The position numbers and the translations under genes are program-made. The notes under the pieces are model-generated. The model saw only the letters and a program-made list of their open reading frames with translations, did not search any database and had not been told where the DNA came from. This document shows positions 1 to 64,000 of a stretch of 64,000 nt of DNA, piece after piece. This stretch comes from Actinacidiphila oryziradicis (GTDB lineage Bacteria; Actinomycetota; Actinomycetes; Streptomycetales; Streptomycetaceae), in assembly GCF_005047355.1 (NCBI RefSeq), contig NZ_SUMC01000028.1, forward strand, positions 1 to 64,000, read 5' to 3'. Numbering within the stretch: position 1 is the stretch's first letter; every line of letters starts with the position of its first letter.

Positions 1-335
1 ACGGGAGTGGCCCGCCCGGCACCTGCCGCTTCTCAGCGGCCAGCCCTACTGCCCAACTCAAACAACCCATCGAAAGGCATCCTCAGTCACGAGACATCAT
101 CCAAGGGTTCAGTCACCTTCACCCGTCCGGTCTTCCCCTCGCCCGTAACTCCCGAATGGAACGGGAGCCCTTTGGCTTTCCCCCGAGCTCCGCACCCTGC
201 CGTTACCAGCAGCGCACGTCGGGGCGGGGACTGATCACATGGACACTGATCAGGATCTACACCATCGACATCGTCGAACCTCCAAAGGTGTACTCACTCA
301 CAAACGTGCGACCTCGCGTCGCACCCCCGCCCTGG
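1..335. other. No supportable gene
   Basis: Short open frames occur on both strands here, but none has a recognisable motif, a ribosome-binding site and streptomycete codon bias together. The stretch lies upstream of a methyltransferase tail and next to a decayed insertion sequence, so it is most likely eroded DNA. I cannot assign a function. Confidence 0.5.
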
Positions 336-502
336 GGTATACCCGCGAGGATTACGCCGAGCATCTCCGCACCGAGTACAGCACCTTCCGCTGGCTGCTG
401 GAGCCGATGCTCGACGCGGCCGGTTTCGAGATCGTCGAGGCCGATTACACCGGCTCCCTCTACGGTGCCTACACGTGCGTGAAACGCGGGCAGGCCGGTT
501 GA
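336..502 (+). pseudogene. C-terminal remnant of a class I SAM-dependent methyltransferase
   Basis: About 55 codons read GYTREDYAEHL, then FRWLLEPMLDAAGFEIVEAD, then YGAYTCVKR and stop. This is the style of the last helix and strands of small SAM-dependent methyltransferases. The Rossmann core with the glycine-rich SAM loop is missing, and the codons upstream of about 335 show no homology, so only the tail survives. The stop codon (500-502) falls in the TTGAC that borders the right end of an IS605-type element. I infer that the element inserted at, or recombined with, the end of this gene. Family assignment is moderate; the non-functional state is fairly sure. Confidence 0.55.
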
Positions 503-812
503 CGTGCTCCCCGGTCTGCCAGACCGGGGATTCCTGCCACGGTCTTGTGACCGTCTTGGTGGCTTCCTGCTTCAACGCGCTGTGCCGGGATTTTCGTCCT
601 GGTCTTACCTGCGCTCTGCGAGGCGTTTAGCCTGTCCGCCCGTCCGGCGGCCAGAGTCACGTACGGCGGTCCGGTCGCCTGTGCTTCCCTGCGGGCCCGC
701 AGGCAGTCGTTCCACACCACCCGGGCACACCCGAACGCAGCTGCCAGCGCGCGGCACTGGAGGGCGTCCGGGTACACAAAGTAGTTGTACCGTAGCTGTA
801 TGTGAGCAACCG
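503..812 (-). mobile_element. Decayed IS200/IS605-family (IS1341-type) tnpB element with right-end hairpins
   Basis: On the minus strand, roughly 805-655 encodes the start of a TnpB (OrfB) protein: QLRYNYFVYPDALQCRALA followed by FGCARVVWNDCLRARREA. That is the family's conserved N-terminus. The central and RuvC-like parts are gone. At the far side the element's right end survives: inverted repeats at 509-529 (CCCCGGTCT/AGACCGGGG, 3-nt loop) and 539-554 (ACGGTC/GACCGT), framed by GAAGCAGGAA-type sequence and ending GAGCACGTCAA. In live relatives this segment is the transposition right end and the 3' part of the guide (omega/re) RNA. The element is an internal-deletion derivative and cannot transpose by itself. 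Confidence 0.7.
509..554 (-). ncRNA. Right-end hairpins of the tnpB element (relic of a TnpB guide RNA scaffold)
   Basis: Two adjacent hairpins, a 9-bp stem at 509-529 and a 6-bp stem at 539-554, sit exactly where IS605/IS1341 elements place their right-end structure and the 3' scaffold of the TnpB-associated RNA. The nuclease gene beside it is wrecked, so expression or function in this copy is doubtful. The label rests on position and structure only. Confidence 0.4.
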
Positions 813-842
813 TACTAGGCTTGGTCTCATGGACACAAATGA

Positions 843-1073
843 CGGGCTTCGGCATGGCAGGCATGTGGTTTCGGCCCCAACACCGACGGCCGCTACATCA
901 ACTACCCGGACCGGGACCTGGGCGGCCACGACTCCCCCGGATCCGAACAGCAGCCCCACCCCTGGCACAGCCTCTACTACGGCGACAACTACGCTCGCCT
1001 GGAACACGCCAAGAGCCTGTGGGACCCACGTCAGGTCTTCCGCCACGCCCAATCGGTCAGTCCACAGCTGTGA
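843..1073 (+). pseudogene. C-terminal remnant of a berberine-bridge-type FAD oxidoreductase (BBE domain)
   Basis: An open frame without a start codon carries GRYINYPDRDLGG, then WHSLYYGDNYARL, then WDPRQVFRHAQSV and a stop at 1071-1073. These are the hallmark blocks of the C-terminal BBE domain of secondary-metabolite FAD oxidases: Y-x-N-Y-P-D, Y-Y-G-x-N, and D-P-x-x-V-F-R-H-x-Q. The FAD-binding PP-loop domain is absent, and the frame closes at a stop at 840-842. It is therefore a gene tail abutting the decayed IS. The original enzyme would have oxidised a small organic substrate with a covalently held flavin. Confidence 0.65.
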
Positions 1074-1209
1074 CATCGGCGTGAACGGTGCCCGGAGCCC
1101 GTATCCAGCCATAATCGGTGCAGTCTAAACTCCGCGCATCAATGTATGCTTGCGCGTTCAACAGCCATTCTTGGTCGCGGTTGCCCCACCCTGAAGGGTA
1201 TTGCTCGCT

Positions 1210-2379
1210 TTGATACGTTTTGACGCTGTTACGAAGCGCTATCCTGACGGCACCGAGGCGGTCGACCGACTGTCGCTGGAGATTCCGGACCGTTCGATCA
1301 CGGTGCTTGTCGGGCCGTCGGGCTGCGGAAAGACGACCACGCTGCGGATGATCAACCGGATGATCGAGCCCAGCAGCGGCACGATCCTGCTGGACGGGAG
1401 GGACATCCAGCAGCAGCCGGTCAACGCCCTGCGCCGCTCCATGGGCTATGTCATCCAGAACGCCGGCCTCTTCCAGCACCGCACCATCGTGGACAACATC
1501 GCGACCGTGCCCCGGTTGCTGGGCTGGGACCGGCAGCGCTCGCGTACCCGCGCGATGGAGCTGATGGAACGGGTGGGCCTGGACCCGTCGATGGCCAAGC
1601 GCTATCCCTACCAGCTCTCGGGCGGCCAGCAGCAGCGGGTCGGGGTGGCCAGAGCGCTGGCCGCCGACCCTCCCGTGCTGCTGATGGACGAGCCGTTCTC
1701 GGCCGTCGACCCCGTCGTCCGCAAGGGGCTCCAGGAGGAGTTGCTGCGCATTCAGGCCGAACTCGGCAAGACCATCGTCTTCGTCACCCATGACATCGAC
1801 GAGGCGATCAGGATCGGCGACATGATCGCGGTACTGCGCACCGGCGGCAGACTCGCCCAGTTCGCGCCGCCGGACCAGCTGCTCGCGGCGCCCGCCGACG
1901 CTTTCGTCGAGGACTTCCTGGGCGCCGACCGGGGCATCCGGCGGCTGTCGTTCTTCACCTCCGCCGGGCTGGAGATCAACCCCGAACCGGTGGTCGCGGC
2001 CGACTCGACCGCGGACCAGGTGACGGCCCGCGCCACTCCGGGCATCCCGTATGTCATGGTCACCGACACCGAAGGCCGCCCACTGGGCTGGGCCGACCCG
2101 GTGGAGCGGGCGGCCGGCGATGAAACGCTCGTCCCGTACGGGCGTCCGTTCGCGCCCGGCCGGGACTCGCTGCGCGCCGCGCTGGACTCCGCGGTGCTCT
2201 CCCCCACGGGCTGGGCGGTGGCCGTGGACAAGGAAGGGCGGGTCATGGGCGTCGCCTCGCAGGAGACGATCGCCGACGCGATCCGCCGGGCACACGCCGA
2301 GCATGAGCAGGGCGGACACAAGCAGAGCGCGGACGCGGCCGCCCACGAAGACGAGCAGTCTGCCGGAGTCACCGGATGA
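1210..2379 (+). CDS. opuCA: Osmoprotectant (glycine betaine/choline-type) ABC transporter ATP-binding protein
   Basis: This is the ATPase of an OpuC/OpuB-type quaternary amine importer. The N-terminus reads IRFDAVTKRYPDG. Walker A is GPSGCGKTT, the signature LSGGQQQRVGVARAL, Walker B VLLMDEP with D-loop AVDP, and the H-loop FVTHDIDEA. The C-terminal ~120 residues resemble paired CBS modules (YVMVTDTEGRPLGW and AVAVDKEGRVMGVASQE), which in this family sense ionic strength. I chose TTG at 1210, with GAAGGG about 11 nt upstream, over TTG at 1201, where the Shine-Dalgarno would be too close. Its stop overlaps the next start by 4 bp (ATGA). It is the first gene of a four-gene import operon. Confidence 0.9.
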   Translation: MIRFDAVTKRYPDGTEAVDRLSLEIPDRSITVLVGPSGCGKTTTLRMINRMIEPSSGTILLDGRDIQQQPVNALRRSMGYVIQNAGLFQHRTIVDNIATVPRLLGWDRQRSRTRAMELMERVGLDPSMAKRYPYQLSGGQQQRVGVARALAADPPVLLMDEPFSAVDPVVRKGLQEELLRIQAELGKTIVFVTHDIDEAIRIGDMIAVLRTGGRLAQFAPPDQLLAAPADAFVEDFLGADRGIRRLSFFTSAGLEINPEPVVAADSTADQVTARATPGIPYVMVTDTEGRPLGWADPVERAAGDETLVPYGRPFAPGRDSLRAALDSAVLSPTGWAVAVDKEGRVMGVASQETIADAIRRAHAEHEQGGHKQSADAAAHEDEQSAGVTG

Positions 2380-3068
2380 ACGGTTTCTTCGACATGCCCA
2401 GCGACCTTCAGCACAGCTATGCCGGGCTGGTCGCCTGGCACTTGGAGATGGCGCTGATCCCGGTGCTGGCCGGGCTCCTCATCGCGCTGCCGGTCGGGCA
2501 GCTCTGCATGCGCTTCCGGTGGCTCTACCAGCCCGTGCTGTGGGTCACCACTGTGCTGTACGCGATCCCCTCGCTGGCCTTCTTCGTCATCCTGATCGAC
2601 TACACCGGTCAGAGCGAGATCACCGTGATGATCCCGCTGACCCTCTACAGCCTGGTGGTCCTCGTCCCCGCCATCGTCGACGGAGTCCGGTCCGTGCCGG
2701 CCGAGACCCAGGCCGCCGCCACCGCGATGGGGTTCGGGCCCATCCGCCGGTACGCCCAGGTGGAGCTGCCGATCGCGGTCCCGGCGATCTTCGCCGGGCT
2801 GCGGGTGGCGACGGTCTCCAGCATCAGCCTGGTCAGCGTCGGCGCGCTGATCGGCAACCAGGGCGCACTGGGCAATCTGCTCGCGGACGCGATGTTCTAC
2901 CACCGCCCGATCCTCGCGGTCAGTTCGGTGGTCACCACGGCGGTCCTGGCGATCGCCGCGGACGCCCTGCTCGTCCTGTGCGGGAAGCTGCTGACGCCCT
3001 GGCTCCCCTCGGGCCGCCGTACCCGGCGGACCCGTACGGTCCAGGCGGTCCCGGAGGGCGCCCAGTGA
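2376..3068 (+). CDS. opuCB: Osmoprotectant ABC transporter permease 1
   Basis: A 230-aa membrane protein with about five to six hydrophobic segments. The permease (EAA-type) cytoplasmic loop reads VPAETQAAATAMGF followed by RRYAQVELPIAVPAIFAGLR, the BPD_transp_1 hallmark of OpuCB/ProW-like subunits. It overlaps the ATPase stop by 4 bp and the next permease start by 4 bp, so translation is probably coupled. With its neighbours it forms the membrane channel of an importer for betaine-like compatible solutes. The exact substrate cannot be read from the sequence. Confidence 0.88.
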   Translation: MNGFFDMPSDLQHSYAGLVAWHLEMALIPVLAGLLIALPVGQLCMRFRWLYQPVLWVTTVLYAIPSLAFFVILIDYTGQSEITVMIPLTLYSLVVLVPAIVDGVRSVPAETQAAATAMGFGPIRRYAQVELPIAVPAIFAGLRVATVSSISLVSVGALIGNQGALGNLLADAMFYHRPILAVSSVVTTAVLAIAADALLVLCGKLLTPWLPSGRRTRRTRTVQAVPEGAQ

Positions 3069-3730
3069 ACATCATCAACTTCATCCAGTCGTTCTTCAGC
3101 CACAGCGCCAACTGGCACGGCTATGACGGGATACCCACCCGGGTGTGGGAGCACATCCAGTACTGCCTGCTGGCGATGTCCATCGCCGCCGGGATCGCAC
3201 TGCCGGTCGGCCTGGTCACCGGGCACACCGGCCGTGGCGGCAACGCGCTGGCCCTCATCGCGACCGCCGGCCGGGCGCTGCCCAGCTTCGGCCTGCTGGT
3301 GCTGATGTTCGTCCTGCTGGGCCTGGGGCTGACGCCCGTGATGATCCCGTTGGTCGTGCTGGCCATCCCACCGATCCTGGTGACCACCTATGAGGCCGTG
3401 CGCACCGTGGACCCCTCGCCGGTCGACGCCGCACGTGGCATGGGCATGCGCCCGGCGAAGATCCTTTTCCAGGTCGAGCTCCCCGTCGCCCTGCCGCTGA
3501 TCCTCAGCGGTCTGCGGTCCGCGGCGATCCAGGTCGTCTCCACCGCCACCATCGCCGCGTACGTGAGCTTCGGCGGGGTCGGGCGGTTCATCGTCGACGG
3601 TCTCTACCAGCGCAACTACGAGAAGGTCGTGGGCGGCGCCACACTTGTCGTCGCCCTCGCGCTGGCCACGTTGGCGCTGTTCGCGCTGGTCGGCCGGTTG
3701 GCCGTGTCACCGGGAGTACGCAGGCGCTGA
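3065..3730 (+). CDS. opuCD: Osmoprotectant ABC transporter permease 2
   Basis: GTG at 3065 overlaps the preceding TGA by 4 bp. The 221-aa product has about five membrane segments and the EAA loop VDAARGMGMRPAKILFQVEL with LPLILSGLRSAAIQVVSTA, typical of the second OpuC-type permease. It starts NIINFIQSFF and is shorter than full ProW, as expected for a two-permease OpuC system. It works with the permease just upstream as a heterodimer in the cytoplasmic membrane. Confidence 0.88.
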   Translation: MNIINFIQSFFSHSANWHGYDGIPTRVWEHIQYCLLAMSIAAGIALPVGLVTGHTGRGGNALALIATAGRALPSFGLLVLMFVLLGLGLTPVMIPLVVLAIPPILVTTYEAVRTVDPSPVDAARGMGMRPAKILFQVELPVALPLILSGLRSAAIQVVSTATIAAYVSFGGVGRFIVDGLYQRNYEKVVGGATLVVALALATLALFALVGRLAVSPGVRRR

Positions 3731-3952
3731 CCGCCCGCCCGGGGCGCCTGCGGCGCTGAGGACGGCGGAGGCGGCCGCGGAGCGCGCCCTGCCGACCTGG
3801 CTCACGGCCGCATACGCGAGCATCACGGCGATGACCGTGATGGGCACGATGACCAGCACATCGCGCTTTCGCCGGAACGTCCAGCGGTATCGCTGTGCTC
3901 GTGGCAGACACTCGGCAACACTTCCGAAACATTCGAACGAAAGCGGTCGCAA
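3707..3952 (-). CDS. Possible small single-pass membrane protein
   Basis: A minus-strand frame of up to 81 codons whose C-terminal ~60 codons have very strong streptomycete third-position G/C bias. They encode one hydrophobic helix (VLVIVPITVIAVMLAYAAV) preceded by a basic patch (RRKR), as in small type II membrane proteins. The first ~20 codons lack the bias, so the true start is probably downstream of TTG 3952; I could not fix it. Its 3' end overlaps the end of the convergent permease gene by about 24 bp. The function is unknown. Confidence 0.35.
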   Translation of the reverse strand: MRPLSFECFGSVAECLPRAQRYRWTFRRKRDVLVIVPITVIAVMLAYAAVSQVGRARSAAASAVLSAAGAPGGRSAPAYSR

Positions 3953-4181
3953 CCGCTCCGGATGCCCGACTTTCCGGGAGACTACCGGGTGCCGGACCGT
4001 TCGAACTGATCACCGAGTCAAGAATTCATTACAAGGTGCGGCATACCCTGTCACCGGCCTGGCGTGATCGTTCAGTATCGGTTGAAGAAAGAAGTCATGG
4101 CGGCCGGTCCCTGCGGAGTGCGCGGGGGCGCCGACGAGCCGACAGCTCCGCCTTGTCCATCAAAACCCCGGAATGGGAATC
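3953..4181. other. Intergenic region upstream of the substrate-binding protein
   Basis: This holds no gene I can support. It contains the leader of the following lipoprotein gene, with a good ribosome-binding site (GGAATGGGA) just before GTG 4182. I see no clear -35/-10 pair and no palindrome. The binding protein is probably transcribed with the upstream transporter genes, from its own promoter, or both. Confidence 0.4.
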
Positions 4182-5138
4182 GTGACTGACACCCGAACCA
4201 GCAGTCGGCGTAGCCGCATCGCCACCGCCGCTCTCGCCGCCAGCGCCGCCGCCTCGCTGGTCGCGGGCTGCTCCTCTTCGTCCTCCTCCGGCAAGTCGGA
4301 CCCGCTCTCTCCCACCAAGGCCAAGGGCGGGACAATCGTCGTCGGATCGAACAACTTCGCCGAGAGCATCCTGCTCGGCGACATCTACGGCGAGGCGCTC
4401 AAGGCCAAGGGGCTCAAGGTCAGTTACAAGCCCAACATCGGCAGCCGTGAGACCACCTACGGCTTGATCAAGAACGGCAGCCTGACCGTCCTGCCGGAGT
4501 ACAACGGCGCGCTCCTCGCCTACCTCGACGCCAAGGCCACCCCGACGACGGTGGAGACCACCGACGCCGCCATCACCGCCAAGCTGGACTCCAAGCTCAC
4601 GGTCCTCAAGCCGGCCGCCGCCCAGGACAAGGACTCCGTCACTCTCAACGCGGCCACCGCCAAGAAGTACAACCTCACCGCCAGCTCCTCGATCGCGGAC
4701 CTCGCCACGGTCGCCCCGAAGCTGGTCATGGGGGCCTCGCCGGAGTTCCAGACCCGGCACCAGGGCCTGGTGGGCCTCAAGTCGGTCTACGGCGTGACCT
4801 TCAAGTCCTTCAAGGCGCTGGACGCGGGCGGCTCGCTGACCCTGGCGGCGCTGAAGAACAACAGCACGCAGGCGGGCGACATCTTCACGACCGACCCCGC
4901 CATCTCGGCGAACAAGTTCATCACCCTGCAGGACCCGAAGGACCTCTTCGGATTCGAGAACGTGATCCCGCTGGTCTACAAGTCCGGACTGCCCCAGACC
5001 GGAGTGGACGCCCTCAACACCCTCTCGGCGAAGCTGGACACCACCGCCCTGCTCTCCCTCGCCACCCAGGTCCAGGCCGAGGGCAAGGACCCGCTCGCGG
5101 TCGCACAGGCCTGGCTGAAGTCGGTCGGTCTGGCCTGA
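4182..5138 (+). CDS. opuCC: Glycine betaine/choline-type substrate-binding lipoprotein (OpuCC/OsmF family)
   Basis: A signal peptide with a lipobox (SLVAGC, serine-rich linker after the cysteine) is followed by an OpuAC-like solute-binding domain. Motifs are GTIVVGSNNFAES, YGLIKNGSLTVLPEYNGALL, and the tail AQAWLKSVGL, as in OpuCC/ProX type II proteins. The protein would be anchored outside the membrane and deliver a quaternary ammonium compound to the adjacent OpuC-type permeases. GTG 4182, with GGAATGGGA upstream, is preferred over ATG 4173, which lies inside that ribosome-binding site. A 52-bp palindromic terminator follows immediately. Confidence 0.9.
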   Translation: MTDTRTSSRRSRIATAALAASAAASLVAGCSSSSSSGKSDPLSPTKAKGGTIVVGSNNFAESILLGDIYGEALKAKGLKVSYKPNIGSRETTYGLIKNGSLTVLPEYNGALLAYLDAKATPTTVETTDAAITAKLDSKLTVLKPAAAQDKDSVTLNAATAKKYNLTASSSIADLATVAPKLVMGASPEFQTRHQGLVGLKSVYGVTFKSFKALDAGGSLTLAALKNNSTQAGDIFTTDPAISANKFITLQDPKDLFGFENVIPLVYKSGLPQTGVDALNTLSAKLDTTALLSLATQVQAEGKDPLAVAQAWLKSVGLA

Positions 5139-5144
5139 CCCCAT

Positions 5145-5196
5145 ACGGGTGGCCCGTTGCCGGCCGGCCGCGGCCGGCCGGCAACGGGCCACCCGT
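5145..5196 (+). terminator. Perfect 52-bp palindromic terminator
   Basis: Every base of 5145-5196 pairs: the 26-nt left arm (ACGGGTGGCC...) is the exact reverse complement of the right arm (...GGCCACCCGT). It starts 6 bp after the lipoprotein stop codon. It has no U-tract, as is common for streptomycete terminators. Being symmetric, it would stop transcription from either side. Confidence 0.85.
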
Positions 5197-5337
5197 CTCA
5201 AGGCGGCGGTCGGCTTCGTGCTCTCCGTCACCGCCGCGCTCAGCGCAGTCGTCGCGGTCTTCCAGTGGGGCCGGCCTAGCCGGCCTGCTCGGCGTCCAGC
5301 AGACCGGCCCGGTCATGAACCTGGCACCGCCCCGATG

Positions 5338-6204
5338 TCACCAGCTTCCGGCCTCCTCGGCGACCTGGCCGAGCAGTGCGACCGATGCCCGCGGGTCGCG
5401 GACATCGGCGAGGGAGTGGATCACCTGGTCGAAGCCCAGCTCCGCCAACTGCCCGAGGCCGTCGACGATCTCGCCGACGGAGGAGTCGAGCGACAGCCGG
5501 GAGGTCGAGGTCTTCTCGATCTCCTCGAACGGCCGGTCCTCCCGGGCACAGTGCTCACGCAATACATCGAGCTTGTGGAGAAGCTCGGCGGGACCGCCGA
5601 GGAAGTTACAGGCGTCGGCGTATTTGGCGACCAGGCGCAGGGTCTTCTTCTCCCCCGAGCCGCCGATCAGGATGGGCGGGTGCGGGCGGCGCAGCGGGGG
5701 CAGGGAGTTGAGAGGGCGCTCCAGCCGGTAGTGGGTACCCTCGTACGGACTCTGGTCGCCGGACCACATGCGGTGAGTGATCTGCAGGGTCTCCTCCAGG
5801 CGCTCGAACCGCTCCGCCAGCAGCGGGAAGGGGATCCCCAGCGCCCGGCACTCTTCCTCGTTCCAGGCCGCGCCGATGCCCAGCCAGGCCCGTCCACCGG
5901 ACAGCACGTCCAGCGTGGTGACCGTCTTGACCAGGACAGCCGGGTACCGGTGGACCACGCCGCTCACCAAGACGCCCAGGGTGATGCGTTCGGTGAGGGC
6001 GGCGGCGTAGGAAAGGGCCGAGTAGGCCTCCAGCATAGGCTCCTCCGGCTCGCCGACCCCGCGGATCTGGAAGAAGTGGTCCATGACCCACAGGCTGTGC
6101 AGCCCGGCCTGGTCGGCGTCCCGGGCGATCTGGCCGAAGACCGGGCCGATCGCCTGCGGGCCGTCGGGGTAACTGAAGCTGGGCACTTGGAGACCGATAC
6201 GCAT
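5338..6204 (-). CDS. LLM-class, probably F420-dependent, oxidoreductase
   Basis: A luciferase-like monooxygenase fold starts MRIGLQVPSF. Other landmarks are HSLWVMDHFFQI, RITLGVLVSGVVHRYPAVLVK and GGRAWLGIGAAWNEEECRALGIPFP, then PPILIGGSGEKKTLRLVAKYADACNF. That is the standard order of the F420-dependent LLM subgroup. It would be a cytoplasmic hydride-transfer enzyme; the substrate is unknown. ATG 6204 is preceded by AGAGG, and longer starts lack a ribosome-binding site and the family N-terminus. It is a monocistronic minus-strand gene. The LacI-type promoter 200 bp upstream most likely belonged to a lost lacI gene, though transcription could still reach this one. Confidence 0.85.
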   Translation of the reverse strand: MRIGLQVPSFSYPDGPQAIGPVFGQIARDADQAGLHSLWVMDHFFQIRGVGEPEEPMLEAYSALSYAAALTERITLGVLVSGVVHRYPAVLVKTVTTLDVLSGGRAWLGIGAAWNEEECRALGIPFPLLAERFERLEETLQITHRMWSGDQSPYEGTHYRLERPLNSLPPLRRPHPPILIGGSGEKKTLRLVAKYADACNFLGGPAELLHKLDVLREHCAREDRPFEEIEKTSTSRLSLDSSVGEIVDGLGQLAELGFDQVIHSLADVRDPRASVALLGQVAEEAGSW

Positions 6205-6244
6205 GGCAATCCTCTGGGAGCGGACGGACGGGATGCCTTCCACG

Positions 6245-6361
6245 CTAGCGCCTCCGGCGGATCATGAACCGGCGCCGGGCCGACCGCGTGCCCCGCACCG
6301 CGTTGCAGACGGTTCGTTCGGTGACGCCTGCCCGCGTCGCCCCGTCCAGCATGGTCACCAC
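6245..6361 (-). pseudogene. Relic of a second lacI gene (DNA-binding N-terminus only)
   Basis: Read on the minus strand from GTG 6361, 38 codons give VVTMLDGATRAGVTERTVCN, then AVRG, before collapsing to RRRFMIRRRR and TAG (6245-6247). This aligns residue for residue with the start of the intact LacI regulator at 18320 (MVTMLDVARRAGVTKQTVSN, then VVRG): the helix-turn-helix is shared and everything after is lost. The upstream promoter and operator also match the intact lacI promoter. It is therefore the stump of a paralogous regulator gene. It cannot encode a functional repressor. Confidence 0.8.
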
Positions 6362-6379
6362 CGGATGACACCATCCTCA

Positions 6380-6438
6380 TTTGACCGGTAAAAACCCTTG
6401 CGGCGCTGGACGCTAACAGCGGCCACGAACCGCGTCAA
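6380..6438 (-). promoter_or_regulatory. LacI-type promoter/operator A (facing the lacI relic)
   Basis: On the minus strand: -35 TTGACG (6433-6438), a 17-bp spacer, -10 TAGCGT (6410-6415), then the operator TTTGACCGGTAAAA (6380-6393). The block from the -10 to the operator is nearly identical to promoter D in front of the intact lacI at 18260-18296 (GGCGCCGCAAGGG-type leader). It drives the lacI relic and possibly the LLM gene further down. Confidence 0.75.
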
Positions 6439-6503
6439 GGGGGCCTGTCAGGCTCTGGCCCCGCGTGTCCCGCCGGTCCGGAAAGTCATTCGTGCACACC
6501 CTC

Positions 6504-6560
6504 TTGACCCAACCGACACACGTGATTAACGTCCAGCCTCGCAGCTTTGACCGGTCAAAA
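6504..6560 (+). promoter_or_regulatory. LacI-type promoter/operator B (for the beta-helix glycosidase and lyase)
   Basis: -35 TTGACC (6504-6509), a 17-bp spacer and -10 TAACGT (6527-6532) are followed by the best palindromic operator of the set, TTTGACCGGTCAAA (6546-6559). The operator falls just after the predicted transcription start, where a LacI-family protein would block elongation or open-complex formation. The block is closely similar to promoter C before the sugar-binding protein gene. Confidence 0.8.
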
Positions 6561-6749
6561 GCCGTGCTGCGCTTACGTCTGACGGCCCGACACCCGATCC
6601 CCTGCGCCCCCGCGCTCCTTCTGCGATGAGCCCTGCCCGCTCCGCGGGACGTCGGGGACGGCCGGCGTGTCCGCCGGTTCACCAGCAGGTTCCTCGCTGC
6701 GCAACTGGCGACACCGTGTACGCACACCGACTTGACGAAGGGACATCCA

Positions 6750-8531
6750 ATGAACATCCCTGACCCACGACTGTCGCGCCGGACACTGCTGTACGCCGCC
6801 GGCGTCACAGCCGCCACCAGCTACGCGTCCAGCCTGGCGAGCCCCGCGCAGGCGGCTGCCGCCAAGGCATCGGCCGACCCCGCCGACCAGTTGGTGACGT
6901 ACGCCATCCCGGACGGCATCGCGCAGAACACCAGCTTCGCCGTGAAAGCGCGGACGCCCGGGGGCAAATGGAAGGCGGTCTCCACCTATCTGGCGAAGTT
7001 CATGACCATCGATCCGAGAACGGGCAGCGGTACCAACCAGAACTCGTCCATGGCCTACTTCGACTTCTCGGGCGAGGTTGAGGTTTCGGTCACCTACACC
7101 ACCGACCGGATCACCTCGGCGAGAATCCGCCCGCTCTCGTACGGCATCGAGCACAAGGTGCACAAGCACAACACCGTGACCTTCACCCTGACCGAACCGC
7201 GGAACCTGTCCGTCGAGGTCAACGGAGATCTCTTCGACAATCTCCAGCTGTTCGCGGGGGCGATCGACACGAACCCGCCGAGCGCGGACGACCCCGATGT
7301 CATCTACTTCGGCCCCGGCGTGCACACCACCTCGGACGGTACGGTCACCGTTCCCAGCGGCAAGACGGTCTATCTGGCGGGCGGCGCGGTGCTCAAGTCC
7401 CGGGTGATCTTCCAGGATGTCGAGAACGCCGAGCTGGTCGGCCGGGGCCTGATCTACAACTCGCAAGGCGGCGGCTGCACCGTCAACTCCTCGAAGAACA
7501 TCGTGATCGACGGGGTCACGATGATGTTCCCCTATGGGTACGCGGTCACCGCGGGAGAGGCGCAGAACCTCACCATCCGGAACATGCGCGGGCTCAGCGC
7601 GACGACCTGGGGCGACGGGATCGACCTCTTCTGCTGCAAGGACGTCGTGATCGACGGCGTGTTCATGCGGAACTCCGACGACTGCATCGCCATCTACAAC
7701 CACCGCTGGGACTACTACGGCGATACCCGCAACATCGTCGTCAAGAATTCCAGCCTCTGGGCGGACGTGGCGCACCCGGTCAACGTCGGTACCCACGGCA
7801 ACACCGACAATCCCGAGACGATCGAGAACCTCACCTTCTCCAACCTCGACATCCTCGACCACCGCGAACCGCAGCTGGACTACCAGGGCTGCATCGCGCT
7901 GAACCCGGGAGACAGCAACCTGGTCCGCAATGTGCGGATCGAGGACGTCCGGGTGGAGGACTTCCGGTGGGGCCAGCTGATCAACATGCGGGTCATGTTC
8001 AACACGTCGTACAACACCTCGGCCGGTCGTGGCATCGAGATGGTCTACGTCAAGAACCTCAGCTATACCGGCACCCACGCCTCCACCGCGCACATGGTGG
8101 GCTACGACGCGGACCACGGCATCAAGGACGTGACCTTCGAGAATCTCGTCATCAACGGGACCCTGGTCTCGGACACCGACGGGCACGCCCCCTGGTACAA
8201 GACCTCGGACTTCGTCCCGATGTACACCAACGAGCACGTCACGAATCTGAAGTTCGTGGATTCCGGCGCCTCGCTCGCCTCCGTGCTGCCCGCGATCAGC
8301 AGCGCGGACTCCACGACGGGCAGCACCGGTTCGGACTTCGGCTACACCATCACGGCCGCCAACGTACCGTACGCCTTCGACGCCACCGGGCTGCCCGACG
8401 GCCTGACCGTGGACAAAGCCACCGGTGTGATATCCGGGCAGCCGGCCGGCTCCGGCACCTCCTCCGTCATCCTCAGCGCCACCAACGCCGTGGGCACCGG
8501 CACCCGGACCCTCACGCTGGTGGTGAGCTGA
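6750..8531 (+). CDS. Tat-secreted right-handed beta-helix glycosidase (GH28/GH49-like) with C-terminal Ig-like domain
   Basis: 593 aa. A twin-arginine signal (LSRRTLLYAAG...AQA) is followed by a beta-sandwich-like domain and then a beta-helix from about residue 170 to 510 (GVHTTSDGTVTVPSGKTVYL, NIVIDGVTMM, NLTIRNMRGL). The active-site-like strip is GDGIDLFCC, NSDDCIAIYNH and GTHGN, which resembles the paired aspartates and H-G block of GH28/GH49 polysaccharide hydrolases. The last ~70 residues are a putative Ig-like module (ATGLPDGLTVDKATGVISG). ATG 6750 has GAAGGGA upstream at 6737-6743. The gene is controlled by promoter B and is followed after 3 bp by a lyase gene. A pectin- or dextran-type polymer is the likely substrate; this is inference. 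Confidence 0.75.
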   Translation: MNIPDPRLSRRTLLYAAGVTAATSYASSLASPAQAAAAKASADPADQLVTYAIPDGIAQNTSFAVKARTPGGKWKAVSTYLAKFMTIDPRTGSGTNQNSSMAYFDFSGEVEVSVTYTTDRITSARIRPLSYGIEHKVHKHNTVTFTLTEPRNLSVEVNGDLFDNLQLFAGAIDTNPPSADDPDVIYFGPGVHTTSDGTVTVPSGKTVYLAGGAVLKSRVIFQDVENAELVGRGLIYNSQGGGCTVNSSKNIVIDGVTMMFPYGYAVTAGEAQNLTIRNMRGLSATTWGDGIDLFCCKDVVIDGVFMRNSDDCIAIYNHRWDYYGDTRNIVVKNSSLWADVAHPVNVGTHGNTDNPETIENLTFSNLDILDHREPQLDYQGCIALNPGDSNLVRNVRIEDVRVEDFRWGQLINMRVMFNTSYNTSAGRGIEMVYVKNLSYTGTHASTAHMVGYDADHGIKDVTFENLVINGTLVSDTDGHAPWYKTSDFVPMYTNEHVTNLKFVDSGASLASVLPAISSADSTTGSTGSDFGYTITAANVPYAFDATGLPDGLTVDKATGVISGQPAGSGTSSVILSATNAVGTGTRTLTLVVS

Positions 8532-8534
8532 GCC

Positions 8535-11500
8535 GTGACGAACTCACTGAGCCGCCGCACCTTCCTGGGCACCACCGCGGTGGTACTCGCGGCCACCGGC
8601 ACCCGCTCGCTGCTGGCCCCGGGCACGGCATACGCCGGCCAGCCCGTAGAGCAGTCGGTCGCGGGCTTCGCCTTCGCCCACCCGGGAATCCTGCACACCC
8701 AGGAGGACCTGGACCGCATGAGATCGGCGGTGGCGGCCAAGCAGGACCCGGTCTACGCGGGCTACCAGGCACTGGCCGCCGACGGCCGCTCCTCCTACGA
8801 CTACACGGCACAGAACACCGGCCAGATCACCACCTGGGGACGCGGCCCGTACAACTACCAGGACCAGGCGCCGAGCGACGCCGCCGCCGCGTACCAGAAC
8901 GCCCTGATGTGGTACATCACCCAGGACGTCCGGTACGCGGACAAGGCTCGCGACATCATCAACATCTGGTCGAGGACGCTTCAGGGCCTCACCGGCGCGG
9001 ACGGCGAACTGGGTGCGTCCCTCCAGGGGTTCAAGTTCGTCAACGCGGCGGAGATCCTGCGGTACAGCGGCTACACCGGCTGGGCGGCCGAGGACATCGC
9101 GCGCTGCCGGGACTCGCTGCGGGACGTCTGGTACAAGGCGCAGTCCGGCTATGCCCTCTTCGCCAACGGCGGCTGGGACACCGGGATCATCCAGACCGTC
9201 ATGGCCATCGGCATCTTCTGCGACGACCGGGTGATGTTCGAGGACGCGGTGCGTTACGCCGCCGCGGGCGCGGGCAACGGCGCCATCAGGAACCGGATCA
9301 TCAACGCCACCGGGCAGGGCCAGGAGAGCGGCCGCGACCAGACCCACGAGCAGCTGGCCCTCGGGCTGCTCGCCAACGCCGCCCAAGTGGCGTGGAACCA
9401 GGGCGTCGACCTCTACGGCTTCGCGGGCAACCGCATCCTCGCCGGCTACGAGTACGACGCCAAGTACAACCTGGGCCATGACGATGTGCCCTTCGTGGCG
9501 GACCTGGACAAGACCGGGAAGTACATCAAGACGGCCGTCACCACGCTGGTACGCGGGGTCTCCCGGCCCATCTTCGAGATCGCCTACGCGCATTACGTGA
9601 CCGTGCTCGGGCTGTCGGCGCCGTACACCGAGCAGGCGGTCTTCCGGGGCACCGCCGGAGCCCGGTTCATCGAGGGCTACGACCAGGACCACCCGTCCTG
9701 GGGCACCCTCGCCTACGCCCGCGACGCCCCGGCCGGGACGGTGCCCGCCGTGCCGCCCGGCGCCCCGGCCGGGCTGACCGCGGGCAACGGCGCCGACGGC
9801 GTCGAGCTGGCCTGGGTGGGTTCGGTGGACCCGGCCAGCGCCGCCGCCGCCAAGACGTACACACTGCGCCGGGCGACCAGCCTCGACGGGACGTACAAGA
9901 CGATCGCCGCCGGGCTCACCTCCACGACGTACGAGGACCTGGAGGTGAGCATCGACAAGACGTACTACTACACGGTCTCGGCGTCGAACGACATGGGCAC
10001 CAGCCCGGCGTCGATGGTGGCCTGCGCGACGGCCGGATTGCCGGTCAAGTGGTCGTCGCGGAACGTGGGTTCCGTCCAGGCGGCGGGGCTTACCACCTTC
10101 GACGGCGAGCGGTTCGTGATCGAGGCGAGCGGCGCGGACATCGCGGGGACGAGCGACAGCTTCCGCTTCGCTTCGGTGTCCCTCAAGGGCGACGGGGTGA
10201 TCACCACGCGGGTGGTCCATCCGCTCAGCTCGCAGTACTCCAAGGTCGGCGTGATGATGCGCGACTCGCTGACGGCGGGCTCGGCACACGCGGCGATGCT
10301 GATCCAGGGCCTGACGCTGACCGCCTGGAGCGGGGTGTGGACCACCCGGGCGACCTCCGGCGCGAGCACCTCGGCGACGGGCAGCACTCCGGTGCCGCCC
10401 GCGCAGCAGACGGCGATCTCGACGGCGGCCGCGTACCCGATCTCCAATCTGGGGACGCTGCCGGACTCGGCGACCCCGCTCACGGCCCCGTACGTCGAGG
10501 CGGCGGGCGACGGCTACCGGATGCGCATGCCGTACTGGGTGCGGCTGGAGCGGAAGAAGAACGTGTTCACCGGCTCGATCTCGTCGGACGGCGTCACCTG
10601 GACCGAGGTGGGCTCCACGGAACTCGCGCTCGGCACGACCATTTACGCCGGTCTGGCGCACTGCTCGTGCCTGGGTGTCCCGCAGTCGTACGCGGAGACC
10701 GGTACGGCCACCTTCGACAATGTCACCGTGACCCGGAAGTCCAGCACGCTGTGGGCGGTACCGGCGCCCGAGGGCACCGTGACGTCCCTGGCGGCGACCG
10801 CCGGGACCGGCGCGATCGAGCTGACCTGGAGCGATCCGGACCTGTCCGGCCGCTACACCGTCAAGCGCGCCGCCGCCGGCGGCTCCTACGAGGTGATCGC
10901 GACCGACGTGGGCCCGGTGGGCTTCGGCGTCCACACCCGCTACGCGGACGCGACCGGGGTGCCGGGCACGACGTACTCCTACGTGGTCGCGAAGACCAAC
11001 GTGGGCGGGGCGGGCCCCGACTCGGCGCAGGTCAGCGCGACGATGCCGACGCCGCCCGCGCCCGCGGTCAAGAGCGCGCCGACCGCCTTCGCCAACGCGG
11101 GCCTACCGTTCGCCTACCTGATCGGTGCGTCGAACGCCCCGGCGTCCTTCGATGCCACCGGTCTGCCGGACGGCCTGGCCGTCGATGCCGCGACCGGCCT
11201 GATCTCCGGAACCCCCACCGCCACCGGGGACTTCGACGTCCGGATCGCGGCGTCCAACGCCACTGGCACCGACACCGCCACGCTGGGGCTCACCGTCGGC
11301 ACGCCGCCGCCCGCCCCCTGGTCGTACCAGGACATCGGCGACTACGTCCTGGACGAGAGGCAGTTGGGCATCCACGGCGTGGTCTCCGTACGCACCCCCG
11401 GCAGCACCAGCTACGACGCCACGGACAAGAGCTTCACCGTGCGCGGCGCCGGGACCGACCTGAATGTCAACGGCCAGGGCATGACGGCGCAGTACGCCTA

Positions 11501-12530
11501 CCTGCCGGCCACCGGTGACATCACCTTCACAGCCAGGGTCGCGAGCCGGGCCAACGCGGGCACCAACGACCAGGTGGGTCTGCTGATGGCCCAGTCGCTG
11601 TCGCCGTTCGGCCAGATGGCCGGGGCGATCCTCACCAGCAACAGCAGCGGCGACACCGGCGTCAAGCAGTTCGTACGGCGCCAGGTGGTGGCCGGGGGCA
11701 CCTCAACGACCAGCGGCAGCGGCACCAGTGTGGCGACCCCCACCTGGCTGCGGCTGGAGCGCAGCGGCAACAAGTTCACCGCCTCCACCTCCGCCGACGG
11801 CACCACCTGGTCGGTGATCGGCCGGGACACGATCGCCGCCTTCGGCAAGGCCTCCTACTACGTGGGGCTCGCCGTCACCTCTCGCAGCCCCTTCGCCCTC
11901 AACACCACGGTCTTCGACAACATCACCGTCACCCAGGGCGCGACCACGGTACTCGGCCAGCCGGTCAAGGACCCGTACAAGACCTTCAGCTCCGCGACCT
12001 CACCCACCCCGGTCTACGGCCAGTCGGGCACCGACCTCGCCATCCTGGGCGCCGGGGCGGACATCTGGGTCACCGACGACGAGTACAGCTCCATCTACCT
12101 GCCCGGTGCGGTCACCGACGGCTCGACCGTCACGGTGGCGGTGACCTCACAGGACAGCACCAACGTCTGGACGAAGTCCGGAATCATGGTCCGCAACGAC
12201 ATCACCGGCACCGGTACCTCGGCCGGGTACCTCATCCTCGCGGTCACCCCCGGCCACGGCGTCGCCCTCCAGTGGGACAGCAACGGCAACGGCGCCGTGG
12301 ACAGCAACATAGAGACGGACGGCACCACGGCCTACCCGACCTGGCTCAAACTCGTCCGGACCGGCACCTCCTACGCCGCTTCCTACTCCACCAACGGCAG
12401 CACCTGGACCGCCGTCGGCACCGCCACCGTGAACTCCGCCGCCACGGCCCAGGACGCGGGCGTCTTCACCTCCTCCCATTCCTCCAGCACCGCGGGAGAG
12501 GTCGACTACAGCGACTTCACCGTCAGCTGA
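8535..12530 (+). CDS. Very large multidomain secreted lyase (alginate-lyase-fold catalytic domain)
   Basis: 1331 aa with a Tat signal (LSRRTFLGTTAV...). Residues ~45-380 form an alpha-helical lyase domain of the Alginate_lyase/PL type: HPGILHTQEDLDRM, NALMWYITQDVRYADKARDI, NGGWDTGIIQTVMAI, and ESGRDQTHEQLALG with the candidate catalytic RDQTH. Then come FnIII (~405-500), a concanavalin-like beta-sandwich (~505-735), FnIII (~745-835), an Ig-like module (~845-925) and two more concanavalin-like modules (~930-1135, ~1140-1331), each with a W-x-R-L-E-R or W-L-K-L-V-R strand. GTG 8535 lies 3 bp after the previous stop, with only a weak ribosome-binding site, so translation is probably coupled. The polymer degraded is not evident; uronate-containing plant pectin or alginate is plausible. 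Confidence 0.8.
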   Translation: MTNSLSRRTFLGTTAVVLAATGTRSLLAPGTAYAGQPVEQSVAGFAFAHPGILHTQEDLDRMRSAVAAKQDPVYAGYQALAADGRSSYDYTAQNTGQITTWGRGPYNYQDQAPSDAAAAYQNALMWYITQDVRYADKARDIINIWSRTLQGLTGADGELGASLQGFKFVNAAEILRYSGYTGWAAEDIARCRDSLRDVWYKAQSGYALFANGGWDTGIIQTVMAIGIFCDDRVMFEDAVRYAAAGAGNGAIRNRIINATGQGQESGRDQTHEQLALGLLANAAQVAWNQGVDLYGFAGNRILAGYEYDAKYNLGHDDVPFVADLDKTGKYIKTAVTTLVRGVSRPIFEIAYAHYVTVLGLSAPYTEQAVFRGTAGARFIEGYDQDHPSWGTLAYARDAPAGTVPAVPPGAPAGLTAGNGADGVELAWVGSVDPASAAAAKTYTLRRATSLDGTYKTIAAGLTSTTYEDLEVSIDKTYYYTVSASNDMGTSPASMVACATAGLPVKWSSRNVGSVQAAGLTTFDGERFVIEASGADIAGTSDSFRFASVSLKGDGVITTRVVHPLSSQYSKVGVMMRDSLTAGSAHAAMLIQGLTLTAWSGVWTTRATSGASTSATGSTPVPPAQQTAISTAAAYPISNLGTLPDSATPLTAPYVEAAGDGYRMRMPYWVRLERKKNVFTGSISSDGVTWTEVGSTELALGTTIYAGLAHCSCLGVPQSYAETGTATFDNVTVTRKSSTLWAVPAPEGTVTSLAATAGTGAIELTWSDPDLSGRYTVKRAAAGGSYEVIATDVGPVGFGVHTRYADATGVPGTTYSYVVAKTNVGGAGPDSAQVSATMPTPPAPAVKSAPTAFANAGLPFAYLIGASNAPASFDATGLPDGLAVDAATGLISGTPTATGDFDVRIAASNATGTDTATLGLTVGTPPPAPWSYQDIGDYVLDERQLGIHGVVSVRTPGSTSYDATDKSFTVRGAGTDLNVNGQGMTAQYAYLPATGDITFTARVASRANAGTNDQVGLLMAQSLSPFGQMAGAILTSNSSGDTGVKQFVRRQVVAGGTSTTSGSGTSVATPTWLRLERSGNKFTASTSADGTTWSVIGRDTIAAFGKASYYVGLAVTSRSPFALNTTVFDNITVTQGATTVLGQPVKDPYKTFSSATSPTPVYGQSGTDLAILGAGADIWVTDDEYSSIYLPGAVTDGSTVTVAVTSQDSTNVWTKSGIMVRNDITGTGTSAGYLILAVTPGHGVALQWDSNGNGAVDSNIETDGTTAYPTWLKLVRTGTSYAASYSTNGSTWTAVGTATVNSAATAQDAGVFTSSHSSSTAGEVDYSDFTVS

Positions 12531-12543
12531 GGCACTCCGCGGA

Positions 12544-12586
12544 AAAGACCGCCGCCGCCCGTGGTTCACGGGCGGCGGCGGTCTTT
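12544..12586. terminator. Bidirectional rho-independent terminator
   Basis: A perfect 20-bp stem (AAAGACCGCCGCCGCCCGTG and its complement) with a 3-nt loop, flanked by A-rich and T-rich ends. It lies between the convergent ends of the lyase and the GH51 gene and can serve both. Confidence 0.9.
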
Positions 12587-12596
12587 CCGGTGGGGC

Positions 12597-13661
12597 TCAG
12601 GCCCAGGAGGTGACGGGTATGAACGAGCTGTCGTCCCGGAAACCGGCGTGGCGCAGCATGGCGATCAGCATGCTGCCGACGACCACGGCGTCGGTGGCGG
12701 TGTAGCGGTCCTCGATCAGCCGGGGGGACCGCTGCCAGGGCTCGATGTCCCCGAAGATCTCGTTGGTACGGAAGGTGACGTTCCACTCGTCGAGGGAGAG
12801 GTTGATCCGCTTGGTGTGGCGGCCCTTGGCGTGGACCGCGTCGGCGGTCGCCACGACCCCTTCTATGAGTGACTCCAGGTCGACGCCGCCGGCCAGGAAG
12901 GACGCCAGGTCATCGGGGGTCTCGGCGTAGTACTGGTGGCAGGAGATGTGGCTGACGTGCTCGTATGCCTCCTCCAGGACGGTGGACTCCCAGCTGCCGA
13001 AGGTGGGCATGGCGCTGTGGGCGCTGCCGCACGCCACCAGTTCGAGGTCCGGGTCGTACATCTTCATGACGCGGGCGGTCTCGGCGGCCAGCCGGGCGTA
13101 CTCGTGCGCGGTCTTGTGGCCGGGCTGCCAGCCGCCGTCCATTTCGTTGCCGAGGCACCACATGCGGATGTCGTGCGGCTCCGGTGAGCCGTTGGCCGCG
13201 CGCTGCTCGGAACGGTAGGTGCCGGAGGGGTGGTTGGCGTAAACGAGCAGGTCCAGGGCCTCCTCGACACCCCGGGTGCCGAGGTTGACGGCCATCATCG
13301 GCTCCACGCCGGCCTTGCGGGCGAAGCGGATGAACTCGTCCAGGCCGAACTCGTTGGTCTCGATGGACCGCCAGGCGACGTCGAAGCGCTTCTTGCGCTG
13401 TTCGCGCGGCCCGACGCCGTCCTCCCAGCGGGCGGTGGAGAGATAGTTGCCGCCGGGGTAGCGGATCATGGTGACGCCGAGTTCGCGGATCAGGTCGAGG
13501 ACGTCGCGGCGCAGCCCGTCCTCATCGGCCTCGGGATGGCCGGGTTCGTAGATTCCGGTGTAGACGCAGCGGCCCATGTGCTCGACGAAGGATCCGTAGA
13601 GCCTGGGATTGACCTGGGCCACGGTCAGGGCGGGGTCGATGGTGAGGGTGGCGCGGTGCAC
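12597..13661 (-). CDS. abfA: GH51 alpha-L-arabinofuranosidase, C-terminally truncated
   Basis: 354 aa against about 500 for the family. The (beta/alpha)8 barrel is recognisable: VNPRLYGSFVEHMGRCVYTGIYEPGH split over residues 17-42, RYPGGNYLSTARWEDGVGP (68-86), MWCLGNEMDG with acid/base Glu173, and SLDEWNV with nucleophile Glu292, the family's usual spacing. The sequence stops at LLRHAG-like residues, followed by FRDDSSFIPVTSWA. The rest of the barrel's end and the whole C-terminal beta-sandwich are missing, and a terminator lies only 10 bp on. Both catalytic glutamates remain, but folding is doubtful. It is the last gene of the sugar-transporter operon. It would release arabinose from arabinan or arabinoxylan side chains if active. 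Confidence 0.8.
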   Translation of the reverse strand: MHRATLTIDPALTVAQVNPRLYGSFVEHMGRCVYTGIYEPGHPEADEDGLRRDVLDLIRELGVTMIRYPGGNYLSTARWEDGVGPREQRKKRFDVAWRSIETNEFGLDEFIRFARKAGVEPMMAVNLGTRGVEEALDLLVYANHPSGTYRSEQRAANGSPEPHDIRMWCLGNEMDGGWQPGHKTAHEYARLAAETARVMKMYDPDLELVACGSAHSAMPTFGSWESTVLEEAYEHVSHISCHQYYAETPDDLASFLAGGVDLESLIEGVVATADAVHAKGRHTKRINLSLDEWNVTFRTNEIFGDIEPWQRSPRLIEDRYTATDAVVVGSMLIAMLRHAGFRDDSSFIPVTSWA

Positions 13662-13674
13662 GGGCGGCCTTCAG

Positions 13675-14546
13675 TCACTCGGGGAACGCGGCCGCGACGG
13701 CGGCGCCTTCGCGGCCGAATACGGGAAGGTGTTCCAGCGGGGCTGACGCGTCGAAGGTGGTGCCGCCCTGGTGGACAGTGCCGGTGACGGCGTCGGTCCA
13801 GCGGGCTGCGGACGGCAGGTAGACGGAGCGGCTACGGGCGCCCGCCTCGGTTACCGGTGCGACAAGGATGTCCGGACCGAGCAGGAACTGGTCGTCGACG
13901 CTCCAGGCGTGGTCGTCGCCCGGGAAGCCGAAGAACAACGGCCGCATGACCGGCGCGCCGGTGCGGTGTGCCGCCTCGGACAGTTCCAGCAGGTACGGGC
14001 GGAGGCGCTCGCGCAGCCGCAGGTGTCCGGCCAGGATCGGGTACGCCTCCTGTCCGTACGACCAGACCTCGTTCGGCCCGCCGGTCATGTCTGTGGAGAA
14101 GGTGGGGTAGTTGGGCTTACGGTCGCCGTGCAGTCGCATGATCGGGCTGAAGGTGCCGTACTGGAACCAGCGGACCAGCAGCTCCTGGTAGGCGGGGTCA
14201 CTGGGGTCGCCGCCCTGGAAGCCGCCGATGTCGGTGTTCCACCACGGGATGCCGCTCATCGCGACGTTCAGCCCGGCCCGTACCTGCTGGGCCAGCGACT
14301 CGAAAGTGGTCGGGATGTCCCCGGACCACAGGGCGGCGCCGTGGCGCTGGCTGCCGGCCCAGGCCGAGCGGACCAGGCTGAGCGGCCGGTCCCGGCCCGC
14401 CTCGCGCAGCCCTTCGGCGACGCCGCGCGCGTGCAGCGCCCCGTAGAGGTTGCCGACCTGGGTGCCGGGGCCCGTGGAGTATGCCGCGCGGGCGGACAGC
14501 TCCGGCGTCAGCGCCGTTCGAGGCCGCGCGGATGGTTCACGTACAT
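13675..14546 (-). pseudogene. GH31 glycosidase (alpha-xylosidase/alpha-glucosidase type) with large N-terminal deletion and frameshift
   Basis: ATG 14546, with a good ribosome-binding site (AAAGGAAG), opens MYVNHPRGLERR and hits TGA after 12 codons. In another frame, with no usable start, the C-terminal half of a GH31 enzyme follows: AAYSTGPGTQVGNLYGALHA, PLSLVRSAWAGSQRHGA, LWSGDIPTTFESL (acid/base aspartate), SGIPWWNTDIGGF, and RWFQYGTFSPIMRLHGD through to a normal end at 13675. The nucleophile block (K-x-D-x-x-E) and about the first half of the protein are gone. It sits between the transporter permease (16-bp gap) and GH51. It is a deletion remnant, not an active enzyme. Confidence 0.85.
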
Positions 14547-14562
14547 GTCGGGTGTCTTCCTT

Positions 14563-15387
14563 TCACTTCAGCCCGGAGGTGGCGACCCCGGAGACGAAGC
14601 CGCGCTGGAGGATCAGGAAGAGCACCAGGACCGGGATGATGTACAGGACCGAGCCGGCCGCGATGACTTCGTTGACCGGGGTGTCGTTCGCCGGGTTGGT
14701 GTACTGGGTGGCCACCGCGACGGCCAGCGTGGTGCGGTCCGTGCTGAGCAGCAGCGACGGCGCGATGTAGTCGCCCCAACTCCAGGAGAACGACAACACC
14801 ATGCTGGTGGCGAGCACCGGCCAGGACTGCGGCAGGAAGATGCGCCAGAAGATCCTGCCGTAACCGCACCCGTCGACGATCGCAGCCTCTTCCAGCTCCT
14901 GCGGCATGTTCGAGAAGAACTGCCGGAACAGGAAGATCAGGTAGGGGGCGCCGGCAAGTCCCCAGAGCACCCAGGGCCAGTAGGTGTCGATCATCCCGAG
15001 CTTGGCGAAGATGATGTACGTCGGGATGAGCGTGATCATCGCGGGCATCATCATCGTTGACAGCAGTACGCCGAAGAGCACCTTCTTGCCCGGCGCGGTG
15101 AGCCGGGCGAACCCGAAGCCGGCCCAGGCCGAGCTGATGGTGATCAGCACCGAGTAAATGGTGGCGATGATCAGGGAGTTCCTGGCGTAGCCGAGGAAGG
15201 GGATGAAGTTGAGCGCCCTGGAGAAGTTTCCGAACTGCCAAGAGGCGGGCAGCCAGTGCACCGGATAGGCGGTCAGCTCGGAGCTGCTCTTGAGGGCGGT
15301 GATAATCAGCCAGCCGAAGGGGCCGATGAACAGGGTGGCCAGCGCCACCAGGATCAGGTAGATGGCGCTGCGGCGAGCGAAGATCAT
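14563..15387 (-). CDS. CUT1 sugar ABC transporter permease (MalG/LacG type)
   Basis: ATG 15387 overlaps the upstream permease stop by 4 bp. The 274-aa product has six membrane helices and the EAA loop LEEAAIVDGCGYGRIFWRIF followed by LPQSWPVLATS, diagnostic of the second CUT1 permease. The start is MIFARRSAIYLILVALATLF. It pairs with the next gene upstream to form the channel of an oligosaccharide importer. No ATPase is encoded nearby; streptomycetes commonly use a shared MsiK-type ATPase, which I assume here. Confidence 0.9.
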   Translation of the reverse strand: MIFARRSAIYLILVALATLFIGPFGWLIITALKSSSELTAYPVHWLPASWQFGNFSRALNFIPFLGYARNSLIIATIYSVLITISSAWAGFGFARLTAPGKKVLFGVLLSTMMMPAMITLIPTYIIFAKLGMIDTYWPWVLWGLAGAPYLIFLFRQFFSNMPQELEEAAIVDGCGYGRIFWRIFLPQSWPVLATSMVLSFSWSWGDYIAPSLLLSTDRTTLAVAVATQYTNPANDTPVNEVIAAGSVLYIIPVLVLFLILQRGFVSGVATSGLK

Positions 15388-16409
15388 TTCTTGGCCTCCG
15401 GCTCGAAGCTGTAGAACACCGCGCCCGAGCTCAGTTTGAAGATCACTGCGGTGATGGCGAGGATGATGAGGAACAGCACCCACAGCAGCGCGGAGGCGTA
15501 GCCGAAGCGTCCGTAGGCGAGGTACTGCGCGAATACGTTGATCATGTACAGGTAGTCCCCCTGCGGCACCGAAGTGACCCCGGCCGTACTGGGGTTGGCC
15601 GCCAGGAGCAGCGGCGTGATGCTCTGCAGGGCGGAGATGACGCCGGTGACGACCTGGAAGAAGAGCACCGGCGACAGCAGCGGGACGGTGATCCGCCGGA
15701 ACACCTGCCAGGCGTTGGCGCCGTCGAGACGGGCGGCCTCGTGCAGCTCCTTGGGTACGTCCTGCAGACCGGCCAGCGAGATGATCATCGAGTTTCCGCA
15801 GCCCCAGATGGTGAGCATGAACAGCACGTACCGGGCGTACGGGTCGGCCAGCCAGGTGACGGGGTTGATGCCGACGAATCCGAGGGCGCCGTTGGCGGCG
15901 CCGGAGTCACGGTTGAAGAGCATCTTGAAAGCCATCGCCGCACCGATCGGCGGGAAGACCGCCGGGAGGTAGAACAGCGTACGGAAGACGCCCCGGGCCC
16001 GGATCGGGCGGTTGAGCAGCACCGCGAGCGCGAGTCCTGCGATGAGGCTGAGCGGCACGACAGCCCCGACGAACACACCGGTCCGCAGCAGCGAGTCGCG
16101 GGTCACCGGGTCCGAAAGCAATTCCTTGTAGTTGCCCAGACCGATGAAGTTGGAGTGCGGCGAGATGCCGTCGGAGTCCGTCATGCTCAGCCACAGCGCG
16201 TATCCCAGCGGATACAGCGTCAGGCCCAGGAACCCGAGAAACCACGGCGCGACGCACAGATAGAAGACCCGGGACTGCTGGCGGGCGCGGGCCCCTCGGC
16301 GGCCGGCCCGCCGACCGGTGCGACGGCCGGTGGTCACCCGCGCGGGCCTGGCGGACGCGGTGGTGCCTGCGGGATTGGCGGAAGCCCCGGCGAGCTGGCC
16401 GGTGCTCAC
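15384..16409 (-). CDS. CUT1 sugar ABC transporter permease (MalF/LacF type)
   Basis: GTG 16409 overlaps the binding-protein stop by 4 bp. The 341-aa product has a basic N-terminal tail (RRTGRRAGRRGARARQ) and six helices. The EAA loop reads LHEAARLDGANAWQVFRRIT with VPLLSPVLFFQ. The middle gene of a binding protein/permease/permease operon, it lies in the plasma membrane. The substrate is probably an oligosaccharide freed by the locus's beta-helix enzyme, lyase, arabinofuranosidase and beta-galactosidase; that is inferred from context. Confidence 0.9.
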   Translation of the reverse strand: MSTGQLAGASANPAGTTASARPARVTTGRRTGRRAGRRGARARQQSRVFYLCVAPWFLGFLGLTLYPLGYALWLSMTDSDGISPHSNFIGLGNYKELLSDPVTRDSLLRTGVFVGAVVPLSLIAGLALAVLLNRPIRARGVFRTLFYLPAVFPPIGAAMAFKMLFNRDSGAANGALGFVGINPVTWLADPYARYVLFMLTIWGCGNSMIISLAGLQDVPKELHEAARLDGANAWQVFRRITVPLLSPVLFFQVVTGVISALQSITPLLLAANPSTAGVTSVPQGDYLYMINVFAQYLAYGRFGYASALLWVLFLIILAITAVIFKLSSGAVFYSFEPEAKK

Positions 16410-17755
16410 TTGATCAACTTCTTGTTGTTCGAGAGCTGCTTGTTGATCCCCGTGTTGAGCTGGTCCGCCAGCTTCCCCGCCGAGACGGTCCCGTTGATCG
16501 CCGCGGGCAGGTATTGGTTGACCACGGCGTCGAGTGCGTCCCACTTGGCGTACGGGGTGAAGGAGATCACCGAGAAGTACGGCAGTTCCCGCTGCTGCAC
16601 CGCGTACGCCTGCTTCTGGAAGGGCTCGGCCTGCGGCAGCAGCGGGCGCAGCGACTTCAGCCCGGGGATGCCGGTGCCGTTTTTCGCCCGGGTCTTGGCG
16701 CCTACGCCGCCGAGGAAGTACTCGAAGGCCTGCCAGGCCAACTCCTTGTTCTTGCCCGCCTTGGGCATCCACAGGCCGGTCGCGCTGTAGCAGCTGCTGG
16801 TCCGCTTGGTGCCGAACTGCGGGGCGGGGGCGAAGCGCGAGATCGCGGCGATCTTCTTGTCGGAGTTGACGCTGCCGCCGAACCAGTAACCGTCGGTGGC
16901 GACCGCTATCCGGTTGGCGTCGAAGTTGGGCCAGTCCCAGCCGTTGGGGTCCGGGTTCACGACGGTCGGGGTCATACCGGACTTGGCCAGCTTCAGATAC
17001 CAGGTGAGGATCTTGATCCCCTCCGGACTGGAGTAGTCGACGGCGGAGAAGTCATCGGTGAAGAGGCTGCCTCCGAGGGAGGCGAACATGGACATGAAGT
17101 TCTGCGTGTTGCCGGCGTAACTCCACCCGTACACCTTGGTCTTCTTGCCGCTCTGCGTGAGGCGCTTGCCCTTTTCGAACAGCTCGTCGTAGGTGAGCGG
17201 GATGGTGTCGCTGGGGTAGGACTCGTTCGCCTGGTCGAACAGTGCGGTGTTGTACCAGATCATGGAGTCCTGGGAGTAGTCCTTCACCATGCCGTAGCGC
17301 GGTCCGGTGCCCTGCTTCTTGCCGTCGTAACGCCAGACGTCGTTGACCGGGTCCAGATCGCTGACCTTGATGACGCTGCTCTTGGCGAAGTAGTCGTCCA
17401 GGTCCTGAGCGATACCGTGCGCCGCGAGGTACGGGGTGTCCACTGCGCCCATGCCGCGTACGAGGTCCGGCGGGCTGCCGGCGGTGATCATGGCGGTGAG
17501 CCGAGTGATGTCGTACTTCACGATGTTGATGTTGAACCCGAGCGCCTTCTCGGCCGCCTTGATCTCGGCGGGCAGGCCCAGTTCGGTGGTGCCGATCATG
17601 ATGGTCAGCGTCTTGTTGCCGCCGCCCGAACTGCCGCCGGAGACCGAGCCGGCGCAGCCGGACAGCAGACCGCCCCCGGTGACCGCCGCAGCGGCACCTG
17701 CGGAGGTCACGAGGAACCGACGACGAGTCATCGGGGCACCAGATGTGGACCACAT
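16406..17755 (-). CDS. Extracellular sugar-binding lipoprotein of a CUT1 ABC transporter
   Basis: 449 aa. The N-terminus combines a twin-arginine pattern (TRRRFLVTSAG) with a lipobox (LLSGCAG), so it is probably a Tat-exported lipoprotein. The mature part is a family 1 solute-binding protein: KTLTIMIGTTELGLPAEIKA, ITAGSPPDLVRG, YSQDSMIWYNTALFDQ, and RIAVATDGYWFGG. ATG 17755 has a GGAAGGCAGG ribosome-binding site. It is the first gene of the importer operon under LacI-type promoter C. The operon continues through both permeases, then the broken GH31 and the truncated GH51. Confidence 0.9.
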   Translation of the reverse strand: MWSTSGAPMTRRRFLVTSAGAAAAVTGGGLLSGCAGSVSGGSSGGGNKTLTIMIGTTELGLPAEIKAAEKALGFNINIVKYDITRLTAMITAGSPPDLVRGMGAVDTPYLAAHGIAQDLDDYFAKSSVIKVSDLDPVNDVWRYDGKKQGTGPRYGMVKDYSQDSMIWYNTALFDQANESYPSDTIPLTYDELFEKGKRLTQSGKKTKVYGWSYAGNTQNFMSMFASLGGSLFTDDFSAVDYSSPEGIKILTWYLKLAKSGMTPTVVNPDPNGWDWPNFDANRIAVATDGYWFGGSVNSDKKIAAISRFAPAPQFGTKRTSSCYSATGLWMPKAGKNKELAWQAFEYFLGGVGAKTRAKNGTGIPGLKSLRPLLPQAEPFQKQAYAVQQRELPYFSVISFTPYAKWDALDAVVNQYLPAAINGTVSAGKLADQLNTGINKQLSNNKKLIK

Positions 17756-18112
17756 GTTTTTGCCTGCCTTCCAGGGCTGTTTCAGGACTGCCAGGACTGC
17801 TTCGCTATTCGGGGGGGTTCTCGGGGAGCGAGGGCACCGGCGACCGGAACGGCGGCGGGGAATCGGTGCTCAGGAGGGCGGCCGTGGCGTGGCGCCGTCA
17901 TCAGAGCGGCCGGCATGCCGGCATGCATCCGGGCTCGTCGTTCGCCGCCGGGCGTCTGCCGTCGCCGGGCGTTCACATCGTCGAGGCCGTGCGTCTCCGG
18001 GCAGTGCGCCTGCCGACACGGCGGGCCGCCCGGAGTGATGTCGGTTGGATCGTCCCGTCGGGCCGGACGGGAACATGCTTCATCGTGCGTAGGGGAGTAG
18101 GAACAGCCCGGC

Positions 18113-18169
18113 TTTTGACCGGTAAAAGCTGCGATGCTGGACGTTAACTACGTGTGTCGGGTGCGTCAA
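18113..18169 (-). promoter_or_regulatory. LacI-type promoter/operator C (sugar importer operon)
   Basis: Minus strand: -35 TTGACG (18164-18169), 17-bp spacer, -10 TAACGT (18141-18146), operator TTTTACCGGTCAAAA (18113-18127). It shares CCGACACACGT-type spacer and AGC-TTT leader sequence with promoter B. Its transcript would start about 350 bp upstream of the binding-protein ATG, a long leader in which I see no further structure I can name. Confidence 0.8.
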
Positions 18170-18236
18170 GAGGGCGTGCGTACCTTGCTTCCCTCACCGG
18201 CGGTACATGGCAGGTCGGAGATCCCTGCGGCGCCCC

Positions 18237-18296
18237 TTGACTGCACACAAAAGCCCTGTTAGCGTCCGGCGCCGCAAGGGATTTTTACCGGTCAAA
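18237..18296 (+). promoter_or_regulatory. LacI-type promoter/operator D (autoregulated lacI)
   Basis: -35 TTGACT (18237-18242), 17-bp spacer, -10 TAGCGT (18260-18265), operator TTTACCGGTCAAA (18284-18296) just downstream of the predicted start site. It drives the adjacent lacI gene, so the repressor should control itself. It is almost identical to promoter A at 6380-6438, in inverted orientation. Confidence 0.8.
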
Positions 18297-18319
18297 TGAA
18301 TGAAGGGTGGTGGCGACCG

Positions 18320-19333
18320 ATGGTGACGATGCTCGACGTCGCGAGACGGGCCGGAGTCACCAAGCAGACGGTCTCCAATGTCGTCCGGGGACGCGCGATC
18401 GTCAGCGCCGAGACCAAGGCCAAGGTCGAGGCGGCCATCGCCGAGCTCGGCTACACCCCGAATCTGGTCGCCCGGAGCCTGGCCACCGGCACGACCATGA
18501 CCATCGGCTTCATCGTGCCCACCATCGCCAACCCGTTCTACTCGGAGGTGGTGGAAGTGGTGGAGACCTTGCTGGAGGAGCACGGCTACCACCTGCTCCT
18601 TGCCACTACCCGGGGCGACGGCGAGCGCGCCCGGCGCCACCTGGCCACCCTCTCCAACCGCTCGGTGGACGCGCTCCTGGTGGCCGGTGATTTCGACCTG
18701 AGCGAGCATGTGCCGCTGCTTGGCGAGTACGGACTGCCGGTCGCCCTGTGCGCCTGGGAGATCGACCCGCCGGACACGCTGCCCGTGGTCACCATCGACT
18801 ACGAGAAAGCCGGCTATCTGGCGGGCCGCCACCTGCGGGAACTCGGCCACCAACGCCTGGTGTCGATCGCCGAGCTGCCCGCACACCGCGTACGGGTCGG
18901 CGGCGCCCACCGGGCCTTCGCCGAGGACGGCATCGTTGTCACCGACGACTCGGTGTTCGCGATCCCCGATTCGACTCCCGAGTCCGGTTACGAAGCGGCT
19001 CTGCTGGCGCTTTCGGCCGACCGCACCGCCGACCGCACGACTGCCGTTTTCGCGTCCACCGACGCCATCGCGCTGGGAGTGATGGAGGCGGTCCGGCACA
19101 ACGGCCTGCGGGTGCCAGAGGATGTCTCGGTCGTCGGAATCGACGACATTCCGCAGGCCGCGCACGCCCATCCGCCGCTGACCACTGTGGCCCTCCCGAA
19201 GCGGCGGATGGCCCAGGAGGCCACCGGACTGCTGCTGCGCGGGATCGCCGAGAACCAGCCCCCCTCCCCCTCCCTGACTCTCCTCAGCCCCGAAGTCCTG
19301 GTCCGCGCGAGTTCCGCGCCGCCGGCCGGATGA
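18320..19333 (+). CDS. LacI-family transcriptional repressor of the polysaccharide locus
   Basis: 337 aa from ATG 18320. The helix-turn-helix is at residues 1-25 (MVTMLDVARRAGVTKQTVSN, then VVRG), the hinge follows at ~45-60 (NLVARSLATG), and then comes a periplasmic-binding-protein-like effector domain (TMTIGFIVPTIANPFYSEVV, ASTDAIALGVMEAV, SVVGIDDIPQAAHAHPPLTT). An upstream in-frame ATG at 18296 overlaps the operator and lacks a ribosome-binding site, whereas GAAGGG precedes 18320. I infer that it binds the TTTGACCGGTMAAA sites at 6380, 6546, 18113 and 18284, and is released by an imported oligosaccharide. The GH2 gene follows in the same direction. Confidence 0.92.
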   Translation: MVTMLDVARRAGVTKQTVSNVVRGRAIVSAETKAKVEAAIAELGYTPNLVARSLATGTTMTIGFIVPTIANPFYSEVVEVVETLLEEHGYHLLLATTRGDGERARRHLATLSNRSVDALLVAGDFDLSEHVPLLGEYGLPVALCAWEIDPPDTLPVVTIDYEKAGYLAGRHLRELGHQRLVSIAELPAHRVRVGGAHRAFAEDGIVVTDDSVFAIPDSTPESGYEAALLALSADRTADRTTAVFASTDAIALGVMEAVRHNGLRVPEDVSVVGIDDIPQAAHAHPPLTTVALPKRRMAQEATGLLLRGIAENQPPSPSLTLLSPEVLVRASSAPPAG

Positions 19334-19356
19334 CGGCGGCTGCGCCGAAAGCCTGA

Positions 19357-22413
<3,057 letters not shown>

Positions 22414-22492
22414 CCGTCCACGACGCCGGCGGGTAGCACGTCCCGCCACGGCCCGGCCGACCCGCCCGGAGGGCGCCCCCCGCGGCGGCTGG

Positions 22493-22610
22493 TGCGTGCG
22501 ATCGCAAGGCGGTGGGGGCACCCCCGGACGAAGTCTGGGGGAAATCGGCGTCGTCCTCGTAGCCGGGCTAATCGGGCGATTCGACAACGCAGCGAGCGTG
22601 CGTGCCTGGG
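22493..22610. repeat. Probable dispersed GC-rich intergenic repeat
   Basis: The gap after the GH2 gene (22414-22673) contains no gene. It holds a hairpin-like block, GGGGGCACCCCCGGACGAAG then CTGGGGGAAATCGGC, in the style of repeats I recall between streptomycete genes. Whether it recurs elsewhere in this genome cannot be seen from one window. Confidence 0.4.
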
Positions 22611-22673
22611 TGCACCTCCCAGCCGCCAGGCCGGGGGAGCATCGCGGGGCGGACGGGATCTGTCAGACGGGGC

Positions 22674-23447
22674 CTACGGCCCGCCGGGCAGCCGTTCGGC
22701 GCCTTCGCCCGGGTGCACGGCGGCGGGGTCCGGCTGCAGCGTCCCGGGCACCTCGTCGGCAAGTACGGAGGACGCCACGGAACGCCTGGCCCGCCGGAAG
22801 TCAGCCGCCTGGCCCCGGCGGCGGTGGAACCGGTGCGCCAGGAAGGCCACCGTTGCGACCGCGGCCACGCCCACCACCGCAGCCATACCGGCGTTGTCCA
22901 GCAGGGCGCCGGCGGAGGCGCCGAGGGAGTAGCCGATCGCGACGCTCCCGGTGCCCCAGATGAGCGAGGCGGCGATGGTGTACGGGAGGAACCTCCGGTA
23001 GGGCATGCCCGCCGCCCCCGCCGCGAAGGGGAGGAAGGACCGTACGAAGCCCACGAAGCGCCCGGTGAAGACGGCACTGCCGCCATGGCGCCGCAGGAAG
23101 TCGTGCGCCCGCTCGTTACCGCTCCGCAGCGGAAAGCGGTCCCGCAGCCGTCCGGGCAGGCGACGGCGCCCGGCCCACTGGCGCAGCCGCTCGGCGGCCG
23201 GGGTGCGCACATACCAGCGGCCGACCCAGTAGCCGACCGAGTCGCCGACCATGGCGCCGGTGACCACGACAAAGGCCAGGCCGAACGGGTTGAGGTGGCC
23301 GCCGCCGGCCAGGGCCGCGGCGAAGAGGACGAGCGTCTCGCCCGGGAGGACGAGTCCGATGAAGACACTGGTCTCGCCCATGGTGAGGACGAACACCAGC
23401 ACGTAGGCCCACACACCGATCGAATCCACGAACCCCGTGGGTATCAC
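22674..23447 (-). CDS. DedA/SNARE-associated-family membrane protein
   Basis: 257 aa from GTG 23447. Five or so membrane segments with DedA hallmarks: FVLTMGETSVFIGLVLPGE near the start, GAMVGDSVGYWVGRWYV, FTGRFVGFVRSFLPFAAGAA (the conserved F-x-R-x-x-P-x-x-R-x-x-x-P-x-x-A-G type motif), and MPYRRFLPYTIAASLIWG. The family is linked to lipid carrier recycling and membrane homeostasis. The C-terminal ~50 residues are hydrophilic and not conserved. It is apparently monocistronic, with 204 bp of featureless sequence before the next gene. Confidence 0.85.
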   Translation of the reverse strand: MIPTGFVDSIGVWAYVLVFVLTMGETSVFIGLVLPGETLVLFAAALAGGGHLNPFGLAFVVVTGAMVGDSVGYWVGRWYVRTPAAERLRQWAGRRRLPGRLRDRFPLRSGNERAHDFLRRHGGSAVFTGRFVGFVRSFLPFAAGAAGMPYRRFLPYTIAASLIWGTGSVAIGYSLGASAGALLDNAGMAAVVGVAAVATVAFLAHRFHRRRGQAADFRRARRSVASSVLADEVPGTLQPDPAAVHPGEGAERLPGGP

Positions 23448-23651
23448 GCACTCACCCGGCCGACTCCGACGTCCGGGTGGCCGTGCCGGGCGGCAGGACG
23501 TCTTCGCTGCACACGTCGCCTCCTGTCACAGGTGGAGGGCCCTCCTGGTAAGGGCGGCGGACCGTCCGGCCCAAGGCTCCGCAGCTCATACGGACAACGA
23601 CCTCCGTTTAGTTCCCGGCTCCGCCGGACGCGCTTCCTGACTTCCCGTGTT

Positions 23652-24416
23652 TCAGATCACAGCACCTGTCGCCGGGACCGGGACCGGGGAGTCCTCATTC
23701 TCGCAATCATCCGGTTCGACCTGCTCGGGCCGCGAGGCCTGTGCCTTGTAGGCCATCATGGCCCGTCTCATCTGTATGGCGGTCGGCGGCGCCGGCAACG
23801 GTCCTGACCGGTCCCCCTGGACCTGGAACGACTCCAGCAGATAGGCGATCAGACGCCGCCAGGCGTGCGGCGCTGCGTCCCTGGTGGCCCGCAGGACGCC
23901 CGCGTTGGCCAACAGCAGGAGGGTGATGTCCTCCGCGACGAAGTCCTCACGCAGGACGCCCTCTTCCTGCGCCCTGTGCACCACCGCGTCGATGGCGCCC
24001 TTCGTCCGGTCCTTCAGTGCCTTCATTTCCTCCGAGGACGGCAGTCCCATGGTGACCGCGTTGGTGAAGCCGCGATTCTCGGCCTGCATGGCACAGATCC
24101 GCTCGATGCAACCAGTGAATCCGGTCCAGGCGTCGGGAGCATCCAGCGCTTCCTCGGCGGCCTTCGCGTATTCGTTCATCTTGGCCTCATAGGTGGCCGC
24201 GATCAGTTCCTCGCGGCTCGGGAAGCGGCGGTACAGCGTCGCGATCCCGACTCCGGCACGCTCAGCGATGTCCTCCAGCGGGGCATCCAGACCCGACTCC
24301 GCGAAGACGGCCTGAGCGGCCTCCACCAGACGGCTGCGATTGCGCTCGGCGTCTGCCCGCAGTGTGCGGCAGGGGCGCACTCCGGTGCGGCCGGATTCCG
24401 GAGACTGATGGCTCAT
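23652..24416 (-). CDS. TetR/AcrR-family transcriptional regulator
   Basis: 254 aa. The N-terminal helix-turn-helix reads RNRSRLVEAAQAVFAESG, APLEDIAERAGVGIATLYRR, FPSREELIAATYE (residues ~25-70). The helical ligand domain follows, with a hydrophilic acidic tail from about residue 205 that is longer than usual. A palindrome that overlaps its probable promoter suggests autorepression. Two small membrane-protein genes lie just upstream in the same direction and are its most likely targets or operon partners. Confidence 0.88.
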   Translation of the reverse strand: MSHQSPESGRTGVRPCRTLRADAERNRSRLVEAAQAVFAESGLDAPLEDIAERAGVGIATLYRRFPSREELIAATYEAKMNEYAKAAEEALDAPDAWTGFTGCIERICAMQAENRGFTNAVTMGLPSSEEMKALKDRTKGAIDAVVHRAQEEGVLREDFVAEDITLLLLANAGVLRATRDAAPHAWRRLIAYLLESFQVQGDRSGPLPAPPTAIQMRRAMMAYKAQASRPEQVEPDDCENEDSPVPVPATGAVI

Positions 24417-24425
24417 GTCTCCATC

Positions 24426-24443
24426 TTACTCGTTTCGGAGTAA
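24426..24443. promoter_or_regulatory. Palindromic operator upstream of the TetR gene
   Basis: TTACTC-N6-GAGTAA is a perfect 6-bp inverted repeat 10 bp upstream of the TetR start codon. A second, overlapping repeat, GTAAA-N7-TTTAC, lies at 24440-24456. Size and position fit a TetR dimer site for autoregulation. Confidence 0.65.
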
Positions 24444-24473
24444 AACCTCCGTTTACCTGCACCACTGGGCTCT

Positions 24474-24893
24474 TCAAATCAACGCATGCACGCGATGGAC
24501 GAGAAAGGCGGCGAGTGGCAGCTCGATGAACACCGCCAAAGCGGCCGAAACCCAGATGCCCGGCGTACCGAAGGCGAGCGATACGTCGAACCAAGCATCG
24601 CAGATCAACAGTACAGCTGTCGCGAGGGCGGACATGGCGGCGGGGCGGCCGCGACGCCGCAAGCCGAAGATCGCCGTGGCCGCCATGGCCACGACCATCA
24701 GGATGTCGAACCCGACCCACGTCACCCGCCACTCGTGCACCTGGTACTGGGCCGGCAGGGTCAGCGCCAGCAGGGCCGTCCACGGCACCAGGCCGATGGC
24801 ACAGACCAGCAGCAGTTCGAGGGTCAGCCGTCGCCGCCGTTCGATTGACGTGGCCACTTCACCGTCTTCACGGTTTTCGCCGACTTCCGTCAT
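24474..24893 (-). CDS. Four-helix integral membrane protein of unknown function
   Basis: 139 aa with a charged N-terminus (ERRRRLTLE) and four hydrophobic segments (LLLVCAIGLVPWTALLAL, WVGFDILMVVAMAATAIF, AALATAVLLI-like, VSAALAVFIELPLAAFLV). Conserved-looking polar residues (QYQVHEW, DAWFDVS) sit between helices. The start overlaps the stop of the upstream small membrane gene by 4 bp. It is encoded next to a TetR regulator, so a transport or stress role is possible, but I recognise no named family. Confidence 0.7.
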   Translation of the reverse strand: MTEVGENREDGEVATSIERRRRLTLELLLVCAIGLVPWTALLALTLPAQYQVHEWRVTWVGFDILMVVAMAATAIFGLRRRGRPAAMSALATAVLLICDAWFDVSLAFGTPGIWVSAALAVFIELPLAAFLVHRVHALI

Positions 24894-25162
24894 CGGCCCG
24901 ACGCGCGCGTGACCGGTGGGATCGGCCGGGAGAGGCCGTCACCGTCGGTCACCGGGGTTTCGCGGCGGGGAAGGTGCTCCGCGGCCACCCAGCCCAGGCC
25001 CGCCAGGCCGGCGCCGGCTATGGCGGCGGGCAGATGACGGCTGGCGATGAGGGCGACAGCGGCGCCGTCCACGCACACGGTGAGAGCCACGGCGAGCGCA
25101 CGAGCCCGGCGGTGTGGGCGGGGGTGGCTGGGGTGGGGGCCGCCGGACATCAGGGTGGTCAT
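24890..25162 (-). CDS. Small two-helix membrane protein of unknown function
   Basis: 90 aa. A basic, proline-rich start (HPSHPRPHRRAR) is followed by two adjacent hydrophobic helices (ALAVALTVCVDGAAVALIA and LPAAIAGAGLAGLGWVAAEHL) and a short polar tail. It overlaps the downstream membrane gene by 4 bp (ATGA), so the pair is a translationally coupled unit. Codon bias is typical of the genome. Confidence 0.6.
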   Translation of the reverse strand: MTTLMSGGPHPSHPRPHRRARALAVALTVCVDGAAVALIASRHLPAAIAGAGLAGLGWVAAEHLPRRETPVTDGDGLSRPIPPVTRASGR

Positions 25163-25389
25163 CCGGCTTCCTCCGCCCCGCCCTGCTCCAGCAAGGGTGC
25201 TTCCCTCATGTCGCCCTCCGCTTCGGCCCCACCTGTGGACTGATTTTCCCAGAGGAACCGGATGCCGTACTCCGAATATTCCCGGTCAGCCGCAGCTCGG
25301 AACAGCAGAATGGCCTCACCAGCACCACTCCAAGGTCATACCTTACACGCGTATCGGAGGACTACCTCCGGATATCCGCGCGGATGGCC

Positions 25390-25793
25390 GTCGAACGTCG
25401 CCGGCATCGGCATGGCCCCGCCCATCGCCCCGCCCATCGCCCTGGACGGCGCCAGCCGTATCCGCTGCGCTGAGCTGCCGGCCGACCTCGGTGCGGATGT
25501 CGTCCGCGTCGAACGGCCCGCCGCCGACCTCAAGGAGCCGGCCGGCCGGGACCGCGCGCTGCGGCTGATCGACCGGGCCGAGGTACTGATCGAGGGCATC
25601 CGGCCGGGTGTGACCGAACGGCTCGGCGTCGGCCCCGACGGCTGCCTCGCCCGCGATCTCGCTCACCGGAGTGCTGCACGCCATCGGCACGCCTAGGCCG
25701 GCGACTTCGGCGGCACCGCCCGTGGCACCCTCGCCGCCCGCACCGGCGGCCGACACCGCCGCCGTCCTCCGCGACTGGAGCGTCGCCCCTTGA
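25390..25793 (+). pseudogene. Decayed CaiB/BaiF-type CoA-transferase gene
   Basis: In one frame [20 protein letters not shown] is followed by [20 protein letters not shown] then [17 protein letters not shown], the N-terminal signature of class III CoA-transferases/racemases. A second frame gives [12 protein letters not shown], matching the next conserved block, and then stops. The final codons, DTAAVLRDWSVAP and stop (25791-25793), resemble the family's C-terminus. Several hundred residues between these islands are deleted. The region from 25163 to 25390 upstream holds nothing I can call. Confidence 0.75.
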
Positions 25794-25860
25794 CGGACGG
25801 CCGCCCCCGCTGCCGGACTCGGCCGGCAGCGGGGGCGGGGAGCGTTCGGCGTCCGGCCGG

Positions 25861-27057
25861 TCAGCTCTTCTCGACGGTCTGCGGCGTGGAGGCGGACGCT
25901 CCGTTCAGGCTCGGCAGCGTTGTCCGCTTCTTCAGGGTGTCCAGGATCGCCATGCCCTGTCCGACGATGCCGGCCGCCACCTCGTTGATGCCCTCGGTGC
26001 CGTTGAGCACGGTCAGGGTGGAACCGTTGATCCCACGGGCGGCCGCGTCGGCCAGGGCGGGCAGGTTCTCCACGATGCGGTTGGCCGCGATGAGCTCCTG
26101 GTTGCCGTCCCTCAGCGAGGCGGCGCGGGCGTTGTTGGCGTCGGCCTGGGCCTGGGCCAGCGTCCGCTCGGCGTAGGCGTTGCCGTCCGCCTCGAACTTG
26201 GCCTGGTCGCGACGGGCCTCGGCCAGGGTGCGCTGGCGGTACGCCTCGGCGTCCGCGGGGCGCCGGACCTCCGCCTCCAGCCGCTGCGCGGCCAGCGCCG
26301 CCCGGCGCTGGGCCAGCGCGGTCTGCTCCTCGATGACCTCCTGCGAGGCCCTGGCCTCGGCGAGCGGGCCCGCCTGGGCGGCGCGGGCGTTGGCCTGCTC
26401 GGTCTCGGCCTGGAAGCCGGCCCGCTTGATCGCTGTGTCCCGCTCGTACTCGGCCTTCAGCGCCGCGGCCTGCTGCTCGCGCTCGGCGGCTTCCTGATCG
26501 GCCCTCGCCTGGGCGATCCGGGCCTGGCTGGCGACAGCGGCGGCGTGCGGGGCCGCCAGGTTGTTGATGTACCCGGTGGCGTCCTCGATCTCCTGGATCT
26601 GCAGGGCGTCAACGACGATGCCCAGCTTCTCCATCTCGCTGTGGCTGCCCTCCTTCACCTCCTGGGAGACCCGGTCGCGCTCCCGGATGATCTGCTCCAC
26701 TGTCAGGCCGCCGATGATGGAACGCAGGTGACCGGCGAAGATGCGGCCCACGAGCTCTTCCATGCGGTTCTGTTCCGACAGGAAACGACGGGCCGCGTTC
26801 GCGATGGACACCGGGTCGTCACCGACCTTGAACACCGCGACGGCGCGGACGTTGAGGCGGATGCCCTGCTGGGTCACGCAGTCCTCGGTGATCTCCGACT
26901 CCCGCAGTGCCAGGGACAGCATGCGGGCCTTCTGCTTGACCGGAAGCACGAAGCTGCCGTGTCCGGTCACGATCCGGAACTGGGTGTCCTGCACCTGCCG
27001 CTTTGAGCCGGAGATCAACATCGCTTCGTTGGGGGCGGGAACGTGCCAGAACAACAT
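25861..27057 (-). CDS. SPFH/flotillin-like protein
   Basis: 398 aa. An SPFH (band 7) domain at ~5-180 (FRIVTGHGSFVLPVKQKARM, RLNVRAVAVFKVGDDP, EELVGRIFAGHLRSIIGGLT, EMEKLGIVVDALQIQEIED) is followed by a long alanine/glutamate/arginine-rich coiled coil (~185-330) and a C-terminal hydrophobic/glycine-rich tail. This is the flotillin layout without an obvious N-terminal transmembrane helix. It would scaffold membrane microdomains. The NfeD-like gene lies 29 bp upstream, the usual partner of such proteins. Confidence 0.85.
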   Translation of the reverse strand: MLFWHVPAPNEAMLISGSKRQVQDTQFRIVTGHGSFVLPVKQKARMLSLALRESEITEDCVTQQGIRLNVRAVAVFKVGDDPVSIANAARRFLSEQNRMEELVGRIFAGHLRSIIGGLTVEQIIRERDRVSQEVKEGSHSEMEKLGIVVDALQIQEIEDATGYINNLAAPHAAAVASQARIAQARADQEAAEREQQAAALKAEYERDTAIKRAGFQAETEQANARAAQAGPLAEARASQEVIEEQTALAQRRAALAAQRLEAEVRRPADAEAYRQRTLAEARRDQAKFEADGNAYAERTLAQAQADANNARAASLRDGNQELIAANRIVENLPALADAAARGINGSTLTVLNGTEGINEVAAGIVGQGMAILDTLKKRTTLPSLNGASASTPQTVEKS

Positions 27058-27086
27058 GAGAGAGCTCCTGTGGTGTCACATAACGT

Positions 27087-27311
27087 CTACGGAGAAGGGA
27101 ACGGCTCAACGACAACGGAGCGGGCCGATGTGCGGTCCACGACGATGACACGAACATGTCTGGCGATCGGCACCTCGGCCCAGGCCGCGAAGGCCTCGGT
27201 CCCGCCACGTATCGCCAGGAGCACCTCGCCCGGACCATTCGGCGGAATCGATACGGTCACCCGGCCGATCGCCCCGACCGGGCTCTGCTCTGCGTCATCT
27301 GCGGCGTCCAT
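27087..27311 (-). CDS. Small NfeD-like/OB-fold partner of the SPFH protein
   Basis: 74 aa from ATG 27311 with a strong AGAAGGA ribosome-binding site. The motif SPVGAIGRVTVSIPPNGPGE, then VLLAIRGGTEAFAAWAEVPI and VRVIVVDRTSARSVVVEPF, looks like the beta-barrel (OB-fold) soluble domain of NfeD proteins, here without the membrane helices. It is cotranscribed with the flotillin-like gene (29-bp gap). Many SPFH proteins are encoded beside NfeD partners. Confidence 0.7.
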   Translation of the reverse strand: MDAADDAEQSPVGAIGRVTVSIPPNGPGEVLLAIRGGTEAFAAWAEVPIARHVRVIVVDRTSARSVVVEPFPSP

Positions 27312-27481
27312 TCCTTCTTTCCTGCCCGTTGAGCAGCGGTGCCGCTGGCTCTGGGGCTGCCTCCGCCCACCGGGTAGGCGGAACCGGGAGGTTGGCAGAA
27401 CAAGACGCCCACGACGTCTCCACACTACTCCGGATCATGTGCCGCGGAGCCTTCTCCGACGGCAGGCGATCAACAGCTGGG

Positions 27482-28099
27482 TCAGGTGATTTCTCCGGCG
27501 GGCGCGGGGAGGTACTCCGTCGCGGCATCGAGCAGCCATTCGGCCAGATATCCGGCGAACGAGGAGCGCACCAGTACCCAGAATCCGGGCTCCGGTTCCT
27601 CCGACGCCACCAGTACCACCTGTGCGCGGGCCAACGTGGTCTGGGCGCAGCGGCCGGGGCCGAAGGCGCGGGGGTGGAGGTCGAGTGAGCAGCCGTGGGC
27701 CAGCAGGTCGCGGGCCCGGTCACCGGCGACGAGGAGGGTGGTGCGCTGGGCCGAGACATCGGTGACGGCGGCGTGCTGCTCCCCGACGGCGCTGCGCAGC
27801 CGGGCCTCCAGGTCGGCCTGGGTGCCGGCGGGGCCGACGATGAGCCATTCCTCGGGGCCCAGCCACAGGGCGGTGAGGCCGCCGCCGCGCACGCTGGTGT
27901 TGGGGGTGAGCGGCAGCGGGATGCCCAGGGCGAGTTCGACGGCGTCCGCCGGCCCCTTGGGGTCGAGGCGGACGTTGACCTGGGCGAGGAAGGGCAGTTC
28001 CGCCAGGATCAGCGCTCCGTCGCAGTCGTGGGTGGCGGCGGCGAGCCGCTGCGCGGCGTGCGCCAACGGACTGCGGCGGGTTGTGGTGGTGTCAGCCAT
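27482..28099 (-). CDS. soxG: Heterotetrameric sarcosine oxidase gamma subunit
   Basis: 205 aa. SoxG-type sequence: SPLAHAAQRL, PFLAQVNVRLDPKG, LPLTPNTSV, LWLGPEEWLIVGP, VTDVSAQRTTLLVAGDRARD LL-type helix, CSLDLHPRAFGPGRCAQT, and FWVLVRSSFAGYLAEWLLDA. It is structurally related to the glycine-cleavage T fold and stabilises the oxidase. The start overlaps the end of the SoxD-SoxA gene by 8 bp, making this the last gene of the betaine/sarcosine operon. Confidence 0.93.
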   Translation of the reverse strand: MADTTTTRRSPLAHAAQRLAAATHDCDGALILAELPFLAQVNVRLDPKGPADAVELALGIPLPLTPNTSVRGGGLTALWLGPEEWLIVGPAGTQADLEARLRSAVGEQHAAVTDVSAQRTTLLVAGDRARDLLAHGCSLDLHPRAFGPGRCAQTTLARAQVVLVASEEPEPGFWVLVRSSFAGYLAEWLLDAATEYLPAPAGEIT

Positions 28100-31000
28100 C
28101 GCGGCGTGCCCCCTCGGGGTCGTAGAGAACCGGGCTCGCTACCGTGACCGGGACCAGCCGGTCACCCACGGGTGCGTACAGCCGCTCGCCGATGCGGTCC
28201 TGGCCGCCCCGGACGAGGGCGAGCGCGAAGGTCCGGCCGAGCGCGGCGCTGCGGTAGCTGGAGGTGACATGTCCGAGCATCGGCACGGGTGGCGCGGGCA
28301 GCGGGTCCTCCGCGACCAGGTGGGTGCCTTCGGGCAGGAAGAAGGCGGGGTCCTCGGGAAGCAGCCCGACCAGGTGCTTGCGGTCGGCGCGGCTGCCGCC
28401 GGCGCGGGCGTAGGAGCGCTTGCCGATGAAGTCGGGCTTCTTCTTCGACACCACCCAACTCATGCCGAGGTCCTGCGGGGTCACGGTCCCGTCGGTGTCC
28501 TGGCCGACGATCGGGTAGCCCTTCTCCGCGCGCAGGACGTGCATCGTCTCGGTGCCGTATGGGGTGATGCCCAGGGGGCGCCCGGCCTCGTACAGGGCGT
28601 CCCAGAGCTCCGGAGCGTCCCAGGGGAGCACATTGATCTCGTAGGCGAGCTCGCCGGAGAAGCTGATCCGGCACACCCGGGCCGGGATTCCGGCGACGGT
28701 CGTGTCGCGCCAGGCCATGAACGGGAAGCTGTCCTTGTCCACGGCGAGCTCCGGGGCGAGGCCGCCGAGGACCTCGCGGGAGCCCGGCCCGACGAGGGCG
28801 ACGGTGGCCCACTGCTCGGTGACCGACGCGCAGTGCACGCGCAGTTCGGGCCACTCGGTCTGGAGCCACTCCTCCATCCAGTCGAGTACGGCGGCGGCGT
28901 TGCCCGTCGTGGTCGTGACCAGGAAGCGGTCGGTGGCGAGACGGATGACGGTGCCGTCGTCGAAGACCATGCCGTCCGGGCGGCACATGACGCCGTAGCG
29001 GATCATGCCGACCTTCAGGGTGCTCATCATGTTGGTGTAGAGCCGGTCCAGGAAGACGCCCGCGTCCGCTCCCTGTACGTCGATCTTGCCAAGGGTCGAG
29101 GCGTCCATGAGGGCGACGCCCTCGCGGGCGGCCCGGCACTCGCGCAGGACGGCGGCCTCCAGGTTCTCGCCCTCCCGTGGGTAGTACCAGGGGCGCTTCC
29201 ACTGGCCGACGTTCTCGAACAGGGCCCCGTGGGCGACATGCCAGTCGTGCAGCGCGGTCACCCGGACGGGGTCGTGGAGCGCTCCCCGGTAGCGGCCGGC
29301 GAGGGTGGCGAAGCCGACGGGGGTGTACGGGGCCCGGAAGGTCGTCGTCCCCAGGTCGGCGATGTCCAGGCCGAGGAGGTGGGCGACGACGCCGCCGGCG
29401 AGTACGCCCGAGGTCTTGCCCTGGTCGTTGGCGGTGCCCGCGGTGGTGTAGCGCTTGAGGTGCTCCATGGAGCGCATGCCTGCGCCGGTGCCCTTGGCGA
29501 GGTCGGCGACGGTGACATCGCGCTGGAGGTCGACGAAGGAACGGGTGGTGTCAGCTGCGGGGACCACGAACAGGTGCGCGGCCGGGGTCCGGGGCTCCTC
29601 GGCGGTCTCGGGCAGCGGGAGCGGTTCCGGGGCGGTGAAGCCCTCCGCCTCGGTCGCGCGGGCTCCGGCGGCGGCGCCGTCGGCGAGGCAGCCGGGCAGG
29701 TCGAGGACGCCGCGGGCGGCGCCGGCGGCCTCCACCGACTGGCGGGCGGTGTCCGGGACGAACGAGCCGAGCTCCTCGTCGTACCGCAGCTTCCCGCCGG
29801 ACTGGCTGAAGAGGTGGACGACGGGATTCCAGCCACCCGAGACCAGTAGCAGGTCGGCGGGGATCACCCGGGGCGTCCCGGCAGGTCCGGCCACGGTCAC
29901 CGACGAGATCCGCGGATCGCCCGTGGTGCCCAGCGCGGCATGCCCCGCCAGCACCTCGATGCCCGCCTGGGCGGCGCGGCGCGCCCACTCCCCCGGTTCC
30001 GGCCGGGTGTCGACGACGGCGGCGATGTCCACGCCCGCGGCAGCGAGGCCGAGGGCGGCGGCATAGGCGCTGTCGTTCGTGGTGAAGACCACCGCGCGCC
30101 GGCCCGGCAGGACGCCGTACCGGCCGGCATACGTACGGGCGGCACCGGCGAGCATGACGCCGGGGCGGTCGTTGTCGGCGAAGGCGAGCGAGCGCTCGTG
30201 GGCGCCGGTGGCCAGGACGACCCGGCGGGCGCGGATCCGCCAGACGCGTTCGCGGGAGACGTGCGCCGGGGCCCGGCCGCCGAGGTGGCTGGTGCGGCGT
30301 TCGACGGCGACGAGATGGTTGTCGTCGTAGTAGCCGAAGACCGTGGTGCGGCGCAGCACCCGCACCTCGGGCGCCGCCTCCAGCTCGTCACCGACGGAGG
30401 CGGCCCAGTCGGGGAGGTCGCCCGTTCCGAGGAGGCTGCCGCCGAGCTCCGGCTGCTCGTCGGCGAGGATGACGCGGGCGCCGCTGCGGGCGGCGGCTGC
30501 CGCCGCGGCGAGCCCGGCCGGTCCGGCGCCGACGACGAGCAGGTCGCAGTGGGCGTGCACGGCGTCGTAGCGGGCCGGGTCGGGTTCGGTGGCGAGGCGT
30601 CCCTGGCCGGGGAGGCTGCTCGCGACAAGGCCGTCGTACAGCTCGACGGTCGTCGCGGGCAGCATCGGCTCCGGGAAGGGTGCCTCGATCTGGACGACGG
30701 CGTTCGGCTCCTCGCTGCCCGCCGAGAAGATGCCACGCGGGCGGCCGAGCTTGATGCTGGTGGCGGCCTGGTGGACGCCGTTCGCGAGCAGCGCGGAGGC
30801 GAGGGTGTCGCCGCGGTAGCCCTGGTACTCGACGCCGTCGAAGCGGAAGCTCAGCGGCTCCCCGCGCGATACCCGGCCGCCGTGCGGCAGCCGGAAGGAC
30901 TGAGAGCTCGTGCCGCTTACCGCGCCCTCGCCTCCGGCCGCTCGCTGTGTCCGATCATGCGCCTCCGGCGCGTGGCCCTGTCGGCGCTTCTCGACGCTGC

Positions 31001-31340
31001 GCTCGCTCGTTCCTCGCACGCTCGTTCCCGGCGCTTTCGGCAGGGGCGCGGCCTTTGACTCGGCGGCCGTCACCGGCCTTGGTTCGCCGGTCCGGTAGAC
31101 GGCGAGGATCTCGTTGGTCGCCGTGTTCCGGACGGCGTTGAACCAGCGGCGGCAGCCGTCCCCGTGGTTCCATCGCTCGGCATACGGCCCCTTGGCGTTG
31201 TCGCGGAAGAAGAGGAAGCGGGCCCACTCGTCGTCGGTCAGCGCCGAGGGGTCCTGGGGGTAGGCCACGTGTGCCTGACCGCCGTAGTGGAATTCGGCCT
31301 CGTCGCGAGGCCCGCACCAGGGGCATGGGATGAGCAGCAT
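28092..31340 (-). CDS. soxDA: Sarcosine oxidase delta-alpha fusion (SoxD-SoxA in one frame)
   Basis: 1082 codons without a stop. Residues 1-85 are a SoxD subunit with the zinc-finger-like start (LIPCPWCGPRDEAEFHYGG) and WNHGDGCRRWFN. Residues ~90-144 are a low-complexity linker. Residues ~145-1082 are SoxA: the N-terminal 2Fe-2S-like domain (SFRFDGVEYQGYRGDTLASA), NAD(P)/FAD GAGPAG (271-276), VLATGAHER, and the C-terminal GcvT-like folate domain (KVGMIRYGVMCRPDGMVFDD, GPGSREVL). SoxD and SoxA are normally separate genes. Around the junction I find no ATG/GTG/TTG with a ribosome-binding site in the alpha frame; GTA occupies the place where SoxA would start. SoxA oxidises sarcosine's methyl with tetrahydrofolate. 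It is either a fusion or an unusual internal start. Confidence 0.85.
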   Translation of the reverse strand: MLLIPCPWCGPRDEAEFHYGGQAHVAYPQDPSALTDDEWARFLFFRDNAKGPYAERWNHGDGCRRWFNAVRNTATNEILAVYRTGEPRPVTAAESKAAPLPKAPGTSVRGTSERSVEKRRQGHAPEAHDRTQRAAGGEGAVSGTSSQSFRLPHGGRVSRGEPLSFRFDGVEYQGYRGDTLASALLANGVHQAATSIKLGRPRGIFSAGSEEPNAVVQIEAPFPEPMLPATTVELYDGLVASSLPGQGRLATEPDPARYDAVHAHCDLLVVGAGPAGLAAAAAAARSGARVILADEQPELGGSLLGTGDLPDWAASVGDELEAAPEVRVLRRTTVFGYYDDNHLVAVERRTSHLGGRAPAHVSRERVWRIRARRVVLATGAHERSLAFADNDRPGVMLAGAARTYAGRYGVLPGRRAVVFTTNDSAYAAALGLAAAGVDIAAVVDTRPEPGEWARRAAQAGIEVLAGHAALGTTGDPRISSVTVAGPAGTPRVIPADLLLVSGGWNPVVHLFSQSGGKLRYDEELGSFVPDTARQSVEAAGAARGVLDLPGCLADGAAAGARATEAEGFTAPEPLPLPETAEEPRTPAAHLFVVPAADTTRSFVDLQRDVTVADLAKGTGAGMRSMEHLKRYTTAGTANDQGKTSGVLAGGVVAHLLGLDIADLGTTTFRAPYTPVGFATLAGRYRGALHDPVRVTALHDWHVAHGALFENVGQWKRPWYYPREGENLEAAVLRECRAAREGVALMDASTLGKIDVQGADAGVFLDRLYTNMMSTLKVGMIRYGVMCRPDGMVFDDGTVIRLATDRFLVTTTTGNAAAVLDWMEEWLQTEWPELRVHCASVTEQWATVALVGPGSREVLGGLAPELAVDKDSFPFMAWRDTTVAGIPARVCRISFSGELAYEINVLPWDAPELWDALYEAGRPLGITPYGTETMHVLRAEKGYPIVGQDTDGTVTPQDLGMSWVVSKKKPDFIGKRSYARAGGSRADRKHLVGLLPEDPAFFLPEGTHLVAEDPLPAPPVPMLGHVTSSYRSAALGRTFALALVRGGQDRIGERLYAPVGDRLVPVTVASPVLYDPEGARRDG

Positions 31341-31388
31341 GGGTTCGGCTCCGCAGTGTTGTTTTCGTTCGCCTCCGGGCGCTTGACC

Positions 31389-31412
31389 CGCTGCCGAGGC
31401 TCCTCGGCAGCG
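31389..31412. repeat. Intercistronic hairpin between soxB and soxDA
   Basis: A perfect 10-bp stem, CGCTGCCGAG/CTCGGCAGCG, with a 4-nt loop lies in the 91-bp gap. Without a T-run it is more likely an mRNA processing or stability element than a full terminator. Flanking sequence (GCAGCGGCGCGCCCTTTGGCTC) resembles a stretch inside the soxDA linker near 31040-31065. Confidence 0.6.
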
Positions 31413-31431
31413 GCGCGCCCTTTGGCTCACT

Positions 31432-32667
31432 TCAGTGGGCCACCGCGGCCGCGCCGTGCTCGTCGACGAGCGCGCCGGTGGTGAAGCGTTCGAGCGAGAA
31501 GGGGGCGTTGAGCGGATGGGGTTCGTCGTGGGCGATGGTGTGGGCGAAGACGGAGCCGACTCCCGGCGTGGCCTTGAAGCCGCCGGTTCCCCAGCCGCAG
31601 TTGAGGTAGAGGCTGTCGACGGGGGTGAGTCCGACGATCGGCGACGCGTCCGGGCTGACGTCCACGATTCCGCCCCAGGTGCGCAGGATGTGCGCGCGGG
31701 CGAAGACCGGGAAGAGTTCCAGGGCGGCTGCCATCTGGGCTTCGATGATGTGGAAGGCACCGCGCTGGGTGTACGAGTTGTACGCGTCGATACCCGCGCC
31801 CATGACCAGCTCGCCCTTGTGCGCCTGGCTGACGTACACATGCACCGCGTTGGACATCACGACGGTGGGGTGCACCGGCTCCAGCAGCTCGGAGACCAGG
31901 GCCTGCAGCGGGTGGCTCTGCAGCGGCAGCTCGAACCCGGCCATGTCCGCCAGCACCGAGGAGTGTCCGGCCGCGCACAGCGCCACCTTGCCGGCGGCGA
32001 TCGGGCCGAGCGAGGTCCGCACTCCGGTCACCCGGCCGTCCCGGATGTCGATGCCGGTGACCTCGCAGTTCTGGATGAGGTCGATGCCCGCCGCGTCGGC
32101 GGCGCGGGCCAGGCCCCAGGCGACGTGGTCGTGCTTGGCGATGCCCCCGCGCGGCTGGTAGGTGCCGCCCATGACCGGGTAGCGCACATCCGGGGAGATG
32201 TTGACGATCGGGCAGACTTCCTTGACCTGCTGGGGGTCGAGCCACTCCGCGTCCACGCCGTTGAGCCGGTTGGCCTCCACCCGGCGGACGCTGTCGCGTA
32301 TGTCCTGGAAGCTGTGCGCGAGGTTCAGCACACCGCGCTGGGAGAAGAGGACCGGGTAGTCGAGGTCCTCCTCCAGCCCCTCCCACAGTTTGAGCGCGTG
32401 CTCGTAGATTCCGGCGCTCTCGTCCCACAGGTAGTTGGACCGGATGATGGTGGTGTTACGGGCCATGTTGCCGCCCGCGAGCCAGCCCCGCTCCAGCACC
32501 GCGACATTGGTGATGCCGTGGTTCTTGGCCAGGTAGTGCGCGGTGGCGAGGCCGTGTCCGCCGCCGCCCACGATGATCACGTCGTACGAGCGTTTGGGCT
32601 CGGGTGAGCGCCACAGCCAGTCGGGATGCTCGGGGAGCTCCGCTCCGGGGGTACGGGGAGTCATCAC
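31432..32667 (-). CDS. soxB: Heterotetrameric sarcosine oxidase beta subunit
   Basis: 411 aa. The FAD-binding Rossmann motif is [20 protein letters not shown] (residues ~29-48). [14 protein letters not shown], and [18 protein letters not shown] with the histidine that binds FMN covalently in SoxB proteins, follow. The catalytic half ends with [23 protein letters not shown] 32667 or ATG 32664 both follow CAGGAGACGC. It forms the core oxidase with SoxA, SoxD and SoxG: sarcosine + O2 gives glycine, H2O2 and methylene-tetrahydrofolate. It lies downstream of the dimethylglycine dehydrogenase gene, separated by a dispersed repeat. Confidence 0.95.
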
Positions 32668-32693
32668 GCGTCTCCTGAATGGTGCGGTGCGAG

Positions 32694-32780
32694 CAAATCC
32701 AGCCCGTCCGGCGTTTGAGGACTGGGGGTCCCCCCAGGCCCGCAGGGCGTAGGGGGCGGTTCTGGGGCGGAGCCCCAGGA
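32694..32780. repeat. Dispersed streptomycete intergenic repeat with hairpin
   Basis: The sequence reads CTCAAACGCCGGACGGGCTG on the minus strand plus a CTGGGGCTCCGCCCCAG hairpin. I recognise it as a repeat found after many streptomycete genes; a degenerate cousin (CCCCTCAAACGCC) occurs near 42280. It probably attenuates transcription between the dimethylglycine dehydrogenase gene and soxB. Confidence 0.65.
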
Positions 32781-32787
32781 CATGGGC

Positions 32788-35324
<2,537 letters not shown>

Positions 35325-35370
35325 GAGGTCCCTGCCGCCCGCCCGGACGGGTTCGCACAGACACGCAAAA

Positions 35371-35411
35371 GCCGTGCCCGGCGGGCTGACAACCACCCCG
35401 CCAGGCACGGC
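35371..35411 (-). terminator. Rho-independent terminator after proX
   Basis: A GCCGTGCC(T)GGCGGG-type stem pairs across a 10-nt loop (35371-35385 with 35396-35411, one bulge). On the minus strand it is followed by TTTTG. It ends the aldehyde dehydrogenase-proVWX transcript before the separately promoted dimethylglycine dehydrogenase gene. Confidence 0.85.
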
Positions 35412-35434
35412 GATTACTTTCCGCGAGCGTCGGC

Positions 35435-36430
35435 TCAGCTCTTCCCGAGCCAGGCCTTGACCTTGGCCTGGTTGGCGTCGACCCACTTCTTCGCCGCGGC
35501 ATCGTCCGTCAGCTTGTCCTGCGCGATGTACTTCGCGACGAGGTTCTGATCGGCGTTCGTCCAGTTGAAGTTCTTCACCAGGTCGTAGGCCGGGCTGCCG
35601 GAGTCCGCGAACGTCTTACTGACGATCTTGTCCAGGTTGTACACCGGGTAGTCACAGGCGACCTTCTGCGGGTCGGCGTCGCAGCCGGTTGTGTACTTCG
35701 GCAGGTTCACCTTGACCAGCGGGACCTCCGAGAGGAACCACTGCGGCTCGTAGAAGTACCCGAGGACAAAGGTCTTCTTGGCCTCCGCCTGGCGGAACGC
35801 CGTGATCAGAGCGGCCTCACTGCCCGCGTACACGACCTTGTAGTTCAGCTTGAGATTCTTCACAAGAGCGGCGTCATTGGTGACATACGACGGGTCGCCG
35901 TCCAGCAGCTGGCCCTTGCCGCCCGACTCGGAAGTCTTGAACTGGGCGGCGTACTTGTCGAGGTTCTTCCAATCGGTGATGTCCGGGTACTTCTTCGCCA
36001 GCCACGGCGGTACGTACCAGCCGATGACGCCCTTATTGCCGGTCTGGCCGGCCGAGACGGCCGTCTTCTGCTGCGTTATGTACTTCTTCTTGAGGTCGTC
36101 ATGGCCCCAGTTCTCCAGGACCGCGTCCACCTCGCCGGTTCCGAAGCCCTGCCAGGCGACCTCCTCCTTGAGGTCCTTCTTCGTCACCGTACAGCCGAGT
36201 TCGGTCTTGGCGACGTACGCGACGACAGCCGCGTCGGCCTCGTATCCGACCCAGGGGTTGACGGCCAGGTTGAACGCTCCGCACTTGCCGGAACTGCTGC
36301 CGCTCGACGGACTCGACGCACCTATCTTGGCGCCGCTGCAGGCGGTGAGCGCGAGGCCCAGCGCCGCCAGTCCAGCCATCCCGGCCCGCCATCTGGCGGG
36401 GCGGGACCCGGTGATGAGGTTTCCTGTCAT
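35435..36430 (-). CDS. proX: Glycine betaine-binding lipoprotein
   Basis: 331 aa. Signal peptide with lipobox (LGLALTACSG) and a serine/glycine linker. The OpuAC domain has AVNPWVGYEADAAVVAYV, a W-P/W-V-G-Y block that supplies the aromatic cage, then VAWQGFGTGEVDAVLENWGH, GVIGWYVPPWLAKKYPDI, and GYFYEPQWFLSEVPLVKV. These are standard betaine/proline-betaine ligand residues. It follows the permease gene in the proVWX order and is closed by a strong terminator. It delivers betaine for catabolism and osmoprotection. Confidence 0.92.
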   Translation of the reverse strand: MTGNLITGSRPARWRAGMAGLAALGLALTACSGAKIGASSPSSGSSSGKCGAFNLAVNPWVGYEADAAVVAYVAKTELGCTVTKKDLKEEVAWQGFGTGEVDAVLENWGHDDLKKKYITQQKTAVSAGQTGNKGVIGWYVPPWLAKKYPDITDWKNLDKYAAQFKTSESGGKGQLLDGDPSYVTNDAALVKNLKLNYKVVYAGSEAALITAFRQAEAKKTFVLGYFYEPQWFLSEVPLVKVNLPKYTTGCDADPQKVACDYPVYNLDKIVSKTFADSGSPAYDLVKNFNWTNADQNLVAKYIAQDKLTDDAAAKKWVDANQAKVKAWLGKS

Positions 36431-36486
36431 ATGTGGTGCCTCCAGTGCTTGTTGCTGTGCCCGCAGAGCCTTGCCGTTGCCGCGCA

Positions 36487-38474
36487 TCACTGCCTTCCGG
36501 ACACGTTCCCGCTGCGCCGCGCCGCCGCTTGCGTGATCCGGTCGAACATGACTCCGAGCAGAACGATCGCGAGGCCGGCGGCGAGGCCCTTGCCGTACAG
36601 ATCGCCCTGCGAGAAACCGGCTACCACGTCGTAGCCGAGAGCGCCCGCGCCCACCAGCCCTCCCATGACGACCATGGACAGGACGTAGATAAGGCCCTGA
36701 TTCGTCGCGAGAGTCAGGGCACTGCGTGACATCGGCAGCTGCACCTTGGTGATGATCTGCCAGGTGTCCGAGCCGGCCGCCGTCGCCGCCTCGACCGTGG
36801 TCTCCGGCACCGCCCGTATCCCGTCTGCGATGATCTTGATCGTCACGGGAGCGGCGTAGACGACGGCGGCGACGATCGCCGTGAACCGGCTCGCGGCGAA
36901 CAGCGCCAGGAACGGCACGAGGTAGACGAACGAGGGCATGGTCTGGCCCGCGTCGAGGACAGGGCGGATCAGCCGGTCGGCCACGGTACTGCGTCCCATC
37001 CAGACACCCACCACGATGCCGAGCAGCACCACGATCAGCGTAGCCAGCACCGTCGACGCCAGCGTCGCCATGCTGTCGGACCACACACCCGTCCCGAACA
37101 GCAGGCCCACACAGCCCGCCGCCGTGACGCCCGCGCGCCACCCGCCGAGCACCGCACCGAGGGCGACCAGGACCGCGCCCACCAGCCACCAGGGGGACTC
37201 GGTCAGCAGCGTCTGGAAGGGGTTGAGCAGCGCGGTGGTGACCGAGTTCTTGATGCCGTTGGTCACTCCGCTGAGGTCGTTCTGAGCCCAGGTGGTCACC
37301 GAGTCCGCCGCTTTGGCGATCGAACCGCCGATGCCGCCGCTGCCGGGGAACTCCGCCGCCCATACGTAGGTGTAGGACACGTACGCGCATACGGCGACGG
37401 CCACGCCACCGGCCAACAGCAGCGGACGGCGCAGCTTCTGGAACCGGTTGCCCCGTCGTTTGGCGTCCTCGGTGCGGTTGCCGGCCGCGGTCGTGACCCG
37501 GTCGAGCACGATGGCCATGACGACGATGGCGAGACCGGCGTTGAAGGCGGTACCGACGTCGAGCGATTCCAGCGCCTGCATGACGACCTTGCCCAGACCG
37601 GGCGCGTCGATCAGAGCCGCGATGGTGACCATGGAAAGCGCGGACATGATGGTCTGGTTCACGCCCATCACGACTGTGCGCTTGGACATCGGCAGCAGCA
37701 CCTTGATGAGCGTCTGCCATCGGGTCGACCCCAGCGACTCGGCCGCCTCGACCGTGGTGGCCGGCACCGCGCGGATGGCGTGCGCGGTGATACGTATGGC
37801 GGGAGGCGCGGCGTAGATCAGAGTGGCGATCACGGCGGACGCCGAGCCGATGAGGAAGAACAGCGTCAGCGGGGCCAGGTAGACGAAGGTCGGCATCGTC
37901 TGCATGACGTCCAGGACTGGCGTCAGGATCCGGTTCACCCGGTCGGACACCCCCGCCCACACGCCGAGCGGGATGCCGACGAGAAGGGAGATGAGGACCG
38001 CCGACAGGGTGAGCGCAAGGGTGTCCATGCTCTCCTGCCAGAGCCCCTGCAGCCCGAAGAAGGCGAACCCGGCGACGGCCAGCAGAGCGACCCGCCAGTT
38101 CCCGAAGGCCCACGAGACGTAACCGGCGATGGCCACGACGCCCAGCCAGCCGATCGTGGGCACCGGGCGGCCGCCCGACGGCTGGGAGATCAGCGACTGG
38201 ATGAAGGTGACGAAATTGCTGATGGCCAGCTGGATCTCGTTGAAGAAGTAGAGGAAGAGCGGGTTGCTGTTGCGGTTGGCACCGATGGAGTCGTTGAGCG
38301 AGTTGAACCAGCGGTGCAGGCCCGTCAGGCTGGACTGGTCCAGCGCGAGCGTCTGGTGGCCGCGCAGGACGGCGAACAGCACGAGCCAGCCGACCAGGAC
38401 CCCGGCCACCACGGTCCGGCGGCGGACCTTGAGCACCGGCGCGAGTCGCGCGGTCGTCCCGGCGAGAACCGCCA

Positions 38475-38478
<4 letters not shown>
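36487..38478 (-). CDS. proW: Glycine betaine ABC transporter permease with two permease domains in tandem
   Basis: 663 aa, about twice the size of ordinary ProW. Each half carries its own conserved permease block. The first is [19 protein letters not shown] with [20 protein letters not shown] and [20 protein letters not shown]. The second is [20 protein letters not shown] with [20 protein letters not shown] and [20 protein letters not shown]. The halves are joined by a basic stretch near residue 330-350 ([16 protein letters not shown]). A single polypeptide can thus replace the usual ProW homodimer. The start overlaps the proV stop by 4 bp. Confidence 0.93.
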
Positions 38479-39593
<1,115 letters not shown>

Positions 39594-39647
39594 TATCGAC
39601 CTCTCTTCGGATGGCACGGCAGCGCCTGACGTCGGTGGCAGGAACGC

Positions 39648-41117
39648 TCAGCCGCGGAACCAGTACTGCGCACTGGGTCGGATGTTCTGCCAGATGTGCT
39701 TGGGTTCGCGGTACTCCTCCAGGCCGGTGGGCCCCAGCTCCCGGCCCACGCCCGAATGACCAAACCCACCCCATTCCGCCTGTGGCACATAGGGGTGGTA
39801 GTCGTTGATCCATACGGTGCCGTGCCGCAGCCGTCGCGCGACCCGCTGGGCCTTGCCCGCGTCCTGCGTCCATACCGCGCCCGCGAGCCCGTACTCCGTG
39901 TCGTTGGCGATGCGTACGGCATCGTCCTCGCCGGTGAAGCGCTCGACGGTGAGCACCGGGCCGAAGGACTCCTCGTGCACCACCCGCATGTCCTGGCGGC
40001 ACTCGTCGAGCACGGTCGGCAGATAGTAGAAACCGCCGGCCAGAGCCTCGTCGTCGGGCCGCTGCCCTCCGCAGCGCAGCACAGCGCCCTCCGCCAGGCC
40101 CTGCGCCACGTACTCCTCGACCTTTCCCAGGTGCTGGGCGGAGATCAGCGCCCCCGTCTCGGCGTCGGGGTCAAAGGGGCCGCCCAGCCGGATCCGCCGG
40201 GCGCGCCGCACCACCTCGTCGACGAACGCGTCATGCAGCGAATCCTCGACAATCAGCCGCGCACCGGCCGAGCAGACCTGGCCGGAGTGGAGGAAGACGG
40301 CCGTCAGCGCGAAGTCCACCGCCGCCTCGAAATCGGCGTCGGCGAACACTACGTTCGGGTTCTTGCCGCCCAGTTCCAGCGCGACCTTCTTCACCGAGGC
40401 GGCGGCCGTGGCCATGATCTGCTTGCCCGTGCCGAGCCCGCCGGTGAACGAGACCATGTCCACCCCGGGATGCTCGGAGAGCGGCGCGCCGACCTCGGGC
40501 CCCGCGCCGAGTACGAGATTGGCCGCTCCGGCCGGCAGCCCGGCCTCCTCCAGCGCGCGCATCAGCAGGACCGAGGTGGAGGGGGTGAGCTCGCTGGGCT
40601 TGAGGACCACCGTGTTGCCGGCCACGAGGGCGGGCGCGACCTTCCACGAGGCCTGGAGCAGCGGATAGTTCCACGGGGTGATGAGCCCGCACACCCCGAC
40701 CGGCTCATAGACCACCCGGCTGATGGCGTCGTCACGCCCGGTGTCGATGACCCGTCCGGCGCTGGTGCCGGCGATCCCGCCGTAGTACCGGAAGCACGAG
40801 ACGACATCGGCGATGTCGTACTCGCTCTCCACCAGGCGCTTGCCCGTGTCGAGCGACTCGGCGCGGGCGAATTCCTTGGCGTCGCGCTCGATCACATCGG
40901 CGGCGCGCAGCAGCAGGGCGCCGCGTTCCCGTTCCGGGGTCAGCGGCCAGGGCCCGTCGTCGAAGGCGCGCCGGGCCGCGGCGATCGCGATCTCCGTGTC
41001 GGCCCGGGTCCCCTCCGACACGGTCGCGACAAGAATGCCGTCGGCGGGGCAGCGGATCTCGCGGTGGCCACCCGCCACCGCCTCGCACCAAACGCCGTCG
41101 AGATACAGATCTGCCAC
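39648..41117 (-). CDS. betB: Betaine aldehyde dehydrogenase-type NAD(P)-dependent aldehyde dehydrogenase
   Basis: 489 aa, standard ALDH length. Landmarks are ITPWNYPLLQASWKVAPALV (N150 oxyanion hole), VSFTGGLGTGKQIM, KKVALELGGKNPNVVF with general base Glu248, HSGQVCSAGARL with nucleophile Cys282, and EESFGPVLTVERF. It ends with GREL-type betaine aldehyde dehydrogenase sequence (GHSGVGRELGPTGLEEY). GTG 41117 is preceded by GAAGGG. It converts betaine aldehyde to betaine and heads the operon with proVWX, so synthesis and import of betaine are expressed together. Confidence 0.9.
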   Translation of the reverse strand: MADLYLDGVWCEAVAGGHREIRCPADGILVATVSEGTRADTEIAIAAARRAFDDGPWPLTPERERGALLLRAADVIERDAKEFARAESLDTGKRLVESEYDIADVVSCFRYYGGIAGTSAGRVIDTGRDDAISRVVYEPVGVCGLITPWNYPLLQASWKVAPALVAGNTVVLKPSELTPSTSVLLMRALEEAGLPAGAANLVLGAGPEVGAPLSEHPGVDMVSFTGGLGTGKQIMATAAASVKKVALELGGKNPNVVFADADFEAAVDFALTAVFLHSGQVCSAGARLIVEDSLHDAFVDEVVRRARRIRLGGPFDPDAETGALISAQHLGKVEEYVAQGLAEGAVLRCGGQRPDDEALAGGFYYLPTVLDECRQDMRVVHEESFGPVLTVERFTGEDDAVRIANDTEYGLAGAVWTQDAGKAQRVARRLRHGTVWINDYHPYVPQAEWGGFGHSGVGRELGPTGLEEYREPKHIWQNIRPSAQYWFRG

Positions 41118-41166
41118 GCGCGGAGCCCTTCAGGCTGGCTGTAACACTCATTGCGTCTTTGGTTCG

Positions 41167-41181
41167 TTGCGTATCACGCAT
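41167..41181. promoter_or_regulatory. Palindromic site between betB and purU (candidate IclR operator)
   Basis: TTGCG-TATCA-CGCAT, one mismatch from TTGCG-N5-CGCAA, also reads as a perfect TGCGT-ATC-ACGCA. It lies about 50 bp upstream of the betB start, in the divergent betB/purU gap. Confidence 0.6.
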
Positions 41182-41309
41182 CGAATTCCTTGTGGGGGAA
41201 CACGATCGTGCACAGAGCGTCATACGTCAAGTAGTCAGCGGATATGGGTTCACAAAGGTGAGCACTGCGACGGCACTCCTTGACCCCGTGCTACACGGGA
41301 CTGGATGAT

Positions 41310-41344
41310 GTTGCGTATCAGACACCGTGTTGTGCGATACGCAC
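41310..41344 (+). promoter_or_regulatory. Palindromic sites directly upstream of purU
   Basis: GTTGCGTATC at 41310-41319 matches the left half of the site near betB. GTGCG-ATA-CGCAC at 41332-41344 is a perfect inverted repeat ending 15 bp before the purU ATG. Both share the TGCGTAT/ATACGCA core seen at the other promoters of the island. Confidence 0.5.
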
Positions 41345-41359
41345 CAACGGAGGATCCAG

Positions 41360-42232
41360 ATGTCTCCTCGACCGCAGCCCGGCCATGAGTTCGTCCTCAC
41401 TCTCTCCTGTCCCGACCGGGCCGGACTGGTCCACGCGGTGACCGGCTTCCTCGTGCGGCACTCCGGCAACATTCTGGAGAGCCAGCAGTTCGACGACCGG
41501 CTGCAGGACCGCTTTTTCATGAGAGTCCACTTCGAGGTGCCGGATCCGGGCACACAGCTGGAAACATTGCGTTACGGTTTCGCCGCTGTGGCCGAGGAGT
41601 ATCGGATCACCTGGCAAATACGTGACGTGTTGACCCCCACCCGCACACTGATCATGGTGTCCAAGTTCGGCCACTGCCTCAACGATCTGCTCTTCCGCCG
41701 CCGAACCGGAGCGCTCAACATCGAGATCCCGGCAATTGTCTCCAATCACCGGGACTTCGAGCCACTGGCGGAGACCTACGGCATCCCCTTCCACCACATC
41801 CCTGTGACGGCCCAGACCAAAGCCGCCGCGGAGGCGCGGCTGCTGGAGCTCGTGGATGAGCTCGACATCGACCTCATCGTCCTCGCCCGCTATATGCAGG
41901 TCCTCTCCGACGACCTCTGCAAACGGCTCGACGGCCGCACCATCAACATCCACCACTCCTTCCTCCCCAGCTTCAAGGGCGCCCGCCCCTACGTCCAGGC
42001 CCACGAGCGCGGCGTCAAGCTCGTCGGTGCCACGGCCCACTACGTCACCCCGGACCTGGACGAGGGCCAGATCATCGAGCAGGACGTTGTACGCGTCGAC
42101 CACTCCCTCGGCCCCGAGGCCCTGGTCACGGTCGGCCGGGACGTCGAGGCCCAGGTGCTCGCGCACGCGGTGAAGTGGCACAGCGAAAGCCGCGTCATGC
42201 TGAACGGCAGCAGCACGGTCGTCTTCCGCTGA
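41360..42232 (+). CDS. purU: Formyltetrahydrofolate deformylase
   Basis: 290 aa from ATG 41360 (GGAGGA upstream). An N-terminal ACT domain (FVLTLSCPDRAGLVHAVTGF, NILESQQFDD) is followed by a formyltransferase fold: RTLIMVSKFGHCLNDLLFRR, AIVSNHRDFEPLAETYGIPF, NIHHSFLPSFKGARPY with catalytic Asn196 and His198, and GATAHYVTPDLDEGQIIEQD. It hydrolyses 10-formyl-tetrahydrofolate to formate and tetrahydrofolate. Dimethylglycine dehydrogenase and sarcosine oxidase load methyl groups onto tetrahydrofolate, so a purU here regenerates free cofactor during betaine use. It is divergent from betB and shares its operator-like sequences. Confidence 0.93.
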   Translation: MSPRPQPGHEFVLTLSCPDRAGLVHAVTGFLVRHSGNILESQQFDDRLQDRFFMRVHFEVPDPGTQLETLRYGFAAVAEEYRITWQIRDVLTPTRTLIMVSKFGHCLNDLLFRRRTGALNIEIPAIVSNHRDFEPLAETYGIPFHHIPVTAQTKAAAEARLLELVDELDIDLIVLARYMQVLSDDLCKRLDGRTINIHHSFLPSFKGARPYVQAHERGVKLVGATAHYVTPDLDEGQIIEQDVVRVDHSLGPEALVTVGRDVEAQVLAHAVKWHSESRVMLNGSSTVVFR

Positions 42233-42252
42233 CCGGCTCCGCCGGGAGCCGG
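42233..42252 (+). terminator. Hairpin terminator after purU
   Basis: CCGGCTCC pairs with GGAGCCGG across a 4-nt loop, starting directly after the purU stop codon. It has no T-run, as usual in this genome. Confidence 0.75.
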
Positions 42253-42285
42253 AGGCCATGCGCTCAGGGTCAGGCAGCCCGCCCC

Positions 42286-42633
42286 TCAAACGCCCGAGCC
42301 GAGCACGACGGAGTCGTACCCGTAACCCCACTGGTCGAGCCGGTACAAGGCGGCGGGCGAGACGCGCACCGCGCGGCGTGAAGGTGAACCGCATGGCCAA
42401 CTCGCGGGCCGGAACGAGAGGCGGGGGCGCACCCGCCAAGGTACGTCGCCGACCAGGTCGGCGACGAACCGGGCCAGGTGGTCCTGGGGCAGCCAGTCGT
42501 CCAGCGACGGGGGCAGCAGCAGGACCTGGTGCGGGTCGAACGCCCTGAACCGCTTGTCCACCGCCGCCGCACGGCCATCCGGCCGATTCCCCTCGACCGG
42601 CTCGACCTCGAACAGCCCATCCCCACCGCGCAT
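42286..42633 (-). pseudogene. Truncated transposase (IS1182-like N-terminus)
   Basis: From GTG/ATG near 42633 the frame gives KRFRAFDPHQVLLLPPSLDD and WLPQDHLARFVADLVGDV, the conserved N-terminus of IS1182-type transposases (R-x-F-x-P-x-Q-x-x-L-L-P-P-S-L-x-D-W). The remaining sequence (YRLDQWGYGYDSVVLGSGV) is unrelated, and the catalytic DDE domain is missing. It marks an old insertion between purU and the acetyltransferase. The rest of 42253-42737 holds nothing else I can support. Confidence 0.65.
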
Positions 42634-42737
42634 ACCGCGATCCTTCCGTACCTACGATCGCCAACTGGAGGCGGGGCGCTGTCCGGTCGGATAATCCAAG
42701 TGCGGTCTGGTCGTCCCGCGTGATACTCCTCCCTGCT

Positions 42738-43265
42738 ATGGGCGATCTTGTGACAGCGCGGCTCGTGCTTCATCCGATGACGGTCAGCGAGGCTGAGCGA
42801 GTGGTGGCGGGCGAGTCGGACAGCGGTGCCCGATGGGCGCCCGGATACCCCACCGATGGGGACGTGTCCGCAGCCAGGCGCTTCCTGGGCACCTGCGCGA
42901 ACACCGGAGATCCCCAGCCGTTCGGCAACTATGAGATCCGTCGCCTCGAGAACGGTCAGGCGATCGGCGGCCTGGGCTTCCACGGACCTGCGGACGAGAA
43001 CGGCAGCGTCACGATCGGCTACGGCCTCATCCCGTCAGCGCGAGGCAAGGGATACGCCTCCGAAGCCCTCCGCGGACTGCTGCTGTTCGCGCGGGCACGC
43101 GGCGTCACCTGCGTGAAAGGCGACGCCGACCACGACAACATCGCGTCTCAGCACGTCATGATGGCAGCTGGCATGAGGCCGGCCGGAGAAGACGAACGCG
43201 TCAGGTACTTCGAGATTCACCGCCCGGTTCAGGCCTGCTGGGCGTTGCGGGGGGTGTGGACGTAG
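42738..43265 (+). CDS. GNAT-family N-acetyltransferase
   Basis: 175 aa from ATG 42738. GNAT (RimJ/RimL-like) features are [40 protein letters not shown], the acetyl-CoA loop [20 protein letters not shown] (Q/R-x-x-G-x-G/A), and [17 protein letters not shown]. The last ~12 residues run 37 bp into the convergent choline dehydrogenase gene and are probably non-homologous read-out. The substrate is unknown. It looks like an insertion into the betaine island, together with the neighbouring transposase stump. Confidence 0.8.
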
Positions 43266-44899
43266 AACTGCGCCTTGGAGGGGGGCAGCGGGGTCTTGCC
43301 CAGGATCAGGTCGGCGGACTTCTCGGCGATCATCATCACCGGGGCGTAGATGTTGCCGTTGGTGACGTAGGGCATCACCGAGGCGTCCACCACCCGCAGC
43401 CCCTCCACACCGTGGACCCTCATGCTCTCCGGGTCCACGACCGCCATCTCGTCGGCGCCCATCTTGCAGGTGCAGGACGGGTGGAGGGCCGTCTCGCCCT
43501 CCTTGGCGACCCAGTCGAGGATCTGCTCGTCCGTCTCGACCGAGGGGCCCGGGGAGACCTCTCCGGCGTTGTACGGCTCCATCGCGGGCTGGTTGAGCAG
43601 TTTGCGCGCGACGCGGATCGCCTCGACCCACTCGCGCCGGTCCTGCTCGGTGGAGAGGTAGTTGAAGCGCAGCGCGGGGTGCTCGCGCGGGTCCTTGCTC
43701 TTGATCTTCACGGAGCCGAGCGCGTCGGAGTACATGGGCCCGACGTGCACCTGGTAGCCGTGGCCGCCGGCCGGCGAGGAGCCGTCGTAGCGAACGGCTA
43801 TCGGCAGGAAGTGGAACATCAGGTTGGGGTAGGCGACGTCCTCGTTGCTGCGGGCGAAGCCGCCGGCCTCGAAGTGGTTGGTGGAGGCGGGGCCCTTGCG
43901 GAAGAGCCACTGGAAGCCGATGAAGGGGGCACGCCACTTCGCCATGTACGGCTGCATGGAGACGGGCTGCTTGCAGGCGTACTGGACGTAGACCTCGAGA
44001 TGGTCCTGCATGTTCTCACCGACGCCCGGGAGGTCGTGGACGACGTCGATGCCCAGCTGCTGAAGCTCCTGCGCGTTGCCGACGCCGGAGAGCTGGAGGA
44101 GCTGAGGGGAGTTGATGGCGCCGCCGCAGAGGATGACCTCGCCGGCGCGGACCTGCTGGGGCTTGCCACGGCCGCGTTGGTACTCGACGCCCACCGCGCG
44201 CTTGCCCTCGAAGAGGACCCGGGTGACCAGGGCCCGGGTCTTGATCTCCAGGTTGGGGCGCTTCTTGACCGGGCGGAGGTAGGCCTTGGAGGCGGACAGC
44301 CGCCGTCCCCGGTGGACGTTGCGGTCGAAGGGCGCGAAGCCCTCCTGGCGGTAGCCGTTGACGTCGTCGGTGAGCGGGTAGCCGGCTTCCTGGACGGACT
44401 TGAGGAAGGCGGGGAAGAGCGGCGAGGTGGCGGGGCCGCGCTCCAGCACCAGCGGGCCCTCATGGCCACGGAACTCGTCGTCCTCGTCCGCGGCGAGACA
44501 GTTCTCCATGCGCCGGAAGTAGGGCAGACAGTGGGAGTAGTCCCACTTCTCCATGCCGGGGCCGGCGGCCCAGCGCTCGTAGTCCAGCGGGTTGCCGCGC
44601 TGGAAGATCATGCCGTTGATGCTGCTGGAACCGCCGAGGACCTTGCCGCGGGCGTGGTAGACGCGGCGGCCGCCCATGTGGGGCTCGGGCTCGGACTCGT
44701 ACTTCCAGTCGTAGAAGCGGCTGCCGATCGGGAAGGTGAGGGCGGCGGGCATGTGGATGAAGACGTCCCACGGATAGTCGGGGCGGCCGGCTTCGAGCAC
44801 CAGCACGCGAGTGTCCGGATCCGCGGAGAGCCGGTTCGCCAGTGCGCTGCCGGCCGAGCCGCCGCCGACGATGACGAAGTCGTAACTCTTGGGGGCCAT
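43229..44899 (-). CDS. betA: GMC-family choline dehydrogenase/oxidase
   Basis: 556 aa from ATG 44899. The GMC flavoprotein opens with [20 protein letters not shown], then [40 protein letters not shown] (second GMC signature), [20 protein letters not shown] and [20 protein letters not shown]. The H-P-S-C-T-C-K-M-G block and overall length fit BetA choline dehydrogenases. It oxidises choline to betaine aldehyde, the first step of the pathway. It is divergent from the iclR gene, with a perfect palindrome overlapping its likely -35. Confidence 0.9.
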
Positions 44900-44944
44900 T
44901 GCTGCCTCGTCTCGCTCGCGCGGTCGATACGCCTCGCATGCTAA

Positions 44945-44985
44945 TACGAGTACCGCTATACGCACTAGGTTGCGCCGGACGCAAC
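44945..44985 (-). promoter_or_regulatory. betA promoter with perfect TTGCG-N5-CGCAA operator
   Basis: The palindrome GTTGCG-N5-CGCAAC lies at 44969-44985. Reading toward betA, its TTGCGT forms a plausible -35, 18 bp before TATAGC (-10). A bound dimer would therefore cover the promoter. It lies in the 152-bp divergent betA/iclR gap. Confidence 0.65.
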
Positions 44986-45051
44986 TTTTGACGCCCCTGG
45001 GACGTCGCGCTCCTTTATCACCGTGTTGTTTCCTGCACGTATAGTTTCGTC

Positions 45052-45855
45052 ATGAGCAACTACAGTGCAGACGCGGATTCGGAGCACTCGGGGCCGCCGT
45101 CGGGCGGCGTACAGTCCGTCGACCGCGCCGTCAGCGTCCTGGAGATCCTGGCTCAGCGTGGCGAGGCGGGCGTCAGCGAGGTGGCCGCGGAGATCGAGGT
45201 TCACAAGTCGACCGCTTTCCGCCTGCTGGGCGCCCTGGAAGCACGCGGGCTCGTGGAGCAGGCGGGCGAGCGCGGCAAGTACCGGCTCGGTTTCGGCATC
45301 GTACGCCTGGCCGGTGCGGTCACCGGCCGCCTCGACGTGACCCAGCAGGGCCACGTGGTCTGCGAACGGCTGGCCGACGAGATCGAGGAAACCATCAACA
45401 TCGCGGTGCTGGAGTCCCACTACGCCATCAATCTGCACCAGGTGCGCGGACCGGGCGCCATCACCGCGCACAACTGGGTCGGGCAGCTGACGCCGCTGCA
45501 CGCGACGTCCAGCGGCAAGGTCCTGCTGACCCACCTCACGCCCAAGCGCCGCGCGGAAGTGCTGGCGGAATCCGGGCTGGAGAAGGTGACGACGGAGACC
45601 ATCACCTCCAAAGCAAAGCTGGAGAAGAACCTCGCCGAGGCCCGTGAACGCGGCTACGCCGTCACGCTGGGCGAGCTCGAGATCGGTCTGCACGCCATGG
45701 CCGCCCCGATCCGCGCCCAGGCCGGCGACGTCGTCGCCGCCGTCAGCGCGTCGGGCCCGGGGTACCGGTTCACGGAGGAGCGGATGCACGAGCTCGCACC
45801 CGTGCTGATCAAGGGCGCGGACGAGATCAGCCACCGCATGGGCTACCTGGGCTGA
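45052..45855 (+). CDS. IclR-family transcriptional regulator of the betaine island
   Basis: 267 aa. The N-terminal winged helix is SVDRAVSVLEILAQRGEAGV, SEVAAEIEVHKSTAFRLLGA, LEARGLVEQAGERGKYRLGF (residues ~20-85). The effector domain follows: THNWVG-type AITAHNWVGQLTPLHATSSG, KVLLTHLTP, and GYAVTLGELEIGLHAMAAPI with RAQAGDVVAAVSASGPGYRF. I infer that it binds TTGCG-N5-CGCAA sites at betA, betB, dimethylglycine dehydrogenase and the Rieske operon, sensing choline, betaine or a product. It sits centrally in the island and diverges from betA. A hairpin follows its stop. Confidence 0.9.
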   Translation: MSNYSADADSEHSGPPSGGVQSVDRAVSVLEILAQRGEAGVSEVAAEIEVHKSTAFRLLGALEARGLVEQAGERGKYRLGFGIVRLAGAVTGRLDVTQQGHVVCERLADEIEETINIAVLESHYAINLHQVRGPGAITAHNWVGQLTPLHATSSGKVLLTHLTPKRRAEVLAESGLEKVTTETITSKAKLEKNLAEARERGYAVTLGELEIGLHAMAAPIRAQAGDVVAAVSASGPGYRFTEERMHELAPVLIKGADEISHRMGYLG

Positions 45856-45859
45856 GTGT

Positions 45860-45882
45860 GCCGCCGCCCGGAGAGCGGCGGC
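45860..45882. terminator. Hairpin between convergent iclR and Rieske oxygenase genes
   Basis: GCCGCCGC/GCGGCGGC forms an 8-bp stem with a 7-nt loop, 4 bp after the iclR stop and 14 bp before the end of the convergent gene. It is suitable for terminating both transcripts. Confidence 0.7.
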
Positions 45883-45896
45883 GACTCTCCGGGGGA

Positions 45897-47030
45897 CTAC
45901 TGCGGCTGCCGGGTGCCCAGACGGTCGTGGATCCAGTCGTGGAAGGCACCGATGTGGTGCTCGCTCGGCACCAGCACCCCGCCCTTGGCGTACAGGCGTG
46001 AGCTCATCGCGGGCTGGCAGCGCTCGCAGGCGTCGAAGTCCTGCCGGTTGACGCGGTCGAAGAGCTCGACGGAGCGGCTGACATCCTTGCCGCTCGCCAC
46101 CACGTCCTTCAGGTACAGCCAGTCGCATTCGACGATCGTGCGGTCGGCGGCGACGGGGTACATCCGGTGGAAGATCACATGGTCCGGCACGAGGTTGATG
46201 AAGACCTGCGGCTTGATGGTGATCGCGTAGTACCGGCGGTCCTGGTCCTCGGAGACCGTCGGGATGCGGTCGACGCCCTCCGAGCCGTCGACGGTGAATC
46301 CCTGGATGCCCTCGCCGAACTCCGCGCCATGGCCGACGAAGTACTGGGCCGCATAGCCGTCGGCGAACTCGGGCAGCACCTCGGTGAGTTCGGGGTGGAT
46401 GGTCGCGCAGTGGTAGCACTCCATGAAGTTCTCGATGATGAGCTTCCAGTTCGCCCTGACGTCATAGACGATCCGTCTGCCGACCTCGAGCTCGGCGATG
46501 TCGTACCGCTCGATCGATTCGACGTCGCCGAGCCGGGTGATGACCTCACCGAGGGTCTGCTCCTCGAAGGAGGGCGGCTCCTCCGCGAGGCAGACCCAGA
46601 CGTAGCCGAGCCACTCGCGTACGTGCACATTGACCAGCCCGTACTCGGTACGGCCGATGTCCGGCATCTTGGTGAGGTTCGGAGCCGCGACGAGCTTGCC
46701 CTGCAGGTCGTACGTCCACGCGTGGTACGGACACTGGAATGCCCGCTTGACCTCTCCGGACTCCTCGGTGCGCAGCTTGGCACCACGGTGCCGGCAGACA
46801 TTGAAGAAGGCACGGATCGAGTTGTCCCGCGCCCGGGTCACCAGGATGCTCTCGCGTCCCACGTCCACGGTCCGGAACGCACCGGGCTTGTCCAGTTCGG
46901 AGGAGCGTGCCACACAGAACCACATCGACTCGAAGATGCGCTCCTGCTCCAGGGCGAAGATCTCCGGGTCGGTGTAGTAGTCGCCGGGGAGGGTGCTGAT
47001 GAGGCTCTCCGGCAGGCTGGTGTTTGTCAC
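45897..47030 (-). CDS. gbcA: Rieske non-heme iron oxygenase, probable glycine betaine demethylase
   Basis: 377 aa. The Rieske 2Fe-2S site is C79-R-H81-R-G with C100-P-Y-H103-A-W. The catalytic mononuclear iron site lies in WKLIIENFMECYHCATIHPE (His207, His212). Both the pathway context and the short Rieske-alpha architecture match GbcA-type enzymes that oxidise one N-methyl of betaine to give dimethylglycine and formaldehyde. It overlaps the upstream reductase stop by 4 bp. Carnitine or another trimethylamine could be the substrate, but its neighbours (choline dehydrogenase, dimethylglycine dehydrogenase, sarcosine oxidase) favour betaine. Confidence 0.85.
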   Translation of the reverse strand: MTNTSLPESLISTLPGDYYTDPEIFALEQERIFESMWFCVARSSELDKPGAFRTVDVGRESILVTRARDNSIRAFFNVCRHRGAKLRTEESGEVKRAFQCPYHAWTYDLQGKLVAAPNLTKMPDIGRTEYGLVNVHVREWLGYVWVCLAEEPPSFEEQTLGEVITRLGDVESIERYDIAELEVGRRIVYDVRANWKLIIENFMECYHCATIHPELTEVLPEFADGYAAQYFVGHGAEFGEGIQGFTVDGSEGVDRIPTVSEDQDRRYYAITIKPQVFINLVPDHVIFHRMYPVAADRTIVECDWLYLKDVVASGKDVSRSVELFDRVNRQDFDACERCQPAMSSRLYAKGGVLVPSEHHIGAFHDWIHDRLGTRQPQ

Positions 47031-48238
47031 GGGGCACTCCTCGCAGGAGACGTGTGGTGTTGTGCAAGCTGCTTGCGCCAGCGGGTGAACAGCCGCGGCT
47101 GGTTCATGCCGAGCACCGCGACCGGCCGGCCGGCGCTCCGGTAGACGGCGAGGAAGCTGCGGTCGGCAGCGGCGCCCTCCTCGACGGTGACGCTGTCGGC
47201 GCCGGCGGCGTACCCGGCGAACTGGATGCGTACGCCGTACTGGTCCGACCAGAAGTACGGCGGCCGGAGCGGCTCGGGGGTTGCCGTCCCCCCGGACAGC
47301 AGGGCGGCGACGGCCGCCGCCGGGCGTTCCCGGGCGCCGGTCCAGTGCTCGACCCGGCGATGGGCCCCGGCGGCAGGGTCGTACCAGGCCGCGCAGTCAC
47401 CGACCGCGACGACGCCCGGGACATTCGTGCTGCCGTCGGCGTCGCACCGCACGCCGTTCTCCAGCGCGATACCGGACCCCTCCAGCCACTCGACGCACGG
47501 CCGCGCGCCCACCCCGACGACCACGACATCGGCCGGCAGACTACGGCCGTCCTCCAGCAACACCGCCTCCACGCTTCCCCGGCTACCGCCGGGAGGTGCC
47601 CCCAGTCCCCCGATGAGCCCCCGGACGCCGACGCCGCAGAGCAGCCCGACGCCGTGGTCCAGGTGCAGCGAGGAGACCACGCCGCCCATCGCCGCCCCGA
47701 GCGGACCGGCCAGCGGCGTCGGCGCAACCTCGACCACGGTTACCTCGAGGCCGAGTGCGTACGCCGTCGACGCGACCTCGGCGCCGATGAATCCGCCCCC
47801 GATGACCACCAACCGCCCGCCCCGGGCCAGGTCCTCGCGCAGGGCGATGGCATCGTCGACCGTACGCAGCACATGCACCCCGGCGAGGCCGTCGCTTCCC
47901 GGAAGCGTTCGCGCCGCCGCTCCGGTGGCGACCACGATCCCGTCCGCCCGCACCGACCGGCCGTCCGCGAGCCGCACCGAGCGGTCTGCGAGGTCGAGCC
48001 CGACAGCGGTCGCGCCGAGCACCCACTCGGCGCCCAGGTCCTCACCTTCCGCCTCGAGCGTCAGCGCCGTTTCGTCGATCTCGCCGGCGAGGAATTCCTT
48101 CGACAACGGCGGCCTGTCGTAGGGGCGGTGCCGCTCGGCACCGATGACGACCAGCCGTCCGTCGTAGCCCTGCTTGCGCAGCGACCGAGCCACCGACAGG
48201 CCGGCCAACGACGCACCGACGACGGCCACGGTCCTCAC
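47027..48238 (-). CDS. FAD-dependent ferredoxin reductase of the Rieske system
   Basis: 403 aa from GTG 48238, overlapping the ferredoxin stop by 4 bp. FAD GxGxxG-type start TVAVVGASLAGLSVARSLRK, RPYDRPPLSKEFLAGE, ATGAAARTLPG, NAD-binding RLVVIGGGFIGAEVASTAYA, and VPGVVAVGDCAAW. These are features of BphA4/ThcD-type ferredoxin reductases. It would pass NADH electrons to the adjacent Rieske ferredoxin and then to the oxygenase. The C-terminal reductase domain (PYFWSDQYGVRIQFAGYA) is complete. Confidence 0.9.
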   Translation of the reverse strand: MRTVAVVGASLAGLSVARSLRKQGYDGRLVVIGAERHRPYDRPPLSKEFLAGEIDETALTLEAEGEDLGAEWVLGATAVGLDLADRSVRLADGRSVRADGIVVATGAAARTLPGSDGLAGVHVLRTVDDAIALREDLARGGRLVVIGGGFIGAEVASTAYALGLEVTVVEVAPTPLAGPLGAAMGGVVSSLHLDHGVGLLCGVGVRGLIGGLGAPPGGSRGSVEAVLLEDGRSLPADVVVVGVGARPCVEWLEGSGIALENGVRCDADGSTNVPGVVAVGDCAAWYDPAAGAHRRVEHWTGARERPAAAVAALLSGGTATPEPLRPPYFWSDQYGVRIQFAGYAAGADSVTVEEGAAADRSFLAVYRSAGRPVAVLGMNQPRLFTRWRKQLAQHHTSPARSAP

Positions 48239-48597
48239 GCGTTTTCCCCCACGGTGCGTCCGGCGGCGCCGGGCGGGAGGTTCGGCGCGGCATCGGACAG
48301 CCGCAGACGGATCATGCCGTCCTCGACGACGACCTGGTGCGTGCGCACCGGCAGTTTGGCCGGCGGTGCGTCGACGCTCCCCGTGCGCAGGTCGAACCGC
48401 GACGCGTGCAGCGGGCATTCGACCTCGCAGCCCTCCAGCCAGCCGTCGGCGAGCGAGGCGTCCTGGTGAGTGCAGGTGTCATCGATGGCGAACACCTCGC
48501 CGTCGTCGGTGTGGAACACCGCGACGGGCGGGTCGGACTCGAGCCGGTAGGCCTCGCCTCGCGGCAGATCGGCGAGACGGCACACGGGAATCAGCAT
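48235..48597 (-). CDS. Rieske 2Fe-2S ferredoxin
   Basis: 120 aa. The Rieske motif is C42-T-H44 (DTCTHQDASLADGW) with C61-P-L-H64 (CPLHASRFDLRTG), typical of dioxygenase-type ferredoxins. The alanine/proline-rich tail after residue 105 is not conserved. It is first in a three-gene operon with the reductase and the oxygenase, all overlapping by 4 bp. It shuttles electrons between them. Confidence 0.92.
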   Translation of the reverse strand: MLIPVCRLADLPRGEAYRLESDPPVAVFHTDDGEVFAIDDTCTHQDASLADGWLEGCEVECPLHASRFDLRTGSVDAPPAKLPVRTHQVVVEDGMIRLRLSDAAPNLPPGAAGRTVGENA

Positions 48598-48625
48598 GAC
48601 ACCTCGGTGCGTATGACGGAACGGA

Positions 48626-48722
48626 TTGCGGTTGACGCAACGTAAGTCTGAAGGCGCCCCCAGGGCTTGTCAAGGCACCTTTTGGACGGCTAAAGGCTGC
48701 CCAATGTTGCCCGTCACGCAAC
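48626..48722 (-). promoter_or_regulatory. Promoter of the Rieske operon with two IclR-type palindromes
   Basis: Minus strand: -35 TTGACA (48668-48673) and, 17 bp on, CAGACT as a possible -10. A perfect TTGCG-N5-CGCAA lies downstream at 48626-48640, near the start site. A one-mismatch copy (TTGCC-N5-CGCAA, 48707-48721) lies upstream of the -35. Two sites bracketing a promoter suggest cooperative binding or looping. Confidence 0.65.
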
Positions 48723-48773
48723 CCTGCGCACAATAGGAAACCAACCGCCGCGCAGACCCCGCCCAGCGGTATG

Positions 48774-48812
48774 CCGAAGAGGCGGCACCCTTATCGGGTA
48801 CCGCCTCTTCGG
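48774..48812. terminator. Strong hairpin terminator after the DUF1906 gene
   Basis: CCGAAGAGGCGG pairs with CCGCCTCTTCGG, with further pairing ACCC/GGGT inside. It ends 21 bp before the stop of the minus-strand gene's 3' side and also shields the Rieske promoter. Confidence 0.85.
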
Positions 48813-48833
48813 TGTGCCGTCCCTGGGGCCGGT

Positions 48834-49667
48834 CTAGCCGGCGACGACGGCGACCGGCGCGTCCCAGGCGCTGCGGTCCACGGTGAGGGTGACGCCGCCG
48901 TGCGACTCCTTGCTGTTGACCAGGTACTGGTGGCCCCGCTGGTGGTGGACCCACCACGTGGCCTTGTACGGCCAGTCGGTGGTCGTGGTGTTGACCTTGT
49001 CGTAGTACGCGTACCAGACGGCGTCGGGCAGGTTCGTACGGTCCGTGTCGTTGACGACGGCGGCGGCGCTGGTGCTCTTGAAGCCGTAGAACCCGGCGTA
49101 GTAGTTCTTCGCCTTCACGGCCTTGTTCCAGGCGTGGATGTAGGTCAGGACGGATTTGACGCAGGAGGTGTTGGTGATGTCGTACGCCTCCATGTCCAGG
49201 TAGACGGCGCTGCCGGCCTTCATACCGAGCCCGGATGCCTTCGCCACCGCGTCCGCGCCGTCCGTCGCGCCCAGTGAGGCCGCGTTCGTCGCCGAGATCC
49301 GCTCCGTGTTACTGCTGGTCTGGCACGGCGGCTGCGCACCCACGTACAACGGGATCAGCTTCCAGCCGGCCGCGCTCACCTTCGTCACCCACGTCGAGGT
49401 CAGCGCCGGCTGCTTACACCCCCGGTTCGTGCCGCCCACATACACGGCCGCCGCCCCGTAGAAGTTCGACGCCTTCCATGCCGTCATCGTCGACAGCGAC
49501 GGAGCCGTGCACGTGTCGAACGCGCGCCCCGAATACACCTTCGCCGCCGGCCTCGACGTCGACGTCGTTGCGGCCTCGGCCGTCAGCGCGCCCCCCACCA
49601 GCACGGCCGCGCCCGCGACCGACCACGCGACATACCGCTGCCGCTTCGACATCCGATGCCTGGACAC
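48834..49667 (-). CDS. Secreted DUF1906 (glycoside-hydrolase-like) protein
   Basis: About 277 aa from GTG 49667, chosen because GGGGGTTGAG precedes it; ATG 49652 and TTG 49679 are alternatives. Signal peptide (YVAWSVAGAAVLVGGALTAE A-type). The mature part, GRAFDTCTAPSLSTMTAW, AAVYVGGTNRGCKQPALTST, WKLIPLYVGAQPPCQTS, GSAVYLDMEAYDI and YAGFYGFKSTSAA, matches the Rv2525c-like DUF1906 TIM-barrel domain, a lysozyme-like fold with an acidic strand (LDMEAY). It is extracellular; its substrate (perhaps peptidoglycan) is unproven. It is monocistronic. Confidence 0.85.
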   Translation of the reverse strand: MSRHRMSKRQRYVAWSVAGAAVLVGGALTAEAATTSTSRPAAKVYSGRAFDTCTAPSLSTMTAWKASNFYGAAAVYVGGTNRGCKQPALTSTWVTKVSAAGWKLIPLYVGAQPPCQTSSNTERISATNAASLGATDGADAVAKASGLGMKAGSAVYLDMEAYDITNTSCVKSVLTYIHAWNKAVKAKNYYAGFYGFKSTSAAAVVNDTDRTNLPDAVWYAYYDKVNTTTTDWPYKATWWVHHQRGHQYLVNSKESHGGVTLTVDRSAWDAPVAVVAG

Positions 49668-50074
49668 CTCAACCCCCAAGAAACAAGAAACGAGCCCCCA
49701 ACGCTTGCTTGGTGCACCCTAGCCTCTCAGGCCACACGCGTGACAAACGTACGTACGGATCCGGGTGCTTGTGCGGGTGCCGGGACTCCAGAGCGGCCCG
49801 TCGGGCGACAGGACCGGCCTAGACAAACCCCACGGCTCCACCTCATCGGCCATCCAGTACCCGCGCACCGTCTGCTCGGAGGCGGGATCGTTGTTGGTCT
49901 GTTTTGGCTTCAACGGGACCGTTTTCAGCGTGCGACATCGAGGAGGGGGCCCGGGGTCCCCCACCGGGAGGGTTAGGGTGTCTTTATCGTGACAGATCAT
50001 GTTTTACCCGCTCCTCGCCTCCCCCGGCGCCGGGGGAGGCGGATGCCCGGACCGCAGCAGACGAAGGAACGGAT
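49668..50074. other. Intergenic region with no supportable gene
   Basis: This divergent gap of about 400 bp separates the DUF1906 gene from the signalling phosphatase gene. Frames on both strands are short and lack recognisable domains. I find only the ribosome-binding site GAAGGA (50063-50068) of the downstream gene. Confidence 0.5.
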
Positions 50075-52999
50075 GTGATCAACCGAGTCGGCGGAAGCCC
50101 GCGCACACCGATGAGTCGGCCGCAGGCCGAGCGGCTGCGGCTGCTGGCGTCCGTGAGCGGCGGCATGTCGGACACCGAGGTGCTGCGACTGGGCCTCCAG
50201 CAGGCAGTGGCCGAGCTAGGGGGGATGGGGGGCATGGCGCATTTCCGCAGGCCCGTGTCCCTCGTCCTGAAGCTGGTGGTGAGCAGCGGGCTGCCCCAGT
50301 CGTTCGCCCGGGCTTGGGCGGAGCTCGGGCCGGACGAGGAGGTGGCTCCGGCCCGCGCCGTCCGCGAGGGCCGGAGCGCTTGGGTGCCCGTGCAGAATTC
50401 TTCCCTCATAGCTCCCTCACTCGGCACCGGGATGGTGGCCGTTCCGCTGTCGGTTTCTCCCGGTCCGCTCGGCGCGCTGACGGTGCTGACGGCGACGCCC
50501 GAGGCGCCCACGCCGGAGCAGTGTGCCTTCCTGGAAGCGGTGGCCCGGTGGGCCGTGGAGCGCCTGCGTACTTCCGCCGACCAGCATCGTCCTCCTCCTT
50601 CCCGGTGGCCTGAGCGGAGGCCTGACGCCCACTTCCAGTCGGCCCTGAAGGCGGTCGACGTCGGTTCCTTCGAGTGGAATCTCCGCGCCCGCGAACTGTG
50701 CCTCGACGATCGCGCGCTGGCCGTGTTCGGTATCGACGCGGACGATCACCTGGAACGGTTCGAGGCCTGGTCGTCCGCCGTCCACGCCGAGGACCTGCCC
50801 CGGGTGCTGGCCGCAGCCGAGGAGGCGGCCCGCACCGGGAGCCTGCTGAGCGTCGAGTACCGGGTGTCCCGTCCGGACGGGACCTTCGGCTGGGCGGAGG
50901 CCCGCGGCCAGGTGATCCTGGACGAGGACGGGGAGCCGCTCCACATGATCGGTACGGTCTGGGACACGACGGAGACCCGGGTCGACCGGGACTCCATCGG
51001 CCGCGCGCTGAGACACATGAGCGACGGATTCCTCGCCACCGACGCCTCGTGGCGGATCACCTTCGTCAACGCCGAGGCCGAACGCCGCCTCGGCTCCAGC
51101 CGGAAACTGCTCGGCCGCCTGCTGTGGGACGCGTTCTCCGACGCCGGAGTGCCCGACCTGCACGAGCGCTACCGGCAGGCCGCCGCCGAGGACACGCCGA
51201 TCGGATTCGACGTGCAGTGGGCCGCCGACCAGCGGTGGTCCCATATGCGGCTGGTGCCGGTCCCGGACGGAGCGATGGTCTACCTCACCGATGTCACCGA
51301 GAGGCGGGCGCTGGACGCCCAGCGCAAGGCGGCGGAACAGAGCGCGGCGGAGCGCTCCGCCAGGATCGGGGAGCTGACCCTGGCGCTTTCCGAGGCGGTC
51401 ACCGGGCGGGACGTCGTCGCTGTGGTCGCCGACCGGGTGATGCAGCCGTTCGGCGCCACCGGGCTGACCGTCACGGTCGTCGAGGGCGACAAGATGAGCG
51501 CGGTCGGAGCGGTCGGGTATCCGCAGGAGTTCCTCGACGCTGTCCCCGCGTTGTCCCTGACCGGGAAGGAGCCGGTGCTGGAAACCCTCCACGAGCGAGC
51601 CCCGGTGTTCATACCGTCGGCGGAGGCGTACGTCGAACGCTATCCCTCACTGGCCCATATCCCTGCCCTGGGGGACAAGCAGGCCTGGGCGTTCTTGCCG
51701 ATGGTCGCCTCCGGGCGCGCCATCGGTGTGACCGTCGTCTCCTTCTCCCAGCCACACCATTTCACCGACGAGGAACGGACCCTGCTCACCGCGGTGAGCG
51801 GACTGATGGGCCAGGCGTTGGCGCGGGCGCGGTTGTACGACACGGAGCACTCCCGGGCGCAGGAACTGCAGCGCGGGCTGCTGCCGCGCGAGCTGCCTCC
51901 GCTGCCCGCCGTCACCGCCGCCGCCTGCTACCTGCCCGCCGGCGAGGGCATCGAGGTGGGAGGCGACTGGTACGACATCATTCCGCTCTCCGCCGGCCGG
52001 GTGGCCCTGGTGATCGGCGACGTCATGGGCCACGGCGTTTCCGAAGCCGCCACCATGGGACGGCTTCGGACGGCTGTCGACACCCTCGCCGACCTCGACC
52101 TGCCCCCCGACGAGCTCCTCACCCACCTCAACGACCTCGTCAGCAACCTCGGCGATGACTTCTACGCCACCTGCCTGTACGCCGTCTACGATCCCTCCAC
52201 CGCGACCTGTGCCTTCGCCAGCGCGGGCCACCCCCCGCCCGCCGTGGTCCATCCCGACGGCACCGTCCACTTCCCCCGCACCGCCCCCAACGCGCCCCTC
52301 GGCACCGCCGTCCCGCCCTTCGAGACCGTCGAGCTCGACCTCCCCGACGGCAGCCTCCTCGCCCTCTACACCGATGGCCTCGTGGAGTCCCCCGCCCGAG
52401 ACATCGACCATGGTATGGACCAGCTGGCCCAGGCCCTCACCAACGCTCTCGGTGCGACACCGCACCGGTCACGGAACGGAACGAGGTCCGGGGCGCAGGA
52501 CACCGAACGCCTGGCGGGACTCTGCGACGCCGTCACTGCCGCCCTGGTGCCCGCCCAGCAGCTGACCAGCGACGACGCTGCCCTCCTGATCGCCCGCACC
52601 CATACGCTGGCCCGCGGCGACGTCGCCTCCTGGTCCCTCCCTGAGGACCCGCAGGCCGCCGGCCAGGCCCGCGAACACATCCGCAGCCAGCTCACCGCAT
52701 GGGACCTCGACGAGCTCACCATGACCACCGAACTCCTCGCCAGCGAACTCGTCGGCAATGTCGTCCGCCACGCCAAGGGCCCGATCCGGCTCCGTCTGCT
52801 CCGCAGCCGCGCCCTCACCTGCGAGGTTTCCGACGGCAGCCTCACCACCCCGCGCATCCGCCACGCCTCCGACACCGACGAGGGCGGTCGCGGACTCCAG
52901 CTCGTCGCCGCCGTCGCCCACCGCTGGGGCACCCGCTACACCAGGACCGGCAAATGCATCTGGACCGAACAGCCCCTGCCCCTCACGGCGGACACCTGA
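50075..52999 (+). CDS. PP2C/SpoIIE-type serine phosphatase with GAF, PAS and anti-sigma-like ATPase domains
   Basis: 974 aa from GTG 50075 (GAAGGA upstream). Order: a GAF-like N-terminus (~20-170), PAS (~190-300; DVGSFEWNLRARELCLDDRA, with a PAC-type VWDTTETRVDRD), a second PAS (~305-415; MSDGFLATDASWRITFVNAE), GAF (~430-590), the SpoIIE/PP2C catalytic domain (~600-830; LQRGLLPRELPPLP, GIEVGGDWYDII with metal Asp, VALVIGDVMGHG, YATCLYAVYDPS, YTDGLVES) and an HATPase (RsbW-like) domain (~840-970; ELLASELVGNVVRHA, DEGGRGLQLV). This is a common streptomycete sensor layout that dephosphorylates anti-anti-sigma factors and may also bind them. No partner genes are adjacent. Confidence 0.92.
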   Translation: MINRVGGSPRTPMSRPQAERLRLLASVSGGMSDTEVLRLGLQQAVAELGGMGGMAHFRRPVSLVLKLVVSSGLPQSFARAWAELGPDEEVAPARAVREGRSAWVPVQNSSLIAPSLGTGMVAVPLSVSPGPLGALTVLTATPEAPTPEQCAFLEAVARWAVERLRTSADQHRPPPSRWPERRPDAHFQSALKAVDVGSFEWNLRARELCLDDRALAVFGIDADDHLERFEAWSSAVHAEDLPRVLAAAEEAARTGSLLSVEYRVSRPDGTFGWAEARGQVILDEDGEPLHMIGTVWDTTETRVDRDSIGRALRHMSDGFLATDASWRITFVNAEAERRLGSSRKLLGRLLWDAFSDAGVPDLHERYRQAAAEDTPIGFDVQWAADQRWSHMRLVPVPDGAMVYLTDVTERRALDAQRKAAEQSAAERSARIGELTLALSEAVTGRDVVAVVADRVMQPFGATGLTVTVVEGDKMSAVGAVGYPQEFLDAVPALSLTGKEPVLETLHERAPVFIPSAEAYVERYPSLAHIPALGDKQAWAFLPMVASGRAIGVTVVSFSQPHHFTDEERTLLTAVSGLMGQALARARLYDTEHSRAQELQRGLLPRELPPLPAVTAAACYLPAGEGIEVGGDWYDIIPLSAGRVALVIGDVMGHGVSEAATMGRLRTAVDTLADLDLPPDELLTHLNDLVSNLGDDFYATCLYAVYDPSTATCAFASAGHPPPAVVHPDGTVHFPRTAPNAPLGTAVPPFETVELDLPDGSLLALYTDGLVESPARDIDHGMDQLAQALTNALGATPHRSRNGTRSGAQDTERLAGLCDAVTAALVPAQQLTSDDAALLIARTHTLARGDVASWSLPEDPQAAGQAREHIRSQLTAWDLDELTMTTELLASELVGNVVRHAKGPIRLRLLRSRALTCEVSDGSLTTPRIRHASDTDEGGRGLQLVAAVAHRWGTRYTRTGKCIWTEQPLPLTADT

Positions 53000-53069
53000 G
53001 ATCACGGCCGCTCACGGGCGGGGCCGGGCCCGATGCCGCAGCGGCAAGGCCCACGCGGTGGACGGAGGC

Positions 53070-54245
53070 CTACGCCTTGCCGGGTTCGATGAACGTCTGG
53101 ATGGCGGTCGCCGCGGCGCCGCGTGCCCATTCGTCGAAGGGCAGCGGCCTGGTGAGCAGCTCGCACTCCTTGGCGGCGCCGAAGGCGGCAGCGGCGAAGG
53201 CGGTGCGGATCTGCTCCTCGAAGAGGTCGTACGCGGTGAGTCCCTCGCCGGAGATGATGACCCGTTCGGGCCCGAGCAGATTGACCACGGCGGCGATGCC
53301 GAGGCCGATGGCGTGCCCTGCCCCGGCGTACGCCTGCCGCGCGCCGGGATGCCCGGAGCGGGCGAGGGCAAGCGCCTCCTCTGCCGTGGTGACCGGCTCG
53401 CCGGTCACCTCCCGGATGCGCCGGACGATCGCCGGATCGGCTGCGATCGCCTCGACACAGCCGGAGTTGCCGCAGTGGCAGAGCGGTCCCGCCGGGTCGA
53501 TCGGCACATGGCCGATCTCGCCGGCCACTCCGTGCGCCCCGGCTACCACACGGCCGCCGACGACCAGTCCGCAGCCGATTCCGGCACCGACCGTCACCAG
53601 GGCGAAAGTGTCAGCGCCCACCCCCGCGCCGAACCACTGCTCGGCTACGGTCAGCGCCCGTACGTCGTTGTCCACCACGGTGGGCAGCTCGGTCGCGCCG
53701 CTCACCAGCTCGGCCAGCGGGACGTCCCGCCAGCCGAGGAACGGCGAATAGTGCACCATGCCGACCTCCCGGTCCACATCACCGGAGACCGCCACGCCCA
53801 GGGACTGGACCGGCACGCCGTACTCCTCGGCGGCCGTGCGCAATTCGGCGGTGAGGGCGGTGATCACTTCCAGGACGACGGCGGGTGCCCGGGAGGTGAA
53901 CGGGATGTGGCGGGCTTCCCGGATGCGGGCGGTCAGGTCTGTGAGGACCCCGATCACCTCATCGCCGGTCACCTTGATCCCGATGAAGAACGCCCGCCCC
54001 GGGTCGACCTGGAGGGGGTTGGCCGGACGGCCGAGCCCTGTCCCCTTCGCACCGTCGGCCGCCTCGAGCAGGTAGCCGGCGTCCAGCAGCGGACGCACCG
54101 CCTTGGTGATCGCCGCGGACGACAGCCCGGTGCGGCGACCAACCTCCACCCGGGAGAGCGGGCCCTGGGTGAGGACCGTGGTGAACACGAGCGTGGCGGC
54201 GGGTGTGCTCACCGGGAACGGCTCTAGAGGAGGACGGGAGGGCAT
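53070..54245 (-). CDS. ROK-family transcriptional repressor
   Basis: 391 aa from ATG 54245. The N-terminal winged helix is LVFTTVLTQGPLSRVEVGRR, TGLSSAAITKAVRPLLDAGY. The ROK kinase-fold domain follows: GIKVTGDEVIGVLTDL, VVDNDVRALTVAEQWFGAG, FALVTVGAGIGCGLVVGGRV, and GEIGHVPIDPAGPLCHCGNS then GCVEAIA, the zinc-binding C-x-C-G-x-x-G-C loop. It diverges from the alpha-galactosidase gene and likely represses it. The predicted start of transcription coincides with the ATG, so the mRNA is probably leaderless. Confidence 0.9.
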   Translation of the reverse strand: MPSRPPLEPFPVSTPAATLVFTTVLTQGPLSRVEVGRRTGLSSAAITKAVRPLLDAGYLLEAADGAKGTGLGRPANPLQVDPGRAFFIGIKVTGDEVIGVLTDLTARIREARHIPFTSRAPAVVLEVITALTAELRTAAEEYGVPVQSLGVAVSGDVDREVGMVHYSPFLGWRDVPLAELVSGATELPTVVDNDVRALTVAEQWFGAGVGADTFALVTVGAGIGCGLVVGGRVVAGAHGVAGEIGHVPIDPAGPLCHCGNSGCVEAIAADPAIVRRIREVTGEPVTTAEEALALARSGHPGARQAYAGAGHAIGLGIAAVVNLLGPERVIISGEGLTAYDLFEEQIRTAFAAAAFGAAKECELLTRPLPFDEWARGAAATAIQTFIEPGKA

Positions 54246-54252
54246 GGCCGGG

Positions 54253-54285
54253 AATGTAATGTCTTTATTTTCCTCTGTCAATAAA
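54253..54285 (-). promoter_or_regulatory. ROK gene promoter with overlapping TTTATT-N10-AATAAA operator
   Basis: On the minus strand TTGACA (54276-54281), a 17-bp spacer and TACATT (54253-54258) end 8 bp before the ROK ATG, predicting a leaderless transcript. The inverted repeat TTTATT-N10-AATAAA (54264-54285) covers the -35 and spacer. It is AT-rich, as in NagC/XylR-type ROK operators, and stands out in this GC-rich DNA. It probably also controls the divergent galactosidase genes. Confidence 0.7.
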
Positions 54286-54421
54286 AGAACCGTAATCCCT
54301 TGGACTACCTCCAGGAAGCCACGTCCTCCTTGGATTTGCTTGACTGCCAGGGGGATTGACAAGCCTTCGGAAGGCGAGTTGGCTGCGCTTCGCTGCTGAC
54401 TCGCCAACCTGAAAGGCACAT

Positions 54422-56596
54422 ATGCCCGCGATCGCCCATGCTCCGGGCTCCCGTGTCTGGCTGCTCAGCACGCCCCGCACGTCCTACGCGCTGCGCTTGG
54501 ACGACACGGACTCCCCCTGCCATGTGCACTGGGGCGAGCGGCTGACGCTGGAGCAGGCCGAAGAGATCGCGACGCGGCGCATACCCGAGCTCAACAGCTT
54601 CGAGGGCCGCCCGCCGGCCGGCGAGGAACTCCCCGTGGACGGCGGCGCCCGCTACGGCACCCCGTCGCTCCAGGTCCGCTACGCCGACGGCACCCGGGCC
54701 TTCGAATGGCGCCACCTCGGCCACGAGGCGGACCCCGAAGCAGGCACCCTGCGTCTGCGCTTCCGAGACCGGCACTACCCGTTCGAGGTCACCCTGCACT
54801 ACCGGGTGCACGACGACAGTGACGTCATCGAACGCTGGACCAGCCTGCGCAACACCGGCCAGGACGCGGGATCCACCGAAAACGCGGCAGACACGGCACA
54901 CAACGCAGCGAACCCGGCAAACGCAGCCGTCACCCTGCTGCGTGCCGATTCCGCCGCCTGGTCCCTCCCGCCCCGCGAGGACTACCGCCACACGCATGTC
55001 ACCGGCCAGTGGGCGGCGGAGAACCAGCTGCGCCGCGATCGGCTCCCGTACGGCGAGACCGTGCTCACCAGCCGCCGCGGCATCACCGGCCACCACGCCA
55101 ATCCCTGGCTGATGGTGGACGCGGGCGACGCCGGCGAGGAGCACGGCCAGGTCTGGAGCACCGCCCTGGCCTGGAGCGGCAGCTGGCGGATCACCGTCCA
55201 GCGCAGCCCCGACGACCGCGTCGGCCTCACCGGCGGCGCCGGCCACGACGGCACCGCCCTGGTGCTCGCCCCCGGCGAGGAGCACACCACCCCGCGGCTG
55301 TGCGGGCTGTACACCGACGGCGGCTTCGGCGCCGCCAGCCGTGCCTGGCACGCGTACATCCTCGGCCACGTCCTGCCGCACCCCGGCGAGGAACGCCCGG
55401 TGCTCTACAACTCCTGGGAAGCCACCGGCTTCGACGTCGACGAGGCGGGCCAGCAGGTGCTCGCCGCCCGCGCCGCCGCGATCGGCGCCGAGCTGTTCGT
55501 GATGGACGACGGGTGGTTCGGCGCCCGGCGCCACGACCACGCCGGACTCGGCGACTGGACCCCCTCCCCCGCCCGCTTCCCCGACGGCCTGGGCCCGCTG
55601 GTGAAGGAGGTCCACCGGCTCGGTATGAAGTTCGGCCTGTGGGTCGAGCCCGAGATGGTGAACCCCGACAGCGACCTGTACCGGGCCCACCCGGACTGGG
55701 TGCTGCACTTCCCGCACCGGCAGCGCACCGAGCTGCGGAACCAGCTGGTGCTGAACCTCGCCCGCCCCGACGTCGCCGACTGGGCCTACGGCTGGCTGAC
55801 CCGGCTGGTCGGCGACAACCACATCGACTTCCTCAAGTGGGACATGAACCGGCCGTTCAGCGAGGCGGGCTGGCCGGACGGCCCGCACGGCGACCCGGAC
55901 CGGCTGTGGACGGCGTACGTGGCCAATCTCTACGACGTCATCGACCGGCTGCGCCGGGACCATCCGGAGCTGCGGATCGAGGCGTGCAGCGGCGGCGGCG
56001 GCCGGGTCGACCTGGGCATTCTGGCCCGTACCGACCAGGCGTGGACCTCGGACAACACCGACGCCGCCGACCGGCTCACCATCCAGCACGGCTACGGGCA
56101 GCTGTACCCGGCCCGCACCATGGCCGCCTGGGTGACCGACACCCCCAACCAGCTCACCGGCCGGAGCGTGCCGCTGCGCTACCGCTTCCATGTGGCGATG
56201 GCCGGAGTACTCGCCATCGGCGGCGATCTGACGGCCTGGAGCGAGCTGGAACTCGCCGAGGCCGCCACGCTCGTCGCGGAGTACAAGGCGGTCCGGCACC
56301 TCGTCCAGCACGGCGCGCTGCACCGGCTGCGCGCCCCCGGTGACGACGGACCGGCCGCCGTCCAGTACACCGCCGCCGATGGCTCCGAGGCGGTCGTACT
56401 GACCTGGCAGCGCGCCCCGCACTTCGGCCTGCCGCGGCTCCCGCTGCGGCTCGCCGCGCTCGATCCGGCCGCCCGCTACCGCGACGGACAGGGCACCGTG
56501 CACCACGGCGCCGTGCTCCGCGCCCACGGGCTGCCTCTGCGACTGCCCGCCGGTGACTGGGCCAGCACCCTGACGCACCTGGTCCGGGCGGGCTGA
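54422..56596 (+). CDS. galA: GH36 alpha-galactosidase
   Basis: 724 aa, the usual bacterial GH36 size. An N-terminal beta-supersandwich (RTSYALRLDDTDSPCHVHWG, ARYGTPSLQVRYADGTRAFE) precedes the TIM barrel: VLYNSWEATGFDVDEAGQQV, ELFVMDDGWFGARRHDHAGL, GDWTPSPARFPDG, LWVEPEMVNPDSDLYRAHPD. Nucleophile Asp474 lies in FLKWDMNRPFSEAG and acid/base Asp544 in WTSDNTDAADR. Residues ~150-170 contain an alanine/asparagine-rich insert (TAHNAANPANAA). It is cytoplasmic (no signal) and would cleave imported raffinose-type or galactomannan oligosaccharides. It heads the operon under the ROK repressor. Confidence 0.95.
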   Translation: MPAIAHAPGSRVWLLSTPRTSYALRLDDTDSPCHVHWGERLTLEQAEEIATRRIPELNSFEGRPPAGEELPVDGGARYGTPSLQVRYADGTRAFEWRHLGHEADPEAGTLRLRFRDRHYPFEVTLHYRVHDDSDVIERWTSLRNTGQDAGSTENAADTAHNAANPANAAVTLLRADSAAWSLPPREDYRHTHVTGQWAAENQLRRDRLPYGETVLTSRRGITGHHANPWLMVDAGDAGEEHGQVWSTALAWSGSWRITVQRSPDDRVGLTGGAGHDGTALVLAPGEEHTTPRLCGLYTDGGFGAASRAWHAYILGHVLPHPGEERPVLYNSWEATGFDVDEAGQQVLAARAAAIGAELFVMDDGWFGARRHDHAGLGDWTPSPARFPDGLGPLVKEVHRLGMKFGLWVEPEMVNPDSDLYRAHPDWVLHFPHRQRTELRNQLVLNLARPDVADWAYGWLTRLVGDNHIDFLKWDMNRPFSEAGWPDGPHGDPDRLWTAYVANLYDVIDRLRRDHPELRIEACSGGGGRVDLGILARTDQAWTSDNTDAADRLTIQHGYGQLYPARTMAAWVTDTPNQLTGRSVPLRYRFHVAMAGVLAIGGDLTAWSELELAEAATLVAEYKAVRHLVQHGALHRLRAPGDDGPAAVQYTAADGSEAVVLTWQRAPHFGLPRLPLRLAALDPAARYRDGQGTVHHGAVLRAHGLPLRLPAGDWASTLTHLVRAG

Positions 56597-56680
56597 CGCG
56601 GTCCGGACCGGGGCTGCATCCCTGGTCCGGACCGCCGAGCACGTCCAATTTCCGTTCCACAACTCCTGAAGGGACTCAGG

Positions 56681-58744
56681 ATGCAGCGGACAAGACGTAC
56701 CACCAGACTAGGGGGCGTCCTTGTGACTCTCCTGTGCGCCGCGGCGGGCCTTACCGCCGCCGCGCCGCAGAGTGCGGTCGCCAACCCGGCGTCCGCACAC
56801 GCCTCCACCTCCGCCGCCTCCGCCGGGCTCGCCGATAAGCCCTACCTGGGGTGGAGCAGCTGGAGCCTGGAGTCGACCAACTACCCGGGGGTGAATCCGA
56901 CCGGCGGGGCGAGCTGGCTCACCGAGGCACATGTGCTCCAGCAGGCCGATGTGCTGGCCGCCAAGCTCAAGTCGCACGGCTACGAGTACGTCAACATCGA
57001 CGCCGGCTGGGCCGGCGGTTTCGACGCGTACGGCAGGCCGCTGGCCAATACGAAGACCTTCCCTGACGGCCTCAAGTACGTGGCGGACTACGTACACAAC
57101 AAGGGCCTCAAGCTCGGCACATACCTGGCGGTGGGCCTGGACCCGGGCGCCTACAACAACGGCGACACCCCCGTCTACGGCACCACCGGCTGCCACACGC
57201 GCGACATCGTCTACTCCGACCTGCGCAAGACCAACGGCTGGGACTCGGCGTACAAGATCGACTACTCGAGCGCGTGCGCCCAGGCCTACGTCAACTCCGT
57301 CGCCGACGTCCTCGCCGGGTGGGGCGTGGACTTCCTCAAGCTCGACGGGGTCGGACCCGGCTCCTTCCAGGGCGGCGCCAACCACGACAACACCCAGGAC
57401 GTGGCCGCCTGGTCGACGGCGCTGAAGCAGACCGGCCGGCCCATCCAGTTCGTCATCTCCTGGTCGCTGAGCCACACCAAGGCCGGCGTCTGGAAGCAGA
57501 ACAGCAACGGCTGGCGCGTCGACACCGATGTCGAGTGCTACTGCGACACCCTGGTGACCTGGAACAACTCGGTCAAGGTGCGCTGGAACGACGTCGTCCA
57601 GTGGATCCCGGACGCCGGACCGGGGCACTGGAACAACCTCGACTCGCTGGACGTCGGAAACGGCGTCATGGACGGCCTGACCCAGGCCGAGCGGCAGAGC
57701 TACATGACCCTGTGGGCCATCGAGTCGGCACCGCTTTACGCGGGTGACGACCTGACCAAGCTGGACGACTACGGCCTCTCGCTGCTCAGCAACGACGAGG
57801 TCCTCGCCGTCGACCAGGCGGGCAACCCGGCGAAGCCGGTCAACCAGAACTCCGACCAGCAGGTCTGGTTCTCCCGTAACTCCGACGGAAGCTATGTCGT
57901 CGCCCTGTTCAACCAGAGCGGCAGCCCCACGACCGTCACCGCCGACTGGAGCGACCTGGGCATCACCGGAGCCGCCGGCGTCCGGGACCTGTGGAGCCAT
58001 ACCGAACTGGGCAACTCGACCGGCAGCTTCAGCGCCGACCTGCCGGCGCACGGCTCGCGTCTGCTCCGCATCACGCCGCGCGGCAGCAGCGGGCCGGCCA
58101 CACCGGTGCTGGTGCACGGCACCGGCTCCACGGCGTCGAGCGTCTCGCTGGCCTGGGACGCCGTCACATACAACGGGGCACCGGCGGCGGCCTACGAGGT
58201 CCGCGCCGACGGCGGGAAGGCCACCCGCGTACGGACCCCCTCCGCCACCGTTACCGGGCTCACCTCGGCCACCAGCCACCGCTTCACCGTGGTCGCGGTC
58301 GGCGCCGACGGCCGGAAGTCGGCCGCGAGCAAAACGCTCACGGTGACCACCCCGGCCTCCGGCGGCCCCACGGCCTACGAGGCCGAGGCATCGGCGAACA
58401 CCGTCGCCGGCGGGGCCTCCGTCGCGGACTGCTCCGGGTGCTCCGGCGGCAAGAAGATCGGCAATCTGGGCGGCACCGGCACGCTGACGTTCAACAATGT
58501 CACCGCGCCGCAGGCCGGCACGTACCTGATGAACGTCGCCTACGTCGACGGCGACTCCAGCCGCACCGCGGTCGTCACAGTGAACGGGACCGCCTTCAAG
58601 CTGCCGTTCGCGGGGACCAACGACAACGACTGGGGCTCCGCGCAGACCGTCACGGTGCCCGTGACGCTGCACGCCGGCGCCAACACCGTCGAATTCGGCA
58701 ATCCGACGGACTACGTCTCCGACATCGACAAGATCACTCTCTAG
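56681..58744 (+). CDS. Secreted GH27 alpha-galactosidase with FnIII and CBM35-like domains
   Basis: 687 aa with a Sec signal peptide (RLGGVLVTLLCAAAGLTAAA). Residues ~50-330 are the GH27 barrel: KPYLGWSSWSLESTNY, GYEYVNIDAGWAGGFDAYGR, GLKLGTYLAVGLDPGAYNNG, and WGVDFLKLDGVGPGSFQG with nucleophile Asp222. A beta-sandwich follows (~350-465), then FnIII (~475-560) and a CBM35-type module (~565-687; YEAEASANTVAGGASVADCS, DYVSDIDKITL). It would trim alpha-galactosyl side chains outside the cell for the permeases encoded next. It lies 84 bp after galA. Confidence 0.92.
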   Translation: MQRTRRTTRLGGVLVTLLCAAAGLTAAAPQSAVANPASAHASTSAASAGLADKPYLGWSSWSLESTNYPGVNPTGGASWLTEAHVLQQADVLAAKLKSHGYEYVNIDAGWAGGFDAYGRPLANTKTFPDGLKYVADYVHNKGLKLGTYLAVGLDPGAYNNGDTPVYGTTGCHTRDIVYSDLRKTNGWDSAYKIDYSSACAQAYVNSVADVLAGWGVDFLKLDGVGPGSFQGGANHDNTQDVAAWSTALKQTGRPIQFVISWSLSHTKAGVWKQNSNGWRVDTDVECYCDTLVTWNNSVKVRWNDVVQWIPDAGPGHWNNLDSLDVGNGVMDGLTQAERQSYMTLWAIESAPLYAGDDLTKLDDYGLSLLSNDEVLAVDQAGNPAKPVNQNSDQQVWFSRNSDGSYVVALFNQSGSPTTVTADWSDLGITGAAGVRDLWSHTELGNSTGSFSADLPAHGSRLLRITPRGSSGPATPVLVHGTGSTASSVSLAWDAVTYNGAPAAAYEVRADGGKATRVRTPSATVTGLTSATSHRFTVVAVGADGRKSAASKTLTVTTPASGGPTAYEAEASANTVAGGASVADCSGCSGGKKIGNLGGTGTLTFNNVTAPQAGTYLMNVAYVDGDSSRTAVVTVNGTAFKLPFAGTNDNDWGSAQTVTVPVTLHAGANTVEFGNPTDYVSDIDKITL

Positions 58745-58813
58745 GCCGGGACGGCCTCGCCGTCACCGGACCCCCGAAAGACGCTACTCAACCGCTACTC
58801 AAAGGAGAGTGCC

Positions 58814-59824
58814 GTGGTGGTGACCTCGCAGGACAATCATGTGCCGCCAGTGCCGTCGCCGGCCGACCCGACCGGCAAGGCCGCCACCACGGCCGGTCCG
58901 CACGGAGGCCGGCTGAAGTCGCGGTGGCACGAGCGGACGGCAAAGCCGTCCCCGGCCCGCCGCAACGACGGGCGGCTGGCCTGGGTGCTGATCGCTCCTG
59001 CCGTCGTCGGATTCCTGGTGTTCTACGCCTATCCGACGGTTCGCGGCATCTACCTCAGCTTCACGGACTTCCATGTCCTCACCCCACCGAAATGGGTCGG
59101 ACTCGCCAACTTCCGCGAACTGCTGCATGACGACGTCTTCTGGCACTCGCTGGGCGTCACCGTGTACTTCGTCATTCTCTCCGTGGTCCTCGGCACCCTC
59201 ATCTCGCTGATGACCGCGGTGATCATGCACCGGCTGTCGGCATCGACCGTCATCCGCGGGATGATCATGCTGCCGTTCCTGATCTCCAATGTCGTCGCCG
59301 CGCTCGTCTGGTCCTGGATGCTCGACCCGCAGCTCGGAATCATCAACATCGTGATCGAGAAGCTGACCGGCCAATCGATCATGTTCTTCGGCAGCGGAGG
59401 ATGGGCGATACCCTCGCTCGCCGCGATCATGGTGTGGAAGTACCTCGGTTACTACGCCCTGCTCATCTTCGCCGGCCTGCAGACCATCCCGCCAACGATC
59501 TACGAGGCCGGCCGGGTGGACGGCGCCAGCGAGCTGCAGATGTTCCGGCGGCTGACCATCCCGTTGCTGCGGCCGATCCTGGTGATGGTCGTGATCCTGA
59601 CCGTGATCAACGCCTTCCAGGTCTTCGACATCATCGAGGTGACGACCAAGGGCGGCCCGGCGAACGCCTCGAACGTGCTGCAGATGTACATCTACGACAA
59701 GGCCTTCAGCCAGTTCGACTTCGGCTACGCCGCGACGATGTCGCTCGCCCTGCTGGCACTGCTCATCGCAGTCACCTTCACCCAGATGCGGCTCGCCCGC
59801 GCCGACGAATCCGACCTGAGCTGA
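58814..59824 (+). CDS. CUT1 sugar ABC transporter permease (MalF type)
   Basis: 336 aa. A ~55-residue basic, proline-rich cytoplasmic tail precedes six helices (AWVLIAPAVVGFLVFYAYPT). The EAA loop reads IYEAGRVDGASELQMFRRLT and IPLLRPILVMVV. GTG 58814 follows AAAGGAGAG. It pairs with the next gene to import galactosides released by the secreted GH27. No solute-binding protein or ATPase gene occurs in the visible operon. Confidence 0.92.
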   Translation: MVVTSQDNHVPPVPSPADPTGKAATTAGPHGGRLKSRWHERTAKPSPARRNDGRLAWVLIAPAVVGFLVFYAYPTVRGIYLSFTDFHVLTPPKWVGLANFRELLHDDVFWHSLGVTVYFVILSVVLGTLISLMTAVIMHRLSASTVIRGMIMLPFLISNVVAALVWSWMLDPQLGIINIVIEKLTGQSIMFFGSGGWAIPSLAAIMVWKYLGYYALLIFAGLQTIPPTIYEAGRVDGASELQMFRRLTIPLLRPILVMVVILTVINAFQVFDIIEVTTKGGPANASNVLQMYIYDKAFSQFDFGYAATMSLALLALLIAVTFTQMRLARADESDLS

Positions 59825-59837
59825 AGGAGATCCCATC

Positions 59838-60755
59838 ATGTCGGTCACCACGGCAGTCACAGTGAGGGGGGCCCGCCTCCGGCGGTTCTCCCCGGGCCGC
59901 GCCCTTGCCTGGGCCTACCTCGCAATCGTCGTGTTCATCACGCTGTTCCCCTTCTACTGGATCCTTCGCACAGCCCTGTCGAACAACTACAGTCTGGCCA
60001 CGCACCCGTCCTCCCTGCTGCCGGTGGGCTTCACCTTCGGTGCGTTCAAACGGGTCCTCGGACTCGCCAGCATCGCGGAGGCACAGGCCCAGGGCGGCTC
60101 GGGAGCATCGCTGAACATCGCGCTGTATCTGCGCAATTCGATGATCTACGCCGGCGTGCAGACGGTGTGCATCGTCTTCTGCTCCGCCACGGCCGCCTAC
60201 GCGTTCGCCCGGCTGCGGTGGCGGGGCCGCAACGTGGTGTTCGGCGTCCTGCTCGGCGCACTGATGGTGCCGTCCGTCTTCACCATGCTGCCGAACTTCG
60301 TCCTCATCAAGGACCTCGGTCTGACGAACACCTTCGCCGGCATCATTCTGCCCGGGGCGTTCTTCTCGGCCTTCGGCCTCTTCTTCCTGCGGCAATTCAT
60401 GCTGGGCATCAGCGAGGAGATCGAGGAAGCCGCGATCATCGATGGCGCCGGCCCGCTGCGGGTCTTCTTCCGCATCATCCTGCCGATGTCGGCCGGGCCG
60501 CTCGCCACCATTTCGCTGCTGCTGTTCATCAACGCCTGGAACGACTACTTCTGGCCGCTGCTCGTGGCCAACGACGCGAGCGTCCAGCCGCTGACGCTCG
60601 CGCTGGGCGTGTTCAAGCAGTCCTCGCCCCAGGCGGCGCCGGACTGGGCCGGGCTGATGGCGGCCACGCTGTTCGCCGCGCTGCCGATGCTCCTGCTGCT
60701 CGTCGTCTTCGGCCGACGCATCATCAACTCCATCGGCTTCTCCGGCATCAAGTAA
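59838..60755 (+). CDS. CUT1 sugar ABC transporter permease (MalG type)
   Basis: 305 aa from ATG 59838 (AAGGAGA upstream, 13 bp after the first permease). Six helices; EAA loop IEEAAIIDGAGPLRVFFRII with LPMSAGPLATISLLLFINAW NDYFWPLL-type sequence. It forms the inner-membrane channel with the preceding permease and would need an exported binding protein and an MsiK-like ATPase encoded elsewhere. Confidence 0.92.
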   Translation: MSVTTAVTVRGARLRRFSPGRALAWAYLAIVVFITLFPFYWILRTALSNNYSLATHPSSLLPVGFTFGAFKRVLGLASIAEAQAQGGSGASLNIALYLRNSMIYAGVQTVCIVFCSATAAYAFARLRWRGRNVVFGVLLGALMVPSVFTMLPNFVLIKDLGLTNTFAGIILPGAFFSAFGLFFLRQFMLGISEEIEEAAIIDGAGPLRVFFRIILPMSAGPLATISLLLFINAWNDYFWPLLVANDASVQPLTLALGVFKQSSPQAAPDWAGLMAATLFAALPMLLLLVVFGRRIINSIGFSGIK

Positions 60756-60789
60756 CCCCCAGCAACAGAGCACACAGTTGGAAAAGGAA

Positions 60790-63240
60790 ATGACGCACAC
60801 ACATCACCCCGGGGACCTGCTCCTCGCCTGGCCACGGCCGGCCGCGGACTGGATAGAGGCCGCGCCGGTCGGCAACGGCAGGCTCGGCGCCATGGTGTTC
60901 GGCGGAGCCGAGCACGCCAGATTCCAGATCAACGACTCCACGGCCTGGTCCGGCACCCCGCACGGACCCGCCGAGGGCCTGGCCGACGTGCTGGCGGCAG
61001 GAGCCGGACCCGAGCGCCTCGAAGAGGTACGCGCGGCGATCCGGGCCGGAGACCACCGGCGTGCCGAAGCGCTGCTGATGTCCTTCGAGGGGCCCTACAG
61101 CCAGGAGTACCTGCCCTTCGCCGACCTGTGGATGTCCCCGGCCCCCGGCCAGGACACCGAGTACCACGGCCGGACGCTGAACCTCGACAACGGCGTCGTG
61201 GAAGAGCGGCTCACCATCGGCGGCCACACCGTCCGCCGCCTGACCTGGGCCAGTCGTCCGGCCGGCACCGTCTGTGTCGCCGTTGTCGTCGAAGGCGGCA
61301 GCATCGACCTGCGGCTGGAGCTGTCCTCGCCACTGCGGGTGGCGCACCGGACGGCGGACGCCACCGGACTCGCCCTGGGCGTCGAGCTCCCCGTCGACGG
61401 GGCTCCCGAGCACGAGCCGCAGGTCGCCGAGCCGCTGCGCTACGCCGACGGCCCGGTCGGCGGGTACGACCCGTTCGGCGCCGCAGCCGTGAAAATCGAC
61501 ACCGACGGCCAGGTGGCCGCCGACGACGGCGGCACGGCCACCGTGCACGGCATGACCCGGGCACTGTTCACGCTCGCCACCTCGACCAGCGCCGCCGACG
61601 CATGGTCCGGCGCGACCGGCCAGGCCCGCTCCCGGCAGCAACAACTGGACGACGCGGCCGCCACCGCCGCGCGGGCACTCGCACTCGGCGCGGACAAGCT
61701 GCTGCACACCCATGAAGCGGACCTGCGCGCGCTGCTCGGCGCCACCGCCCTACGGATCGGCCCCCGCCGGGCCGGCGTCTTCGATGTCGCCACGGACGTC
61801 CTGTCCGGCACGGACGAACAGCTCACTGCCACGGTGATGTTCCAGCTGGGCCGCTATCTGCTCGCCTCCGCCTCCAGGCCGGATTCCGGCCCGCCGGCCA
61901 ACCTGCAGGGCATCTGGAACGCCGACCTGCGGCCGCCCTGGTCCTCGAACTACACGATCAACATCAACACCCAGATGAACTACTGGTGCGCCGAGCCCAC
62001 CGGACTGAGCGAGTGCCACCTTCCGCTGTTCGACCTGCTGGAGAAGCTCGCGGACACCGGCGGCCCGGTGGCACGGCAGCTCTACGGCGCGCGTGGCTGG
62101 GTGGCCCATCACAACACCGACATGTGGGGCTGGGCGCTCCCGGTCGGCATGGGGCACAGCAGCCCCTCCTGGGCGATCTGGATGATGGGGGGCGTCTGGC
62201 TCACCCAACACGTCTGGGACCACTACGACTTCACCGGCGACACCGTATTCCTGCGCGAGCGGGGCTGGCCTCTGCTGCGAGGCTGCGCCGAATTCTGCCT
62301 GGACTGGCTGGTCGACGGCCCGGACGGCCGGCTGGACACCATCCCCTCCACCTCGCCGGAGAACCTCTTCCTCTCCCCCGAGGGCACGCCCCAATCAGTG
62401 ACCTACTCGTCGGCCATGGACATCGCTCTGATCCGGGCCCTGTTCGACCGCTGTCTCGGCGCGGCCGAGGCACTCGGGGTGGACGACCCGGTCTGCGCCG
62501 AGATCCGGGCCGCGCTGCCACGGCTGCGCCCGCCGGTCGTCACCTCCGGCGGCTGGCTGCAGGAGTGGGCCGAGGACCTGCCGGAGCAGGACCCGGCGCA
62601 CCGGCACGTGTCGCAGACGGTCATGGTGTACCCGCTCGGGCAGATCGATCCGGAGCGGACACCGGAACTGGCCGCGGCCGCGGCACAGTTGCTCGACCGG
62701 CGCGGTCCCGGCGCCATGGGCTGGTCCTGGGCTTGGAAGATCGCGCTGCGGGCCCGGCTCGGCGACGGGGAGACCGCCCGCTCGCTCCTCCTGGAGGCGA
62801 CCCGTCCCTTCACCGACGATCCGGCCACGAACGCGCCGGTGGACGGCTCGGAGTGGGGCGGGCTGCTGCCGAACCTCTTCAGCACCCATCCGCCGTTCCA
62901 GATCGACGGCAACTACGGCTTCGCCGCGGCGCTGGCCTAGATGGTGGTGCAGAGCCACGGCGGCGTCATCCGCGCGCTGCCCGCCCTGCCCGCGGCCTGG
63001 CCGGACGGCTCGGTCCGCGGCATCCGCTGCCGGGGCGGGCTCGCGGTCGACCTCAACTGGCGGGCCGGCGCGCTCGACACGCTCACCGTACGGCGGCTCG
63101 GCGGCGATCCGGACCGCACAGTGCGCGTCCGGTACCGCGAGCACGAGGCGGAGCTGACTCTGAACATGGGACAGCGGATCCGTCTGGGTGCGTCACTCGA
63201 AGCGACCACCGACGCGGAGAAGGCGACGCCGCCGTGCTGA
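60790..63240 (+). pseudogene. GH95 alpha-L-fucosidase/galactosidase gene interrupted by an in-frame amber codon
   Basis: One frame of 816 sense codons is broken by TAG at 62938-62940 (codon 717). Before it: VGNGRLGAMVFGGAEHARFQ, INDSTAWSGTPHGPAEG, the catalytic-centre motifs NININTQMNYWCAEPTGLSE-like, STSPENLFLSPEGTP (acid Glu) and QIDGNYGFAAALA. The codons straight after it, MVVQSHGGVIRALPALPAAW PDGSVRG, are the normal GH95 continuation, where GAG (Glu) would be expected in place of TAG. The first part (716 aa) keeps all catalytic motifs and loses only the C-terminal beta-domain. It is cytoplasmic, with GGAAAAGGA before ATG 60790. A nonsense mutation, readthrough or a sequencing error are the options. 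Confidence 0.85.
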
Positions 63241-64000
63241 CCGACCTGGACCGGCCCGCGCTGGAGGACTACCGCAGCGCCTACCGGGAACCGGCGGACT
63301 TCGACGCGTTCTGGCACACCACCCTCGCTGAGGCCCGGGAACACGACCTGGCGCTCGAAGTGGCCCCGGTGAAGACGGACCTGGAGACCGTTGACGTCTA
63401 TGACGTGACCTTCGCGGGATTCGGGGGCCACCCGATCCGGGCCTGGTTGCGCCTGCCCCGGCAGCGCGGCGGCCCGCTGCCGGCCGTGGTGCAGAGCCAC
63501 GGGTACTCCAGCGGACGCGGGGCCCCCGTCGAGGACCTGCTGTGGGCCTCCGCGGGCTATGCCCATCTGGTGATGGACGCGCGCGGCCAGGGTGGCAACC
63601 ACGCGGGCGGGGACACCGCCGACCCGGTGGGCAGCGGCCCCTCCTACCCCGGTTTCCTCACCCGCGGCATCGAGGACAAGGAGACATACGTCTACCGCCG
63701 CGTCTTCACCGACGCGGTGCGGGCCGTCGAGGCCGTCCGCAGCATCGACGCCGTGGACTCCGCGCGGGTCGCGGTGGTCGGCGCCAGCCAGGGCGGCGGC
63801 ATCGCCCTGGCGATGGCGGGGCTGGTCCCCGACCTCACCGCCGTCCATGTGCAGGCGCCGTTCCTGTGCGACATCCGACGCGCCACGACGATCACCTCGA
63901 CCATGCCGTACGCGGAGATCACAGGCTATCTGGCCGCACACCGGAACTCGGTGCAACAGGTCTTCCGGACGCTCGCGTACTTCGACGGCATCGCGTTCGC
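63234..64000 (+). CDS. CE7-type acetyl xylan esterase/cephalosporin deacetylase, partial (runs off the window)
   Basis: GTG 63234 overlaps the GH95 stop by 7 bp and the frame stays open to the window end: 255 of about 320 residues. CE7 motifs are YRSAYREPADFDAFWHTTLA, VYDVTFAGFGGHPIRAWLRL, PAVVQSHGYSSGRG, MDARGQGGNHAGGD, GIEDKETYVYRRVFTDAVRA, and nucleophile Ser185 in VVGASQGGGIALA. It removes acetyl groups from oligosaccharides in the cytoplasm. Its place at the end of the galactoside/fucoside operon suggests acetylated plant hemicellulose or galactoglucomannan as food. The catalytic Asp and His lie beyond the window. Confidence 0.92.
   Translation, partial: MLTDLDRPALEDYRSAYREPADFDAFWHTTLAEAREHDLALEVAPVKTDLETVDVYDVTFAGFGGHPIRAWLRLPRQRGGPLPAVVQSHGYSSGRGAPVEDLLWASAGYAHLVMDARGQGGNHAGGDTADPVGSGPSYPGFLTRGIEDKETYVYRRVFTDAVRAVEAVRSIDAVDSARVAVVGASQGGGIALAMAGLVPDLTAVHVQAPFLCDIRRATTITSTMPYAEITGYLAAHRNSVQQVFRTLAYFDGIAF

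Follow-up and report, generated by a model that had tools for sequence, protein, structure and literature searches.

Background

How genes that are detached when an operon is broken by rearrangement keep their regulation is seldom visible. A polysaccharide-degradation locus of Actinacidiphila oryziradicis raises this question in a concrete form: two similar LacI-type control regions lie there in opposite orientation 11 kb apart, and only one of them adjoins an intact repressor gene. What are these regions to each other, and how did the second come to stand where it does? LacI/GalR-family local regulons with divergent regulator-transporter promoters exist in Streptomyces (e.g. those of the CebR and MalR type), and rearranged DNA can be flanked by inverted copies, or joined to them, after a tandem inversion duplication or a staggered-break inversion.

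We analysed a stretch of 64,000 nucleotides (contig NZ_SUMC01000028.1, positions 1 to 64,000), referred to below as the window, together with the whole assembly and the corresponding loci of related genomes. The likely before-state (a collinear cluster in relatives), the copied control region and a scar left by the break all appear to be readable here. The locus would thus offer a concrete case, open to testing, in which duplication of a repressor's own divergent promoter region preserved a regulon.

Results and discussion

Two inverted copies of one control region

The features of the locus are collected in Table 1. When 6200-6750 was aligned locally to 17750-18450 in reverse complement, the score was 150, against 19.8 +/- 3.2 (maximum 33) for 300 dinucleotide-shuffled pairs of the same two regions, which rejects chance similarity. 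Piecewise comparisons, with 500 shuffled pairs per part, gave z 15.7 for the lacI stump and the lacI start, z 17.7 for promoters A and D, and z 29.7 for promoters B and C; the inter-promoter spacer is weak alone (z 4.6, its score of 14.5 being below the best shuffle, 15.5) and collinear with the rest. With the operators excised, the A/D and B/C pairs still exceeded all 500 shuffles (z 10.8 and z 19.4), so that the similarity is greater than a shared operator would give and the operator-only explanation is rejected as well. The two control regions are inverted paralogues with homology beyond the operator, in agreement with the original prediction, whose coordinates were right.

Table 1. Features of the locus, with positions in the window and the evidence for each
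Feature	Position	Strand	Evidence
F420-dependent LLM-class oxidoreductase, first intact gene behind promoter A	5338..6243	-	PF00296; TIGR03560, 283.7 bits (cut-off 231.4)
lacI stump (copy 1), about 25-30 codons of the lacI 5' end, then unrelated codons to the stop at 6245	6245..6361	-	alignment with lacI start
Copy 1 of the divergent control region, inverted	6285..6575	-	alignment and genome search
Operator A	6381..6392	.	motif search of window and assembly
Promoter A (TTGACG-N17-TAGCGT), toward stump and LLM gene	6410..6438	-	matches promoter D
Promoter B (TTGACC-N17-TAACGT), toward GH28-lyase	6504..6532	+	matches promoter C
Operator B, perfect palindrome TTGACCGGTCAA	6547..6558	.	motif search of window and assembly
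GH28 behind promoter B, twin-arginine-type signal (read by eye)	6732..8531	+	PF00295
1331-aa protein with alginate-lyase, Ig-like and DUF1349 domains, probably secreted	8535..12530	+	domain search
Hairpin between convergent 3' ends, similar to that separating the lyase/AbfB gene from GH28 in relatives	12537..12593	.	repeat search and alignment
GH51, cut after residue 339; runs on in frame through ~15 final codons, most likely those of the gene preceding GH28 in relatives	12597..13661	-	alignment
GH31 fragment without about the first 414 residues	13678..14511	-	alignment with the 696-aa L009 protein (residues 415-692)
Two transporter permeases, in ORFs 15384-16772 and 14563-15483 with provisional starts	14563..16772	-	PF00528
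Solute-binding protein, first gene behind promoter C	16406..17755	-	PF01547
Copy 2 of the divergent control region, flanked by the binding-protein gene and lacI as it is in relatives	18100..18390	+	alignment and genome search
Operator C	18115..18126	.	motif search of window and assembly
Promoter C (TTGACG-N17-TAACGT), toward transporter operon	18141..18169	-	sequence
Promoter D (TTGACT-N17-TAGCGT), toward lacI	18237..18265	+	sequence
Operator D	18284..18295	.	motif search of window and assembly
lacI-family repressor, 337 aa from 18320 (345 aa from 18296)	18320..19333	+	PF00356, PF13377
GH2 beta-galactosidase-type gene, 3' of lacI	19471..22413	+	domain search

The pair is the longest inverted repeat in positions 1-25000 (124 nt, 77% identity in a repeat search), the longest exact run common to both copies being 18 nt, and its collinear homology takes in non-functional sequence, namely the lacI stump. 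In copy 1 the homology ends near 6285 and near 6575, i.e. the duplicated segment measures about 290 nt, and the leaders past promoters B and C (6568-6760 and 17756-18112) share no homology (z -0.1). Demonstrably copied are both promoters and the first ~25-30 lacI codons, and not a whole divergon, as had been proposed. The proposal that each region was flanked by a lacI and, opposite it, by a target gene stands for lacI, whose 5' end is present in both; the target genes, GH28 and the solute-binding protein, belong to different families, and homology stops just past operators B and C. In the A. oryziradicis assembly (11.53 Mb in 389 contigs, contamination estimate 6.25%) there are these two copies and no third at E 0.001; a third match (C24) was rejected, being no more than the lacI helix-turn-helix of another gene.

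Four promoters and four operators

All four promoters are of the form TTGACN-N17-TA(A/G)CGT and each is followed by an ACCGGT-centred palindromic operator, which starts 13 to 17 bases 3' of the -10 element as counted from the sequence. The elements common to all four make even A and C (z 7.0) and C and D (z 7.7) similar, and the match between B and C includes 14 of the 17 bases between -35 and -10. A scan of 5200-6800 for consensus sigma70 promoters and terminators found nothing, though A and B lie inside, the consensus being stricter than these promoters, and so lends A and B no support.

With at most one mismatch, TTKACCGGTMAA occurs at four sites in the window (0.08 expected), and the exact 13-mer operator TTKACCGGTMAAA at these four sites only in the whole assembly, against 0 for the control. 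Since this 13-mer is unique to the four sites, one repressor probably serves all of them. The two operators of a pair are 166 and 169 bp apart in the window's two control regions; a pair 165-169 bp apart adjoins lacI in eight near relatives (L009, L010, L011, L012, L014, L092, L117 and L048), and L013 is without a second operator beside lacI. In more distant relatives the spacing is 102, 130, 142 or 155, and because it varies in this way between near and distant loci we do not argue for operator looping by helical phasing. Among the 14 loci L092-L105, exact ACCGGT palindromes gave two matches in six (3.4 kb apart in L099), one match in four (L093, L097, L103 and L104) and none in the other four (L095, L096, L101 and L102). 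Among the titles and abstract beginnings listed from the open-access literature, no report of the operator (TTTGACCGGTCAAA) or of the regulon was noticed.

The repressor and its dead counterpart

By its domain matches (PF00356, 63.9 bits against a cut-off of 27; PF13377, 111.3 bits against 26.5) the intact repressor is assigned to the LacI/GalR family. It is 74-83% identical to its eight nearest relatives, and its nearest kin are found at the Streptomyces loci L009-L014 and in three genomes of its own family (G369, G483 and G238). None of the 20 NCBIfam LacI models listed reaches its own cut-off (the best, PRK10703, at 205.8 bits against 501), and no plasmid relative was matched in PLSDB at 1e-60. 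The start at 18320 is preferred over that at 18296, since in 8 of 14 loci the alignment begins no earlier than residue 9 of the longer form.

The stump in copy 1 translates as VVTMLDGATRAGVTERTVCNAVRG..., against MVTMLDVARRAGVTKQTVSNVVRG in the intact gene, and then departs from the family. With altered helix-turn-helix residues and everything after them lost, its product would not be able to act as a repressor, and this dead lacI 5' end marks copy 1 as the copy. Of the earlier suggestion that one of two lacI genes was later lost, the dead gene is confirmed; a second full-length lacI may never have existed.

Genes that the two regions would serve

The window GH28 is 79% and 78% identical to its counterparts in the L010 and L011 genomes, and rhamnogalacturonidase and polygalacturonase models match it weakly, below cut-off. 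The families represented at the locus (GH28, alginate-lyase-type, GH2, GH51 and GH31) suggest a pectin-type polymer as the substrate. The GH28 leader (6566-6740) was compared with the sequence before GH28 and after the lyase in two relatives (eight comparisons, 60 shuffles); one of them, with the distal sequence of L120, scored 24.5 against 18.6 +/- 2.3 and yet stayed below the best of the 60 shuffles, and the other seven were not clearly above the shuffle mean.

The cluster in related genomes

At L009, L010, L011, L048 (G369) and L117 (G483) the transporter genes, the divergent control region, lacI and GH2 follow one another, with a single control region at the position of copy 2. Copy 1 was found in no second genome of the samples searched. 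Its DNA matched 2 of 394 family genomes (own included) at 1e-12, and at 1e-8 4 of 382 genomes of the genus of G369 and 4 of 343 of the order; these samples overlap, and since scoring took in the top two candidates of each genome, a weak second copy could be missed. No genome in them besides our own showed two control regions, flipped or not, and the two matches of G483 to copy 1 are the two halves of one control region. Among 35 genomes of the own genus, the whole control region was matched only in A. oryziradicis, and three others were matched just in the lacI start.

GH28 relatives were found in 31 of the 394 family genomes (own included) at 1e-60 and in four of the six genomes behind the lacI loci at 1e-30. 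The GH28 neighbourhood was read in eight genomes: G369, G329, G338, G306 and G361, the five best-matching others among the 31, and NBC_00620 (G607), S. prunicolor (G396) and SA15 (G398). L010 and G607 are apparently one genome, to which G369 looks nearly identical. In all eight, GH28 and the lyase after it are co-directional with the transporter genes. At five outgroup loci (G329, G338, G306, G361 and G398) GH28 lies directly behind the second permease, with a different LacI nearby (34-35% identical); in the remaining three, ~13 kb separate it from the control region upstream, and in G369 the gene before it is of the lyase type and has an AbfB domain. The exact operator TT[TGA]ACCGGT[CAT]AA, which reads alike on both strands and was used in a slightly narrower form for five of the eight, is absent beside GH28 in all of them; a diverged site would be missed. 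Given this orientation and the lack of an exact operator, the GH28-lyase pair was most likely once the tail of the transporter operon. A control region without a close GH28 also exists, as the genome of L009 has only a 58% identical GH28, on another contig.

These relatives bear on the suggestion that one repressor would now coordinate secreted depolymerases with uptake. A single repressor for the four operators is probable, as stated above; the coordination itself would probably not be new, GH28 being co-directional with the transporter in all eight, and to judge from this arrangement it is more likely that the copy retained an existing co-regulation than that it set one up.

A scar of inversion

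The window GH51 keeps to its family as far as residue 339 and then ends in GFRDDSSFIPVTSWA, followed by the GCCGCCGCCCG hairpin. Aligned with the 3' end and hairpin of the gene directly preceding GH28, this tail with its stop and hairpin scored 46.5 in all three relatives compared, of which two are almost one strain (shuffles: means ~13, sd ~2, maximum 21.5). The tail is short (~48 nt plus the hairpin), and AbfB-type ends may be common. The former start point of GH28 seems to be still marked, with the far end of the lyase there now. Since the lyase end adjoins the tail and hairpin of the pre-GH28 gene, it is the GH28-lyase pair that was turned round relative to its neighbour.

The order in the window is not that of a simple inversion: GH51 (61-63% identical to its counterparts in relatives) comes after GH31 here and before GH31 in relatives. 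The GH31 remnant, which begins ~50 nt behind the permease gene, is further debris in keeping with a reworked cluster.

Are the two copies sisters?

In a tree of 11 control-region sequences copies 1 and 2 were paired with support of 86/91, and without L014 with 86/86; without the long-branch rows L013 and L014, dropped after the tree was seen, support rose to 98/97, and only in this last form does the pair reach the 95/80 mark. Grouping copy 2 with the orthologues, and leaving copy 1 outside, gave AU p values of 0.075, 0.063 and 0.023. In an earlier 9-row tree the pair had 79/78, copy 1 outside had AU p 0.114, and a pairing of copy 1 with L013 was not rejected (AU p 0.192).

Over the whole region the copies are 73-74% identical to each other, and copy 1 is at most 66% identical to any other row. 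They are nearest each other in the transporter-side half (74%); in the lacI-side half the closest sequence to copy 2 of these is L011 (75%), ahead of copy 1 (73%), and sisterhood is unsupported there. Copy 1 is on a longer branch than copy 2. At L013 (Streptomyces corynorhini) the lacI promoter closely resembles A and D between the -10 and the operator, so this stretch is not private to the lineage of the window. Duplication within this lineage is favoured by these comparisons and not proven.

An inverted operon tail probably kept in its regulon

We consider it likely that an inverted operon tail was kept in its regulon by an inverted copy of the repressor's own control region, though the result for the lacI-side half lowers our confidence. 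On this reading the window contains a local regulon of the LacI family that serves the use of a plant (pectin-type) polysaccharide; it has a single repressor gene, and its four operators are divided between two divergent regions. The original control region would be the one between the transporter operon and lacI, where promoter C would serve the transporter and promoter D lacI and GH2. A segment of ~290 nt, comprising C with its operator, the spacer, D with its operator and the first lacI codons, would have been copied in inverted orientation beside GH28-lyase, which, having been the tail of the transporter operon, would have been turned round in this lineage. The copy of promoter C (now B) would drive GH28-lyase, and the copy of D (now A) would face the dead lacI stump with the LLM oxidoreductase behind it. 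Bound to operators just downstream of the -10 elements, the repressor may block initiation or clearance, and sugar freed from the polysaccharide may lift it at all four sites together.

A larger first copy is the most serious alternative. A tail-to-tail inverted duplication of the whole divergon or cluster, followed by deletions that took most of one lacI, the copied transporter genes and the original GH28-lyase, would overlap with the explanation above; what distinguishes them is how large the first copy was, so their probabilities are not mutually exclusive. It would account for the inverted copy and the inverted GH28-lyase pair by a single event; several deletion scars are present in the cluster (the lacI stump, GH31 without its N-terminus and GH51 without its C-terminus), and in S. 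corynorhini an open lacI of the family of the window repressor is present at each of two loci (L012 and L013). However, several deletions would be required, and nothing remains of lacI past about codon 30 or of a copied target gene, the homology stopping near 6285 and 6575. We regard this larger event as possible and clearly less probable than the copying of the short segment.

Copy 1 might also have come from the divergon of another strain, by horizontal transfer together with GH28-lyase. The patchy occurrence of the cluster, with the whole control region in only one of 35 genomes of the genus, would fit such an origin, as would the longer branch of copy 1 and the failure of the lacI-side half to pair the copies as sisters. 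It is nevertheless unlikely, as no other row comes as close to copy 1 as copy 2 does when the whole region is compared, and the scar at the tail of GH51 suggests rearrangement in place.

Strong functional constraint on the promoters and operators of one regulon, with no duplication at all, is very improbable. It would explain the elements that all four promoters share, but not why the stump, a coding sequence with no evident function, still aligns, why the order stump-A-spacer-B equals lacI-D-spacer-C, or why B and C agree between -35 and -10. Least credible of all is an active recombination switch, the original prediction having been that the surviving inverted homology could allow inversion of the 11-kb segment: inverted repeats do flank it, but they are far from near-identical (77%, with no exact match above 18 nt), the seven ORFs between the copies scanned against Pfam include no recombinase, and no other genome with both copies was found with scoring of the top two candidates in each. 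Ongoing flipping is therefore unlikely.

Relation to known systems

Like regulons of the CebR and MalR type, the one proposed here combines a LacI-family repressor, a sugar ABC transporter, glycoside hydrolases and, next to the regulator gene, palindromic operators centred on CG; unlike them, it has four operators in two inverted paralogous regions, with the core ACCGGT, and one of these regions borders a dead lacI stump. With the products of tandem inversion duplications and staggered-break inversions it shares the inverted copies, whereas its join points are old and eroded. The activation of citT in evolving E. coli is reportedly a case of promoter capture by duplication. In this process a duplicated stretch of DNA supplies a promoter to a gene (PMC11111574). 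The locus would be an instance of such capture in which an inverted copy of a repressor's divergent control region stands beside an inverted operon tail. Here, too, the duplicated stretch gives a gene a promoter, but the copy is inverted, brings operators with it and apparently restores an old regulon instead of activating a new gene.

The copied region may have done more than this, both rescuing GH28-lyase through promoter B and recruiting the unrelated LLM oxidoreductase through promoter A, across the ghost leader of lacI, a double role that we put forward only tentatively and hold to be doubtful. If true, regulons could both split and grow through the copying of a repressor's own divergent intergenic region. 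At 45-58% identity, the LLM relatives in the genus are too distant to locate the junction by an empty site on that side. Promoter A agrees with promoter D at 5/6 positions of the -35, 6/6 of the -10, 14/15 of the discriminator and 18/18 of the operator, and at 6/17 of the spacer, and these kept elements beside a drifted spacer hint that promoter A is still in use.

Neighbouring genes and related repressor loci

Across the lacI stump, promoter A and its predicted operator now point at the gene of an LLM-class F420-dependent oxidoreductase, a possible start of which comes right after the stop codon of the stump. This gene and the convergent gene of an osmoprotectant-binding protein flank a perfect 26-bp inverted repeat without a loop, perhaps a bidirectional terminator. 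The intact lacI is separated from the GH2 gene by a perfect tandem array of 4.1 copies of GTTTCAAC.

One chimeric gene belongs to family GH51 through residue 339 and then continues in frame with about 15 codons from the 3' end of a different gene; the donor is probably the AbfB/lyase gene seen in relatives. Of a GH31 protein only about 278 C-terminal residues are left, and this remnant begins about 50 nt downstream of the permease gene.

An open lacI of the same family as the intact one is present at two loci of Streptomyces corynorhini, L012 and L013, next to an alginate-lyase-type gene at one and a GH95 gene at the other. The lacI of L013 faces the GH95 gene, and its promoter closely resembles promoters A and D from the -10 element through the operator, despite the repressor itself being just 76% identical.

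Coordinates of the features discussed
Feature	Position	Strand
Inverted repeat	5145-5196	
Promoter A and operator towards LLM gene	6243-6438	-
GH51 chimera	12597-13661	-
GH31 remnant	13678-14511	-
Tandem array	19361-19393	
S. corynorhini lacI promoter (in L013)	9930-10030
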